A stretch of DNA of 64,000 nucleotides from assembly GCA_029834535.1 (NCBI GenBank), contig JAQMWT010000314.1, forward strand, positions 62,001 through 126,000, in the 5' to 3' direction. How positions within the stretch are numbered: position 1 is the first letter of the stretch; each line of letters starts with the position of its first letter. Below the pieces are notes generated by a model that was not told the origin of the DNA, did no database searches, and saw nothing but the letters and a program-made list of their open reading frames with translations. Positions 1-64,000 of the stretch are shown here, one piece after another. The DNA is from Chrysophaeum taylorii (lineage: Eukaryota > Sar > Pelagophyceae > Pelagomonadales > Pelagomonadaceae). Made by a program: the position numbers and the translations under genes.

Positions 1-3000
1 CACATTATCTCGACCAACGATACTTGGACTAGCATCTCAGCATCTCACTGCTCTGAAGAAGAATTTCTCAGCATCTCGCTGCTCTGAAGGCGAATTTCGC
101 GTCAAGCAACAACGTTGATATCCATGAAAACCGCGACATGAACTTCACGCGACTTTATAAGCGCATTACCGATGTCTACATGGGCCATCGGAGTATACAA
201 GTTGCTCGGCATTGTACCAATCACCGGAGTTCAAGTTGCTCGGCATTGTACCTGATCCGACGCACCCTCGAGTGGGTCCTCGCATTTGACTACGTGCATC
301 GTGCTTCAAGACTTACTGGCTTTGTTTTATCGCCTCGCATTTCGTACCGATGAATGTGGTTGTACCCTTGAGAAGTTCAACAACAACAATCAATTTAGAC
401 GGCATGCACAACCACTTCTGCCGCGCTATCCGCCGCGTCGTCAGCCGCAACCCCGACTTCAGACTCTTCCAACTGACCTACCCTATACGCTCCCCTTTCC
501 CATCAACCTGGCCCTACTCGATTCCGACGCAATACCCAATGTCATTTTGGCGGCTGCAAGGATCACTTTAAGAGGGACTGCCGCTAGTTTCAAACTCCCT
601 AGCTATTCCACGACAACGCGCTACCCACCATCGCCGTTCTTCTCAACAGCGCAACACTTCCAATGACTCCAACAACACCCAACAACACCAACCCACCAAA
701 ACCAGCACCATCAACACTACCTTTTCTGCTCCTATGCCTACTCCAACCTTGCCTGATTCTAGTTCCACTCCGCCGCTTTTCTTAATACTACCACCTATTA
801 CACCCCCTTCACCGCCTTAAACGGCCGCACCCAACGTCTCACATCCACCTCGCGCTACTCTATCTTATCATCTTTGCACCTTTCTGCCAATCAAGATAAT
901 TCCAAGTCAGCGTGTGTACCGCCGATTTTCTGCCGCACGCACATCAACAACCCCATCCCATGGAAGCCCCTCGTTTTTGTGAAGGAAAAGTGCTTTTGTG
1001 GAAGCCCCTCGTTTTTGTTTTTAGCTCCCATTGCACAGGCGCCCTTCGTCCTGTATTTTCCGCTATTCGTTGCTCAACCCCTCGTTCTGTATTTTCCCCT
1101 CGTCGTTGCTCCTCTCCTCGTTCTGTCTTTTCACCTCGTCGTTGCTCCCCTCCTCGTTCTGTATTTCGCCTATTCGTTGCTCCACTCCCCGTTTTGCATT
1201 TTCTGCTATTCGTTGATCCACTCCCCGTTCTACATTTTCTGCTATTCGTTGATCCACTCCTCGTTGTGCTTGTCGGTTTTGGTAAAACCAGCGAATCACG
1301 TTCCATCGCGCATTTCACCTGCCACAACTAAGCTGTGCCTGTCAATTTTTCGCGTGCGCAGCTTTCGTGCTTCCTATGTGGTTGGATCGCTCATCTTCGG
1401 GATCCTGGACAGACGCTTCTTTGCTGTGTGATTTGTGGTTCTCCTTCGCGCACTATCGCCTTTTCGCCGCTTTTCTGACCTTTACAATCCGGTTTTGCTC
1501 TCGCAGTGAATTCCGTGCTCAGCACCCGCGACGCTATCTGCAATGCTCTTACGTGTCACTACGACGCTATCTACAACGTTTATACGTGCCACAACTGTTT
1601 TGCCACTATCGCCAACTTCTACCACAGTCTATTCGAGTATGACGAGCGAAGCTCGCCGCTTGCTCCTCCAACGTTGGCCCATATGGCAACTTCGTTCTTG
1701 CGAATGCGAAAACGGGCCACTTCCTTATCTGCCACAGCAGGCTGGCATACAGCAGCCTGGTCTACCCGTGTTCGTTCCTTACACCGCTGGCGCGTCCGAA
1801 GTCTTCCATTTTCGCGTACAGGACGCGGTCGTGCCCATGGCAACTTGCTCGCACCACAACAACCAAACACCCACGTTCGCATCAAACCTGTTTCCGCCTG
1901 TTTTTGCTTCTGTCGACTCCGACCATCGTCATAACCTGGTCACCATGCACCATTCAACATATCTGCCCAAAGGCCACGTTCTCATCAGACGTCTGATACA
2001 CCGCCATCATATATACCAGCCCGTGTTCCCGCTATCTTTACCCCGCTGCGATTCTCAGTGGCACCAATCGTCTAACGCACGTCATCCCAGGCACTTTTGT
2101 CGCTATTGTTCTTCAGACCTCGATTTTGCTGACAGTTTCGCTTATCAGATTTCCTGCAATGTCAACCACCGAAGGAACTTCAACGTTGTTCTGACTTTCT
2201 CGAATCACACTTCCCAGCTCTCGTCTACTGTTGCCCCATTGTCACCTGTTCCTGCTCTTGCCCGATTGTCACCTGTTCTTCCGCTGTTGCCCCCTTGTCC
2301 CCTGTGTTTGATGAGAATGCGCCGGTTTCACTGGGACTGATCACCCCATCACGTGAACCGACCATTCTACGAGCTCATGAACTCCGACGAACCAAAGAGA
2401 GAAAACAACAAAACGTGCACAGCAAAGTCGAGCCAACCAGAGCCGACAAAACAACAAGCATGCAAAACAAAAAGCATGCAAAACAAAGTCGAGCCAAAAC
2501 GGAGCCGACCGCGCAAAGTCGACAAAAAGCGCACATTATTCAGAAGCAAATGGAGAACCAACTAAAACCCACAATACTGGCGTTTTACCACGCACTGTCG
2601 ATTCTGTGTCATCTTGTCATTCCCTTCGATTCTGTGTCATCTTGTCCTTCCCTGTACGTTAATTATTCTAGCTTTCGTTTGTTAGTTCATTATGTCTTCC
2701 TTCCCCTCTGTCTCGCCCAGCCCATCCAAATCCTGCACGTCGGTTACAAGCCCTTGCCGCAGAATATCATTCCCTCGGTCAGCTCGGTTGCTCGGATGTT
2801 GTTCGCGTTCCTTCTACTTTTTCTGGCACCATCTGCCCTTTGAAGTGGGTCCACCGCACAAAGTATGAATCTGGCCGCTTCAAATTGTACACTGCTCATC
2901 TCGTTGTCCGCGGTTACACCCAGGTTCACGGCATTGCTTACCACGACACGTACCGTCCTGTAGATGTCATCTCTCCTTTCATACAAGCCCCTGTCTGGCG

Positions 3001-4440
3001 TTGCTGTTCACGACTGGGATTTTCATAAGTTGGATGTCAGCTCCGCTTTTATCCAAGCTCCCATTGACGAAGGCATCTATGTCTGGCCACCCGACGGTTA
3101 TGCTCCTCGCCAACCCACCGATGGTTTCAAAATGATTTACACGCTCCGTCGCTCTTGGTATGGTTGCAAACAAGCTTGTCGTAATTGGTGGCTTTATTTG
3201 GCACGCTTTCGCGTCAATGACTGTGGCTTCGTCCGCGGATCTGGTGACACTTGCCGTTACAAGCTCGTGCTTAATTCTACCGTTGTCCTACGTCTCGTTC
3301 TTGTCGTTGATGATCTTCTTGCGGCGCACCCTCGTCCTTGCCTTGGTCATTACCCAGCCTTCTTCCTCCGTTTCCGAACCTTCACTGATGTTAACGAGCT
3401 TGATCTGACCACTTACGTTGGTCTCCGCATTACGCGTGCTCGCGCACAACCAGACTTGACTCCCGCTCCCAAAGTTCTCCCTCTTTCTGCGGCTGCTTCT
3501 CCTGCACCTGGCTCCCCTGCTCACGTCTTCATGGCACGCATCCCTTTTCGTCGTATTGTTGGCTGTGTTTTATTTATCTCCATCATGACTCGCCCTGATA
3601 TCACTTGGTCCGTCAATCAGTGTGCGCGTTTTTCACACAATCCTGATAAACCCCACTGGCACGCTTTATCCCACACTCTGCGTTATCTCAACGGTTCTCA
3701 GGCTCTTACACTTGTTCTTGGTCGCGACTCTACCCTTCGTCTCTGTGGTTATTCCGACTCCAGCTGGACCGACGACCCTGATGACCGCCACTCCACTACT
3801 GACTTTTGTTTTCTCCTTGCTGGCTCTATCATATCCTACTGCTCACGCTCGCAGTACCTCCTCGCCCGCTCCTCTTTTGAAGCTGAATTGCTCGTTCTTT
3901 ACGCCGCTACTGCTGAGCTCTCTTGGCTTCTCAAACTTTTTGATGCCTTTGATCTCCCTCGTCACACGGTCCCAATGTATGTCGATAACAGCACCACCGT
4001 CACCCAAGTCCGTCTCCAATGTCTCACGCGGCGCACCCGCCATATTGATATTCGTTTTTACAGCACCGCCGAATATCATCGCAACCACATCATTGATCTC
4101 CAACACATTCCCCACCTTGACAACCTTAGCGATATCTTCACCCGCAGTACGGAAGCTCCTTCCTTCCTCCGGCTTCGTGCTCGTTACCTCACCTCGTGAC
4201 TTCGCCCTGATCTCTCCTGTCTCTTTCTGCCACACTGCCTCTCCTGACGTCTTCCTTCAAGCTTCTCCTCTGTGAGCGTCTCATTTACCCCTTTTTCCTT
4301 CTTCCTTTTCTTTCTTTTCCAGCACCTCTGTGAGGACCTCACTTACTTACCCCTTTGTCCTTTTCTTTCTTTTCCAGCACTTGTGTGAGGAAGCTATGAC
4401 ACTTACCCCTGCACCACGTATCATCCAGTATCCCAACGTC
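1..4440 (+). mobile_element. Ty1/copia LTR retrotransposon, broken, left end outside window
   Basis: The best-preserved part is a pol segment from about 2840 to 4199 with reverse transcriptase (a VVDD catalytic box, upstream LDVSSAF and YGCKQA motifs) followed by a copia-type RNase H (YSDSSW, SFEAELL, RRTRHIDIRF and DIFTRS). The order and motifs are those of the Ty1/copia family. A gag-like zinc knuckle of CX4CX2HX4C spacing lies at 540-581. Integrase is not recognisable. A duplicated segment of roughly 57 bp with a CTTTTCTTTCTTTTCCAGCAC core occupies 4290-4400 and may belong to the 3' untranslated part or LTR. I could not pair two LTRs because the left end is outside the window. The element is clearly broken, with several interruptions, although the RT-RNase H part remains open over about 1.2 kb. 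Family assignment is firm; limits and age are not. Confidence 0.85.
1043..1272 (+). repeat. 36-bp minisatellite, about 6 units, inside the copia remnant
   Basis: The phrase TTCGTTGMTCMACYCCTCGT recurs every 36 bp (for example at 1209 and 1245) with a T-rich spacer, about six times. The unit is a multiple of three. It lies between the gag-like and pol-like parts of the retroelement. Confidence 0.8.
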
Positions 4441-4640
4441 ATTCCCTTATCGCTAGTGAGGTCCCCATTATAGTTCTCTCCAAAAGTAGGATCCGAGGAT
4501 GGATGACGTCATTCACAGTATCCCCTAACACTCCCCCCAAACCTCCACCTAAATCTAACAATACATGCCGCGTTTCGCTTAATTGACGTTCAGCCTACAA
4601 TGCTGTAAAATCCCAAATGTAGGTTTCTCGGACAATTAAT

Positions 4641-7600
4641 AGGGTCGGATAAGAAAGCTCAAAACTAGGCCCTAGCCTACATTTCGAACACCAAACGAGA
4701 AACCCTCATTCAAAAGTGGATTGTCTCAGGCTATGTTTCAAACATAGCCTGGAAAATCACAAAATCGGCGTTCCGCCCATGGAATCGGCCGAAACGAGCA
4801 AAGAGTCGGCCCCGGGTCCTTCTGTAACCCCTGTGGACCCTTCGGTCCCGGCTGAGTTGACGAAAGTGTCGAAAAAACCCGCTGCCAAACGTCAACGGCG
4901 AAAAAACCTCTTGAGGGGAGAGTGCGTGTGCTGCGTAGCGAGGCTCGACGCCGACGAGACGGCCAGGGGCCAGCCGCTCGACCTGGAGCGACTCCTGAAT
5001 ATCGAGGGCGAGCTGCCCGACAAGTTCTACGTGTGCTCGAAAATGTGCCGGGACGACTTCACCCCGAGCAAGCTACACACGACGAAGGGCGCGAAGGCCG
5101 TTCTCGCCCGGATCTCCGCGTCGCTAACTAGGACTCTCAAGACAACCATCCGCAGCGGGGACGAGGTCCTCATCGAGCACGACTTCTCGGCGGGGCACAA
5201 CATCCAGGGCGGCAACGGCGTTGTCCTGGGCCTAATCTACAACAACACTGTGTGTCGGGTCGAGTCATACGACGTGAAAACGATTCAGCAGGGAGAGATC
5301 CGCGTCCCGTTCTCCCACGTCAAGGCCAAGCCCGACAAGGAGGACGACACCCCCCCGATTCGGCGACTACCACCCGGACGGCCAGCGCGTCCGACGCTTG
5401 GATCGAGTGGGTCATCGGTTATCTCCACACTGTCGTCGTCGTCGGACTCGAATGTGCGGATCTCGGAGCTCGAGAAGGAGGTGTCGAAACTCCGGAGCAC
5501 GGTCGACAAGCTCACGGCGGCCAAGACGGCTCAGCACTCTCGCTCTGTCACCGCCGAACGCGAGACGAAAGAAGCCCACGCCGACGCCTTCGCCGCGGAA
5601 ATGGCGGCCGCCAAGGCAGACGCGGCGCGTCTCGAGGCCAAGTGGAAGTACGAGGACGAGGTCCGGGATGCCGCACGTCGGGAGGCACGGCTCCAGGTCC
5701 GCATCGAACGCCACCAGGCCTCCAATGAGAAGCAGCGCGACCGCGATGCCGCGAGGCTGCAGCGAGCCATCGACGAGCTCAACGCGACCAAGGCCCAGTC
5801 GAACGAGGCGGCGAGACAGGCTGCGGCGGCGGCCGAGTTTCGGGAGAGGAACCGACTGAAGAAATCGGACCCTCGGGCCATGCGACAACTCAAGAACAAT
5901 TACGCCGCCCTCAATCAGGAAGCGAAGCAAATGGAGATAAAGCTCGCGGCTGCCGAGGACCGCGTCCAGGCCCGGGAGGAGGAGATCGAGCGGCTGCGGG
6001 AGCGGGTCGCGGTCCTCGAGAAGCAGAACGCCGAAGTGTGGGTACCGCGGAAGCCGTCCGGCAAGGGATCCGGCAAGGGCACTCCGTGGGACTCGAAGCT
6101 CAGGGTGCTGTGTATGAAACTGCTCGCCTCGCGGGTTGCGCCTGCGGAAATCCCCGAGGTCCTGGTCTCGGTCGTCGAGGCGGTCGTTGGCCCGGATCGA
6201 GTGCGCGACATGGAGCTCCCCGTCCGCACGCTTCATTCGCGACCTGCGCTCCGAGATGGGTGTCCTTCACGAGGCCGCCGTCGCCCTCGCCGTGGGATAC
6301 GGTGACGTCGTCGACGCGGCGACGGACGCGTCGCCGCTCGATGGCAAGGAGATCGCGACTACCCAACTTCGCGTCACACGCGGCGGCGTGACGGAGAACT
6401 GGACGCTGGGCGCGAGCGAGATCTCCGACCAGAGCGCGCCTGGCGAGGCCAAGGCGATCAACGATCGGTTTGGTGACCTGAATCGAGCGCTCCAGCTCGT
6501 TAATCAAGTTTACCAGGAGCTCTACGGAGCCGACGCTGCTGCGGAGGCGCTCCCGGCCGCCGGCAGCGCCGGCGTACAGAATCTCGCCGGCCGGGCCATC
6601 GTTACCGACAACGCCTCCGCCGCCATCGCATCGGTCCGCGAGCTCCAGGAGCATGTCCTCGCGGCGGTGCAGAAGGAGATCGGGGAAGAGCTGTGGAATT
6701 TGATGACGCAAGACGAGCGCGACGCGAAGACTCGTGTCTTTCACGGGAACTGCCAGCGACATCTCGGTACGTCGCGCCGTCCCACCAGCAATTTGTTGAG
6801 CAGGCAACACATGGCTCGACGGCGGCGCCGCCGAGGAGGCCAAGATGCTCGACACGCTGCTGAAGGATAGCATCGAGAGCTCGGAGGCGAAGCACCTGCG
6901 CCTCACCGGCGAGTTGAACAAGGTCATTCATGCCTTGTCCAAGTGTATCGGCGAGGGCGTGGATCGCTATGGGAAGGGCTTCGGGACCCCTCTCCGGGCA
7001 TTCCTCGAGGAGAAGCACCCTTCGGAGCTCTACCTCACGCTCGGCCGCACGGACAAGGGGACGCGGCAGGACGCGTGCACCAACGCGGCCTGGGTCATCT
7101 TCCACAACCTCCCGTTTCTCGTCGAGTTCCTCGAGAACGCGAGCTACGCGCCGCAGAACATCCTCAGGAACAACCTCTTCTCGACCTTGTCCTCGCAGGA
7201 GGTCGCCGGAGCCATTCGAGCCCGAGCGATCATCGACGACAAGCTCACGGTGCCTTTCCGATTTTTCGCCGCATCGGACGCCCTCGAGGGTTGGTCGGTT
7301 CTCGACATGGCGGGCGTTCTCGAGCGAGTGCATGCCTTCTTCTAAGTCTGCCAGGATAATCCACAACTCGTTGCGACCGCCGGTTACGAGGCCTTCGACA
7401 CTGAGATCGCCACCTACGCCCAGTTCCTCGAGACGCGGGCCGGGTCGGCGAAGCTGTCCGTCGACGGCCAGTCCACGATCCGCGACGTCGCGGCCGTTCG
7501 CTCCGCCTGACACCAATGATCCAGAGGCCAAGACCATGCTCGACGCGCTCCGGGCCTGGGGCCGCGGCATGCGCCGCACGTTCGAGGGGGGGCAGTCTAT

Positions 7601-9291
7601 GCGCTACGTCGGCGACGGCGACCTCGCGGCGGTCAACCAGACGTCGGAGCTCCGGAGGGCCTTCGACGGCGCGCTGCGGAACTCGAACGAGGTCGAAGGC
7701 GAGTTTGGCGTATTGAAGTATTACAACGCCTCCTACGTCAACATGAGCGTCGTGAACTGCGTCGGGGTCGTCGCGTGCCAACGGGACCACATGTTCGACC
7801 GGGCCGCCACGAGTTTTACGACCAAGCGCCGGCGACGCGTCGCCGACGAGGTCGCTGGTCGAACGACGACGAAGGCTCGAATGCGCGATCGAGTTGGTGG
7901 AGGACGTCTCGCCACGCTCGGCGACGACTTTCGAGGAGTGTTGATGGAGGCGGCTCGTCGTGGTCGGCAGAACCACAAGGAGCAGGCTGCCGCGCGCGCG
8001 GAGGCGGCGAAGGAGCACCATCGCCGTCGCGCCGCCGCGTTCGTCGAGAAGGCCCTCGAGCGCCAGGTGAACGACTACGCCAAGGCCCAGGAGGCCATGA
8101 AAGTCAAGCCTGTCGTCGACGAGCAGGCCCTCGTCGGGAGGACCCTGCTCTCGACGGTCAAGAAGCGACTTGATGCGGCACTTAAGCAGATCTCGAGCGA
8201 CGCTGCGCGGTCGAAGGTCCTCAAGGAGAACATCGACAGGTACGTCGTCGGCATGGGCATGGGCGACCTCAAACCCAAGTCCTACACCTCGGGCAAGGAC
8301 CCGACGATCGGCTCGGCCGGTTCCAAGGCCAACATCGAATTCCTCACCGCGCACCTCGAGTACGTCTACGAGCAGATCAAGACCAACTCCCGCGAGTTGG
8401 TCGCCGAGGCGGTAGTCCCGGGCGAGCGCCGACGGCAGCTGCCAGTGCTCGGGACCGCGACGGCCCAGCGTCTCGAACTCGACGCGAGGCGGCACTTGAG
8501 CGTTGACGAGCTCAAGGCGAAGGTTGAGGAGTGCCGCGCCTTTCGCCATCCGAGGAAGCGGACGCGGACAACGAGTGGCCGCTCGAAGCTACCGATGATT
8601 GACGTGGCGTTGGTCGGGTCACGCGTCGAGGTTCTCTGGGAGTTGTCGGGGCACCCGGGCTGCTACTGGATGCCCGGCACCATCGAGGCGGTATCCGACG
8701 AGAACTCCAAGGACGGTCGCAAGAAACTCGGGCTGGGTTGGATCTTCGTTTCCTATGACGACGGTTTCAGCGGGTGGCTCCTCGCGAACCGCCCCACCTT
8801 CTTCAACGGCTCCAAGCCGGCTTCCTGGCGCTTCGTGTCCGAGGACAACGAATACGACGACGACGAGGAGGAGGAGGACGCGATGGACGTCGACGACGAC
8901 GACTACGCATAGCTGCGTTCGCGGGCCCCGACGCCGGTCTCCCGAGGACGCCCGGAAAGACGAGGACACTAGAACTGGCCCCAGCGAACAAAAGGCGCCG
9001 TCTAAACGCCCACACGACCCTCATTGGGCCTACGGACATTCCCGACGCGCCGGTTGTTGTATTTGGAGCCGATGGCGTCGTGCAGAGTAGAGCCACCTAG
9101 GCCCCCGCCTCCACCGAGGCGCCAAAATACCTCACTCCCAAGTAGATTCGCCAAATCGGCAGCTACGGACTTCGTTCCAAGATAAAATCGGCACCATTTT
9201 GGGTCAACTTGGCGACGGACAAAAAAGCCCGCCAATCCTTGGGGATTTTCGGCCCCGGCGCGGGGGACCCACGAGTTCCTTATCCGACCCT
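4641..9291 (+). mobile_element. TIR DNA transposon (4.65 kb) with transposase gene
   Basis: The left end starts AGGGTCGGATAAGAAA at 4641 and the right end at 9276-9291 is its inverse complement at 15 of 16 positions. The same termini bound two 257-bp elements at 16504 and 52862, which identifies them as transposon ends. The interior holds one large decayed coding region (4779-8912) on the plus strand, with zinc-cluster, coiled-coil, RNase H-like and Tudor-like parts. A perfect 10-bp-stem palindrome (GGCTATGTT core) lies at 4728-4750 just inside the left end. I see no convincing target-site duplication around this copy: the left flank is ACAATTAAT and the right flank ACCAAAAGG. Superfamily is unassigned. 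The element sits directly against the retrotransposon on the left and a duplicated promoter segment on the right. Confidence 0.8.
4779..8912 (+). pseudogene. Transposase of the TIR element, spliced and frame-broken
   Basis: The ATG at 4779 opens a frame running to about 6220. It holds a Cys cluster (CVCC ... YVCSKMC, about residues 48-90), a small SH3-like stretch and a long coiled coil (about 225-430). A one-base shift near 6217 moves to a second frame with a candidate first catalytic Asp (TDASPLDGKE), a second (IVTDNASAA) and a CxxH motif (HGNCQRHL). A 37-nt GT-AG intron at 6767-6803 joins HGNCQRHLG to NTWLDGG. The next frame has a stop at 7343-7345, continues open to 7507, then shifts again into a frame ending at 8912. 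That last part carries a candidate Glu (NEVEGEFGVLK), basic helices and a Tudor-like segment (VEVLWELSGHPGCYW, about 8620-8840), then an acidic tail. One stop and two shifts suggest this copy is dead. The RNase H fold assignment is inference. Confidence 0.6.
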
Positions 9292-9826
9292 ACCAAAAGG
9301 TGAGGGTAGGAATGCCGGTCCTGGTGTGTGCGAGTGCCCGGGGCTATATATACCCCTGTGCTTCCCCATCATAGTGAAACGTGAACATCTGGGGCGAGTC
9401 AAGCATGTATGCGAGACGGTGGGGACCCAGCAGACGACGACGCCATCTGCTTCAGATGAACATCTGCGTCGGAGATGAACACCCGGTCCTGGTAAGTGAA
9501 AGCGCGCCCAGATGAGGGGGGTCTAGTGTGTGTGCTAGACGATGGGGCTCCAGCAGTTGGCGACGGCAACCGCTTCGTAGAGACTCACACACTCCTTCAC
9601 ACTCCTTTTGGCGCAGCGGTGGAGCGGATTCGAACGCGCGAACCACCTCGTGCGCTTTAAGGGCCCATAACCAAAAGGTGAGGGTAGGAATGCCGGTCCT
9701 GGTGTGTGCGAGTGCCCGCGGCTATATATACTCCTGTGGAGCTATATATACCCCTGTGCTCTCATCCACATTTCAGTTCTCACACTTCTCCCCTTGGCAC
9801 GGGCAGCAGAGCGAAGGGTAATTGTG
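9292..9826 (+). promoter_or_regulatory. Duplicated TATA-containing promoter region of the TLC-domain gene
   Basis: A 69-bp segment at 9292-9360 recurs at 9670-9738 with two differences; its similarity begins at the first base after the transposon end. Each copy contains TATATATA (9345-9352 and 9723-9730), and a third TATA motif lies at 9743-9750, 77 bp before the ATG at 9827. A weaker duplication pairs about 9402-9444 with 9528-9573 (CGAGACGGTGGGG versus TAGACGATGGGG). No gene is visible in between. The downstream TATA is the likely core promoter of the next gene. Confidence 0.55.
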
Positions 9827-10636
9827 ATGACGCCGGCGTGGGTCATCCGTGGCGCCGGTTTGAGCTACGCCGCGCGCGGCGTGGCGACGGTGGTCGGGCT
9901 GGAGATGGTGTTTCGAGCGGTGGCGAGCAAGGAGGAGACCCGACGCATCGCGGCGCTGAAGTCAATCGCTATTATTCACTCCTTAATCGTCGCGCCGCTC
10001 TCTTTGTATGCGTTGATAACGCATCCTGATCTCCGGGCGCAGACGTTGCAGGTGTTGCGGTTCGAAGATGTGTCCGAGCTGTTCGACGGCGGCGGGGGGC
10101 GCGAATGGGCGGACCTTCTGACGTCATTCACGGTCGGATTCTTCGTTTTCGAGCTCTTTCACGCGCGGGACTGGGCGCCGTCGACGCGCGTCGACAAACT
10201 GACGATGATCGTACATCACGTAGTCTCGGCTGTTCTGTGGCCGCTCTCGATTCGGCTCGAGATCGCGTATTTCTTTTTGGTTCATTTCGAGCTTACCGAA
10301 GTATCGAGTCCGTTTCTCCAGCTTCGGTGGTTCGCCAAGACGTACGGGAATGCGACCCTCGAGGCCGTGGTTTCCCTGGTCTTCGCCTTGGTCTTCTTTG
10401 CGTTTCGCACGACCGTTGTGGTCCCCATGTTCCGCGCGATCTACCTAACCCGGCCCTGGGACGGGGCCTTGTATCCCCGCCTCTCCCTCGCCGTCCGCAT
10501 TATCTCGCTCGTTTCGCTCTACATCCCCTTTCTCCTCAACTCCCTCTGGTCCTGGCAGATCGTCAAGATGGGCCTCCGCATCTACAACGGCAAAAAACAC
10601 AAGAAAACACAACAACGGGCGGCAAAGATAGACTAA
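9827..10636 (+). CDS. TLC-domain (TRAM/LAG1/CLN8-like) multi-pass membrane protein
   Basis: The product is 269 aa from the ATG at 9827; the frame is open further upstream but only from GTG. Several hydrophobic segments are present (about residues 42-62, 95-112, 122-160, 185-205, 232-255). The central HHVVSAVLWP and FELTEVSSPFLQLRW stretches are typical of TLC domains, which occur in ER ceramide synthases, TRAM and TMEM56-like proteins. The C-terminus is lysine-rich (KKHKKTQQRAAK), compatible with cytosolic ER retention. The double-His pattern of ceramide synthases is only partly seen, so a TMEM56/CLN8-like lipid-handling role is as likely as acyltransfer. It is preceded by the TATA motifs at 9723 and 9743 and followed 95 bp later by the IDO-like gene on the same strand. 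Confidence 0.75.
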   Translation: MTPAWVIRGAGLSYAARGVATVVGLEMVFRAVASKEETRRIAALKSIAIIHSLIVAPLSLYALITHPDLRAQTLQVLRFEDVSELFDGGGGREWADLLTSFTVGFFVFELFHARDWAPSTRVDKLTMIVHHVVSAVLWPLSIRLEIAYFFLVHFELTEVSSPFLQLRWFAKTYGNATLEAVVSLVFALVFFAFRTTVVVPMFRAIYLTRPWDGALYPRLSLAVRIISLVSLYIPFLLNSLWSWQIVKMGLRIYNGKKHKKTQQRAAKID

Positions 10637-10670
10637 TAATGCTAAAAAAACCCTAGCACGTGATGATGTT

Positions 10671-10672
10671 CG

Positions 10673-10703
<31 letters not shown>
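10671..10703 (+). repeat. (ATG)n microsatellite at the 5' end of the IDO-like gene
   Basis: About eleven ATG/TGA triplets in a row. Read in the frame of the downstream gene they give a run of methionines, making many alternative in-frame start codons. Confidence 0.9.
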
Positions 10704-10731
10704 ACAAGTCGTCGTCGTCGTCCGTGGTGTC

Positions 10732-11934
10732 ATGGTGCCGTATGCGTCGGAGGCGCGACAGTTTCTGTCGCAGTACGGGGTGAGCCGGGAGCGCGGGTTT
10801 TTGCTCCCTGACTGTGACCCCCTCGAGGCGTTTCCCGACGAGAGGCTCGCTGGGTGGGATCGCGTCGCAAGCCTCCTTCCCGGGCTGTGCGCCGCCGCCG
10901 GCGTGGAACGGGCCGTCGCGGAGCTCCCGCCGATCGATCCAGAAATCATCGACGCCGCGAGCACCCCGGCGCTCGAGCGGTTAAACTTGGTGGTGTCGTT
11001 CCTGGCTCACGCGCTCGTTTGGTTCGACGGCGGGTCGGCGATTCCCCCGATCCTCGCCGACCCCTGGATCCGCGTCGCGTCGCGCCTCGGGCGCCCGCCC
11101 ATCTTGACGTACTACTCGTACAACGCCTGCAACTGGCGGCGGCTCGACCGGAGAAAGGGTATCGAGTTAGGAAACGTGTGCAGGCTCTTGAATTTTGCGG
11201 GCGGACTCGACGAAGAGTGGTTTTCGATGGTCCACGTTGCGATCGAGGCCCAAGCTGGTGTGGCCATCGATGCCTGCGTGCGCGCGAGGATAGCAGCGAG
11301 GGCCGACGACGACCGCGCGGTGGCCGCAGCCCTCGGAGACCTCGGCGCGACTTTGCGAGCGATGGTCGCGACGCTAAATAGAATGCGAGAGGGTTGCGAC
11401 CCCTATATCTACAACCGCCGCGTCAGGATACCAATGGCCGGCTTCACGGAGATGCCGTACGGCGATGATGAACGACGAACATATCTCGGAGAGACGGGGG
11501 CGCAATCCTCGGTTATTCCCGCGATAGACGCCGCGATAGGCTTGCGGTGCGACGACGTCGGCGGCGTCGACGGGGCCGATGCCCTCGTCCCCTACCTCGT
11601 CACGATGCGGGACTACATGCCCCCTCGCCACGCGGCCTTGATCGCCAACTTGGAGCAGGACGACCTCGACCTCCGCGCGTTTTGCCGCCGCCGCGGCGGC
11701 GGCGGCGGCTGGAGAAAAAGAAAAACCGCCTCGGCCTTCGACGACGCGCTCAGCGCTCTCGTCGACTTCCGCGCGCTGCACCTCGGCCTCGCCCACGCGT
11801 ACGTCCGCCAGTGGGACGACCGCACCGACGACCAGGTCACGGGCACGGGCGGTACCCTCTTCATGCCCTACCTCCGCGCGCACCGCGACGCGACCAAACA
11901 ACACGCGATCAACGACGCTGATTTATTATTCTAG
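10732..11934 (+). CDS. IDO: Indoleamine 2,3-dioxygenase-like haem dioxygenase
   Basis: The product is about 400 aa from the ATG at 10732. The family is recognisable along its length: LNLVVSFLAHALVW, an ILADPW and RPPILTYYSYNACNW segment, FSMVHVAIEAQAG, GETGAQSSVIPAIDA, YMPPRHAALIANLE, then FRALHLGLAHAYVRQ with the expected proximal haem-ligand His, and GTGGTLFMPYLRAHRDAT near the C-terminus. Such enzymes open the indole ring of tryptophan to N-formylkynurenine in the cytosol. A Gly/Arg run (about residue 320) is an insertion relative to most family members. The frame extends upstream through a methionine-coding (ATG)n repeat to a GTG at 10660; I chose the first ATG after the repeat, but an earlier start is possible. 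It is convergent with the VPS37-like gene, 14 bp apart. Confidence 0.9.
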   Translation: MVPYASEARQFLSQYGVSRERGFLLPDCDPLEAFPDERLAGWDRVASLLPGLCAAAGVERAVAELPPIDPEIIDAASTPALERLNLVVSFLAHALVWFDGGSAIPPILADPWIRVASRLGRPPILTYYSYNACNWRRLDRRKGIELGNVCRLLNFAGGLDEEWFSMVHVAIEAQAGVAIDACVRARIAARADDDRAVAAALGDLGATLRAMVATLNRMREGCDPYIYNRRVRIPMAGFTEMPYGDDERRTYLGETGAQSSVIPAIDAAIGLRCDDVGGVDGADALVPYLVTMRDYMPPRHAALIANLEQDDLDLRAFCRRRGGGGGWRKRKTASAFDDALSALVDFRALHLGLAHAYVRQWDDRTDDQVTGTGGTLFMPYLRAHRDATKQHAINDADLLF

Positions 11935-11948
11935 GAATTTTTTATCTT

Positions 11949-12905
11949 CTAATTGCGGCGGCGGCGGCGGCGGTTGTTGCCATCTCCTCCGACCTGGCGG
12001 AGGATGTGGGCCAGCGCCGCGTGTGTGTGGTGGGTGACGCGGGCGTCGACGTAAGCCCGGTGCCAGTCGGGGAGGGATAGGGTAGAGTTCTTGAAGTCGT
12101 CGATGAGACTCTCAGAGGTAGTATCGGCCAAGTCGGCCTTGGCCTGCGCCGCGCGGAGAGCCTCAGCCTGGTCGTCGGCCGGCAGGAGCTCGAGGGCGCG
12201 GCGTTGCACGACCCGGTAGGTGTCGAGCGCGTCGTAGAGGCGAGCCCTGGTCGCCAACGCCTCGCCCCTCGTCGACTCGAAGCCCTCGCGTTCCTTGAGA
12301 ATGTCGACGGCGAGCTTCTCGTTGGAACTCCGCAGCGAGTCCCGCAGCTCCCGCATGCTCTTGACGGCGGCGACGTGCGAGTCGAAGAAGTCCCCGAAGG
12401 CCGCCTCGTCCTCCAAAAACTTGCCCGCGTCCTCCTCGCTCATCGCCTCGACCTCGCCAAAACTCCCCGGAATCTCGGGCATGGGCGTCTCGAACACCGA
12501 CACCTCTTCTTCGGCCGGGGGTTCCGCCGGCTCGGGTTGCTCCGGGGTTTCCCGAGCGGGTTCCGCCCCCGACTCCAAGAGCTCCACGACAGAGCTCACG
12601 AGTTCTGCCAAACTACTGTGCGCCGAGGTCCACTCTGCCAAGTACGGGACGTTCACCTGGTTGTACTTGTCGACACACGGGTGCTGGGTCGCCTGCATCA
12701 GCTGGAGCACGGGCTTGTCATTTGGAAACCGCGGCGGCAGGAAGACGCGCATTCGTTTCTCCTGACCCTCAGAGACAAAGGTCACGTCGATCAACGACCC
12801 GTCCTCGGCCGCCACGTGCGCCGACGCCACTTTCTTCTGGAGCGACGCGATTTGATTCGCGCGGTCGTTCACCTGCCGCCCAAACAGATTCAGATTCCCC
12901 CACAT
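11949..12905 (-). CDS. VPS37: VPS37A-like ESCRT-I subunit
   Basis: The product is 318 aa from an ATG. Residues about 20-110 look like a catalytically inactive UEV/E2 fold (MRVFLPPRFPNDKPVLQL, then TQHPCVDKYNQVNVPYLAEW). There is no active-site Cys in E2 position, as in VPS37A and TSG101. A Pro/Glu-rich linker follows (about 115-150). Residues about 160-290 form the helical Mod(r) domain (KSMRELRDSLRSSNEKLAVD, FESTRGEALATRARLYD) that packs into the ESCRT-I core with VPS28 and TSG101. The C-terminal Arg run comes from a GGC repeat. The expected role is ubiquitin-cargo sorting at endosomes and membrane scission. It is convergent with the IDO-like gene. Confidence 0.85.
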   Translation of the reverse strand: MWGNLNLFGRQVNDRANQIASLQKKVASAHVAAEDGSLIDVTFVSEGQEKRMRVFLPPRFPNDKPVLQLMQATQHPCVDKYNQVNVPYLAEWTSAHSSLAELVSSVVELLESGAEPARETPEQPEPAEPPAEEEVSVFETPMPEIPGSFGEVEAMSEEDAGKFLEDEAAFGDFFDSHVAAVKSMRELRDSLRSSNEKLAVDILKEREGFESTRGEALATRARLYDALDTYRVVQRRALELLPADDQAEALRAAQAKADLADTTSESLIDDFKNSTLSLPDWHRAYVDARVTHHTHAALAHILRQVGGDGNNRRRRRRN

Positions 12906-13092
12906 CCTGCTGCTGCTTGGTGCTGGTGCTTTGGGTGGTTGGTAATAAGGGTTTTGATCTGATCGTGTGTCGAGATCATTATTGACGAGGACCGCTCGAT
13001 GACACAGCTATGGCGCAAGGGTCGTCGTTCGCCAGAATCAGATCTATCTAAAGGGCGCGCGCTCTTCTTCAATAGTACTACTACGACTACTA

Positions 13093-15423
13093 CTACACGG
13101 TGTCGAGGGCGCCGACCGAGACCTCGGCCTGGCCGGTGGAGGTGAGGGCAAACGAGTACGAGTAGACGAAGAGGGGGTTCTCCCATTTGGTCTCCTTTGT
13201 CCCGGCGTGGCGAAAGCTGCAGTCGCCGCGCTGGCCGACCGCGCCGAGCTTCTGGCGGAAGGGCACGATGTCCGCGCCCGAATAGAAGCCGTCGAGGCAC
13301 GCGCACTGCCCGATTTCGCGGTTGCAGATGCCGGCCGCCGCGCACTCGAGGTCGCCCTTGGTGCCCTTGGTGACTTCGGTGATGTTGACGGTGCCCCCCG
13401 CCAAATTCGTCGCGTCGACAACAACCAACGGCGGCAGGTCCCCCCGTTCGCTCTCGAACTCGACCGTGACGTATTGGTCGCTCGCGCAAAGAGTAGCGTT
13501 ACTGTTGTTGTTGTTATTTTCTTGGGCAGCAGCAAAGGTAACCGTCACATCACGAATCGTCGCGAGCCGTTCCAGCTCCCTCTCGACTTTGGCGGCCGAC
13601 GCCCCCGTCGGAAGCTCCACCGAATGGGCCTCGCGGAACGTCACGTTAAACGACCCCGCGGTCGCGGCCGTGCAGTTGATGGCCTGGATTTCGTTTCGTC
13701 CGATCATGAATGGATTGTCGCCGGTCGGACACATGGCGTGCGCGCACGTGTACCCCGTCCAGTCGGTGTAGGCATACGCGAACGGACCGCGATAGCTCGT
13801 CGACGACGTATCCGACCGCCAGACGCCCTCGCTCGCGTCGCACAGGCACCCGCGCAGCTTGTATGCATCCCAGGGGTCCGAATAGTTCACGGCAATCAGG
13901 CGGCCCGTGCGCTGCGAGATTCGCCGCGCCTTCTCGGCGAACTCGGCCATGGTCGAGCACGTGCCGTGCTCGCCGCACGTTTGCGTCTTGTTCGCCGGAC
14001 ACGCGAGCAATTGGCACGCGTCGCCCTCGAAGAGGTCGCCGCAGGAACACTCCCCCTCGGTCCGGTCGCACGTTCCCGCCGCCGAACACGTGGCATCGAG
14101 GTGTGCGCCTTTCGGGCTCGCCTCGTCCCACCACGCGCGATCGACGGGACACGACTTGTATTCGCACGCGTCCCCGTCGTACCCTCGACTGCAGTTGCAC
14201 GCGGAGGATTGCGCCGCGCAAGTTCCCGCGCCCGAGCACACCTTGGCAATCGTGTCGTCGCTCCACCGGGGCCTGGCCTTGGGGCACGGCCCCGTCGCAT
14301 TGTTGGCGCTGCTGCCGTCAAAAAGAAAAGATTCGGCGGTCTCGTTGGCGTCGACGGCTCCGCAATCGCCGATCAATCCCTTGGATCCTCGGCCGTCCGA
14401 CATCGAGAACCCCAGGTAACAATCGCAGAGACCCGTCCCGCGGTCGCAGGAACCGCGCCCCGAACACTCGATCCACTCTTTGGTGCCACGGACGCTCGAG
14501 ACGGAGCTTCTCAAGGAGCTGGTCGCGCCGTCGCTCGCGATAGACAACGACGTCGACCCGTCGACGACGACGACCTCGCCGGGCGTTGCGTTGAGCGACG
14601 GCAGGTCCCCAAACTCGCGCACGAAAGTAACCGCGGTCGTCGTGCCGCGCTCGTCGCACAGCGAGGCATCGTTGCTTGTTCCAATATACCTCACCTCGAC
14701 GTCGGTGATCGTCGAGAGCGTCTCGAGGTAGTACTCGACGAGTTCGGCCGTCGCGTCGTGAGGGATCCCCGCCGTCCTTTGCCCTCGAAACTCCAACGCG
14801 AGCGTCCCATTGCACCGAGAGCACCTGCAGTCGATGAGCTGTACCTCGTCGACCCCATCGGTGAGGGGGTCGTCGCCCCTGGGACACTCTCTCTCCGAGC
14901 AGTCGTAGCCGGTCCATCCGGCGTCGCAAGCGCAGCCGTACACCATGTCGGAATCCCACTCCTCGTACGCATCGGCGTACCACAGCGATACAAAATCTTG
15001 CTGCGTCGCGGCCTCGCGCATCGACAGGCACCGCCCCACGCCGTTACACTCGCGCGCGCGCCCGACCGAGTCGGTCGCCGTCGGACATCTCAACCGGTCG
15101 CACGCGCTTCCGGTGAAACCCTCGCGACACGCGCACACGCCCGTATACCGGTCGCAATACCCCATGTCCGAACACTCGACATACCTCCCGTGCGCCGTGT
15201 TGTTCCCCGTCGCGACGTCGACCCACGCGCGCCCGCTCGGACAGATTCTCTGGGAACAGTCCCCTCCGGCGAATCCGTCGTCGCACACGCACGTCTCGTC
15301 GAGACCGGAACTCGTATTCTCGGCGCAGTGCCCGTGCCCGCTGCAGATTTCGCCGTTTTCATAGCCGACGGGACACCCTTCGATCGACACCGTCAAGCTT
15401 ATTACAAGAAGAGCCCATCGCAT
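13093..15423 (-). CDS. Secreted EGF-like repeat protein (tenascin-like)
   Basis: The product is 776 aa from the ATG at 15423, which begins a good signal peptide (MRWALLVISLTVSIEG). The frame is open upstream to 15657 but without secretory features. At least nine EGF-like modules with CxCxxGxxGxxC endings are spread over the protein (CVCDDGFAGGDC, CACREGFTGSAC, CACDAGWTGYDC, CNCSRGYDGDAC and others). Two copies of a roughly 110-residue non-EGF domain are inserted, each with an A..VE..LE.L.TI.DV.V core and a GDLP.L end; this pattern is common in extracellular proteins of aquatic protists. Many N-glycosylation sequons are present. No transmembrane segment follows, so it is likely secreted or wall-associated. 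Adhesion or ligand binding is plausible but not shown. Confidence 0.8.
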   Translation of the reverse strand: MRWALLVISLTVSIEGCPVGYENGEICSGHGHCAENTSSGLDETCVCDDGFAGGDCSQRICPSGRAWVDVATGNNTAHGRYVECSDMGYCDRYTGVCACREGFTGSACDRLRCPTATDSVGRARECNGVGRCLSMREAATQQDFVSLWYADAYEEWDSDMVYGCACDAGWTGYDCSERECPRGDDPLTDGVDEVQLIDCRCSRCNGTLALEFRGQRTAGIPHDATAELVEYYLETLSTITDVEVRYIGTSNDASLCDERGTTTAVTFVREFGDLPSLNATPGEVVVVDGSTSLSIASDGATSSLRSSVSSVRGTKEWIECSGRGSCDRGTGLCDCYLGFSMSDGRGSKGLIGDCGAVDANETAESFLFDGSSANNATGPCPKARPRWSDDTIAKVCSGAGTCAAQSSACNCSRGYDGDACEYKSCPVDRAWWDEASPKGAHLDATCSAAGTCDRTEGECSCGDLFEGDACQLLACPANKTQTCGEHGTCSTMAEFAEKARRISQRTGRLIAVNYSDPWDAYKLRGCLCDASEGVWRSDTSSTSYRGPFAYAYTDWTGYTCAHAMCPTGDNPFMIGRNEIQAINCTAATAGSFNVTFREAHSVELPTGASAAKVERELERLATIRDVTVTFAAAQENNNNNSNATLCASDQYVTVEFESERGDLPPLVVVDATNLAGGTVNITEVTKGTKGDLECAAAGICNREIGQCACLDGFYSGADIVPFRQKLGAVGQRGDCSFRHAGTKETKWENPLFVYSYSFALTSTGQAEVSVGALDTV

Positions 15424-15796
15424 GGGCGTTAGTGATCTTTCGGGACGTTGGACTCTCGTCAACGGGCATACCCACCTTTTCGTGCGTGTTAACATCCAAC
15501 CCGACAAACAACATCGCGCCACCACAACAACAACAACCACCACCACCACCTCCAGAGCGTGAATGTGAACTAGGTGGAATAGCCGCACCGCGATCCAACT
15601 GATTGTGCCTGTTACTGAGTCGATGGCCCGGATTATATTACCGAGGATCCAGCGCATTGCGAGCGTCTATCAATGATTTGACACCACCACCCTCTGATAT
15701 TGCCACTGCCATTAAGGAGAGCTCGAACCAGCATCGCGTTATCATCCAGCAACTTACGCTAAACCACTATTACTCCGTCCTTCCAGTCTGGCAAAC
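15424..15796. other. Intergenic spacer between the EGF-protein start and the H2B 3' end
   Basis: It holds a CAA/CCA triplet run at about 15522-15552 and no open frame of note. It should contain the EGF-gene promoter, but I see no clear TATA motif. Confidence 0.6.
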
Positions 15797-15818
15797 GAGG
15801 GTGGTGTTGGAAAACACC
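15797..15818 (-). terminator. Histone mRNA 3' stem-loop of H2B
   Basis: On the minus strand GGTGTTTTCCAACACC forms a 6-bp stem with a 4-nt loop, followed by ACCCTC. It starts 49 nt after the H2B stop. The 16-nt size, 6+4+6 geometry and ACCC tail match the animal-type histone stem-loop bound by SLBP. Confidence 0.9.
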
Positions 15819-15867
15819 GTTGTTGTTGTTGTTGTTGTGTCAGGACGACACTTTAGTGCGTCGTCGT

Positions 15868-16221
15868 TCATGACGACGAGGTGAACTTGGTGACAGCCTT
15901 GGTGCCCTCGGAGACGGCGTGCTTCGACAGCTCGCCCGGAAGCATCAGACGAACGGCCGTCTGGATCTCGCGCGACGACAGCGTCTGCTTCTTCGAGTAC
16001 CGCGACAGCTTCGAGGCCTCGAGCGCGATGCGCTCGAAGATGTCGTTGATGAACGAGTTCATTATGGACATACCCTTCTTCGAGATGCCCGTGTCGGGGT
16101 GGACTTGCTTGAGCACGCGGTAGATGTACGTCGAGTACGTCTCGGTGCGCGCCTTCTTCTTCTTGCCCTCGGCGGCCTTCTTCGGGGCCTTGGCGGATTT
16201 CTTCGACGGAGTCTTGGCCAT
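15868..16221 (-). CDS. H2B: Histone H2B
   Basis: The product is 117 aa. The N-terminal tail is Lys/Ala/Ser-rich (residues 1-25). The fold begins [20 protein letters not shown] and continues through [40 protein letters not shown] and [20 protein letters not shown], which is canonical H2B including the C-terminal helix with the ubiquitin-acceptor Lys region. The ATG at 16221 is chosen because the tail begins [15 protein letters not shown]. The frame is open further upstream only by chance. A histone stem-loop follows 49 nt after the stop, so this is a replication-type gene. A 257-bp MITE is inserted about 280 bp upstream of the start. Confidence 0.97.
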
Positions 16222-16503
16222 GATCACACGAGTGTTCGCCTGTGCGCACACCACGATTGGGCGAGAGGGACGCAGACCACAACAACTGCAACAGACTCGC
16301 TGATAGAGTTCGACGAGGCTTGGTGGGTCGGCTGACACGGCATCGCACCTTCTTGCCAACTTCTTTTTGCTCGTGACGACGGTTGGTTTGTTGTTTTTAA
16401 CAAGAGTAAGGGTTAAACGTTCGAGCTTTGCGCGATCTGTCGCGGGCTTGCGGAGCGCGGCGCGCCAATTAGTGGCCGGCGCAGCGCGCAAAACGGATAC
16501 GGT

Positions 16504-16760
16504 AGGGTCGGATAAGAAAACGAGACTAGCCCGCGCCGCAACGACGGGTCCTACAACGCGTGGGCTTTTTCCTTTTTTTGCGTGAGGGGACGAAAGGATG
16601 CCGACTTCACTATGGGGACTAGTTCCATCGCGACGATCTCGCGGCGTGGCGGCACATACTGCTTGAGTACAAATGAACATAGCTCAGCGATCCGTTGAGT
16701 ATGTCTTAGTACAAACTGAAACATAGTTAACGGCTCGTACGAACTTTCTTATCCGACCCT
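16504..16760 (+). mobile_element. MITE copy 1 (257 bp), ends match the 4.65-kb transposon
   Basis: It starts AGGGTCGGATAAGAAA and ends with the inverse complement TTTCTTATCCGACCCT. It differs from the copy at 52862-53118 at only about two positions over 257 bp. GGATACGG occurs directly on both sides (16495-16502 and 16761-16768), with one extra base on the left, giving an 8-bp, or 8 of 9, target duplication. It lies upstream of H2B. Confidence 0.92.
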
Positions 16761-17116
16761 GGATACGGATAGCCCACCATCAACAGTAAGCCCCCAGGGG
16801 TTACCATTCTTAATAAGGCTGGGGTAAGCGCCACATCGGCGGCGGCAAAATGATGGCCTTACGACTGACGTATCAAGACACGCTGCAAACCCACCTGTAT
16901 CAACGTGGCAGGGCTTAAGTCCCTCCACGGTGATTCTCAGCGGCAGTCTGCTACAACGTATGTTGGTCTGCGTCAACGTTCTTCTCGAGCTTTTGGTGCA
17001 AAGACCACACAGGCTAAACCCGACTCCAACTCTCCCACTCCCTTGAGGAAATCAAAAAACGAAAAAAATAAACGCACTCCAATTGAGATAGACCCCGCAC
17101 TTCTTTTTGATATTAT
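16761..17116. other. Intergenic stretch between MITE and Helitron-derived copy
   Basis: There are two short opposing open frames (about 75-79 codons) with no recognisable family. I see no RNA gene or strong motif. Confidence 0.5.
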
Positions 17117-18145
17117 ACAAGTGCAGGCCAGTAAGTTCACCTAGTCCCAATCTCTAACCCCAGTAAGTTCACCTGGTCAGTAAGTTCACCTAGTCCCAAT
17201 CTCTAACCCCAGTAAGTTCGGGTAAACCCACTCGTGCTCACACCCACTCACCCCACTCTCCTTCGAGCTCGTCGCTCTCACCTCCGCCAATCTAAGCTGC
17301 TCTTATCCGTACACGCCGCTAGCCTTTGCGTTCACTCTAAAAACCCCAGTAAGTTCACTTGGTCCCAGTAAGTTCACCTGGTCCCAGTAAGTTCACCTAG
17401 TCCCAATCTACAACCCCAGTAAGTTCACCTGGTCCCAGTAAGTTCACCTACAGTGCGCGTGTAGACGCCGGGAGGGGGCTTATCGGTATTGCGCAGCACG
17501 TGTGGGGTAGGGTGGAGTCGTCGACTCAGAAGAGGATATCCTCGGGGTTGCCGATCGACAGAGAGCCACGTAGAGCTGGACGTGGCAGAAGACGGGCTTC
17601 GCCAAGAGGACGCCGACCTCGCGGGGCGTCTGGCCCTAGCTCTTGGTGATCGTTTGGCGTCGGCGGGCCTTACGGGATACAGGTTGGAGGAGCCTCGGTG
17701 ACAACGACACGATCGATCATGTATCCAGTACCGTTGCAGTGGCCGCGCGACGGGTCGAGGTTGCGAAGACTTTAAGCTCGCGATCAAAGTCCGCATGCCG
17801 TTGGTTGTCAGGGAGTTCAAAACTCGACTGTAAACAGCGAGGCGTCGGCTTCCGACCCAACCTAGTCGGCCGAAAAGAACTCCGACGCCTCGTCTTCGGG
17901 AAAAAAAGGCCGCGGTCATGCGCGCGTTGTCAGCATCGACAACATCGTTTCGACGGGGCGTGAGAATGGCGCGCTGAAAGAGCCGCCGCGGGTCTTGGAA
18001 ACAGTCTGCGAGGTCGCCGTAGACGGCTTGGAGGATCACTGTCTGGCTCTCGCGCCTACCTGATCCTTACCCTAAATCGAGGGACAAACAGACAAACAGA
18101 CAAACAGACAGACAGACAGACAAACATCTGTCGATTAGTAGTTAG
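17117..18145 (-). mobile_element. Helitron-derived unit F (single inverted copy)
   Basis: It runs from ACAAGTGCAGGCC at 17117 to TGTCGATTAGTAGTTAG at 18145 and is the inverse complement of the units at 48.6-52.7 kb. On the minus strand it encodes the C-terminal part of a Helitron/Pif1-type helicase (FQRAILTPRRNDVVDADNA; then a motif VI stretch ending VFCHVQLYVALCRSA in another frame). At the other end it has repeats of the GGTGAACTTACTGG type and next to the coding part a (TGTC/TTTG)n tract. The coding part is shifted between frames, so it is not functional. It separates H2B from the H4/H3 pair. Confidence 0.8.
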
Positions 18146-18252
18146 GATTCTTTCGCTTCCTTGGAACTCTAGAGAATATCGCCACAGTCATAGGGAGCGC
18201 ATCGGACACACATTCCCTAGAAAAAACGCAAGGCACACTCGTGTTCCGCGAC

Positions 18253-18274
18253 GAGGGTGGTGTTCGGAAACACC
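18253..18274 (-). terminator. Histone mRNA 3' stem-loop of H4
   Basis: On the minus strand GGTGTTTCCGAACACC (6-bp stem, TCCG loop) is followed by ACCCTC. It starts 54 nt after the H4 stop. It differs from the H2B hairpin only in the loop. Confidence 0.9.
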
Positions 18275-18328
18275 GGTGGGTGGTGGTAGAGGCCATGAGG
18301 CCTCTTGATGCTAAGACAGACTTGCCAA

Positions 18329-19241
<913 letters not shown>

Positions 19242-19293
19242 GCCGCTAACTTGCCATCGTCGCGAGCAACTATGGCAAGTCCACACATTCACC

Positions 19294-19315
19294 GGTGTTT
19301 TTTAGCACCACCCTC
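19294..19315 (+). terminator. Histone mRNA 3' stem-loop of H3
   Basis: GGTGTTTTTTAGCACC (6-bp stem with one G-T pair, TTTT loop) is followed by ACCCTC. It starts 52 nt after the H3 stop. Confidence 0.88.
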
Positions 19316-20068
19316 AATGGCAAATTTTACAGACGATGATGTTGATTCCACACTGGAGCGAATCAGCTCTTGCGAATTCTCGCTTCCCTTAGCGGAGAAA
19401 AGGGATGGCGGAGCATTTAGCCGGGTAATGGGAATGGCCGGCCGCGACTATGCATACACATTCAAGCTCCAAACGCATTCACTCGACTCCGTTGGGTGGT
19501 GATGCGGGGAAGGCGTACGAACTAGGGTTTTCGATGCAAGGAAGGTGCGCGAATTTTGGGCCTTTGATGGCCGACTGCTAAGAGGGGTGCGAAAGGGAGG
19601 ACGCAGCTGCTTGGAGGGTGCAAGGGGTTGTTGTGTGTAGACGTGAGTGGCGCCTGGAGGGTTGAGCGGAAGGGAAACTGGGGTGAGTAGAAGGAAGGGC
19701 GTTGACGCAAGCCGATTATAGGGGAACTAAAGGTTCAGGAGTAAACTCAAAGGTTGGAGGGCGGAGCGTGTGCTGATTAAAGCAGCTTAAATTGGCTGGG
19801 GTCAGAGCTTCGAGCGGTAAGGCGATCTGGGGCGAGTGGAAGGAAGGACGTTGACGCAGGAACTAAGAGTTTAAGAGAAAACTCAAAGGTTAAAGGCAGA
19901 GCGGGCGTGGAAGGGGAGGGGTGCAGCAGCTCAGATCTTTTGAGCTGAAAAGGAAACAGGGGTGAGTGAGGCTTAGGATTATTCAAGTAATTTCGGCCCA
20001 CAACAGTGACCCTAATCTTGGGAGATAAAATCCAAGTGTTAGGGTTTTGAAAGCTTCAAGAAGCCGCG
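19316..20068. other. Intergenic region with degenerate repeats
   Basis: I see no recognisable gene. Two imperfect copies of GAAGGAAGGRCGTTGACGCA lie near 19690 and 19840. Between and after them, AAACTCAAAGGTT and AAAGCAGCTTA phrases resemble the non-coding part of the Helitron-derived units, suggesting an old decayed relative. The AT content rises just before the mTERF-like start. Confidence 0.5.
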
Positions 20069-21346
20069 ATGCTGTCGTTCGTCGCTGCAGCGACTGCCCT
20101 GCTGCACGGGTTTGAACCGTCATCGTACCGTTGGACCTCACGAGTCGTGCGCTGTGGTGACATCGTGGCGGACGCTACTCGAGGAAATAATTCGGAGGCG
20201 GCGAGAAGTCCTGCGCACAACATAGCAGCTGTTTTTTTGCAGCGGCGCCTCGGGCTGAGAGAGGCCGAGCTGAAGAAGATCACATCGGCATCATCTTTCA
20301 TTTTGAACTGCAGCTACGAGGCAGACATCGAGCCGAAGCTCACAGCGCTACAACAACGTCTCGATCTGAATGATGCCCAGCTGAAGAAGTTGGTGCTGGC
20401 CAGGCCACAGGTTTTGAGTTATGATATCAACATTGTGACATCGCTGACGATGCTGCAGCAAAAACTCGGGCTGAGCCAGGCTGAGATCAAAAAGCTGGTG
20501 ATGCGGGTGCCTCGTTTGCTCGGCTCGAACATGGATAGCAATCTCGAGGCACTACTGGGGGGGTTGCAGAGAAGGCTAGAGCTCAACGAGACCGAGCTCA
20601 AGAAGGTGGTGCTGGGATTCCCAGCAGTACTTGCCTGCAGCTACGATGCTAACATCGAGCCGTCGCTTGCGGCTTTGCAGCTGCTGCTCGGGCTGAGCGA
20701 GGCCGAGCTGAAGAATTTAGTGGTGAAGCGCGCGATGGTCATCGGTTGCAGCATTGAGGCCAACATCGTGCCGACGCTTGCGCTGTTACAAAAACGGCTA
20801 GGGTTGAGCGATGTCGAGCTGAAGAAGATGGTGCTTCGCTTCCCGACGGTGCTCGTCTTTAGCTACGAGGCCAACATCGAACCGTCGCTATCGGCGTTAC
20901 AAAATCGGCTCGGGCTGAGCGATTCCGAGCTCAAAAAGGTGGTGGTGCGGCTCCCGGCGGTCTTCGGCTACAGCTACGAGGCCAATATCGAGCCTTCGCT
21001 GGCGGCGTTACAAAATCGGCTCGGGCTGAGCGAGGCAGAGCTCAAGAAGGTTGTTCTGCTGCTCCCCGCCGTGCTCGGGTGCAGCTACAAGGCCAACCTC
21101 GAACCAAAGCTCGCGTTTTTCCAAAGGGATCTCGAGCTCTCGGATGAGTCGCTGCGGGAGTTGGTGGTGCGTTTTCCAACGTTATTAGGCTACAGCCTCG
21201 AAAAACGTTACCGACCGCGACTTGAACGGTGCCGACAAGCGGGCAAACCGCCACGACTTGTATTGGACTGTGCTATTTTACCGGACGATAAATTTGACAA
21301 AGTCCTCTCTCGCGATTGCAGAGTGCGCAACTACGGTGGCCTCTAG
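20069..21346 (+). CDS. mTERF-like helical repeat protein
   Basis: The product is 425 aa from an ATG. About residues 55-385 are nine consecutive 36-residue repeats of the form LGLSEAELKKVVLRLPAVLG followed by YSYEANIEPSLAALQNR. This is the mTERF pattern: Leu-rich helices with a Pro-containing P-x-hydrophobic-L turn. The family binds nucleic acid in mitochondria or plastids and regulates organelle transcription, splicing or translation. The N-terminal 55 residues lack the repeat and could be a transit peptide, though acidic residues make this uncertain. The repeats are unusually regular and similar to each other, pointing to recent internal expansion. No intron is seen. Confidence 0.82.
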   Translation: MLSFVAAATALLHGFEPSSYRWTSRVVRCGDIVADATRGNNSEAARSPAHNIAAVFLQRRLGLREAELKKITSASSFILNCSYEADIEPKLTALQQRLDLNDAQLKKLVLARPQVLSYDINIVTSLTMLQQKLGLSQAEIKKLVMRVPRLLGSNMDSNLEALLGGLQRRLELNETELKKVVLGFPAVLACSYDANIEPSLAALQLLLGLSEAELKNLVVKRAMVIGCSIEANIVPTLALLQKRLGLSDVELKKMVLRFPTVLVFSYEANIEPSLSALQNRLGLSDSELKKVVVRLPAVFGYSYEANIEPSLAALQNRLGLSEAELKKVVLLLPAVLGCSYKANLEPKLAFFQRDLELSDESLRELVVRFPTLLGYSLEKRYRPRLERCRQAGKPPRLVLDCAILPDDKFDKVLSRDCRVRNYGGL

Positions 21347-22226
21347 AGGTTCCTTAAATAGTATGGCGATGCTATGAAGTACGATTCTTGCCCACTGTGA
21401 TGCCTCTCGCGATCGATCAAATTGGGCAATGTCTTCATCATCCTATACGGTACTGTGCGCCCCACATTGGACGCTCGTCCTCCTAATGTATCGTTCAAAG
21501 TCGATGCCGCTTCCGCGTACTGAACGGCGAGCACACTCCCAGGGCCTAACGTATATGTAACAAGTGAAGTTTGTTGCCGGCGGCCCAGTGCAGGAATCGA
21601 GGCGCGAGTATGTATCCCGTTTTCCTGGAGCTATTATCTTAGTTAATTTGGCGGTCCCCATACTTTTTTTCAAGTTCAGGCGGAGGCCAGTTTGCGGCGA
21701 AGTTCTGGGGGCGACGGCGCTCGAGGGTAAATTTAAACTAGATTTCGTGCTTGACAATCTTGATTTGAAAATTGGGGTTTCGGAAGCTACTTTTCAACCC
21801 CAATTCCAACCCTGTTTTGCCCGTCCTTCCGTCACCAGCCACGAGACTTCGTTTCATGCGTGACATTACACCTCCCAAAAAGAACGCGATTATCTATCTA
21901 TCTTCAGCGCGCGCATATATTTTCTGCACGAAAACACCCTGGGCATCCGTCCATGTACTACTAGTAATAGTTGTCAGTTTCGTTGTGCTGCGCTCACCCC
22001 CGTCGTCGTTATGCGTCCAGATGGGACGCGAAAAGGCTGTCTCATACCTTACCCGCCATTCTAGTAGCGGCGCGCTACGCCTCGCAAGCACTGAAATAAC
22101 ACCAGGCGCGCCGTGAGAGAGAAAAAACGGTTCGCGTTTTCATCGCGCGTGTGCCGCGACTCGTGCTCTGTTCCGTGATGACGTGTGTACCTCCTTTCTT
22201 CCGAAACGAAAGGACAGCAAGTCATC
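21347..22226. other. Intergenic region upstream of the H2A pseudogene
   Basis: This is 880 bp with only short unsupported open frames. An ATATATTTT tract near 21916 might be a former promoter element. Nothing else is recognised. Confidence 0.45.
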
Positions 22227-22594
22227 ATGTCTGGCAAAGGGAATGGCGGTCGCGGCAAAGGCAACACCAGCAAGTCGACTGACTACAAAGTAGTCTAGCA
22301 ACTTGGGGCTGCAGTTTCAAGTGGGGCGTGTCGGCCGCTATCTCAAGCTAGGCAAGTACGCGACGCGCGTTGGCGCCGGTGCTCCGGTTTACCTCGCGGC
22401 GGTCCTCGAGTACCTCTGTGCCGAGATCCTCGAGCTCGCGGGGACGACAAGAAGTCCCGCGTATTTCGTTTCCGCGGCATCTTCAGCTTGCCGTGCGCAA
22501 GGATGAGGAGCTCAACAAGCTCCTCGGCGGCGTGACGATCGCCTCGGGCGGGGTCCTTCCTAACATCCACGCTGTCCTCCTCCAAAATCCACGT
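22227..22594 (+). pseudogene. H2A: Histone H2A pseudogene
   Basis: It begins MSGKGNGGRGKGNTSKST like H2A, but the frame ends at a TAG about 24 codons in. H2A sequence then resumes in another frame ([40 protein letters not shown]). A second shift leads to [19 protein letters not shown] and [17 protein letters not shown] in a third frame. No GT-AG intron that restores the core is obvious, the docking-domain residues AARDN are lost, and the normal stop is missing. This is therefore a broken host gene, not a spliced one. Its 3' stem-loop at 22617 is intact, so the loss of function may be fairly recent. A functional H2A must lie elsewhere. Confidence 0.85.
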
Positions 22595-22616
22595 CGCCGC
22601 GAAAGACGCGCTTGCT

Positions 22617-22638
22617 GGTGTTTTCCAACACCACCCTT
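22617..22638 (+). terminator. Histone 3' stem-loop behind the H2A pseudogene
   Basis: GGTGTTTTCCAACACC, identical to the H2B hairpin, is followed by ACCCTT. The processing signal is preserved although the coding sequence is broken. Confidence 0.88.
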
Positions 22639-23026
22639 CAAAAGAATAAGTAAACGGCGCGCTCGTTCGCTTGCTGGCTCGCTCCGAACTAAACGGGTGG
22701 GTAGAATGTTACGTAGGTAGGTAGGATCTTGCGCAACAGCCTTGCCGCAGCAGGTGGATTCGTTGTTGTTGTTGTTGGTGTTGCTACTGGCAAGCCGACG
22801 CCCGGAACGAAGGGAGGGGCACAAAACGGGGGAAAGGCGGGGTACATTGAATCACTCGCGCGTCTTTTTTGGTGAGACGCCACGACGAAGCAGGCGGGCT
22901 ACGCGTACAGATGATAGTGCGATATTGATCGGCGGCGGTCGCGCTATGTCACGATAGGATAATAAATCCATCGTCGCAGGTTGTTGTTCCAAGTCTGTGT
23001 GGAGAGAAGAAGTAAGTTCATCATCA
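22639..23026. other. Intergenic region, H2A pseudogene to sorting nexin
   Basis: Short GTAG repeats near 22712-22724 and a GTT triplet run near 22762-22780. No gene recognised. Confidence 0.5.
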
Positions 23027-24850
23027 TCACTTGACGTTTGGGGTGTCGGCGACGAGGTCGTACCAGGAGGCGGTGGCGTGCTCCGGGGTTTCCGGCGCGG
23101 GGGGGGCGATTTTTTTGTGGTAGGTGGGCTCGGGCGGGGCGCGGGTCGCCGTAAGGGCGAGGCTGAGGGCGTGCCACTTGGCGCGCTCGTCGGCGGTGCG
23201 CTGGAGGATCTGGGTCGCGACCGCCTTGAGGTCGCGCGAGAGGTCGACGGCGCGGACGGCGTGCGCGGCCCGGAGCTCCCTGGCGACGCGACGCGTCGCG
23301 TCGAGGAGGGCCGTCTCGGCGTGGGCCTGGGCGTCGTTGGCCGCGGCGGCCTGGGTGCGCGCGTCGGCGGCGTTGCGTTCGGCGGCGGCGAGCGCGGCCT
23401 CGAGGTCGGCGACGCGTCCCCCGAACTCCGAGGTGGAATCGCCGCGGGCCTTGACGGCGCCGCACGTGATGGTCTCGGCGACGCGGCCGCCCCCCTGGCA
23501 AGCCATATCTTCGGGGAGGCGGTGGGCGATGGGGGCGCAGGCGGCCTGGACGACGTCGCGCGCGCGCGTAGCGACGTCGGGGTCTCGACGCTCGAGAGCG
23601 ACGCTCAGAGGCGACTCGTCGAGGTTGGCGTCGCTGATCTTGATCGCGCGCGTGCGCTCGGCGTTGAGGGGTGCGACGGGGAGCGTCGCGTCGACGACGG
23701 GTGGCCGGCGCGCGAAGGCGTCCGAGACGCGGCGCGCGTCCTCGATGTCGGCGCGGCTAGCCTCTATTGCCTCGCGTCGCCTGTCGCGCGCCTGCGCGAG
23801 CGCGGCCTCGGCGCGCGCGTGCTTCGTCTTGGCGCGCGCCGCGCGGCCGTTCGCGTCCCCCGCTGCCGCCAGGACGTCCCCGCGGCGCCGGAGGGCCGCG
23901 CGGCAGGCTCGCGCCGCGAGCCGCGCGTCGTCGGTCGCGTCCCCGAGCCGAGCTTTGACGACCAGGCGCGCCTCCTCGTCGAGGCCTTGCTCCTCGTCGA
24001 GGACGCGCGACCCGAGGCGCTCGAGGACGTCGGAGGCGCGCTCGTCGGCGTCGGCGCGTCCCAGGGCCTTGGCGGCCGCACCCACCTTGGCGAGGGCCTC
24101 GGCGCGCCGCTCGAGGGCGAGCCCGAGCGCCTGGCAGCGTTTGCGCGCCGCGTCGCACCGCGCTTCCCGCTCGGCCTCGCGCTCCGTCGCGTCGTCCAGC
24201 ACGCGCTGCGCCGCGCTCGACTCCGAGGCAGCCTGCTGCTCGCGCAGCTGCCGGTCCATCTCGGCGTCGACGTCGGTCCACGAAGCGGGCGCCGCCGGCG
24301 GGGCACCTTCGAGATGCGTCAGCTTGTCGAGCGCCTCGTCGATCTCCGCGCACCGCGACGCCGACACCCGGTGCCGGTGCTTCTTGTCCGACATCGCCTG
24401 CGTGAGCGCTCCGGCGGCCTTTTCGAGCCACGACTGGCCCTGGAACGGCTCCTTCCGCAGCTTGACGGAAATGCCCTCCCCCGCCTCCGCTTCGAGCCGC
24501 GGCTTGGCGCGCTCGAACACCTGGTCCTGCGCGTACAGAAACGCCACGACGCACTCGGCGCCTCCCAATTCGGGGTGCACGGCGAGCCGCTGCACGAACC
24601 GGTCCGCCACGCTCCGGCACCGCTCGAGGTACGCCCCCACCCCCCCGCTCCTCTGGGACGGAAAGGCGAGCCCATCAGCACACGGCGGCGCGGGCAGCAC
24701 CACCCCGGGAAACAGCACGCTCAGCTGCTCGCACACCCAGAAAAAGTCCTCCACCCGCCGCTGCACGAACGTGTCCTCCCCCGTCACGATCTTCAGGACC
24801 ACCGTCTCCTTCCCGGCCTTGACTCGCGACGCGTCCGTGCAAGCGACCAT
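23027..24850 (-). CDS. PX-domain sorting nexin-like protein with long coiled coil
   Basis: The product is 607 aa from an ATG. Residues about 15-110 form a PX domain: VQRRVEDFFWVCEQLSVLFP, then GVVLPAPP and GVGAYLERCRSVADRFVQRL. This is the usual phosphoinositide-binding fold of sorting nexins. Residues about 130-590 are almost entirely Ala/Arg/Glu/Asp-rich helix, in the place where SNX-BAR proteins carry the membrane-curving BAR domain. The helical part is compositionally biased, so BAR identity is inferred from position. Expected role: endosomal retrieval sorting on PI3P membranes. The start codon is only 70 bp from the divergent PTPA gene. Confidence 0.75.
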   Translation of the reverse strand: MVACTDASRVKAGKETVVLKIVTGEDTFVQRRVEDFFWVCEQLSVLFPGVVLPAPPCADGLAFPSQRSGGVGAYLERCRSVADRFVQRLAVHPELGGAECVVAFLYAQDQVFERAKPRLEAEAGEGISVKLRKEPFQGQSWLEKAAGALTQAMSDKKHRHRVSASRCAEIDEALDKLTHLEGAPPAAPASWTDVDAEMDRQLREQQAASESSAAQRVLDDATEREAEREARCDAARKRCQALGLALERRAEALAKVGAAAKALGRADADERASDVLERLGSRVLDEEQGLDEEARLVVKARLGDATDDARLAARACRAALRRRGDVLAAAGDANGRAARAKTKHARAEAALAQARDRRREAIEASRADIEDARRVSDAFARRPPVVDATLPVAPLNAERTRAIKISDANLDESPLSVALERRDPDVATRARDVVQAACAPIAHRLPEDMACQGGGRVAETITCGAVKARGDSTSEFGGRVADLEAALAAAERNAADARTQAAAANDAQAHAETALLDATRRVARELRAAHAVRAVDLSRDLKAVATQILQRTADERAKWHALSLALTATRAPPEPTYHKKIAPPAPETPEHATASWYDLVADTPNVK

Positions 24851-24920
24851 CCTTCTGTTTTCGCCAGCCGCCCCCCCCTAGGGTTACGGATGATTTCGGT
24901 GTGATGATACTGGTTTTCGA
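24851..24920. promoter_or_regulatory. 70-bp divergent promoter between sorting nexin and PTPA
   Basis: Only 70 bp separate the two start codons, so both transcripts must start in or very near this space. No TATA or CCAAT motif is evident. Confidence 0.5.
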
Positions 24921-25841
24921 ATGGTTGTCCTTCGCGCGGCCGTTCTCAAGCCCTTGGACCACGCCAAGTTCCTCGCCTCGCCGACCAAGGCGGAACTCGT
25001 GGAGTTTGTTGTAGCCCTCAACAAAAGCTGCTTTGGCCGGCGGACCGCGCACGGCGAGATCTCCGCGCGCATCGCGTCGATTCTCCGTGGCGTCGCAGAC
25101 AAAGTTGACGACTTCCCCGCGCGCGGGGATAATCGACGCTTCGGAGACGCCGCGTTTCGCGACTGGCACGCCTGGCTCGTCGCGTCTTCGGTTACGCTTG
25201 TTGCGCCGCTCGCGGGGGACGCGGCGGCAGCGGAAATCGCGCTTTACTTGAGCGCCTCGTTCGGCGACCCCCAGAGACTAGACTACGGTACCGGTCACGA
25301 GACGGCCTTCGTCGTCTTTTTGCTCTGCTTGTGGCGCTGCGGGGTCTTGCCGGCATCGGAGGTGACCGACGGCGCGGTGGTCTTGGTGGCCTTCGAGGCC
25401 TACTCGGACGCGTGTCGTCTCGTCCAGACGCGGTACGCCCTAGAGCCCGCCGGCAGTCGCGGCGTCTGGGCTCTCGACGACTATCAGTGCCTGCTCTTTC
25501 TCTTTGGCTCCTCCCAGCACTGTGGGGCCGGGAATGCCCCCGCCGCTTACGTCGACCTAGCTGGTTTGAGACTCCTTCCCGACGACGACACCCTCTTCGC
25601 CCAGGGACTCCGATTCGCCGCGGCCTGCAAGAAGGGAGCCCCTTTTTTCGAGTCATCGCCGATCCTTTTCGCACTCGCGAAAAAACCCTGGCACCTCGTC
25701 AACAATCACATCTTCGACTACTACGACAAGGAGGTTCTGGGAAATTTTGTCGTCGCCCGCCACCTCTTGTTCGGCGACCTCTTCCCCGCGACCTGGCTGA
25801 CGGGTGCTGGGAACAGCAGCAGCAGCAGCAGACGGGCATGA
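24921..25841 (+). CDS. PTPA: PP2A phosphatase activator PTPA
   Basis: The product is 306 aa, about the usual family length. Conserved stretches in order: AELVEFVVALNKSCFGRRTA, FGDAAFRDWHAWL, LDYGTGHETAF, GSRGVWALDDYQCLLFLFGS and the C-terminal YDKEVLGNFVVARHLLFG. PTPA binds the PP2A catalytic and scaffold subunits with ATP and helps load active-site metals; it was also described as a prolyl isomerase. It acts in cytosol and nucleus. A short Ser run from an AGC repeat precedes the stop. It is convergent with the PPR-like gene, 59 bp apart. Confidence 0.92.
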   Translation: MVVLRAAVLKPLDHAKFLASPTKAELVEFVVALNKSCFGRRTAHGEISARIASILRGVADKVDDFPARGDNRRFGDAAFRDWHAWLVASSVTLVAPLAGDAAAAEIALYLSASFGDPQRLDYGTGHETAFVVFLLCLWRCGVLPASEVTDGAVVLVAFEAYSDACRLVQTRYALEPAGSRGVWALDDYQCLLFLFGSSQHCGAGNAPAAYVDLAGLRLLPDDDTLFAQGLRFAAACKKGAPFFESSPILFALAKKPWHLVNNHIFDYYDKEVLGNFVVARHLLFGDLFPATWLTGAGNSSSSSRRA

Positions 25842-25900
25842 CGATGATTATGGCGAGTGGTGTATACTACAATAAAGCCCCGTTTCGTGTTCCTTTGACG

Positions 25901-26695
25901 TTAGAACCTGGAGAGCCAGTCGCGCTTGGCCTTTAGCGCCTCTCGCTGGAAGGCCTGGGAGGCCCTCGAGCGGCGCGCGGCCTCCGCCCGGCGCTGGAGG
26001 ATGGCGTAGGCGAGGTTGAAGTCGCCGACGGCTTCGGCAGCAGCTATGGCGGAGTTGAAGCCGCGCGCATCCAAGTCTGCGTCGCGCGCGAGGTCGAGGG
26101 CCTCCGCGTGCTTTCCGGCCGCGCAGAGCGCCGCGACGCCCGCGCCGCGTGCCGCGGGGTGGTGCGGGAAGGCGGCCCCGCGCGTCTCGAAGAGCGCGTT
26201 CGCCCTCCGAACTTCGCCGATCGCGACAAGCGAGGCCGTTGCGAGCGCGAGGTCCGCAGCCGAAGACAGCTGGTCGGCGTCATCGAGGGCCTCGATTGCG
26301 GCGAGAACCTCGCCACGCGGCGGCGAGGCGGCAGCGGGCCGCGCGTCGGGGCCCCTCTCGTCGGCCGTCGCTGCCTCGAGAACCTCGCGGAAAGCCCTCG
26401 CGCGCGCTGCTTCCAGGGCCTGCCGGCGCTGCGCCGAGTGCGAGAACACGCGGCACCGCCTACCGGCAACCTCTAACTCGCACGCGAGCGCGTGCGCGGC
26501 GGCGTCGTGGTTCAAAACGACGTCGCAACGACTCCGCAGCCGCGTCGGACCGCCAACGTAATTCTCGACGGCAGCGTGCGTGTCGAGGGTGGCGAACGAC
26601 GTTCGTATCATCTCGGGCGTCACAGACCAGTGCGTGCTGCACACCACGCGCATCGCGGACACCGTCGTCGTCGCTATGGCGAGGATACGAAACAT
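25901..26695 (-). CDS. PPR-like helical protein, possibly organellar
   Basis: The product is 264 aa from the ATG at 26695; the frame continues upstream only to a TTG. The N-terminus (MFRILAIATTTVSAM) is hydrophobic and free of acidic residues, compatible with a signal or transit peptide. The C-terminal half is Ala-rich helix. A clear pentatricopeptide-type unit (FNSAIAAAEAVGDFNLAYAI) lies near residue 220, with a less clear TPR/PPR unit before it (GVAALCAAGKHAEALDLARD). The central part is unassigned. An RNA-binding organellar role would fit PPR proteins, but one good repeat is thin evidence. Confidence 0.55.
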   Translation of the reverse strand: MFRILAIATTTVSAMRVVCSTHWSVTPEMIRTSFATLDTHAAVENYVGGPTRLRSRCDVVLNHDAAAHALACELEVAGRRCRVFSHSAQRRQALEAARARAFREVLEAATADERGPDARPAAASPPRGEVLAAIEALDDADQLSSAADLALATASLVAIGEVRRANALFETRGAAFPHHPAARGAGVAALCAAGKHAEALDLARDADLDARGFNSAIAAAEAVGDFNLAYAILQRRAEAARRSRASQAFQREALKAKRDWLSRF

Positions 26696-28732
26696 CTTTC
26701 CGTTGATTTTTATCACAACGGTAACCGAAAGAGATCGAGAGCTGGAGTCCGGCCGGCTCCACAAGGCCGTCTTTCATCATGCCCTACGATGGATGGATGG
26801 ATGGATGGATGGTCTGCGAGACCTCCTCTATCGTGAGTTCGAACGATGGAGTCTCTCACGGCGCTGGAACGCCTCATACTCGTGGTCCACTATCGGCCGC
26901 GCTGCGGTGGCCAAGTCGGTCGACCCGTCGTTTGGCCTGTCCAGCGGAGCATCCGTAGCCAGAAGTCCAGATATACATGAGGCCAACCTCGCGCAGTCAC
27001 GTGTGTTGTTCGTGAACCCTCGCGACCCCCGAACCTTTTTACTAGTGGTACCTCGACGACACACACCTATCAACGCCTTCTTCGTACCTGCTGGCTTGCC
27101 AAGAGGAATGTCTCCCTCTGGGCGTGACAAGGCACTAGACAATCACAAAACGTCTATGGTCGGAAGAAGATGTCCTACGTGAAGCGCCCCGCCGCCTGGC
27201 CTATCACTTCTCGCCGCCTACGCACCACCGTGGCGAGCATCTCCTCTGCGCGCACTGGAAATCAAATTTTGAGATATCACGGCCTGCCGCGTCGACGGCG
27301 AGAGGCCCCAGGCCGTGCGTGCGCGTTAGCACAACATCCAAAAGAGAGCGAGAGAGAGAGAGAGAGAGTGTGTGTGTGTGAGTGAGTGGGTGCGTGTCCC
27401 CCCACCCCATTTATTCACGATATCTCCTGTGTAGAAGCAAACTCCAAACCCCATCTTGCCGGAATATTAAACCAGCGGCTCACGGCCCCGTTCCAAACCT
27501 CGACCTCTTCAGGGAGATTGATGATGCCAAGGCCACGGCACAGTGCATGAACAGGATCGCGACGTGGTCGAAGTGCTTGACAATGTTATCTAGTCTGACG
27601 ACGAGCGCCGCAATCGCGAAATAGATGACACGCAAGATGGCGAGGACTCGGGAGCGGCCCGCGTGATTACCGGTGCGCTCTAGGGGCTTTCTATTCTGAA
27701 AGAAACACCACACACGAAACTCTGTTTGCAACTGAGGAGTTCAATGCGTACAGCAGCGTAATGGGGCTCTACCTAGATCGCACCAATGGACTTGGTGCGC
27801 GACCACCTCAAGCACGCGGCCTTTTCTCTGCTCGTTGGAGCACGCACTTTCGACAAGCGGGTGAATTTAGGCGTTGTAGAGTTGGCAATCTGGAAAATAA
27901 TCTCGCGCGAGGGTGTATCCATCCGCATTCATTCCATATTCGAGGCCAGGGCCCCGCCACGATCGACAGCGCCCCCACCCCAAACTTGGGTTTGAGCAGC
28001 GATTTCTAAAACAATGACGACGACGCCAGGGTTCATTCCAAGCGGCCGCGGTCCTTGCGCTCTCGCAGACTGGCCTCCGCCAGGTCCAGCAGTGGTGCGC
28101 GGCGACGGCAGTCGACGCTTCTGGACGTTCGTCGCTCGTCTCCGCGAGTGATTTTTTCTCGCGGCGTCGATAGGACACAAAGTGATGGCACAATGTGCGA
28201 GACATTTTCGTCGATGAGGCTTCGCGTTTAACCACCTCTTCGACGACGCGATGACGCGCATGGAATCACCTGGGCGCCCTAGCTCGCATCGGACGGTCGC
28301 CGCCGGTCGCGTGCGACGCAAACCTCCTCGCCAGCGACAAGCCTCTCGAGGCGCCGCGCGACACGTTCCGGCGATGGATCGCAGCGGGCATGCACATGAC
28401 CGCGGCCACGAGCTCAACGGCAACTTCCGACATCACTCGACGACCTCGGCGGCGCACTACCACAACGCGACTTGACCTTCTTCGAACCTTACTACTGATA
28501 ATAAGAATAATAAGTCTTTCGCCTCGTAATAACTTCAAGTTCGGACATCATACAGCGAACAAAATTTGTGGATCCGCGCTTCCTTGAACATTCGATCTTA
28601 GCGTTGGCACCAACCGTTCAAGTATATTCGAACAAGCATGTGCGCTTCGTCGTGAGACTCACGGCGCCGCCCGAATCTCGGACTCGCAGGTTCCGCGTCT
28701 CTTTCGTCTGCGCTGTAGTCGCCGGTTTCCAA
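26696..28732. other. Two-kilobase region with microsatellites and no convincing gene
   Basis: It contains an ATGG run at 26787-26812 and a GA then GT run at 27343-27387. Open frames on both strands are short and unlike known families. A plus-strand frame at 27786-27995 (MDLVRDHLKHAAFSLLVGAR) and a minus-strand frame ending at 27480 with two hydrophobic stretches look somewhat protein-like and may be gene fragments. It should also hold the promoters of the flanking genes. Confidence 0.45.
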
Positions 28733-29085
28733 ATGCCGCACCATGCACTGACTTGTTCGCGCGTGGGCGTCATCATCTTCGAGTCGACGACGCCGGTGCC
28801 TGTGGTCGAGTCGACGACACCGGTGCCTGTGGTCGAAGACGTCGCCGACATTCCCAAGCCCGAGGAGGAGGTGGTCCCTGACGAGCCCTCGACGCCCATG
28901 TCCTCTGCCGTTGCCGTCGCGGTCGACGACGCCAAGCCCGCTGACAGCAAGATGGACGGATCCACCGTAAGATCCTGTGATGATTTTCTGTCCTAGTAAG
29001 CCATGTTTTTGTACAGGCCATCGCCGCCTACGTCCTCGCTGCTAGCGCTGTTGTGTTCGCCATCGGCAACTTCGGCCCCAAGTAG
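28733..29085 (+). CDS. Small single-pass membrane protein with one 50-nt intron
   Basis: Exon 1 is 28733-28966 and exon 2 is 29017-29085; the intron 28967-29016 starts GTAAGATCC and ends TTTGTACAG. Splicing keeps the frame and adds a hydrophobic C-terminal helix (AIAAYVLAASAVVFAIGNFG) ending in PK, giving about 100 aa. Exon 1 is Pro/Val/Glu-rich with a tandem ESTTPVPVV repeat. A single C-terminal helix after an acidic stretch recalls small nuclear-encoded thylakoid or tail-anchored proteins, but I cannot name it. The frame is open upstream to 28568 from GTG, so the start is uncertain and another upstream exon is possible. Confidence 0.5.
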
Positions 29086-29471
29086 CGAGGACGCCTGATT
29101 TGTTGTGTCGTAGTGGCCGCAACTCCGGCGACCTCGCTTTCTTAAAACGCGTCGGCTGGCGTACTGGCCGGATGCCCTATCCCAAGAGGAGGAGGCGGCG
29201 GATATATCTAAGATTCTCGAGTAGGGGCATCCATCCATCCATCCATCCATCCATCCATCGATAATGGTGCAAAAACTCAGGCTAAAAGGAGGAGGGGGCT
29301 CTCGGCGGAACAGCAAGCTTCCGTGGACCTCAAAGGGGTCGACGGCGGCGGCGGCATTATACTCTAAAAATATGCAGCGGCAGCAAGAAAATAGCACCAC
29401 CAACCTCCACGTGCCGTCTCGATCGAAAAACCGAAGCACGTGTGCGTTGTGTGATCCTTACCCTCATAAAA
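29086..29471. other. Intergenic region with a (CATC)n microsatellite
   Basis: A CATC run of about eight units is at 29228-29259. It probably includes the promoter of the downstream Cys-rich gene. Nothing else recognised. Confidence 0.6.
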
Positions 29472-30086
29472 ATGGGAAATGCGTGGATCATTCTGATGAT
29501 GTGCGTTGTTGGTGGCGCGAGCGACTGCGCGCGCATGGAAGAGTGCGTCTACGGGTGCGGCAGGCGATGCGCCGAGGAGAATGCGGGCGCTGTCGAGACG
29601 TTCGTGCGGTGTCGAGGCACGGGATCGTGCGAAGAAAACGCATACCTCGCTTGCGTCGATGCGTGCCACGAGGAGGAGACAGCCTTGAGCTGCGCGGAAT
29701 TGGCGAGCGCGAGGTGCCACCTGCAGACATACGGACTTCCGGAAGAGCTCCGCGCGCTCGCCACCGAGTGTTCGTTGTTGGTTCAGGTCAGGGACTCGTG
29801 TCTCGCGGCGAACGAAGCGTGGGAATATAATTTGACGACCGGAGACGTTGAGCTGCGCGTTGGGCCGGCGGGAGAACCGGCGGTGGCGTACGCGACGCCT
29901 GCGCGACGGCACCTCAAGGAAGCTCTCGACGATGTTCACAGCCTTGACACCGAGCACCTCGACGAGCTGATATTCCTGTTGGATTTGTACTGCTGGGGGG
30001 ACGCGTGCGACGATTTCCAGACCCATCGGCGTGAGTACGACGAATTTTTGGAGCGGTTTGGCGGGCCGCAACACTCAGACTTGTAG
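29472..30086 (+). CDS. Secreted cysteine-rich protein, unknown
   Basis: The product is 204 aa from the ATG at 29472, chosen because it starts a signal peptide (MGNAWIILMMCVVGGAS). The mature N-terminal half is Cys-rich with a regular C-x3-C-x3-C pattern (CARMEECVYGCGRRC, then CRGTGSCEENAYLACVDAC), suggesting disulfide-bonded helical hairpins. The C-terminal half has one sequon (NLT) and a final Cys pair in YCWGDACDDF. No family is recognised. It is convergent with the FG-GAP/ShK gene, 29 bp apart, with the stops facing each other. Confidence 0.6.
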   Translation: MGNAWIILMMCVVGGASDCARMEECVYGCGRRCAEENAGAVETFVRCRGTGSCEENAYLACVDACHEEETALSCAELASARCHLQTYGLPEELRALATECSLLVQVRDSCLAANEAWEYNLTTGDVELRVGPAGEPAVAYATPARRHLKEALDDVHSLDTEHLDELIFLLDLYCWGDACDDFQTHRREYDEFLERFGGPQHSDL

Positions 30087-30115
30087 ATGAGGAGGAGAAT
30101 TTATTATGTATTTGT

Positions 30116-31882
30116 TTATTGCGCGAGGCAGGCGTCGAGGCACGCGCTTTGGCAATCCTCGTAGGCAAAGTTGCCCGAGTTTCCTTTGACCTGCAAGGAA
30201 GAAGTAAGTAAGTAAGTAAGCGAGCAACATGGTAATTGGGGATGGGCTGCCGCGCACCAGGCAGCGCGTCGGCACATAGTCGGCGACCCAGGCACCTACG
30301 TAGTCGGATGGATGATCGAGCGAGTTTTTGGACGGAGGACGCTGGCGGTGGGTGGTGAACAGTCCTTTGACGGCTCGCCGGCTTTGAAGAAGCCGGCATC
30401 GTCGCCACAGTCGTCGGCGACTCGCGGCGCGCAGGTGGAGCAGCTCTTCTCGCAGGCCTGCCACGCGTAGACCTTGGCGTCGGCGAAGCGCTTGCAGCGA
30501 TTCGCGGCGGCGAGGCCAACCCAGGAGCAGTCCTTGTCTGGCTGGCCCTTGACATACCAGGAGTCGGAGTCGGCGCAGGCGAAAGGATCGCAGGCGCCGC
30601 AGGAGAAGACGCAGGCCTCGGAGGCGAGGGTACCGTCGACGCCTACCTTATCGCACCGCCCTTGAGTCCATTCGGCGACCCACGCGCAGTCCTTGGAGTT
30701 TCCGTCGAGGGTCCAGGATGTCGAGTCCTCGCAGAGGTCGAAGACCCAGGCCGCCCCGGTGTCGGTGTTGGCGTTGAGCGCCCCGACGACTACCGTCTTC
30801 CCGGAGATCGCGACCGCGCGCCCAAAGTCGTCGTCGGTCGTTCCGTCCGACGCGTTGAGGCGAGTCGAGAGCGCGAACGACGTAGTGCTGTTGACGTACA
30901 CGATCGCCGAGCCGACGTCAAAGTCGGCGCCGACGGTGGTGTCGAACTCGTCGTGGATAGCTCCCGCGACCAGCACGTCGTCGTCTACGGCGACCGCCGC
31001 GCCGAGACTGTCCGGCGCGCCCGCCGAAGCGCCCGTCGTCTCGAGGCGCTGGGTCTGGTTCCACGACGTGCCGTCGTCCGAGCTCGTGAAGACATACACA
31101 GCTCCCGCGTCCGCGACGGTCCCGTCCGCACGATCGGCGCCGACGACAACATCGTAGCCGGAGACGGCGACCGAGCCGCCGAAGAACGCGCCCGGCGAAG
31201 CGTCGGAGGCTCGCAGCGTCGCGACGTGAGCCCACGCTGCGGCGTAGGCGAACACGTAGACGCTGCCGGCGAGGTCGTCGTCCTGGGACGCTCCCACGAC
31301 AGCGATTCCGCCGTCGATGGCGACGGCCGTTCCGAATCTATCGCCGTTCCCTCCGTCCGGCGCGACCAACTTGGCGACCTGGCTCCACGCGTCTTCCGAG
31401 TAGAAGAAGAGGTACGCCGCGCCCGAGCCGGGCCCGTTCTCGCGGTGCCCCGGGGCGCCCACGAGCAGGTACACAGTTCCGTTCAGCGTCGTTAAAGCGA
31501 CGCTCGCGCCGAACGCGTCGACTATGGTCGTGTCCGAACCCGTAAGATTTGCCGTCGACACCACCAAGTCCTCGAACACCTGGACGATCCCCGTGTTTAA
31601 TGCGTCTGGCGCCCCCACCGCGAGGGTTCTTCCGGCGACGGCCACGGCCTCCCCGCCGCGGTCCCCCGGAGACGTATAGCTAACCACACCCACTACCTCG
31701 AGGGATTCGTACACGCACACGGCCCCGGCGTCGTCGTTGTAGCCCGGCGCGCCGACGGCGATCACGTCTCCGTCGACGGCGACGGCCCACCCGAAGTCGC
31801 CGGACACGGGCGCCTCGAGCTTGTTGGTAGCGCCGATGACCGCGCCGGTGATGAAACTCTGCAACAAGAACAACAACAACAT
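30116..31882 (-). CDS. Secreted FG-GAP beta-propeller protein with three ShK-like modules
   Basis: Three exons, read right to left: 31882-30361, 30295-30258 and 30190-30116. The introns 30360-30296 (65 nt) and 30257-30191 (67 nt) are GT-AG. The spliced length is 1635 nt, 544 aa. A signal peptide (MLLLFLLQSFITGA) precedes seven FG-GAP blades (FGWAVAVDGDVIAVGAPGYN is the first), enough for a seven-bladed integrin-alpha-type propeller. Three C-terminal ShK-like Cys modules share a KDCxWV...RC core. The third is completed only after splicing through the 38-nt middle exon, which supports the model. Some blades have D-rich loops that may bind calcium. Likely cell-surface or secreted, perhaps adhesive. 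Confidence 0.82.
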
Positions 31883-32014
31883 TCCTTCTTGAGTAGTAGT
31901 AGTGGCACCCCAACGGAAATTTTTTATTTTCTACCAATAATGTACCTACCTACCCGCGAATAAATTTTATTGTCGACCCCCTCCTCCTCGAAATTGAGAG
32001 CACGTCGTCGCACT

Positions 32015-32581
32015 TTAGAGACGGAGCGACTGGTCGTGCATGTCGATGGTCAGGTTGTAGAGTTTGCTGTTGACGGCGTGCACCCGGTCGACCTCTATTA
32101 AATCATAGATTTCGCAGCGCGGGTTGGCGAGCAGCGGCGTTCGCTGCTGATGCCGCTTGCAGCCGTGGAGCCGCCTCAGGTCCGAAGGGAGCTGGTGGCA
32201 ACACACCCGAAGGATATCCCAGAACTTGATGTGCGCCCGCAATTCGTTCATCTCTTCGCGCTCGAGACCAAAAAAAGGAACGTAGTGCCTCAGCTCATCG
32301 TAGGGACAAGCAAGAAGCTTCTCGTAGACCTGAGTGTAGACGGCGCCGGCGTAGGGTGACGAGGCGAACACCATCGTCGAGTTTTCGACGACGGCCCTGG
32401 GGCGGCTGATTTTGTACACGTTGCCCGCGTGTAGGTGCGTGTGATCCGACGCGTGACAAACTGTCGCGAGACCAAGCTGCCGCATCTTTAGGGACACAAT
32501 GCTGCACAGCACCTGGAACTGAAACATGGCCCCGTTCCCGCCAAACTGGGCCACGCTCAACGACGGGTTCCACTTCTCCAT
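32015..32581 (-). CDS. Hypothetical protein, 188 aa
   Basis: An intact frame from an ATG (MEKWNPSLSVAQFGGNGAMF). No signal peptide or membrane segment. It is rich in His and Cys (CHASDHTHLHAGN, RVCCHQL, RLHGCKRH), which might bind metal. The balanced amino-acid composition across the whole length argues that it is a real protein. I do not recognise the family. A short AT-rich 3' region separates it from the FG-GAP gene's start. Confidence 0.55.
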   Translation of the reverse strand: MEKWNPSLSVAQFGGNGAMFQFQVLCSIVSLKMRQLGLATVCHASDHTHLHAGNVYKISRPRAVVENSTMVFASSPYAGAVYTQVYEKLLACPYDELRHYVPFFGLEREEMNELRAHIKFWDILRVCCHQLPSDLRRLHGCKRHQQRTPLLANPRCEIYDLIEVDRVHAVNSKLYNLTIDMHDQSLRL

Positions 32582-34121
32582 TATTACTTTACTTTTACTT
32601 TAAGTACTTTTACAACGTGTGTTGAAAAAAAGGCCGAGTTCCGTACCGACCCGACCCGACCTGACCCTCCCAGAAAATGCCGCAAAAAAAGAAAGGTGAT
32701 TATTATTCATTAGAAGAAAAACCGCCACGTACTTTTCGGAAGCATAATATGCTAGTGGTCCTCGTCTCCTGCGCCATCCACCAACCCTTGTGCGGTCTTC
32801 GAGAGGCCGTCCTCATTGCCGCAGTCGCTGCGCTCTTCCTACCCTCTGCTCGCGCGAATGCCTGGCTCGAACCAACGCTCATCGGGGACTTTCCTCAAGA
32901 TTGATTGATTGATTGATTGATTGCATTCGTCGGTAAACATCGTATGGCAACGCGGCGATGGCGCCATCCAAGTCGTTCCCGACGACGAGGTCCACCCGCC
33001 ACCAAAAGAAGGAAAGTTTACTGCGTCGTGCGCGCGAACGAGACCCTCGGGGACGATTGGCTCGACTGCGTCCAACACTATAGTTATATTACTACTAAGT
33101 CGACGTCGAGGACACGACCCCAAAACCACAACCACTTTCTCCACTTGTTCGTCGGTAGCGAAAACATCCAAGCGGGCCCCCACGTTGTTGGCTACCCATC
33201 CCGCAATCCTCGCGGGACCATGCGGAATCCAGCCGACAAACCGACGACTTTGAGCTTTCTCGAGGGCATCGAGGCTGGGCGAGGCCAATGGCGGCAGCAG
33301 CACCGCGGCAAACGACGACGACGACGACGACAGCGGGAAAATCGCCACAGTCGTCCGTTTCGTCGAGGTGCGGCGGCAACAACAACGTCTCTCTCGCGCT
33401 CGCCGGAGAGCTCCGATGATGTGATTATATGGAGGTTCGCATGGTCATCACTTGCGCTGCGGATCGGACGCCATTTTCGGGCGCCCTTGACCTCGATCAA
33501 TAGATGCCTGCCATAAGCGCCATGCACCGTATGACTGTCCCACTACACCAGGTGTATCTATCGCCCCCTACTATTCAGTTGTTGGACACATACGCTGATC
33601 GCTCGCTAACCGCGTGGTCGGTATCGAGGACGGTGCCTTAAGAACCTGCGCCTTGCGAGGGTATCGCTCCTCCCGTGTAGGTTGGCACCTGTTCGCCTCT
33701 GGGGCGGGTCGGTTGTGGAAGCCGGGCGTTCGCAGTGGATCGGGGCACGGCCGGAGGGCGCAGAAGGAAATGTTAACGATGAAGCTAGTTGTCAGTCAGA
33801 TCGCAATCTCTACATGGAGAAAAAGCGTCGAGTGTCGGAACACCCTGTGATTTTGAACCTGGGCGCAACGGCGTTGGAGTATTATTAGCCTACGCCCCAT
33901 GCATGCACTCCGCTGGTTAACAGTTTGTTATTTTTTGTTGTTGGACACCGTTTGCCCAGTTCTCATTGAGCGCGAGTCATCAGTTGACAAAAATCAACTC
34001 GCCCTGGCTCAATCCCCTAGTGACTCTGATCCAGCTCTTGGATTCGAATCTACGCCCTATGCACATTTGGCTGGCCGTTAGGGTAGTTATAATAATAAGT
34101 CTTTCTCAATTTTTCTTCGTG
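32582..34121. other. Region without a confident gene
   Basis: An ATTG microsatellite is at 32900-32923. Opposing frames overlap between 32839 and 33527. The minus-strand frame (RRFVGWIPHGPARIAGWVAN) and the plus-strand one (YCVVRANETLGDDWLDCVQH) both look partly protein-like but lack good ATG starts, so I cannot decide between them. A GATTCGAATC motif at about 34030-34045 resembles a pol III B box without a tRNA around it. The rest is unassigned. Confidence 0.4.
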
Positions 34122-34997
34122 ATGAGCGCGTGGTATGCTAGAAGGCGATCTTTGGTGCTTCGGTTCGCCGTCGTAGCCGAGGAGGTAGTGGACGAGACGG
34201 CGAACGTCGAAGCCGTTGCCGCCGTCCGAGCGGTGCGCGAGGCGACAAGGTATCTCGAGTCGTCGAGCGACGATCTCGAGTCGGCGCGCGCGGCGGCGGC
34301 CGCCGCGCTCAAGGCCGCGGGCCTCGAGACAACGATGCGCGCGCGCCTGCGCTTCGCGACGCCAGGCAAGCACGAGCTGGTACACCACATTCTCCCGAAT
34401 CTCTGGGCCGGAGGTTGGTCGGCGCTGAACGACGGCTGCCGCTCGCTCAAACTCCGTCGCGTGCGGTACGTCCTCTCCATCACGACGGCGACGCGACGCC
34501 TGCCCTTCGTTCACCTCCAAATCGAGTGCCCGGACGAGCCGACGGCGCCGCTCCACCAGCACTTCGCTGCCATTTGCTGGTTTCTCGACGCGGCGCGAAA
34601 GCGCGGCCGAGCGTACGCGCACTGTGGCGCTGGCGTCTCGCGCACGGGTGCCTGCCTCGTCGCGTACGTCGTGTGGCGCTTCCGACTCACTGTGGATGAG
34701 GCCCTCGTCGTCGTCCGCGCGGGTCGACCCAAGATCCGCCCGAATGGCGGCTTTATGCGCCAACTCGCCGCCTGGGAGGCGCGGGTCCGAGCTTCCCCCA
34801 AGCGTCTTTCCCTCGAAGACGAGCTCCCGCGCGACACCGCCGATCAGCTTGCCTTTTGGGCCGCTTTCCAAGACGACGACGACGACGGCTTTTGCGGCGG
34901 CAAGGGAGAAGGAGATCACCAGGCGCGGCAGCTTGTCCTCGCCCCTGATAATAAAAACAGGCGGCGGCGGGACCAAAAATGTTGTTCGAAGAAGTAG
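34122..34997 (+). CDS. Dual-specificity (DSP) protein phosphatase
   Basis: The product is 291 aa from the ATG at 34122; upstream frame is open but without good starts. The catalytic loop HCGAGVSRTG fits HCx5R(S/T) with nucleophilic Cys and phosphate-binding Arg. The candidate general-acid Asp lies about 35 residues earlier in IECPDEPTAP. The domain (about residues 85-225) begins ILPNLWAGGWSALND and ends with IRPNGGFMRQLAAWE, both standard DSP features. The N-terminal 80 residues are helical and Ala/Glu-rich. The C-terminus is acidic (DDDDD), then basic (NRRRRDQK). It probably dephosphorylates Ser/Thr/Tyr on a signalling protein; the substrate cannot be told. Confidence 0.9.
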   Translation: MSAWYARRRSLVLRFAVVAEEVVDETANVEAVAAVRAVREATRYLESSSDDLESARAAAAAALKAAGLETTMRARLRFATPGKHELVHHILPNLWAGGWSALNDGCRSLKLRRVRYVLSITTATRRLPFVHLQIECPDEPTAPLHQHFAAICWFLDAARKRGRAYAHCGAGVSRTGACLVAYVVWRFRLTVDEALVVVRAGRPKIRPNGGFMRQLAAWEARVRASPKRLSLEDELPRDTADQLAFWAAFQDDDDDGFCGGKGEGDHQARQLVLAPDNKNRRRRDQKCCSKK

Positions 34998-35085
34998 ACC
35001 TATTCCGTCGTTATTACTACAAATAAATAAATAACTAAATGAATAAATAAAGAAAGGGGTACCGTGTCTTCCTCAGGGGCCGGGG

Positions 35086-35916
35086 TCACAGTGTCCTGCC
35101 GAGAGTCAGCAGGAGAAAGGCGTGGAGTTGCGGGACGCTCGCGCCGTGGCTCATGTAAGATGGGCGACGGGGGTCGGCGTCCTCACGAGATCGGAGGTCG
35201 ACGTCGTCGTCGACCACCACAACAGCCGGGGATTTCCATTGTATTCTCGCGAATCCCCGAGACAGGACTTCTTTTTGGTTGTCGCGATGGAAGGAGGCGT
35301 CAACAAAGTCGACGGTCGCGGGGCAAATGGCCGCGGCTTCTCGCACAAAGTTTGGGTCGCGCCAAAGGTTTTTCCCGATGCGCCGGGTGCAAACGTGGCG
35401 CACGAGAGGGTTCGACGCGTCGTGGTGGCTGAGCGCGGCCAGCGCGATGTCGGGGTCCTCAAAGAGCTCCTGGTCGGAAGCGCTCAAACACGGGGATCTG
35501 AGATAACCGGCGTCCAAATGACCCAGCTTTTTGTCGAGGCCGAGCGGGCGCCACATGTGGAGCGTCGCCAGCATGCGGAACTTGGAGTGCTTGGCCCACG
35601 TCAAGACGTCGATCAAGTGCGCGGGGTGCGCTCTGTCGGCGTACCGCGCGAGATCTCGAGCGGCGCGAGCGTACCGGTCGTCCATTGTCCAGAAGCGGAA
35701 CGGACTATAGAGGTTGGTACTCAACACCTCCACGAGCCCAAAGTGCAGTCTGCAGGGCGCCTCGATCGTCCAGGGCGCGGGCTGGTGCGTCTCGACCGCC
35801 ACCACGAGCCGCCAGCTCGACACCTTCAGCCTCGCCAACCACTTGTCATCAACAAAGGCCGTCACGTACAACGCGCCGTGATTTTGCTCGAAGAGTCTTT
35901 CGAGGGCCGATGGCAT
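35086..35916 (-). CDS. DUF4116-like repeat protein
   Basis: The product is 276 aa from the ATG at 35916. The C-terminal half has repeating units of the form D.ELFEDPDIALAAL...ASN.L and LWRDPNFVREAAAICPATVD followed by FVDAS. These match the DUF4116 pattern (a run of predicted helices with D-x-x-hydrophobic-V/A cores) common in protist proteins. The N-terminal half (ERLFEQNHGALYVTAFVDDK) is unassigned. No signal or membrane segment. Function unknown. It is convergent with the phosphatase gene, 88 bp apart. Confidence 0.55.
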   Translation of the reverse strand: MPSALERLFEQNHGALYVTAFVDDKWLARLKVSSWRLVVAVETHQPAPWTIEAPCRLHFGLVEVLSTNLYSPFRFWTMDDRYARAARDLARYADRAHPAHLIDVLTWAKHSKFRMLATLHMWRPLGLDKKLGHLDAGYLRSPCLSASDQELFEDPDIALAALSHHDASNPLVRHVCTRRIGKNLWRDPNFVREAAAICPATVDFVDASFHRDNQKEVLSRGFARIQWKSPAVVVVDDDVDLRSREDADPRRPSYMSHGASVPQLHAFLLLTLGRTL

Positions 35917-36304
35917 ACAACGCAACAGGGATGGTGGATCAGGCTCGGTGAGGGCCCATATGGCCCGTGGGGCGGCGCCAGAATCCTAGTACACTAGGTT
36001 GATTGACGCCGAGTTTCTTGGCAGTATTTAGAGCAAAATATAGGTACAAAAATTTAGTAGCATTCTTCTTGGAAGACTTTTGGCACGTTTGGGCAGAAAG
36101 AATTGCCCTTCAACCCTTCCATAGGAAGGTTGCCAAGGGCAGGAGAATTCTCGAGCGCTTGAGAACGCCAACGGATCCCTTTTCAAGACATGTTTTCGCG
36201 ACTCCATGACTCAGTAGTCTAAACTCGATATTAATTTGCGTCTTATAATAACAATAATCCTAATAAAGACTCGACCCTCCACGACGTCTTCACCACCTTT
36301 GGGA
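35917..36304. other. Intergenic stretch with an AT-richer open frame
   Basis: 36003-36209 is an open plus-strand frame without ATG (it begins TTG). Its A/T content is higher than the surroundings and it has a protein-like basic C-terminal part. It may be a gene fragment or exon. No family recognised. Confidence 0.35.
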
Positions 36305-36666
36305 ATGATGGGAATCCACCCAGTTCATCACCATCTTCCTCGGCACTCGTCCAAGGCTCTCTTTTACGACACGCCGGCGGCTCGCACGCAACACCGACGC
36401 CTCGTCGAGCTTCACTGCCAGCTCGTCGAGCACACCGTCGAGTGCACGCAACGCAACTGTCGCTGGGCCAATTGCCGCAGGCTCAGAGATATGATGGACC
36501 ATTCGGCGGACTGTCAGACGCCGAGTTGCGTCGATTGTCGGCGCATAGCGGCGCTCCTCAACATCTACGCTCGCCATCGTCAGCGCAAGGCGCTCGCTCT
36601 CGACCGTCGCGCCGTGCTCGACGACATCACCGAGGGATGCAGACAATTGCGGGTCGTCGATTCTTC

Positions 36667-36698
<32 letters not shown>

Positions 36699-36712
36699 CG
36701 TCGTCGTCGTGA
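36305..36712 (+). CDS. TAZ zinc-finger protein, short
   Basis: The product is 135 aa from the ATG at 36305. Residues about 25-110 carry the TAZ pattern of His and Cys ligands: LVEHTVECTQRNCRWANCRR, then MMDHSADCQTPSCVDCRRIA and ALLNIYARHR. TAZ domains (CBP/p300, plant BT proteins) bind transactivation helices. The expected third HCCC cluster is weak or lost, and the protein ends in a run of about 15 Ser coded by a TCT/TCG repeat at 36660-36709. Repeat expansion may have replaced the original C-terminus. Probably a nuclear scaffold, but much shorter than CBP. Confidence 0.75.
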
Positions 36713-37770
36713 TGGTCGACCATGTGCTGATGACGGTGATGATGATGATGACGATGATGATGCCGTGTGTGTGTGTGTGTGTGTGTTTCGTCGGACAATT
36801 GACGATTCTCGACGCTCGCTCGTACGCTCTTCGTTTGTGACAACAACACCGATGAGTCTCCTCTCGCCTCGCTCTTCTACATGATCAAGAGCATACTGCG
36901 TCATTTTTTTTGCAGTCGTCGTACCACTCCTCGTGATAATATGGCGGCTTCCGCTTTACCTACCTACGGTTGAATTATAAAAACATACTTCAGGTTCGCA
37001 ATCGCGACCGTCGATCGGTGCCTAGGAACGAGGGACAAAAACTTCATCCACGACGGGACTGCGCTTGTTGTTGTGCTCGAGGTTCCTTTGAAAGCAGCGT
37101 TCATGAGGTAGAACGTGGGTAACGTCAAGGAATGCGCGCGCGCGCGCAACGGAGACATCTTCTATCTAGAGCCGCATCAGTGGTGCTGGTGGTCTCGGTG
37201 TTCTTCTTCGCGGATTCTCGCGGCTACTTCGTAGCGTGTGGCCTATATAGACTTCCCACGCCTTCCTGTGTATCAACGCCGTCACGCGTCCAGTTCTCAA
37301 TTTTTCTTGTTTCGCATCTCCACCCCAAAACGGGTGATGATTGCTAAAAAGGCCGCGCTTTCAAGATTGAACTCGTCGTCGTCGTCGTCGTCGCACGCGG
37401 TGGATCACATCCACGTAACAAACTAGCACGCGCCCAAAAAACACAAACATGGCGCTCTAATTTATTAATAATAAACGAGGTCGTCGACTGCCCACCACAA
37501 TCGAATCGATCGCCTATGTTATATGTGTTGCGTGCGCGCCATCAATCAGGACTCATCGACGGTTCATCCGCGGCCACCCAAGGTCGAGGTCGCTTGACGC
37601 AGGTCGGAGCAGCAGCGGCGCGGAGCCGCACGCAGTTAGCACCGCCAAGAACGTGTCCCTCTTCCTCCGGGAAAGGACGCACCGCACAATCCTCGGGGCC
37701 GGCCGGCCGGCCGGCCGGCCGGCGGGCGGGCGGGCGCAAATAGAAAGAAGAGCGCCAGAGATGACATCGA
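36713..37770. other. Intergenic kilobase with simple repeats
   Basis: GAT/ATG and GT runs lie at 36730-36785, a GCGC run at 37136-37147, a GTC run at 37375-37392 and a GGCC/GGCG run at 37697-37736. Short open frames have no recognisable content. Confidence 0.5.
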
Positions 37771-38757
37771 TCAAAAATCCAGACAGTTCGGTTCAAACCG
37801 GGCCTGGACGACAGGCGAGTGGAGCATGTGGCGCATGCAAGGATCGGCGTGACGGTCGAAATAAGCCGCAACGGCGTCGAAATTGCCTAGCCTCGCCCGG
37901 AGCGACTCGCGAGCGGAGGAGTTCTTCGCTTCGAGCGCGATGGTTGTCAGCAGTTTCCGTCGCCTTGGCAACGTGTGTCGTAGCGGCGTCGGAAGCAGGC
38001 GGTCGAGAATCGCGACGACGGTGCCCTTGGCGTCGAGCTGGAGGGCCTCGTAGGTGACTCTCATCGTCGGCCAGCAGGCAGCGTCGGCGATCGCTACGAG
38101 AGCGCGCGTCTTATTCAGCTTGAGGCGCGACAGGTCCAAGAGCTCGCGTGGGTCGACCAGCGGCGCTCTCGGTACGCAGCTCGGCTGGACCTGGCCGCAC
38201 TTTGTGCAGGCCATAGACTTGCGATGCACGCCGGCCTTGACGATTCCAGAGACGGCAGATTTTACTACGTTTGCTCGTACGTATACGACGAGAAGGCGCT
38301 CGATGGATTTCCATCGCATCGCCGCGCACAACGCGCTCGCCGTCAGGTCGGGCCGTTGCGCGTCGACTGGATTGAAGGAAAAGCCACGGACGGCAGCTCG
38401 CGGTCGCGCGGGCTCCGCGCACGAAGTCTTCTCGCCTGTGCCGCCGAGGCATTTGTCGCGCACGTTCCCCGCGCTGTAGCAGCGGTTCGTGCGCACGGCG
38501 CATCGCACGGCAAGATCGAGCCAGGCCGCGCGGCCCTCGACCCCGCCGCGCTCCCAATGCCCCTTGAAGAGCTGGTGGCGGAAGTTGATCCCGGTCTGCG
38601 CGATGAGCCCGGCGGCCCAGGTCGACCCGGTCTCTGGGAGCTTGAACATCACGAGACTCGCTCGGGCGGCGGTCAGCGTTCCATCGCGCGAGCAGAAGCA
38701 CTCGTCCGCCGCGGCGGTTGCGAACAGACTTACGACGAAGACAGCGCGCCGCCGCAT
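37771..38757 (-). CDS. Secretory-pathway sulfotransferase-like protein
   Basis: The product is 328 aa from an ATG, with an N-terminal signal or anchor (MRRRAVFVVSLFATAAADE). A P-loop-like PAPS 5'-phosphosulfate site is seen in VMFKLPETGSTWAAGLI (compare PKTGSTW). A 3'-phosphate site is seen in VYVRANVVKSAVSGI, with the Arg and Ser expected. The C-terminal part has sequons. Ten or more Cys suggest lumenal disulfides. It would transfer sulfate from PAPS to a glycan or other lumenal acceptor in the Golgi. Similarity is limited to the cofactor sites, so the acceptor is unknown. Confidence 0.65.
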   Translation of the reverse strand: MRRRAVFVVSLFATAAADECFCSRDGTLTAARASLVMFKLPETGSTWAAGLIAQTGINFRHQLFKGHWERGGVEGRAAWLDLAVRCAVRTNRCYSAGNVRDKCLGGTGEKTSCAEPARPRAAVRGFSFNPVDAQRPDLTASALCAAMRWKSIERLLVVYVRANVVKSAVSGIVKAGVHRKSMACTKCGQVQPSCVPRAPLVDPRELLDLSRLKLNKTRALVAIADAACWPTMRVTYEALQLDAKGTVVAILDRLLPTPLRHTLPRRRKLLTTIALEAKNSSARESLRARLGNFDAVAAYFDRHADPCMRHMLHSPVVQARFEPNCLDF

Positions 38758-38842
38758 TAATAATTACCATAATAATAATAATAATTACCCTAGCTACTTT
38801 CCCGGGAACGTTCGTTCCCTCGTCGCCGTTATTTTTCGACGC

Positions 38843-39422
38843 ATGATGATGGAAGTGTCGTGCATTCCGCGGCTCTCGAGGTACCAAGTCCGTCTTGTCG
38901 GGCTGTTAGTCACCACCCGTCGCAGGTCATTCGCGACGGTCCCGGTGATGGCATCGACGAATCGAACGTTGCGAGAGTGAGGGACGGTTGCGCCGCCGAT
39001 TGATTGGTTTCCCACCCCCACGCAGGCAAATCCTGAGGGGGTACGGGGAGCTGCCGTTCCGCGGGCAGCCGATATACGTTGGCGAGGGCGTGCTGGTTGC
39101 CGAGGACGCCTGGGCGTGCGCGCTCCAACTGGAAGTGACGGCGCGCGAGGCGTTTGGCACGCTGAGCGCATTCGACCTCGAGGCCTGGCTGAAGGACCGC
39201 ATCAACCTCGAAGGTACGCTCTCGGATCGGATCGCCTTCGAGACCCTCGTCGCCAACCTCGACGGCGGCGGCGGCTTTGAAGCAGGTTACCTCCCGGAGA
39301 AGATAACCGACATCCTCCAAAGTCCGCTCAAGGAGGTCGACCCCTGCCGGGGCCTTGACGACGACTTCTTCTTCTTCGACTTTTTTTGTAAGGAAAAGCA
39401 TGAGGAGGAGCAACAAGAGTGA
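38843..39422 (+). CDS. Hypothetical protein with one 49-nt intron
   Basis: Exon 1 is 38843-38976 and exon 2 is 39026-39422; the intron 38977-39025 runs GTGAGGGAC to CCACGCAG. The spliced frame gives 176 aa and joins NRTLRE to QILRGYGELPFRGQPIYVGE without a break, which supports the model. The middle part is evenly composed (ACALQLEVTAREAFGTLSAF, DRIAFETLVANLDGGGGFEA). The C-terminus is Asp/Phe-rich, then acidic. I do not recognise the family. A basic N-terminus (RRRSFATVPVMAST) could be a mitochondrial presequence if translation starts at one of the three first Met codons. Confidence 0.6.
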
Positions 39423-39570
39423 GGACCCCGGCGAGCGTAGAATATTATTCTTCTCCCGGCGGATATTCATTCGGGTTATTGACTGTCAATTCAATTCGGG
39501 CGCCTCCCTCTCTCTCTCTCTCATAAATTTGTAGTAGAAAAAAAAATCTACGAGGGAGCCGCTGCGGTCA

Positions 39571-40869
39571 CTAGGAGGAAGCCTGGAGGGCGATGGGGGG
39601 TCCGCAGCCGTTGGTAAGATGGCCGTTGTTTGTGGCGCTCGCCACCACGGCGTTGTTGTTGGTAGCGGCGGCAGCAGTCGCCGCGGGGGGTTGGGCCGCG
39701 GCGGGCTGCTTGGGTGCGGCAAAGCCAAAGACATTCTTGTCGTTGGTGTTTGTGTTGCAGAATCGCGCGTTGCTGAAGAGAATCTTTCGGACGGAGGACT
39801 TCCAGACGGGCGTCTTGCGAACGTCAGACTCGAGTTTCCAGTTGAGCTGTTCGGAAAAGTCGTCTTCGATGACCGCGCATATCTCCTTGAAGTTGCCCCG
39901 TTCGCCGGGGAGCTTTTCGAGGGCGCGCGCAATCATGTCCGAGTAGGTGGTCGCGGTCGCCGCGGGGGCGTGCTGGCGGTAGATTTGTTCGCCCCCCGAG
40001 GTGTCCATGCGGTCGTCGCCGCCCCTGCCGGGTTCTCCCCCCGGGGCGGCCGGGCCCGAGGAACCGCCCGCGGACCCGCCGCCGCCACCCCCCCCAAAAG
40101 AGGGAGCACCCCCTCCCCCCAAATTGGTCGTCGCAGGCCCGGGGCGGCGACCTCCCTGGGCCACGCTGGGACGCTGTTCGCGAAGCACATATCGAATGTT
40201 CACTCTGCGGTGCGGCGTCCTGCCGGCGTCGTCTTCGTCGTCCTCGAATTTCAAGACAACCTCCGTCACAGAGCCCGTCGCGTTGCGCTTGGGGGTCTTC
40301 GAAACGACAGCCCGATAGAACGACGTCGTCTCGGGAAATATCGCCAAAACTCTGTCGCCTTTCTGCAGGTCGTGAGCGTCGGCGTCGTCCTCGTAAAGTC
40401 TGCGGATCCGCGACGACGGCAGCTCGATTATCTTAGCCGTTGCCTCGTCCTCGTCTTGCACCTGATAGGTGTCGTTGTGCTTCGAGTACGACACGACAGA
40501 TGCCAAGATCCACGACCCGTTCTCGTCCACCATCGTAACCTTGGCCGCGACCTGCTCGCCACACTTGGCCACGTTTTCCTCGTCCTCGTCTTCCATATCC
40601 TCGTCCTCGTCCTCGCGGTTCGACGCCCGGTCGAGGCACTCGAAGAACCGCCCCAACACGCTCTCCTCGTCCACTTGGATCCCTTCGAAGTGCTGCGCAA
40701 CGGCAACGGCAAGCTCCGTGTGCGTCGCGTCCACGCGCACGTTCAGCCGGTACCGCGCAATGTATGTCCGCAACGACTCCTCCGACAGCTTCCGAAAGTC
40801 CACCGTCAGAGACCGGGGGTATTTCTCGTTGCGGTGGTATGGCAAGTACCCCTTCTCGGCTTCCTTCAT
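39571..40869 (-). CDS. SAP30-like / SGF29 tandem-Tudor / winged-helix chromatin protein
   Basis: The product is 432 aa from an ATG. Residues about 20-75 look like a SAP30-type Sin3-binding segment (LTVDFRKLSEESLRTYIARY ... ELAVAVAQHF). After an acidic linker, residues about 105-235 match the SGF29 tandem Tudor domain (GEQVAAKVTMVDENGSWILA, LQKGDRVLAIFPETTSFYRA, VVLKFEDDEDDAGRTPHRRV), which reads H3K4 methylation in SAGA. A Gly/Pro-rich linker leads to a winged-helix-like segment near residues 310-380 (YSDMIARALEKLPGERGNFK ... WKSSVRKIL), of forkhead/H15 appearance. The tail is Ala/Asn/Gln-rich. Individual assignments range from strong (Tudor) to tentative (winged helix). Nuclear. Confidence 0.72.
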   Translation of the reverse strand: MKEAEKGYLPYHRNEKYPRSLTVDFRKLSEESLRTYIARYRLNVRVDATHTELAVAVAQHFEGIQVDEESVLGRFFECLDRASNREDEDEDMEDEDEENVAKCGEQVAAKVTMVDENGSWILASVVSYSKHNDTYQVQDEDEATAKIIELPSSRIRRLYEDDADAHDLQKGDRVLAIFPETTSFYRAVVSKTPKRNATGSVTEVVLKFEDDEDDAGRTPHRRVNIRYVLREQRPSVAQGGRRPGPATTNLGGGGAPSFGGGGGGGSAGGSSGPAAPGGEPGRGGDDRMDTSGGEQIYRQHAPAATATTYSDMIARALEKLPGERGNFKEICAVIEDDFSEQLNWKLESDVRKTPVWKSSVRKILFSNARFCNTNTNDKNVFGFAAPKQPAAAQPPAATAAAATNNNAVVASATNNGHLTNGCGPPIALQASS

Positions 40870-41752
40870 CGTTGTTGTTGTTTGTGCTCAACCAATCCCT
40901 CCCTTCCCTGACGAACGGGCGACCCCAACGGATGTATTGTTGTTGCAAAAGACTTATTATTACTAGGGCCGGCGCGGTGGGGGTTCGGTTGAAAAAAAAA
41001 AAAAAGAGAAAGGAGGCGAGGAGTGTTTAAATGCCGACTGCTAATCTTGCGTCCTATAGGCAATTTCTCTTTCAAGCAGTTACTTGCGGCTTATCTTTTT
41101 TATTTTTCTTCTTTCTTTCTGTTTGATATAAAAAGAAAATATGGATGACTGACAGGACAGACAGACGGACATCCTTCATGCTCCCCACACACACCCCCCC
41201 CCTCTTAGCAGTCGACATTTAAAGACAGACAGACGGACAGACACAGACAGTATCTACGCCCGTTAGGCACATCCCTCCTGCCCCACAAAAACACACACAT
41301 CCCTCATGCACCCCCCTCCCCCCCCCTCTTAGCAGAGTCGACCTTTAGCTTTGGCAAACAAGCCTCTCTTCGAGAGGGCTAGTTTTTTAACCAAAGGATT
41401 CTTCTTCAGAATACATTTGATAATCTGCGGGACAAAATCGAGGTGTTCTATTTCCCCGCATCGATCGATCGAGAGACTGCCTGCCTCGTCTCTCGTCTGC
41501 AGGAGATCGTCGCGCCGTGTTCTCTGTATGCCTGACTGACTGACTGACTGACTGAATGAATTCGTCGTCCTCAATGGCGCGGGTGCGCGCTCCTTGCTTT
41601 TTTAGGCTTGATTTTTTTGGATTTTTTTTTTGCTTCGGTGGTAGACTTTCTTTTTCACACCTGCGGCAAGAATTGAAGATATGAGGGTTAGACTTGAATA
41701 GAGTCAATGATCGCCGTCATCATCTCTCGCGGTCGACGATGGCGATGATAGG
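40870..41752. other. Intergenic region, simple repeats
   Basis: ACAG/GACG runs (41150-41260), two related CCCCCTCTTAGCAG phrases (about 41198 and 41322), and a GACT run near 41531-41552. A 35-bp segment at 41362-41396 is one arm of an inverted repeat whose partner is at 46114-46153. No gene recognised. Confidence 0.5.
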
Positions 41753-44629
41753 ATGACGTGCTGTTTGGGGTGGTGTGGGCCCAAGGTGCAGGAAGGCGAC
41801 GAACGCGTCGTGGTCGAGGCGCTCACAGCGGAGAGCGTGAGAGGTGCTCGTGAGGCGACAGCCGAGAGAGCACTAGATACTATTTTTGCTGTCGAGGAAG
41901 CTAGAGCTGAAAGAGCGACCGACCTTAGTTCTTCGAAGGTCGAGGAGGCAACAGCTGAGAGCGCGGCCGGCACTGGTGCGGCGGCGACCGAGAACGCGGT
42001 CGGCGATGGTGCGGCGACCGGCGATGCGACGGCGACGTCCCCTCCTCGGCCCGAGGAGGGGAGCTCGGCCGTCGTTGGTGCTGCGCCAAAGGAAGTCACG
42101 GCCGGCGTTGGCGCGGCCGTCGAGCCAGCGACATGCGACGACGACGAAATTTTGACTCGTGGCGTCGAGACGATAGCCGAGAGCGCGGCCGGCGAAGTAA
42201 CGGCCACCGGCGAGGCGATAACGAGCGATCCGGGTGCCGTCGAGGCGACAGCCGCTGGTGCTCTGACAGTGGAGGCGACATCTGCTGTCTTTGGTGCTGC
42301 TGCGGTCGTCGAGAAGGCTGCAGCTGCGGCCGGCGATGGTGTTGCGACAAACGACTCGAGCGACGCTGCCGTGGCCGATCGGGCGACGATCGAGAACGCG
42401 GCGGCGGGTGATGATCCGGAGAAAGTCACGGCGGCGCGCGCGGCCGTCGTCGTCGGTGCTGAGGTCGAGCAGGCGGCAGTTGAGGGCGCGTCTGACGTTG
42501 GTGTTGCGACCGACAAAATGACCCCTGAGAGCGCGGCCGGCGTTGGTGTAGCGACCTACGACGCGACGATGGCCGGGACTGGCGCCGGCGACGCGATGGC
42601 TGGGGACGATACGGGGGCTGGCGCTGTCGCGGAGGAAGTGCTAACGGAGGCTGCGGCTGTCGTTGATTCCACACTCAAGGAATTTGCGGCGGGCGCTGCA
42701 ACGTGCGAGGCGACAAACGACGAAAGTGCGACCAGCGTCGGTGCTATGCTCGAAGAGACTACGGCTGAGAGCGGGACCTGCGAGGTAACGGACGCTGTAG
42801 AGGCGACGATAGGTGACGTCGAGGAGGCGATAGCTGATGAGAGCGCGACAGTTCCGGGTCCTGTGGCCACGGAAAGCTCGACAATCGTTGGTGGTGTTGC
42901 GACCGACGACGAGACAGCTGAGAGTACGGCCAGCGTTGCTGCTGCGACTATCGAGGAGACGGCGGAGTGCGCGGCCGGTGCGGGGACCAACGAGGCGGCG
43001 GCTGGCGCACGTTCCGTGGCGGAGGAGACGCTGGCGGACAGCGCGGAAGGTGCTGTTGTAAAGGAAGCGGCCGGTGACCTTGCGGCCGACTTCACTGCTG
43101 CGGTCGAAGAGGCGGCAGAAAAAATCGCGGTTGATGTTGGTGTCGTGACCGAGGAGGCTGGTGCTGTTGTGGACGACGTGACAACGGAGACCACGGCTTT
43201 CGTTGGTGCTATAATCAACGAGGCCAAAACGGAGAGCGCAACTGGCGTTGGTGCCACGGCTGACGATGCAGCTGAGACTGGCGCCAGCATCAGTGCTGCC
43301 ACTGACGAGGCGATAGTTAAGAGCGAGACTAGTGCTGTGACTACGATCAACGAAGCGACATCTGAGCCCGCGGCTGAAACTGTCGACGAGGCGACGACAA
43401 CCGAAACAGGTGTCGTGGTCGAGGAAACGACTGTTGAGAGCTCGTCAGGCGCCGATACTGTGACCAAGGAAGTGACTGGGGAGCTCGCGGCTGGTGACTA
43501 TGGTGTTGCAGTCAACGAGGCGACGTCTGAAATCGAGGCCGACGTTGGTGTTGTGACCGGGGGGATGACAACTCCTAGTCCTGGTGCTGTCGCGGACGAG
43601 GTGACACCGGAGCCAGCTGTCGCGGACGAGGTGATACCGGAGCCAGCTGTCGCGGACGAGGTGATACCGGAGCCAGCTGTCGCGGATGAGGTGATACCGG
43701 AGCCAGCTGTCGTGGACGAGGTGATACCGGAGCCAGCTGTCGTCGCCGGTGTCGAAGGCAATAATAAGGCGAAGTCTGAGATTACGACTGGTGTTGTTGG
43801 TGCTGCGGCTGACGAATTATCAGCTGAGATCGCGGCCGTTGTCATTGACGCGACCGACAATGCGACAGCTGGAAGCGAGACCAGTGTCGTTGCTGCGACC
43901 AACGATGCGACGTCTGAGTGTGCGGCTGGATCTGGAATGGATGAGGCATCTGAAGCACGTGCTGTGGCGGAGGAGTCGAAAGTTGAGAGCGCGCCAAGCG
44001 CTGATACTGTTGCCGAGGAAGTGACTTCGGAGATCGCGGCGGACTCGGGTGTTGCAGCCGGAGATGCGACAGCTGAAATCGAGGTCGGCGTTGGTGACGC
44101 GACCGAGGTGGTGACAACGACGAGTCCTGGCATTGTTGCCAACGATGTGACACCGGAAAAATCGGCCGTCCTTGGTACAGAGGCCAACGACGCGATGGCC
44201 AACAAGACGGAATCAGAGAGCGCGTTAGGTGTGGCCGAGGCAAAGATAGCCGGCGCTTTTGCAGCAGCGGAGAAGACGATGGCCGAGAGAGCCATTCATG
44301 CTGGCAGTTCTGCCAAGGAACTGGCCGGGGAGGCCGCGTCTATCTTTGGTGCCGCCGTCGAAGAGGTGACAGCTGAGATCGCGACCGATGTCGTTGCTGC
44401 GACCAACGAGGCGACGAAGACAGAGGTGACGGCAGAGATTGCAGCCGCTAAGGACAACGAGCCGATAGCTGACGGCGCGTCGGGCGCTGGTACCACGGCC
44501 AACGAGGCGGCGACGACGATCGGCGCCGCTGACGAGAAAAAGAAAAAGAAGAAGAAGAAGAAAACAACGAAGGAGCGCCAACCGGAGACACGACCCTCTG
44601 CGCGCGGAAACAAGCGAGGCGACCGCTGA
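41753..44629 (+). CDS. Large low-complexity Ala/Thr/Glu/Val protein, 958 aa
   Basis: An uninterrupted frame from an ATG with a Cys-containing N-terminus (MTCCLGWCGPKVQEG) that could be lipid-modified. Almost the whole protein is built from short acidic Ala/Thr/Val/Gly phrases such as EATAESAAGVGA, at about 11-20 residue spacing, with little Lys or aromatic content. Near residues 618-665 five 10-residue copies of VADEVIPEPA occur in tandem. The C-terminus turns strongly basic (K9 run, then TTKERQPETRPSARGNKRGD). Probably intrinsically disordered or helical repeat; no known domain. GNN-codon bias keeps antisense frames open as well, but the coding sense is supported by the ATG, the length and the distinct termini. 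Confidence 0.6.
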   Translation: MTCCLGWCGPKVQEGDERVVVEALTAESVRGAREATAERALDTIFAVEEARAERATDLSSSKVEEATAESAAGTGAAATENAVGDGAATGDATATSPPRPEEGSSAVVGAAPKEVTAGVGAAVEPATCDDDEILTRGVETIAESAAGEVTATGEAITSDPGAVEATAAGALTVEATSAVFGAAAVVEKAAAAAGDGVATNDSSDAAVADRATIENAAAGDDPEKVTAARAAVVVGAEVEQAAVEGASDVGVATDKMTPESAAGVGVATYDATMAGTGAGDAMAGDDTGAGAVAEEVLTEAAAVVDSTLKEFAAGAATCEATNDESATSVGAMLEETTAESGTCEVTDAVEATIGDVEEAIADESATVPGPVATESSTIVGGVATDDETAESTASVAAATIEETAECAAGAGTNEAAAGARSVAEETLADSAEGAVVKEAAGDLAADFTAAVEEAAEKIAVDVGVVTEEAGAVVDDVTTETTAFVGAIINEAKTESATGVGATADDAAETGASISAATDEAIVKSETSAVTTINEATSEPAAETVDEATTTETGVVVEETTVESSSGADTVTKEVTGELAAGDYGVAVNEATSEIEADVGVVTGGMTTPSPGAVADEVTPEPAVADEVIPEPAVADEVIPEPAVADEVIPEPAVVDEVIPEPAVVAGVEGNNKAKSEITTGVVGAAADELSAEIAAVVIDATDNATAGSETSVVAATNDATSECAAGSGMDEASEARAVAEESKVESAPSADTVAEEVTSEIAADSGVAAGDATAEIEVGVGDATEVVTTTSPGIVANDVTPEKSAVLGTEANDAMANKTESESALGVAEAKIAGAFAAAEKTMAERAIHAGSSAKELAGEAASIFGAAVEEVTAEIATDVVAATNEATKTEVTAEIAAAKDNEPIADGASGAGTTANEAATTIGAADEKKKKKKKKKTTKERQPETRPSARGNKRGDR
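43606..43745 (+). repeat. 30-bp tandem repeat inside the low-complexity gene
   Basis: Five near-identical 30-bp copies encode VADEVIPEPA; variation is limited to a few bases (GCG/GTG, GAC/GAT). Confidence 0.9.
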
Positions 44630-47600
44630 GAGTTGGTCCTGTGACGATGTACCCCGCCCGCTGCTGAGAGCCCTCCCACCGGCGCAGAAGAACAGTGTAC
44701 GACTATGTTTTCATGCAAAGGCGCTCTGTGGTGGGACATTAGTCCGCCGGGGAGTGGCAGAGACTCTAGATTTCGCGCGATTCCGTGCCATGCCTCAACG
44801 CGGACTCCACATCAGACTTCACACCTCAACAAAGACACTACCCCTCACTTATTCCACTCAGACTGCACACATAAGCTTACACATACCGTCAACACAGGCA
44901 CGCGACGCTGACTACACGCACGCACTACACAAAGACCCAAAAACAAACCTATAGACCCGGAGTTCCCACTCTCCACGTCCGTTCCAACTTCAGCCATACT
45001 CCAGATAGTTATGCAACCACTCCACGCAGTCTTCACAGAGACGCAGAGTCACATACCTCCCCGAGTTTTACGCTTGTATCCGAATTCCAGACAGACGCCA
45101 GAGAACATCACACCGACCCAGAGTCGCCGAAACTTCTCCAAGTCATTCCCGACTCCAGACAGAATCCAGACAGATGCCACACAGACTCCACATGGTTACC
45201 ACATTGATTCCATATAGAGTCCATACAAAGTTCGCCTCCGTGCACGCGATCGCCCACTCTAGCAGACTCCTAGCCCCGCTAAGTAAGGTGTTGTAGCCGC
45301 GTTTTGGTGCAGTTGGGAAGGGCCTTTCTCCTACTCCTGTTTGGTTGTTTGCTGCACGTATTTGAGCTCATCTGGTGGAAATCTGCTGAGGTTTCTTCTT
45401 TGGCGTTTTGAACGACTTTGTTACACGCTATGAGCTCACTTGGTGGGAGTCTGAGAAGGCTTTAATTTTGTGCGCGTTTGGGTTTTTCAAAAGGCTACTG
45501 CATGAAGAAGAGGGGGCTTTTTGGTTCATTGTTTGCTTCTTCTCTTCTCTTCTCTTCTCTTCTCTTCACGATGTTTACCTTGCCCTTTTTCTATTATTTC
45601 ATTACAGCTTTCTGCGTACCTAACTCGGTTGTGCTTGTGGTTGGTTTTTCTCTCTGTTTTCTCCCTATCCATTTTGCACAACACGCTTCTCGCGTGGCAG
45701 TTCACACAACCAACTAACCAACGGTGGTCGGGGCGGCATTGCTTCGTACTAAGTCCCAACATTTTCTTGCCTAATTGAGTCCCACCTCCATTTTTTGCCA
45801 CGCCTGCAATGCGGTGACGCTAGCCTCTCGGTTCCATTTTTGCCTTTTTACATTCTCTGACTCTTTGACTCTGGGAGTTGTTTGACAATGACATGGCTTT
45901 GGTGAAATTCATGGTTGATTGTAAAAAAAAAAAAACAATAGTTCCAAATTACATGCTCGCAATTTGTCTGTGAGCCTGGTGCTGGCGTACTCCTTCCACA
46001 CGCCGCCGACGGTGACTGCTGGACGGGCGTCACCTCCGTCAAGCCGGAAACCATTCTGCTGCTAGACAGACGCTTCTTTCAATAGCGAGGTTCCGGCGCA
46101 GCCGAAAAAAAATCTTTGGTTGAAAAACTAGCCCTCTCGATTCGAAGAGAGGCCGTATGTTTACCCCGTACCTCTCGTTTTTTTACAGGGGTAGTTTAAA
46201 CCTGTTTGTTTCTTTTGTTTTTTTTTTTTCCGGTAAAAAAGAACACACAACTTGGGGGGGGTTAGGTTTCGTACCGCCACGTCAGCTCACCATGTACACT
46301 CGTCGTGCTAACCCCGAGTTGAGAACCCCTTCGTGTGGAGAGCGACGGCGGACCGCCGCGCGGCCCGGGATGACGAGACAAACCGTCCGGCGCTCGGCGA
46401 GGTGGGAGACCACTCGCCGCTCATCGCCCACCCGAACCCGCGCCTCGCCGTCCCGCTTGCGCTCCGACACGACGAAGGCGCCGCCATCGCATTGTTTTCG
46501 TGGCTTGGTAAAGAATCCGAAGCATCTGCGATGCGAATACTCGCCGCCGTTTTTTTGCTAGAACTGCCTCCTCAGAGCTGACAAATTGCAGGTCCTCGGT
46601 CTCTCCAATCGATTCTACCAGGGACACCTCAGAAGCGCTCGAATCTGGCGTATCGCGGCGGTCGTCGACGGAGCCGCGCCCACCGGCTGCCCGGGCGAGC
46701 AGCTTGGTCCGAACGGCAAAAAGAGAGCGGGCGCGAAACGTTCCGTTCAGCGAGAGAGTCTCGTCGACGTCTCCATCCGTCAAGCCGCCGCGATTTTTCC
46801 AGCCGAGAAAAGATCTAGCTCGTCGTCGCGTTTGGGCCGGAAGGTGATGGGGCGCGCGCGTCAATAATGGACGTCGCGCGGGCCTTACGACATTCCTGTT
46901 CGTGGTGTCCCCAAGTTGTGGGGCTGCTCGCCACCCCTACGCGGTTTGCGAGATCAACGCCGTCGGTGGCTACTATGACGACAAAGAAGACGCGAACGGT
47001 TTTGCACCTCGCGGGTCCCTCGTTCCTCGGGGCCAAAAAAAACACGGCGCGCGCGCCCGCCTCGGCGTCTCTTTGAGGCGGGATCCGCCGTTGTCTGCGT
47101 GGTACCGGTTCCCCAACCTAGGCCGATCTGCGTCTTGTCCGAGCCGCCGCGTCGGTCCGCTTTCTCCAGACGGGCACAGATCTTCTTGCCGTCGTCCTAA
47201 CGGACCTCCGTCACGCCGACTCTGGCCGCCTCGCCGAGATTTTCGCTGGCTTCTGTCGCAACGCCGACGTCGGCCGTGGCTCCTCCCGCCAAGCGGCCGT
47301 TACCCTCCGCTCCGACACAACCCACTACACCCCCCCCCCAGTGGAATGGAATGACGTCGCGTTCTGTCGCGGCAGGCGCCTGTCCCTCCGTCTTCGCCGG
47401 CCCCCCACCCCCGTGCCGGATACCGACGCAGAGATCTGTCCCCTACGCCCCCGCGGCGTAGGCGACATCCCCACCATCCGCGGCCTTCGCAGTTTTGCCG
47501 GCCTGCGCCCTGCCGCACCCGGCCCGCGTCCACGCCGCGAGACCGCCGCGCCGTCACTGCCCACCACCCAACCGCGCGCACACCCACCCCGTCACAGCCA

Positions 47601-47709
47601 ACCCGCCGCGGCAACTGCCCGCACGACGTCCTTCTCTCTCTCTCTCTCTCTCTCCGCGTCGGGTTTTCGCGAATTGTAGGGAAAAGAATCGACGTCCTGT
47701 CGTGAGGAG
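44630..47709. other. Three-kilobase region without a convincing gene
   Basis: 44780-45240 is rich in degenerate CAGACTCCA/CAGACAGA phrases. A TCTTC run is at 45537-45567 and a CT run at 47632-47651. 46114-46153 is one arm of the inverted repeat matching 41362-41396. A minus-strand frame at 46421-46864 without ATG (ARSFLGWKNRGGLTDGDVDE ... VSLVESIGETEDLQF) has protein-like composition and may be an exon of an unassigned gene. Open frames from 46.9 to 47.6 kb are Pro/Arg-rich and look non-coding. Confidence 0.4.
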
Positions 47710-48510
47710 CTATTCATCGTTCCTGTTCCGGCCGAGGACGAGGAAAAGTTCGACAATGAAGGTGACGTGTAAAGTGAGATCGTACCAAAGATGGCCGCCA
47801 ATGTGCCGCAACCCGAAAGAGGCTTCGACGTCGCACGCGAGGAACTCGATCAAGCCAACAACCGTGGGAAGGAGGAATATCCAAGCGAGCGTGTCGGTGA
47901 GGAGCGCGCGGTTGGGTGCCCAGAGGCCGGCGACCGAGACGAGAAAGTGCGAGGAGGCGAAAAGACAAGGGAGGGGAAAGTCATCGGCAGCCATGGTAAT
48001 CAAAAAGATAGCAGCGGAGAGAAATACGACGAGGCCGCCGCTTCGCTTGGACCACCCCCAGAAGAAAAAAACGATGACGGTGACGAGCGCGAGGACAAAG
48101 GCCAAGTAGAGAAAGGGCGCCAGTTTCGTCGATGGGTCGATGAAGCAGTGATTGGCCGCGAAGACCGCGTGAAGGAGACCGTGAAAAACGATCAAAAGGG
48201 AGAGCGCCGCCGGCAAGAATTTTACCGTGCCCGTAAACGCCGTTGCTTTGAAGATCGCGATACCTATTGCCACGAGCGACAGGACGACGTCGACCGCAAA
48301 GGCGCCGGCGTGGGAGTTCCAAAGCTGTGACTCGCATCGATTTCCGCTCAGACCAAAGGTGCAGAAACCCTGGAGGAGCGGGGCCGTCGCGCCGCAGAGC
48401 CAGCCGAAGCCGATTTCGTCGTCGTCGTCACACTTGGCAACAAAGCCGCGAAGCGCGAAAAGGCCCAAGTAGGAGGTCGACGCTACAAAGCACAGGATCC
48501 ACGGGCGCAT
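47710..48510 (-). CDS. Multi-pass membrane protein, unknown
   Basis: The product is 266 aa from an ATG with about seven to eight hydrophobic helices spread over the whole length (for example VVLSLVAIGIAIF, FLYLAFVLALVTVIVFFFW, LVVFLSAAIFLIT). His and Asp occur near membrane borders (VFHGLLHAVFAANH, GGHLWYDLTLHVTF), a distribution reminiscent of the CREST/ceramidase-like hydrolases. I cannot map their full His/Ser/Asp motif set, so this is only a suggestion. An Asp run (CDDDDE) near residue 30 lies in the first loop. The start lies only 70 bp from the left end of the Helitron-derived array. Confidence 0.6.
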   Translation of the reverse strand: MRPWILCFVASTSYLGLFALRGFVAKCDDDDEIGFGWLCGATAPLLQGFCTFGLSGNRCESQLWNSHAGAFAVDVVLSLVAIGIAIFKATAFTGTVKFLPAALSLLIVFHGLLHAVFAANHCFIDPSTKLAPFLYLAFVLALVTVIVFFFWGWSKRSGGLVVFLSAAIFLITMAADDFPLPCLFASSHFLVSVAGLWAPNRALLTDTLAWIFLLPTVVGLIEFLACDVEASFGLRHIGGHLWYDLTLHVTFIVELFLVLGRNRNDE

Positions 48511-48580
48511 CGTCTAAACTACGCTTTCTGGCAGATGAGGAAGGTTCTCCGTACCTTCTTTCGGCGGCGGCTTCTTCTTC

Positions 48581-49595
48581 CTAACTACTAATCGACAGAT
48601 GTTTGTCTGTCTGTCTGTTTGTCTGTTTGTCCCTCGATTTAGGGTAAGGATCATGTAGGCGCGAGAATAAGGATCAGGTAGGCACGAGAGCCAGACAGTG
48701 ATCCTCCAAGCCGTCTACGACGACCTCGCAGACTATTTCCACGAGCCGCGGCGGCTCTTTCAGCGCGCCATTCTCTCGCCCCGTCGAAACGATGTTGTCG
48801 ATGCTGACAACGTGCGCATGACCTCGGCCTTTTTTTCCCGGAGACGAGGCGTCGGAGTTCTTTTCGGCCGACTAGGTTGGGTCGGAAGACGACGCCTCGC
48901 TCTCAAGAGTCGAGTTTTGAACTCCCTGACAACCAACGGCATGCTGACTTTGATCGCGAGCTCAAAGTCTTCGCAACCTCGACCCGTCGCACGGCCACTG
49001 CAACGGTACCAGATACATGATCGATCGTGTCGTTGTCACCGAGGCTCCTCCAACCTGTATCGCTTAAGGCCCGCCTACGCCAAACGATCAACAAGAGCCA
49101 GGGCCAGACGCCCCGCGAGGTCGGCGTCCTCTTGGCGAAGCCCGTCTTCTGCCACGTCCAGCTCTACGTGGCTCTCTGTCGATCGGCAACCCCGAGGATA
49201 TCCTCTTCTGGGTCGACGACTCCACCCTACCCCACACGTGCTGCGCAATACCGATAAGCCCCCTCCCGGCGTCTACACGCGCACTATAGGTGAACTTACT
49301 GGGACCACGTGAACTTACTGGGGTTTGAGATTGGGACTAGGAACTGAGTGACCAGGTGAAACTGGGACCAGGTGAACATACTGGGGTTTTCAGAGTAAAG
49401 GGTTTTTAGAGTAAACTCAAAGGTTGGCGGCGCGTGCGGACCAAAGCAGCTTAGGTTGGCGGAGGCGAGAGCGACGAGCTCAAAGGAGTTGGTTAGAGCT
49501 AGGTGAACTTACTGACCAGGTGAACTTAACAGAAACAGGTGAACTTACTGGGGTTAGAGATTGGGAGTAGGTGAACTTACTGGCCTGCACTTGTC
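48581..49595 (+). repeat. Helitron-derived unit A
   Basis: 1015 bp. It carries a variant repeat block with AAAGCAGCTTAGGTTGGCGG in its 3' part. Confidence 0.8.
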
Positions 49596-49618
49596 CTAAC
49601 TACTAATCGACAGATGTT

Positions 49619-49649
<31 letters not shown>

Positions 49650-50657
49650 TTGTCCCTCGATTTAGGGTAAGGATCAGGTAGGCGCGAGAGTAAGGATCAG
49701 GTAGGCGCGAGAGCCAGACAGTGATCCTCCAAGCCGTCTACGGCGACCTCGCAGACTATTTCCACGACCCGCGGCGGCTCTTTCAGCGCGCCATTCTCAC
49801 GCCCCGTCGAAACGATGTTGTCGATGCTGACAACGCGCGCATGACCGCGGCCTTTTTTTCCCGGAGACGAGGCGTCGGAGTTCTTTTCGGCTGACTAGGC
49901 TGGGTCGGAAGACGACGCCTCGCTCTTTACAGTAGAGTTTTCAACTCCCTGACAACCAACGGCATGCTGACTTTGATCGCGAGCTTAATGTCTTCGCAAC
50001 CTCGACCCGTCGCACGGCCACTGCAACGGTACCAGATACATGATCGATCGTGTCGTTGTCACCGAGGCTCCTCCAACCTGTATCCCTTAAGGCCCGCCGA
50101 CGCCAAACGATCAACAAGAGCCAGGGCCAGACGCCCCGCAAGGTCGGCGTCCTTTTGCCCAAACCCGTCTTCTGCCACGTCCAGCTCTACGTGGCTCTCT
50201 GTCGATCGGCAACCCCGAGGATATCCTCTTCTGAGTCGACGACTCCACCCTACCCCACACGTGCTGCGCAATACCGATAAGCCCCCTCCCGGCGTCTACA
50301 CGCGCACGGTAGGTGAACTTACTGGGACCAGGTGAACTTACTGGGGTTTGAGATTGGGACTAGGTGAACTTAGTGACCAGGTGAACTTACTGAGACCAAG
50401 TGAACTTACAGGGGATTTTAGAGTGAACGCAAAGGCGAGCGGCGTGTACGGATCAAAGCAGCTTAGATTGGCGGAGGTGAGAGCGACGAGCTCGAAGGAG
50501 AGTGGGGTGAGTGGGTGTGAGCACGAGTGGGCTTACGCCGAATTTACTGGGGTTAGAGATTGGGACTAGGTGAACTTACTCGGACGAGGTGAACTTACTG
50601 GGATTAGAGATTGGGACTAAGTGAACTTACTGGCGAACTTACTGGCCTGCACTTGTC
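49596..50657 (+). repeat. Helitron-derived unit B
   Basis: 1062 bp. A 24-bp phrase (GTAAGGATCAGGTAGGCGCG core) is duplicated near its 5' end. Confidence 0.8.
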
Positions 50658-51758
50658 CTAACTACTAATCGACAGATGTTTGTCTGTCTGTTTGTTTGTT
50701 TGTTTGTCCCTCGATTTAGGGTAAGGATCAGTTTGGCGCGAGAGTAAGGATCAGGTAGGCGCGAGAGCCAGACAGTGATCCACCAAGCCGTCTACGGCGA
50801 CCTCGCAGACTATTTCCACGACCAGCGGCGGCTCTTTCAGCGCGCCATTCTCACGCCCCGTCGAAACGATGTTGTCGATGCTGACAACGCGCGCATGACC
50901 GCGGCCTTTTTTTTCCCGGAGACGAGGCGTCGGAGTTCTTTTCGGCTGACTAGGCTGGGTCGGAAGACGACGCCTCGCTCTTTACAGTAGAGGCGTCGGA
51001 GTTCTTTTCGGCCGACTAGGTTGGGTCGGAAGACGACGCCTCGCTCTCAAGAGTCGAGTTTTGAACTCCCTGACAACCAACGGCATGCTGACTTTGATCG
51101 CGAGCTTAAAGTCTTCGCAACCTCGACCCGTCGCACGGCCACTGCAACGATACCAGATACATGATCGATCGTGTCGTGTCACCGAGGCTCCTCCAACCTG
51201 TATCCCTCAAGCCCCACCGACGCCAAACGATCACCAAGAGCCAGGGCCAGACGCCCCGCGAGGTCGGCGTCCTCTTGCCCAAGCCCGTCTTCTGCCACGT
51301 CCAGCTCTACGTGGCTCTCTGTCGATCGGCAACCCCGAGGATATCCTCTTCTGAGTCGACGACTCCACCCTACCCCACACGTGCTGCGCAATACCGATAA
51401 GCCCCCTCCCGGCGTCTACACGCGCACGGTAGGTGAACTTACTGGGACCAGGTGAACTTACTGTGGTTTGAGATTGGGACTAGGTGAACTTAGTGACCAG
51501 GTGAACTTACTGAGACCAAGTGAACTTACAGGGGTTTTTAGAGTGAACGCAAAGGCGAGCGGCGTGTACGGATCAAAGCAGCTTAGATTGGCGGAGGTGA
51601 GAGCGACGAGCTCGAAGGAGAGTGGGGTGAGTGGATGTGAGCACGAGTGGGCTTACGCCGAATTTACTGGGGTTAGAGATTGGGACTATGTGAACTTACT
51701 GGGACCAGGTGAACTTACTGGGGTTAGAGATAGGTGAACTTACTGGCCTCCACTTGTC
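50658..51758 (+). repeat. Helitron-derived unit C
   Basis: 1101 bp. About 63 bp (starting GAGGCGTCGGAGTTCTTTTC) is duplicated in tandem inside the helicase-like part at about 50930-51055, explaining its greater length. Confidence 0.8.
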
Positions 51759-52712
51759 CTAACTACTAATCGACAGATGTTTGTCTGTTTGTCCCTCGAT
51801 TTAGGGTAAGGATAATGTAGGCGCGAGAGCCAGACAATGATCCTCCAAGCCGTCTACGGCGACCTCGCAGACTGTTTCCAAGACCCGCGGCGGCTCTTTC
51901 AGCGCGCCATTCTCACGCCCCGTCGAAACGATGTTGTCGATGCTGACAACGCGCGCATGACCGCGGCCTTTTTTTCCCGAAGACGAGGCGTCGGAGTTCT
52001 TTTCGGCCGACTAGGTTGGGTCGGAAGCCGACGCCTCGCTCTTCACAGTCGAGTTTTGAACTCCCTGACAACCAACGGCATGCGGACTTTGATCGCGAGC
52101 TTAAAGTCTTCGCAACCTCGACCCGTCGCGCGGCCACTGCAACGGTACCGGATACATGATCGATCGTGTCGTTGTCACCGAGGCTCCTCCAACCTGTATC
52201 CCGTAAGGCCCGCCGACGCCAAACGATCACCAAGAGCCAGGGCCAGACGCCCCGCGAGGTTCGGCGTCCTCTTGGCGAAGCCCGTCTTCTGCCACGTCCA
52301 GCTCTACGTGGCTCTCTGTCGATCGGCAACCCCGAGGATATCCTCTTCTGAGTCGACGACTCCACCCTACCCCACACGTGCTGCGCAATACCGATAAGCC
52401 CCCTCCCGGCGTCTACACGCGCACTGTAGGTGAACTTACTGGGACCAGGTGAACTTACTGGGGTTGTAGATTGGGACTAGGTGAACTTACTGGGACCAGG
52501 TGAACTTACTGGGACCAAGTGAACTTAGTGGGGTTTTTAGAGTGAACGCAAAGGCTAGCGGCGTGTACGGATAAGAGCAGCTTCGATTGGCGGAGGTGAG
52601 AGCGACGAGCTCGAAGGAGAGTGGGGTGAGTGGGTGTGAGCACGAGTGGGTTTACACCGAACTTACTGGGGTTAGAGATTGGGACTAGGTGAACTTACTG
52701 GCCTGCACTTGT
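51759..52712 (+). repeat. Helitron-derived unit D
   Basis: 954 bp with a shortened TGTC/TTTG tract. It ends at the palindromic junction. Confidence 0.8.
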
Positions 52713-52724
52713 CTTATAGTAACA

Positions 52725-54054
52725 ACAAGTGCAGGCCAGTAAGTTCACCTACTCCCAATCTCTAACCCCAGCAAGTTCACTGTTTCTGTTAAGTTCACCT
52801 AGTCCCAATCTCTAACCCCAGCAAATTCACCGTAAACCCAATCTCTAACCCCAGTATTATTAGGGTCGGATAAGAAAACGAGACTAACCCGCGCCGCAAC
52901 GACGGGTCCTACAACGCGTGGGCTTTTCCCTTTTTTTGCGTGAGGGGACGAAAGGATGCCGACTTCACTATGGGGACTAGTTCCATCGCGACGATCTCGC
53001 GGCGTGGCGGCACATACTGCTTGAGTACAAATGAACATAGCTCAGCGATCCGTTGAGTATGTCTTAGTACAAACTGAAACATAGTTAACGGCTCGTACGA
53101 ACTTTCTTATCCGACCCTGCCAGTAAGTTCGGCGTAAACTCACACCCACTCTCCTTTGAGCTCGTCGCTCTCACCCCCGCCAAGCTGCTTTGATCCGCAC
53201 ACGCCGCTACCCTTTTAGTTTACTCTAAGAGCCCCCGTGGTCTCAGTAAGTTCACCTGGTCACTTAGTTCACCTAGTCCCAATCTCAAACCCCAGTAAGT
53301 TCACCTGGTTCCAGTAAGTCCACCTGGTCCCAGTAAGTTCACCTATAGTGCGCGTGTAGACGCCGGGAGGGGGCTTATCGGTATTGCGCAGCACGTGTGG
53401 GGTAGGGTGGAGTCGTCGACCCAGCAGAGGATATCCTCGGGGTTGCCGATCGACAGAGAGCCACGTAGAGCTGGACGTGGCAGAAGACGGGCTTCGCCAA
53501 GAGGACGCCGACCTCGCGGGGCGTCTGGCCCTGGCTCTTGGTGATCGTTTGGCGTCGGCGGGCCTTACGGGATACAGGTTGGAGGAGCCTCGGTGACAAC
53601 GACACGATCGATCATGTATCCGGTACCGTTGCAGTGGCCGCGCGACGGGTCGAGGTTGCGAAGACTTTAAGCTCGCGATCAAAGTCCGCATGCCGTTGGT
53701 TGTCAGGGAGTTCAAAACTCGACTGTGAAGAGCGAGGCGTCGGCTTCCGACCCAACCTAGTCGGCCGAAAAGAACTCCGACGCCTCGTCTCCGGGAAAAA
53801 AGGCCGCGGTCATGCGCGCGTTGTCAGCATCGACAACATCGTTTCGACGGGGCGTGAGAATGGCGCGCTGGCTAAAAGAGCCGCCGCGGGTCGTGGAAAT
53901 AGTCTGCGAGGTCGCCTTAGACGGCTTGGAGGATCACTGTCTGGCTCTCGCGCCTACCGGATCCTTACTCTCGCGCCTACCTGATCCTTACCCTAAATCG
54001 AGGGACAGACAAACAAACAAACAAACAAACAAACATCTGTCGATTAGTAGTTAA
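52725..54054 (-). repeat. Helitron-derived unit E (inverted), carrying a nested MITE
   Basis: 1330 bp including the 257-bp MITE at 52862-53118, so 1073 bp on its own. It is closest in layout to unit F at 17117-18145. Confidence 0.8.
52862..53118 (+). mobile_element. MITE copy 2 (257 bp), nested in unit E
   Basis: The same ends and length as copy 1, with about two base differences. It has split a CCAGTAAGTTC repeat phrase: CCAGTA lies on both sides, with five additional bases (TTATT) on the left. It inserted after the array unit was formed. Confidence 0.92.
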
Positions 54055-54145
54055 GACAACAAAGTGAAAGGTAAAGGAAAATCAAGTTTTTGTCTGTCTG
54101 TCCCCTATTTTTTTTTTTTTTTCCAACGGTGGTTGGTTCAGTTCA

Positions 54146-55519
54146 ATGTTGTTGCTATTACTTTACTCGTCGCTCCACAAGAGCGAGGCAGGGAGGTGTC
54201 GGCAAGAGGAGTTCGAGTGGCCCCGGACACCCCATCCCGGTTGGCCCATTCTGAGCGCGTCGTCGCTCGGAGAATGCGAACGAGCGTGCGCGCGCGAGTC
54301 GCGATGCGGGGGCATCGCGTACAGTGATGATTTTTTATGCCGCGCCACGTCATTTACTTTTGCTCGAGACGTCTCGGTGAAAGTCGTGTCTGGAACGACG
54401 TGCGAGGTGAGCCGTAGGAGCGCGAACAAGCCCCCGAACCCCACGCCGTCGTCGTTCGAGGAGCTGACGGGACTGCGGCGGGAAAGCGCTTGGTGCTATC
54501 GCGCGAACAGGTCTAGCTTGTTCGACCCCAGGTGCGGGCACGAGGCGCCCAGCGTGTTGCCTTTGCTGGTCACGGGGACGGGCCGTACGGGCACAGATTT
54601 TTTTGGGCAGTGGCTGCGATTCGCAGGACTTGACGTGAGCCACGATCACGTCGGCGTCGCGGGGTCTGACGGCGCCGTGTCTTGGCCGCAGGCCTTTTCC
54701 GCAACCCGGAGCTGCGGCCATGGTTCCTGGACCTTCGCGAGACGACGACGCCTGTCGGCTGCGCCCCCGATGCGGTTCTGGCGGGTCGTGCATCTAGTGC
54801 GGAACCCTTTGAGCACGATAGACTCGAGATTCAACGCGGGCAACGTTCGGTTCTGGATACCCATAGTCGAATGCTTCACAGACCTCGGGAGCAGTGCGAA
54901 AAAGAAAATAATGGAGCGTCGGCTCGCAATGACGGCTTTGCACTGGGTGACGTGGAACACGTTTGTCGAGTCGCACGCGGCGTTTCGTTTGAAGCTCGAG
55001 GATCTGGTCGCGTCTCCCGACGGAGCGCGCCTCGCCGAAAGGGTCTGCGACCATTTCGGTGCTCTTCGCCGCACTGGGACATACTACTGCCCCTCGAGGC
55101 TCGCCTTCGAGGCCTACGCGAGCCAGACGACGCGCAAGGCCAACTCGCAACACACCCGAAAGCTCGGCGTTCACTGGTCCACGCTCGCTCGCGTCCTCTC
55201 GCCCCACGACTTTCTTCTTCTGACGACCGTTTCAAAAAGGTACGAATACGACGTCCCCGACGCCTACGACAAGGACTTCGGCGGCGATCAATTCTCCTTC
55301 TTCTTCTTCAAACCGCGCTGCGATTTCTTTTATGTCGGAGGAGACTTTAAATCCACGACGAAGTGGGGCTGTCGCCTCTGGAACATGGCGACCGACGCCT
55401 ATGCCGACCTCCCGACGACCGCCACCTTGGCCATCGACCTCGTTTCTTCGACGGAGGCAAGGTTTAAAAACCTCTCGCTCGCGTCACTCCTGCAAAAGTA
55501 CGGCCTCCATTTTTACTAG
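54146..55519 (+). CDS. Secretory-pathway P-loop sulfotransferase with N-terminal PAN-like Cys module
   Basis: The product is 457 aa from an ATG. A short hydrophobic start (MLLLLLYSSLHKSEAG) is followed by a Cys-rich module at about residues 18-90 with the spacing C...LGECERACARESRCGGIAYSD...C, like PAN/apple domains. The catalytic domain begins VLPLLVTGTGRTGTDFFGQW, a PAPS 5'-site, and continues with FWRVVHLVRNPLSTIDSRFN, the 3'-phosphate site. Residues after 350 are unassigned. Likely Golgi, sulfating a glycan. It is followed 92 bp later by a second sulfotransferase on the same strand. Confidence 0.75.
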   Translation: MLLLLLYSSLHKSEAGRCRQEEFEWPRTPHPGWPILSASSLGECERACARESRCGGIAYSDDFLCRATSFTFARDVSVKVVSGTTCEVSRRSANKPPNPTPSSFEELTGLRRESAWCYRANRSSLFDPRCGHEAPSVLPLLVTGTGRTGTDFFGQWLRFAGLDVSHDHVGVAGSDGAVSWPQAFSATRSCGHGSWTFARRRRLSAAPPMRFWRVVHLVRNPLSTIDSRFNAGNVRFWIPIVECFTDLGSSAKKKIMERRLAMTALHWVTWNTFVESHAAFRLKLEDLVASPDGARLAERVCDHFGALRRTGTYYCPSRLAFEAYASQTTRKANSQHTRKLGVHWSTLARVLSPHDFLLLTTVSKRYEYDVPDAYDKDFGGDQFSFFFFKPRCDFFYVGGDFKSTTKWGCRLWNMATDAYADLPTTATLAIDLVSSTEARFKNLSLASLLQKYGLHFY

Positions 55520-55611
55520 ATTTTCTTTCCGTTTCCGTTTCCGTTTCCGTTTCGGTTGGGGAGAGTGGAGCGATTCGATCCTGGATCCGATCCGATCCAC
55601 CTAAAAATATT

Positions 55612-56616
55612 ATGAGGCGTCGGGTCGGGAGCGCGGCGGCTGCTCCAGAGGCCGACGACCACCCCCAGGCCAAGCTGAAGAAGCGGCGGCAGCGGCAGGC
55701 CTCCGCGATGCCGTTCGTGATGGTCGGCGTGATGCTCGTGATCGCGTGGAAGGTCTACGGAATCGCGAGAGTACACGGTATCGAGCGCGAGAGTCCAGCT
55801 CCAACGGACGTACTCCTCGTGTCGTTTCCAAAGTCGGGGTCGAATTGGGTGCGGTTCCTTCTTTGCGGGCTTAAGAAGAAGAAGGTTGGCGCGGCGGACA
55901 AGTTGTCCTTTCCTTTTGTCGAGCGCGCCGTTCCGGATCTCGAGTACGGTCCGAATAGATTTCGGTTCCGCAAGGGGTCGCGGATTGCCTGGAAATCGCA
56001 CCAACCCTACCTCCCCAACCCCAAGGGGGCTGCCGAAAAACCCGAAAGATGCCCGCTCCTCAACATGGAATCCTTCCAGTGTCTGTGCCCGAATTGTCCC
56101 GCCCGATGGCGCAAGATCGTGTATCTCGTCCGCGACGGACGAAGCGTCTTGTGTTCGTATTATCGAATGCAGACCCAGCTCGGGAATTTCGTGGGGACCT
56201 TCGAGGGATTCTTGAAATCCCACAAGTCCAAGTACGGCTACGCTTGGCCCGACCACGTCGCGTCTTATTTCGACAATCACGACGTCCACCTCCTCAAGTA
56301 CGAGGACCTCATCCGCCACCCCCTGGACACTCTCAGGGAGATCGCTGCTTGGGTTGGTGCGAGCGACACCTCCGACGACACCCTCGCCGCGCTCCTCGAC
56401 GCGGCCTCCATCGACAACATGCGCGCGACCGAGAAGAGAGACGGGACTCCGCTCTTCGACGTCCACTTCCCCGACGCCCGCGACAAGGGCGGCTTCAAAC
56501 TCGTCGGCACGGGCGAAATCGACGGCTGGCGCCATTGTACCGACGACACCTCCCTCTTCGAGACCCACGTCCCCGGCTTCAACGACATCATGGCCAACCT
56601 CGGCTATGACGACTAA
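55612..56616 (+). CDS. Type II membrane sulfotransferase (Sulfotransfer_1-like)
   Basis: The product is 334 aa from an ATG. The N-terminus is basic and cytosolic (KLKKRRQRQ), then one membrane helix (MPFVMVGVMLVIAWKVYGIA, about residues 29-48). The 5'-phosphosulfate loop SFPKSGSNWVRFLL and the 3'-phosphate site IVYLVRDGRSVLCSYYRM are both canonical. KYEDLIRHPLDTLREIAAWV follows in the expected place, and the C-terminal part contains GFKLVGTGEIDGW. Golgi carbohydrate or sterol-type sulfation is likely. It is tandem with the preceding sulfotransferase but not closely similar, so not a recent duplicate. Confidence 0.88.
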   Translation: MRRRVGSAAAAPEADDHPQAKLKKRRQRQASAMPFVMVGVMLVIAWKVYGIARVHGIERESPAPTDVLLVSFPKSGSNWVRFLLCGLKKKKVGAADKLSFPFVERAVPDLEYGPNRFRFRKGSRIAWKSHQPYLPNPKGAAEKPERCPLLNMESFQCLCPNCPARWRKIVYLVRDGRSVLCSYYRMQTQLGNFVGTFEGFLKSHKSKYGYAWPDHVASYFDNHDVHLLKYEDLIRHPLDTLREIAAWVGASDTSDDTLAALLDAASIDNMRATEKRDGTPLFDVHFPDARDKGGFKLVGTGEIDGWRHCTDDTSLFETHVPGFNDIMANLGYDD

Positions 56617-56726
56617 CTAATAAAAAAAATAAAAATAAATAAAAAAAAATGAAAATAAATAAAAAAAATAAAAATAAATAAAAATAAAAAAAGAGGGGGG
56701 GGAGGAAAATCCTTCAACAAGACAAA

Positions 56727-57899
56727 ATGTTGTTGTTGGTGCTGTTTTTCGTGCGGTCCTCTTCGGCCGCTGCTGCTGCCCCGAGCTGGAGCGACCTGTC
56801 TGCGGCGCTGCCGTCGCTGAGCTCCCCTCCGGCGGTGGTTATCGACACGGTCCACCACGTTACCCCCCCGGAAGTCGAGGGCATCGTGCTCTACCGCGAG
56901 CGCAACGGATGGTGTCCGTACTCGGAACGGGCTTGGCTCGCTTTGGAGCTGACGGGGGCCACCTACACGACCGTCCTGATCGATAACATCGGCGGGAGGC
57001 CTCCGTGGTTTTCCGGAACGACCCCGCGACTGCGATGGTCCGACGGCACCGAAACGGGCGAGAGCATGGATATCGCGCGCGAGGTCGACGAGAAACTCGG
57101 GAACGGCACGCTGTACGCGGCTCGTGACGTCAAGAGGGTCGTCGCTGCCTTCAGAGACACCTTTCCGAGGGGAACGCGGCCCTCGAGTCGATCTGCGTTT
57201 CTTTTTCGAGGGAACGGTCCGGTGCCGCGCCGCGAATTCGAGCGGACGCTCGCGGCGACGGACGAGCTCATCGCGCTGCGCGGCGGACCCTTCCTCTGCG
57301 GCCCCGCACTTTCGGCAGCGGATGTCGCGTGGGCGCCCTTTTTGGAACGATACGACGCGCAACTCCCTTTGCTGCACCCCGGCCTCAGCTCGAGGAGCTA
57401 CCCGCGCCTCGCGGCGTGGTTCGACGCCATGGATGCGTGTCCCGAGTACTTTGCGCGCGTCAAGGGCGACCACAGGAGCTGGGCCAAGGTCCTGCGCCAA
57501 GCTGGCTTCGGCAACGCCGGGATCGCTCCAAAAGTGTCTCTACCCGAGACGGTCGATGATCCGGGAGATCTTGCAGTCTGGCGCGCTTACGCCCGCGGCC
57601 GGAACGACGTCGGCACCACCCCGAGCCGCGAGGTCGCGACCCGCCTCGTCCGAAACAGAGACGCGATCCTCCGGGATGCCGTCCGCACCGGCGCCGTCAG
57701 AGACCTCGAAGTCGCCGACGACGGTCTCCGCCGCTGTGTCGCCTACTTCCTCGACGACGACGCGGTCGACGACCCCGACAACGCGAACGCCGCCCTCGTG
57801 GCCCGCTACCTTTCGGACCGCGTCTGCGTCCCGCGAGACATGGGCGCCCCCCCGGCCGCCGCGCTCCACGCCCTCAACGCCAAACTCAGTAGTTATTAG
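56727..57899 (+). CDS. Glutathione S-transferase-like protein with signal peptide
   Basis: The product is 390 aa from an ATG. A hydrophobic start (MLLLVLFFVRSSSAAAAA) suggests a signal peptide or plastid-targeting bipartite leader. A thioredoxin-fold N-terminal domain has the CxxS-type site in RERNGWCPYSERAWLALELT, as in omega/lambda-class or DHAR enzymes, then PRLRWSDGTETGESMDIARE (cis-Pro and Glu-Ser glutathione contacts). The helical C-terminal domain includes LCGPALSAADVAWAPFLERY. About 130 further residues beyond the GST fold (after HRSWAKVLRQ) are unassigned. Probable role: thiol redox or dehydroascorbate-type chemistry. Its stop overlaps that of the convergent ArfGAP gene by three bases. 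Confidence 0.75.
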   Translation: MLLLVLFFVRSSSAAAAAPSWSDLSAALPSLSSPPAVVIDTVHHVTPPEVEGIVLYRERNGWCPYSERAWLALELTGATYTTVLIDNIGGRPPWFSGTTPRLRWSDGTETGESMDIAREVDEKLGNGTLYAARDVKRVVAAFRDTFPRGTRPSSRSAFLFRGNGPVPRREFERTLAATDELIALRGGPFLCGPALSAADVAWAPFLERYDAQLPLLHPGLSSRSYPRLAAWFDAMDACPEYFARVKGDHRSWAKVLRQAGFGNAGIAPKVSLPETVDDPGDLAVWRAYARGRNDVGTTPSREVATRLVRNRDAILRDAVRTGAVRDLEVADDGLRRCVAYFLDDDAVDDPDNANAALVARYLSDRVCVPRDMGAPPAAALHALNAKLSSY

Positions 57900-58465
57900 A
57901 GCCCGAACTCGGCGAAAAAATCATTAATATGGTGGGGCTTCTCGGCGGCGCCGCTCGCGTCGACCAACGCGCCGACCGGGACCTCACGAGGAGGTGGAGA
58001 CGCCGGCGCAACGGCCCAAACTCGGCGTTCGTATTTGTCCTTGAGGTGCCGCACCATCACGTCGTCGGAGGCCCCGGGTGGCGGCCGTGGGATGCGCTCG
58101 CCCCCGAGCCGCGCGTTAGACTTGGCATTCCCGTTCTCGATCATCGCTTGGACCTCGTCTGGACCCCACAGATACGTCCCTGCGCCGCCAATTTTTTTTG
58201 TTTCGTGTTTTGACCACGACAACTCACCGGTGCAGCCCTTGGGCACGCTCACGTGCGTGCCGAGCGACCGGTGGAGCGCGCCGCAGCGCATGCACACGAA
58301 GACTCCGTGGTTCACGATAGCCCACACGGTGCCCTGGGCGCCGCAGTCAGCACAAACGCGATTTTCCGGAAGCTTCCGCAACGCGCTCAGCTTGGCGTGC
58401 ATCGCGCCGTCCATTGCTTCGATCTCCGCCTTGGAGTACACGCCGCCGAGCTTGCTGCGCCACAT
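57896..58465 (-). CDS. ArfGAP-domain protein with an in-frame 48-nt intron
   Basis: From the ATG at 58465 (MWRSKLGGVYSKAEI). The zinc finger CADCGAQGTVWAIVNHGVFV-CMRC has exact CX2CX16CX2C spacing, followed by the catalytic-Arg motif GALHRSLGTHVS. The genomic frame is open throughout, but 58227-58180 reads GTGAGTTGTC to GGCGCAG. Removing these 48 nt replaces an odd Lys/Gly-rich insert by a direct join to TYLWGPDEVQAMIENGN, the normal continuation of the fold. The spliced product is 173 aa. It stimulates GTP hydrolysis on Arf G proteins in vesicle traffic. The C-terminal part is Pro-rich. Confidence 0.88.
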   Translation of the reverse strand: MWRSKLGGVYSKAEIEAMDGAMHAKLSALRKLPENRVCADCGAQGTVWAIVNHGVFVCMRCGALHRSLGTHVSVPKGCTGELSWSKHETKKIGGAGTYLWGPDEVQAMIENGNAKSNARLGGERIPRPPPGASDDVMVRHLKDKYERRVWAVAPASPPPREVPVGALVDASGAAEKPHHINDFFAEFGL

Positions 58466-58707
58466 CTGATGACTGGCTCGACGATAACGCAATGATTTTG
58501 ATAGGGGTCTTCCTTCTTCTCCGAACCTTCTTCTTCTTCTTCTCCTTTGCGAATAATAATATATGAGGGTTTTTTTTTGGTGTCAAAGGTCCTCACCTTG
58601 ACTCTTCTCTTCTTGGAGACAGACGACTCCGTGGCTCTGCCCCACCACATCGCATTATTAGCTCCTTCCCCCGAGCGAGCGAGGCCCTCTAGGGTTCGTC
58701 GTAGTTA

Positions 58708-59229
58708 TTACTTGAGTTCCTTGTTCATAAACTTGCGCTTGGCGAAGGCGTTCCACCACTTGTTTTTCGTGCCGTCGGGGTAGAAGAGGATGTCCAGGGT
58801 GCGCGAGGCGACCTCCTCGCGCGCCTGCTTCATGTAGAGGCGCCAGGTCTCGCCCTCCTGGAGGTCTTTTGGGATAGGGAACATCCCACCGAGGGACCAG
58901 CCCGGCCCGCCGGGGATGGGGAATTGCTTCACCACGAGGCTATGCACGGCCTTTTCGGCCTCGGGCCGCGTCTTGAACCGCTCGCACTCCTTGAGGATTT
59001 GCTGGAGCGTCAGCGTGAGGTAGATGAGCGTTCGGTCCGCACTCCCCTTGACCTCAAAATTCCGGAACAGCGAGTTGGGACGAAAGTAACGGATTGTTTC
59101 GTCGACGATGTCCTCGTCGCTGGGAGCGCACGGGGGCGCGGGGCCCCGGGTCTTCGTCTTGAGCGGCAGCAGACCGCACCCGCACGCCTCCTCGCAGGAC
59201 CCCTCGAACTTGCTGTGGTACGCCGGCAT
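58708..59229 (-). CDS. ARPC3: Arp2/3 complex subunit 3 (p21-Arc)
   Basis: The product is 173 aa from the ATG at 59229 (MPAYHSKFEGSCEEACGCGL). Conserved blocks: DIVDETIRYFRPNSLFRNFE, VKGSADRTLIYLTLTLQQIL, VKQFPIPGGPGWSLGG and YMKQAREEVASRTLDILFYP ending GTKNKWWNAFAKRKFMNKEL. The length is close to the family's 175-180. It is a structural subunit of the branched-actin nucleator. It is divergent from a PDZ protein with 78 bp between starts. Confidence 0.95.
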   Translation of the reverse strand: MPAYHSKFEGSCEEACGCGLLPLKTKTRGPAPPCAPSDEDIVDETIRYFRPNSLFRNFEVKGSADRTLIYLTLTLQQILKECERFKTRPEAEKAVHSLVVKQFPIPGGPGWSLGGMFPIPKDLQEGETWRLYMKQAREEVASRTLDILFYPDGTKNKWWNAFAKRKFMNKELK

Positions 59230-59307
59230 CGCTCCACACCACACAAATCCTTACCCTATAGGAGGAGGACGTTGTTCTGCCGCAACAAAAGTTCTGTTCT
59301 TCTCGTC
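59230..59307. promoter_or_regulatory. 78-bp divergent promoter between ARPC3 and PDZ protein 1
   Basis: The two start codons are only 78 bp apart, so the genes must share a promoter region. No TATA box is evident apart from an ACCCTATAGG phrase near 59253. Confidence 0.5.
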
Positions 59308-60240
59308 ATGATCTGCGAGGGGGCAGTGGACGTGACGCTCTACTCGTCGCAGGAACTTACGATCTTCGTGCTGAAGAAGACGGGAGAGGTGTTGGAACTG
59401 GAAGTCTTGGAGTCCCGCGAGAAGCTGGTAGCTGCGGCGCGGCTCGCAGCTGTGTCGTCGCTAAGTGTGAGCGCGCTGCGGCGTGCCATCACGGCGGGCG
59501 GACTCGGTCACGCCGACTGCAACACGAAGCGTCTGTTGCTCGAACGGGCCGTGGAGGCAGTCGAGCGCGTTCGGATCTCGAAGAAGCTCCCGAGCGTCGA
59601 GGAAGCGCGACGACGAATCGATGCTCGCCTCCGAAGGCGAGGCGCGCAGTGGCGTCGCTACGAGATCAAATTCGAGAGCCGCCAAGTCGGCATCTCGCTG
59701 GGACTCGTTGCGGCGGGCGGGAACAACTACGTGCAGATTACGCACGTCGCTCGCGGAGACGTTTCGTCGCTGCAGGCCGGCGACGAGCTCGTCGCGATCA
59801 ACGATTTTCCCGTAGCGAGTTGCGCCGACGAAGCGAGCTTTAGAATCGCGATCCTCCAACGCCTCTTCGATGCCCCGCGCCCCGTCACCTTGACCTTCGC
59901 TGTCGGCGACGCGCGCTGGCCGCCCGAGCTCCCCTCGCAACACCGTCTCGCGAGGTCCGGGAAGGACGGCGCCGAGCCACCCAAAGTCGCCGACATGAAG
60001 CGCGCGGCTGAGGCATCGATTCACCACGCAGTGGCCAACGAGCCCGACCCAACAGATCCCATCGCCACGATGACCACGAGCGAGCTATGTCGCGTGATAG
60101 AGAAAGCTGGCGTCTCGCACCGCGGCGTCGTAGACAAGTCGGAGCTGCGGAAGATCGCCGCTATGGCCATGAAGAAGATGGCAGACGAGACAAAACCATC
60201 ATCGCACCAATCCTGGGCCGTCTTCGTCGCCGACGTGTAG
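59308..60240 (+). CDS. PDZ-domain protein 1 (short paralogue)
   Basis: The product is 310 aa from the ATG at 59308. The N-terminal 100 residues (MICEGAVDVTLYSSQELTIF) are shared only with the second paralogue. Residues about 112-210 form a PDZ fold: WRRYEIKFESRQVGISLGLV, VQITHVARGDVSSLQAGDEL and VAINDFPVASCADEASFRIA, where the usual carboxylate loop GLGF is replaced by GISLGL. Near residue 255 a short SAP-like helical motif occurs (TSELCRVIEKAGVSHRGVVD KSELRKIA, split here). It lacks the poly-Pro tail of the paralogue and ends after WAVFVADV. Likely a cytosolic scaffold. Confidence 0.7.
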   Translation: MICEGAVDVTLYSSQELTIFVLKKTGEVLELEVLESREKLVAAARLAAVSSLSVSALRRAITAGGLGHADCNTKRLLLERAVEAVERVRISKKLPSVEEARRRIDARLRRRGAQWRRYEIKFESRQVGISLGLVAAGGNNYVQITHVARGDVSSLQAGDELVAINDFPVASCADEASFRIAILQRLFDAPRPVTLTFAVGDARWPPELPSQHRLARSGKDGAEPPKVADMKRAAEASIHHAVANEPDPTDPIATMTTSELCRVIEKAGVSHRGVVDKSELRKIAAMAMKKMADETKPSSHQSWAVFVADV

Positions 60241-60484
60241 CCCCCCCCCCCCCGCGTGCTAATCCGAGGACGTTCTCACCCATTTTTCGACGACGACGAC
60301 GACGCGATTATTATCTTGTGACGATAATAAAGCCAAAAGTCGCTTCCGTTCTTCGCGTTCCGCGGTGGTGCACGTCGCCTTTTTTTGGACGCATTTTCTC
60401 AAAACAACTGTTCGTGATCATCATCCTCGCGTCGTCGTCGGGTGTCCGACCTCGTCGCTGACGGATGGATGATCCTTGCTTTTC

Positions 60485-60985
60485 ATGGCTTCTCCCACTT
60501 TCGAGGTGCGCGTCGTCGGCGCGGAGCCAGCGTCCGACGATATGTATCTGTGTTCACAATCACATTCCAACGAGCGCGTCAACGCGCGTGCTCCTCGCAG
60601 CACATTGATTGCGCTGCTGCTACAGGACCTATGCTTATTGTATTGCAGTGACCAACATCCTCAACCTCGCGTCAACGTCCGCTCCTGGACGCGAGGCATA
60701 CTCTGCGTGCAACCCCGTCGACGTAGACGTGTTCTTTGGACTCGACAGCCACGGGTGGTGGCCCGTGCTCTTGGTGGCCGAACCGGGCCGGGCGCCGCCG
60801 TCGCGCGCATTGTCATCGTGTTGGGCGTTGTTGAGTTCACGCTGCCTCGTTCACCTGGCGTCCCTCCCTGTGCGGAAGTGTCGTTTGAATCCGTGGAGCC
60901 AGTCCTCCTCACCACGTCACTCCGCTTCGACTGCTGCGGGGGTAAATTGGATGTTAATGATGACGCGCGAGTGGTCACCACCTAA
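60485..60985 (+). CDS. B9-domain protein (B9D1/B9D2-like), spliced, with a frame break
   Basis: Exon 1 is 60485-60543 (MASPTFEVRVVGAEPASDD). An 82-nt GT-AG intron at 60544-60625 joins it to TYAYCIAVTNIL and PVDVDVFFGLDSHGWWPVL. This order matches the B9 fold: an FxVxVxG start, an aromatic/Cys strand, then a P-hydrophobic-D-hydrophobic-x-F strand and GWP. The next expected block, VIVLGVVEFTLPRSPG (compare GYG..hvP..PG), is in a different frame that runs to a stop at 60985. A one-base shift near 60790 is needed. B9 proteins build the ciliary transition zone. The copy is either a recent pseudogene or affected by a sequence error. The B9 call rests on pattern matching by eye. Confidence 0.45.
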   Translation: MASPTFEVRVVGAEPASDDMYLCSQSHSNERVNARAPRSTLIALLLQDLCLLYCSDQHPQPRVNVRSWTRGILCVQPRRRRRVLWTRQPRVVARALGGRTGPGAAVARIVIVLGVVEFTLPRSPGVPPCAEVSFESVEPVLLTTSLRFDCCGGKLDVNDDARVVTT

Positions 60986-61258
60986 AAAGATGATCTAAGA
61001 CGACGAATCGCGGACGCCTGGAACCAGTCATGTCGCGCGTCGTGGCACAACGCAAAAAGCCGGTAAAAAAAGTAGTCTCGTGTCGTATCACGAAGTTCCG
61101 TTGAGCGAGGTCCTACTTCCGATTTTTCCGGGCGGATTCCGTATTCCGGGCGGATTCCGAGAGCTTCCTTCCTTCCATAAAAAGAAGAACTAAACCCTCA
61201 TCATGCTTCTGTTGTTGGACCCTTTTTTGTTGGAGCTACAAGTGTTCTGTTGTTGGTC

Positions 61259-62340
61259 ATGATCTGCGACGAGGTGGTGGACGTGACGCTGTACTCGTCG
61301 CAAGAACTGACGGCGTTCGTGCTCAAGCAGACAGGCGAGGTCGTGGACTTGGAAGTGCTGGAGTCGCGCGAGAAGTTGTTGGAAGTGGCGCGGCTGGCCG
61401 CCGTGTCGTCGCTGAGCATCGGCGCGCTGCGGCGCGCTATCAAGGCCGGCGGGCTCGGTCACGCCGACTGCCACACGAAGTCACTTTTGCGGGAACGAGC
61501 GGTCGAAGCGGTCGAGCGCGTTCGGGTCTCGAAGAAGCTCCCGAGCGTCGACGTCGCGCGCGAGGAAACGGAAGCTCGACTCCGCAAAGGTGCGCAGTGG
61601 CGACGCTACGAAATAAAGTTCAATGGTCGCAAGCTCGGCATGTCCCTGGGGCTCGTCGCAAACGACAAAACGACCTGCGTGGTGATCACGCGCGTCGCGC
61701 GCACGGACATTCCGGCCCTGCAAGCCGGCGACGAGCTCGTCGCGATAAACGACTTCCCCGTCGGGAGCTGCGCCGACGGCGCCGACTTTCGAATCGCTGT
61801 GCTCCAGCGCCTCCTGGACGCCCCCCGCCCCATCGTTTTAACCTTCGCGGTCGGGGACGCCCGCTGGCCGCCGGAGCTGAAATCGAAGCACGATCTCGCG
61901 CTCCGAGACGAGCGGTCGCCCAAGGTTGCCGACGTGCAGCGCGAGGCCGAGGAGACTATTCGTCGAGCGGCGGCCAAGTCTCCCGAGCCACCGGAAGCAC
62001 CTCCCGAAGCACCGCCCGGAGAACCTAAAGCCAAGCGAGCACCACCCGAGGACGTGGCAACGATGAGCGTCGGCCAGCTGCGTCGTGCTATCGAGAAAGC
62101 GGGCATGTCGCACGCCGGCGTCGTGGAGAAGTCCGAGCTGCGGAAGATCGCAGCCAAGGCCGTATCGAAGACGACAGAAGAGGCCAAGCCGCCAGAGGAC
62201 TCGTGGGCGGACTTCATCGCCGCGCAGCAGCAGAAAGCAGAGAAGCTTGAAGAGCCTCCGGCCGAGGAGCCAACGGGTGTCGCGCAACAGCAACAAGAGG
62301 TGTCACCCGCTGAGGAGGTGCCTCTCCCAAGAACCAAGAA

Positions 62341-62373
<33 letters not shown>

Positions 62374-62887
62374 CAAGACTGCGAAACGGAAGCCGCCTCC
62401 GCCTCCCGCGAAGAAGCCGCCGCAAATTGCCAAACCCGTCGAGGAAGAGAGTGTGGACGTTGCACCGGTCGTCGCCGAACCTGTGGAGAAACCGGTGGTG
62501 ATCGAAGAGCCGCATAATAATATCGAAGAAGAAGAAGAAGAAGAAGCGGCCAAGGAGGGAAACGAAGAAGCGGGGCCGAGGGAAGCAGAAACACCGCAGA
62601 AAAAGCTGTCGTCTATCTTCGATGAGATCCGCGATCCATCGAAGCGAGCGAGCCTCACGAAGACTCCCGAGAACGAGTCTCCGTCGTCGCGGCCCCCCTC
62701 ACACATGGAGAATTCCCTCCAAAGCGCGCTTTCCCAGATGCGGCAGTTTGTCGCCGCGGACGACTTCGACGACGACAACGAGGATGATGCTTGGGGGCCA
62801 GACGACGACGAGCAGCCTGCCGCGTCCAATCCAAAGGCAACAATGAGCTTTGGCGGTGCCAAGATCACCACCACCTGCGAGCTTTAG
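61259..62887 (+). CDS. PDZ-domain protein 2 with poly-proline, WH2-like and acidic tail
   Basis: The product is 542 aa from the ATG at 61259. The first 300 residues parallel PDZ protein 1: a common N-terminal region, the PDZ fold (WRRYEIKFNGRKLGMSLGLV ... LQAGDELVAINDFPVGSC) and the SAP-like helix (GQLRRAIEKAGMSHAGVVEK). It then continues with a Pro/Glu linker, a run of 11 or more prolines with KK spacers (about 355-390) as in profilin/SH3 ligands, a segment LSSIFDEIRDPSKRASLTK resembling a WH2 helix plus LKK-type extension, an amphipathic helix, and an acidic stretch with one Trp (DDDNEDDAWGPDDDE). This order recalls the Pro-WH2-central-acidic part of WASP-family Arp2/3 activators. The actin link is inference. 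Confidence 0.7.
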
Positions 62888-62938
62888 GATGCCCCTCTTA
62901 ACAAAATTAAACACCCCCCCCTAACCTAACCAATTTGA

Positions 62939-63703
62939 ATGGAAACGACGACGACGACGATGTATGGGGCTCTCTTGTGCCGCGCCGAGGCGGCGGATGT
63001 CCGGGCGTGGCAGGCGCGGATGTGGCGGATCTTCGTCGATGGCCTCGAGGCCGCGACGGGAGAGAGACCGGGGGTGTGCGGCGTGGACGGGGACTACTCG
63101 AGGTACGACCACCCGCAGACAGTTATCTGCCTGCAGGGGGTGATCCACAAGACAATAAGCGCGCCGAGCGACGGGACCCTGCGGCTGGAGGATCTGCGAA
63201 TGTGCGCGAAAGCCCTCGAAGTCGGGACCATCCGAGCCCCAATCACGGGGGTGTCGGCGCTGCTCGCGCCAAACTACGGGATGATGCTCGTCAACGTCCA
63301 AAACGAGGAGACCGATCTATTTCCGACGGCGCACACGACTTTGGTGGGGATCAAGCTGGCGCACCTCACGACGGCGCGGGGCTTTTCGGAGGATCTCGTG
63401 GCGTGCGGACGGTTGCTGGAGACGATGGAGGCAGAACGCAGAAACTTGACGCTATCCGAAATGGAGAGGATTAAAAATGCTCTGTACGCGAATTTTCCGC
63501 CGCTCAAAGCCTTGGAGGACGAAGTGGTTGGTGGGACCATCGAGTTCGACTCGATAGTCTTGAACGACTACGTATCGCCCTTTCGGGCGGACGGACCGCC
63601 TAAAGGGTCCCTCGAGATGCTCGTCGCGACGGGCTTCGCGCGCCGCGACCTCGGCACCACCTACGAGCCATCTACGGTCCTCGGCCAAAGAAGAAGAAGA
63701 TGA
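62939..63703 (+). CDS. Hypothetical protein, 254 aa
   Basis: An intact frame from an ATG (METTTTTMYGALLCRAEAAD). It starts 51 bp after the PDZ2 stop. Evenly composed, mixed alpha/beta-looking sequence (YDHPQTVICLQGVIHKTISA, GVSALLAPNYGMMLVNVQNE, HTTLVGIKLAHLTTARGFSE) with no signal, membrane helix or known motif. The C-terminus is basic (GQRRRR). The family is not recognised. It is convergent with the partial gene at the right edge. Confidence 0.6.
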   Translation: METTTTTMYGALLCRAEAADVRAWQARMWRIFVDGLEAATGERPGVCGVDGDYSRYDHPQTVICLQGVIHKTISAPSDGTLRLEDLRMCAKALEVGTIRAPITGVSALLAPNYGMMLVNVQNEETDLFPTAHTTLVGIKLAHLTTARGFSEDLVACGRLLETMEAERRNLTLSEMERIKNALYANFPPLKALEDEVVGGTIEFDSIVLNDYVSPFRADGPPKGSLEMLVATGFARRDLGTTYEPSTVLGQRRRR

Positions 63704-63726
63704 TGATGATGGGGCCTGTGTCATTT

Positions 63727-63757
63727 TTATTTGCAATTAGGAGAAGAAGGAGGCGGC

Positions 63758-63791
<34 letters not shown>

Positions 63792-64000
63792 CCTCGAGGA
63801 AGTCAAAGCCCGTGTCGACGACATCGAGGCGGAGTCCCGGCGTTCCCCAGGAGGGCTGGACGATGGCGGTGGGCCACTTGGCGTGGGTTTGAAGATCGAG
63901 GGCAAGGAGGTGGACGAGCTGGAAGCGCCGGGCGGGGAGATCGAGGGCCTTGGAAACGTCGGCGACAATCGTGCGCGCTTCGAGAGACTGCTGAATTTTC
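63727..64000 (-). CDS. C-terminal part of a gene running off the right edge
   Basis: An open minus-strand frame with codons aligned at 63999 and stop at 63727, 90 residues, without a start in the window. It reads SLEARTIVADVSKALDLPAR, then RFQLVHLLALDLQTHAKWPT and PGLRLDVVDTGFDFLED, followed by a run of ten Asn from a GTT repeat (63759-63791) and a Pro/Ser tail. Family unknown. Confidence 0.55.

Follow-up and report, generated by a model that had tools for sequence, protein, structure and literature searches.

The element at positions 4640–9292 of the window (the whole stretch of 64,000 nucleotides of Chrysophaeum taylorii DNA that was analysed) belongs to a family of recently active cut-and-paste DNA transposons. 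In our view, which we hold with a probability of about 0.72, this is an autonomous family with a two-exon DDE-type transposase of ~1370 amino acids, a 7-bp target-site duplication (TSD) of the form NYNNNRN, and a chemistry like that of the hAT elements, but it is not demonstrably hAT. The data are best read as a new lineage whose ends resemble those of hAT. Transposon libraries cover algal genomes poorly, and this family, which has intact copies, a defined terminal inverted repeat (TIR) that recurs at hundreds of ends and a defined rule for its targets, provides a testable case of hAT-type ends and target symmetry accompanied by a transposase that standard profiles miss. It may also find use in the future as a tool for algal mutagenesis.

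Copies, ends and target sites

The element, its surroundings and two short elements with the same ends (MITEs) occupy the following positions in the window:

4480–4486 (+): left 7-bp target duplication CCAAAAG, with a nested repeat lying between it and the element
4487–4640 (+): nested repeat of ~155 bp inserted at the left TIR, with limits defined to within a few bases
4640–9292 (+): whole element with the outer Y...R bases counted (4641–9291 in the first reading), a broken copy
4640–4656 (+): left 17-bp TIR, TAGGGTCGGATAAGAAA; the T at 4640 may instead belong to the nested repeat, as its final base
9276–9292 (−): right 17-bp TIR, TAGGGTCGGATAAGGAA read inward, one mismatch relative to the left TIR
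9293–9299 (+): right 7-bp target duplication CCAAAAG
16503–16761 (+): 257-bp MITE with the same TIR, outer Y/R bases counted, flanked by the TSD GATACGG at 16496–16502 and 16762–16768
52861–53119 (+): second 257-bp MITE (with outer bases), 99.2% identical to the first, with no clean 7-bp TSD

A genome-wide search for the ends, as had been proposed with the original prediction, yielded 594 exact matches to the 16-mer in the 70.8 Mb genome of C. taylorii, and none in a reversed-sequence control. At least 30 near-identical copies of the element were collected, including that of the window, and these can be aligned across 4.63–4.68 kb with a mean pairwise identity of 99.39% (435 pairs), both ends having at most two mismatches in 28 of the 30. 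The ends thus go with the coding region from copy to copy, in agreement with the prediction of a TIR transposon that carries its own transposase. The predicted 16-bp inverted ends are present, at 4641–4656 (+) and 9276–9291 (−, one mismatch), but the TIR itself was re-read as 17 bp, YAGGGTCGGATAAGAAA, with one base added on each side (Y...R). This outermost base is T in 45 of 49 cases and C in 4, and is followed by AGGG; the ends of related subfamilies likewise start with TAGGG. A search for subterminal repeats in the element gave nothing clear.

Within the window, the 16-bp end was found seven times with up to three mismatches (0.44 expected), one of these matches (at 58513, three mismatches) being probably due to chance. 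The same ends flank both sides of the short elements at 16504–16760 and 52862–53118, as the original prediction had stated. It had also described these MITEs as of deletion type, which we reject: beyond the 16–17 bp of the TIR their similarity to the element is at chance level, and they are therefore not deletion derivatives of it. What they share with the element is too small to prove which transposase moved them.

Among 49 distinct pairs of flanks a perfect 7-bp TSD is present in 29, where re-paired flanks give 0.64 expected, and it was observed both for full-length copies (19/25) and for MITEs (10/24 rows). At the same offset, none of the 49 pairs has an 8-bp duplication. The duplicated sequence follows a symmetric motif, NYNNNRN, with a pyrimidine at position 2 in 28 of the 29 (p = 1.2e-7) and a purine at position 6 in all 29 (p = 1.2e-9). 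The other 20 pairs, which include one artefactual second pairing in copy L035, lack a perfect TSD; in two of them (L009 and L014) this is accounted for by the nested repeat, which does not explain the missing TSD of L034, a copy with the same repeat. In L039 and L041, which are older copies from the subfamilies, no 7-bp TSD is visible. The TSD of the window copy was masked at first because another repeat had inserted at the left end, and the reading of this copy as one with no target duplication was rejected, CCAAAAG being found at 4480–4486 and 9293–9299.

The putative transposase

The 4.1-kb coding region that had been predicted corresponds to one gene, interrupted by an intron and broken in the window copy. 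Its features in the window are:

4779–6766 (+): exon 1, ATG at 4779; Cys cluster, SH3-like N-terminal stretch (by eye), coiled coil and start of the putative catalytic region; frameshifted here
4923–5048 (+): N-terminal Cys cluster, candidate zinc site (C49, C51, C52 ... C86, C90 of the intact copy L019)
6325–6327 (+): candidate catalytic Asp 1 (D516 of L019)
6607–6609 (+): candidate catalytic Asp 2 (D610 of L019)
6751–6762 (+): CxxH motif inside HGNCQRHL (C658, H661 of L019)
6767–6803 (+): predicted 37-nt GT-AG intron, from frame and homology, right after HGNCQRHLG
6804–8912 (+): exon 2, with the helical insertion, the final acidic residue and the C-terminal region; stop near 7343 and 14-bp deletion near 7498 in the window copy
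7695–7697 (+): candidate catalytic Glu (E967 of L019), an invariant Glu in three subfamilies

The intact gene consists of two exons separated by one predicted 37-nt GT-AG intron and encodes a protein of 1372/1373 amino acids. The intron is in the same place in subfamily C (L041) and is absent from subfamily B (L039 and L040). The original prediction of a Cys cluster and of D/D/CxxH/E candidates is borne out, and both are kept in related subfamilies, the candidates being conserved across three subfamilies that are ~40–50% alike. dN/dS values of 0.30 and 0.39 were obtained in the comparisons with L039 (606 codons) and L041 (486 codons), respectively. A value of 0.74 against L038, whose exon 1 is 98.9% identical to that of L019, was discarded because L038 is frameshifted relative to L019.

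It is very unlikely that this gene is a repeated passenger and that another transposase moves the TIR elements. The MITEs, which have the TIR alone in common with the element, would be compatible with a passenger, as would the putative nature of the catalytic fold, but the putative transposase gene is the only long gene within the ends of the 30 collected copies, homologous genes lie between similar ends in the subfamilies, and the D/D/CxxH/E residues are conserved.

For an autonomous family, we infer an RNase H fold, catalytic roles for these residues, the excision chemistry and the splicing. The protein would be ordered as a catalytic D-D-CxxH-(helical insertion)-E region, followed first by a basic region and then by an SH3/Agenet-like tail, and the N-terminal Cys cluster and coiled coil may serve in DNA binding and oligomerisation. 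The transposase would bind the TIRs, excise the element and insert its ends into the target strands with a 7-bp stagger, by a chemistry that is most likely hAT-like, judging from the ends, the target motif and the CxxH. Intact genes were found in 2 of the 29 copies analysed, and the gene of the window copy is damaged by an internal stop, a frameshift and the loss of 14 bp. An identical 14-bp deletion is common to L009, L010 and L014, and an identical 8-bp deletion to L024, L029 and L033, with the copies that share a lesion sitting at separate sites with different TSDs. Such shared lesions in broken copies imply mobilisation in trans, by which intact copies would move defective full-length copies and also the MITEs with their unrelated bodies.

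Relationship to known superfamilies

The spliced protein, its exon pieces and eight subfamily members have no significant match in Pfam, NCBIfam or PDB, in line with the original prediction, which could not place the element in a known family and had proposed a profile search of its segments. That prediction therefore stands in this respect, because no superfamily matched and the ends stay with the coding region elsewhere. The hAT dimerisation domain (PF05699) and the BED zinc finger models did not match the protein at E-values up to 10 (up to 5 in part of the searches for PF05699). The protein likewise has no match to the KDZ transposase domain (PF18758), the THAP and P-element Pfam models or the MULE/MuDR transposase domain. 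A weak match to DUF7217 (E = 0.015–0.021, best 15.5 bits, cut-off 29) was rejected because it is absent from all eight subfamily members, and a PDB match at E = 0.9 is attributed to chance. The "Tudor-like" C-terminus of the original prediction is reduced to a sub-threshold Agenet hint in one of two sequences (E = 0.096, 13.6 bits, cut-off 27). AlphaFold models were weak (pLDDT 37 and 55, pTM 0.22 and 0.38), and Foldseek with these gave a best E-value of 0.25, with no match at or below 0.001. Neither the sequence nor the fold comparisons gave a match that would establish a DDE/RNase H domain. Relatives were also sought in viral contigs, prokaryote genomes and phage records and none was found, the contig scans using short near-exact peptide patterns that reach close relatives only and have no bearing on other algae. 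Similar unnamed proteins may, we presume, occur in other microalgal gene sets. Among the papers listed by searches of the open-licence PMC literature, we noticed none with a description of this family.

The consensus of hAT TIRs is of the YAGGG/CAGNG type, with the ends of Ac being of the YAGGG type. The element resembles the hATs (Ac, Hermes, hAT7) in its YAGGG-type ends, ~17-bp TIR and symmetric Y..R target motif, as well as in the CxxH after the second Asp and the long insertion ahead of the Glu. Hermes has TIRs of ~17 bp and an 8-bp target, nTnnnnAn (PMC10368747, in part), and there is precedent for 7-bp TSDs, since hAT7 families with such TSDs are reported in rust fungi (PMC12730594, in part) and a Repbase text example includes a filter for hAT with a 7-bp TSD (PMC4455052, in part). 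A true but very divergent hAT of this hAT7 type is plausible, at well under even odds. The hAT dimerisation and BED models are silent for this protein, yet ordinary hATs were detected by PF05699 at six loci of the same genome, all above cut-off, and the fungal hAT7 families are classed by transposase similarity, of which none was seen for the algal element. The element further differs from hAT in its TSD of 7 rather than 8 bp, the pattern of its Cys cluster and a C-terminal extension past the Glu, and its protein is about twice as long as that of Hermes (612 amino acids, in the same excerpt of PMC10368747). It was therefore not assigned to hAT, because of the TSD length, the missing hAT dimerisation domain and the lack of sequence similarity in the Pfam and PDB searches.

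Membership of the P/Galileo superfamily is very improbable. The TSD in this superfamily is 7 or 8 bp, and that of Galileo is 7 bp with the consensus GTANTAC (both from part of PMC4168063), which is compatible with the Y2/R6 motif NYNNNRN; the order D-D-(x)2H-E and a large insertion preceding the Glu are also shared. In contrast, P/Galileo has D(2)H where the element has CxxH, no THAP or P-element model matched, and the spacing is D327-D415-E642 in Galileo versus D516-D610-E967 in the element, so that the distance from the second Asp to the Glu is 227 and 357, respectively.

Kolobok elements duplicate TTAA, unlike the 7-bp NYNNNRN found here, and MuDR elements have TSDs of ~9 bp, unlike the 7 bp of the element, which has no MULE/MuDR domain match either. 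KDZ transposases (Zisupton/Dileera/Kyakuja) are very large with a Cys-rich N-terminus, as is the transposase of the element with its N-terminal Cys cluster. The "KDZ-like" identity originally suggested is nevertheless rejected, since no KDZ profile matched the protein and Zisupton has a TSD of 8 bp (PMC12730594, in part) versus 7 bp here; a genome search with the KDZ model gave nothing, and carries little weight as its controls were equally silent. Dada elements have TSDs of 6–7 bp (PMC3706591), which includes that of the element, and share with it the (C/D)xxH grouping; for the Dada U6 and U1 families, which insert into small RNA genes, the portion of PMC3706591 that we draw on reports no TIRs, whereas the element has clean 17-bp TIRs and scattered insertion sites, among which no targeting of small RNA genes was noticed. 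A KDZ or Dada element is accordingly very improbable.

CxxH or DxxH is common to hAT, Kolobok, P and MuDR (PMC3706591, in part). Together with its ends and symmetric target motif, the CxxH of the element suggests ties to hAT, or more broadly to the hAT/P/MuDR/Kolobok/Dada group, in preference to a wholly unconnected origin. The "new protist superfamily" of the original prediction is a tentative reading, tempered by this leaning. Tentatively, and at somewhat under even odds, we propose a separate lineage of eukaryotic DDE transposons, of superfamily level and placed alongside, not within, hAT, P, MuDR, Kolobok or Dada. It would be defined by a D-D-CxxH-E protein of ~1370 amino acids, hAT-like TAGGG ends and a 7-bp NYNNNRN TSD, and a single alga would contain three or more of its subfamilies. 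As a separate lineage it would add a new branch to the D-D-(C/D)xxH-E transposases, and as a distant hAT it would measure how far the hAT profiles fall short in protists.

Copies of the element and its ends

The 16-bp inverted ends of the transposon and of two MITEs were confirmed where the original prediction had placed them, and the window holds seven matches to the 16-bp end at up to three mismatches, compared with 0.44 expected.

Features of the window (window coordinates)
2964-4199: ORF, by eye copia-type reverse transcriptase/RNase H-like
4480-4486 and 9293-9299: CCAAAAG, target site duplication (TSD) of the window copy
4487-4640: ~155-bp repeat, found also at fetched loci L014, L018, L034, L002/L003 and L061
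4641-9291 (4640-9292 with the outer bases): TIR transposon
9704-11931, 20069-21343 and 24921-25838: host genes (TLC-domain protein, indoleamine 2,3-dioxygenase, mTERF, PTPA)
16504-16760 and 52862-53118: 257-bp MITEs

The exact 16-mer occurs 594 times (288 + 306) in the 70.8-Mb, 697-contig genome, and its reversed control not once; among the first 100 ends listed there are 40 facing pairs less than 1.5 kb apart, 30 of them at exactly 257 bp. A whole-element DNA search of the genome gave at least 35 matches, for 30 of which loci were fetched. These copies are 4.63-4.68 kb long and 96-100% identical to the window copy, and 28 of them have both ends at no more than two mismatches, so that ends and coding region belong together, as had been supposed. 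Together with the spans and ends, the mean pairwise identity of 99.39% (minimum 97.4%, 435 pairs) shows that the spread of the family was recent. Beside the full copy L014, on the other strand, G000:C466:83443-85996 contains stretches 73-82% identical to the element, a diverged relative.

Target duplication and probable movement in trans

Flanks were analysed for 49 distinct end pairs, 25 full-length and 24 MITE-size rows, once seven duplicates had been taken out; one of these rows pairs a left end of locus L035 for the second time. The outermost base is T in 45 and C in 4 on the left, and A in 38 and G in 11 on the right, and the TIR is therefore 17 bp, one base longer than first described. 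Just outside it a 7-bp TSD is perfect in 29 of the 49 pairs (19/25 full-length, 10/24 MITE-size), against a mean of 0.64 in 1000 re-pairings, and none of the 49 has a perfect 8-bp duplication at that offset. Position 2 of the perfect TSDs is a pyrimidine in 28 of 29 and position 6 a purine in all 29, the target motif being a symmetric NYNNNRN. Near 6159-6433 of L035, a full-length copy has a 257-bp MITE inserted in its TIR, and the MITE carries a separate 7-bp TSD, TTCTTAT. No 7-bp duplication was seen at the ends of the two old subfamily copies, B (TAGGGTGGGTTAAG...CTTATCCGACCC) and C (TAGGGGCCATTAAGAAAC...GTTTCTTAATTGCCCC).

The window copy at first seemed to have no TSD, a ~155-bp repeat being present at its left end, beyond which the duplication was found. 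The arrangement is the same in L014 (GCTTGGG beyond the repeat); L034 has the repeat, but no matching duplication beyond it. The 27-bp end of the repeat has 72 genome matches at up to two mismatches. Eight of 20 fetched exact repeat copies abut the TIR of the transposon or its MITE, and TAGGGT follows six of the remaining 12; the repeat may prefer TTAGGGT-like targets, of which the TIR is one, or microhomology may be used there.

The two MITEs, 99.2% identical to each other, have only the 16-17 bp of the TIR in common with the element; their bodies resemble it no more than chance would give, and the description of them as deletion-type elements does not hold. From the common TIR we infer that they are moved by the same enzyme. 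L010 and L014 carry the same 14-bp deletion as the window copy, L024, L029 and L033 have an 8-bp deletion in common, and the TSDs of the copies concerned all differ. Identical lesions with different TSDs indicate that copies with a dead gene were moved, most simply by the intact ones.

Gene and transposase

The same 37-nt GT-AG intron, directly after HGNCQRHLG, is readable in 29 of 30 copies; L029, where the intron pattern has no match, was excluded from the gene-structure analysis. The gene is intact in two of the 29, L019 and L025 (proteins of 1372 and 1373 aa), and broken in 27; the window copy has a frameshift, an internal stop and the 14-bp deletion. Protein searches of the same genome gave 134 and 135 stretches among the matches listed, which are exon pieces and not copies, down to ~31% identity. 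Among them, subfamily B (L039, L040), at ~48-52% identity, is intronless, and subfamily C (L041), at ~40% identity, has an intron at the same place. Between subfamilies dN/dS is 0.30 and 0.39, values which show that the protein was under selection.

D516, D610, C658-x2-H661 and E967 (L019 numbering) are kept in all three subfamilies, and a (C/D)xxH after the second Asp is described as common to hAT, Kolobok, P and MuDR (PMC3706591). The earlier failure to place the protein by eye in hAT, MULE, Tc1, PIF or Kolobok agrees with the absence of significant matches in Pfam (window ORFs, spliced protein, eight members, four domain pieces), NCBIfam (a 490-aa piece) and, by sequence, PDB. A KDZ genome search gave no signal, nor did its controls, and thus carries little weight. 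Two AlphaFold models, one for subfamily B (594 aa, pLDDT 37) and one for the 193-aa exon-1 core in the family of the window element (pLDDT 55), both have three strands around the first Asp and then a long helix, like the start of an RNase H fold; with such low confidence and no Foldseek match at ≤0.001 for the 193-aa core, this fold is unproven.

Relationship to hAT and other groups

The transposon most likely works like a hAT. We do not file it as one because four hAT features looked for, the 8-bp duplication, dimerisation domain, BED finger and sequence similarity, were not found. Ordinary hATs are recognisable in this genome, since Pfam hAT dimerisation domains were found at six loci elsewhere in it. 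At loci L070 and L071 (G000:C367) lie hAT-type elements of the ordinary kind, in which the dimerisation domain (E-FSHAG motif) can be recognised. The 7-bp TSD alone does not exclude a hAT, as the hAT7 elements of rust fungi, classed by transposase similarity, are reported with 7-bp duplications as well (PMC12730594). Hermes, a hAT, has 8-bp duplications with the preference nTnnnnAn (PMC10368747) and Galileo, of the P superfamily, 7-bp duplications with GTANTAC (PMC4168063), so that NYNNNRN is compatible with both groups. In addition to hAT, KDZ and other groups, a survey of Ectocarpus transposons counts 51 DNA families as unknown (PMC12477816), which leaves room for such groups in brown-lineage algae. 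The host is a fucoxanthin-type alga: its genome has at least 71 light-harvesting matches, one of them closest in PDB to fucoxanthin chlorophyll a/c proteins.
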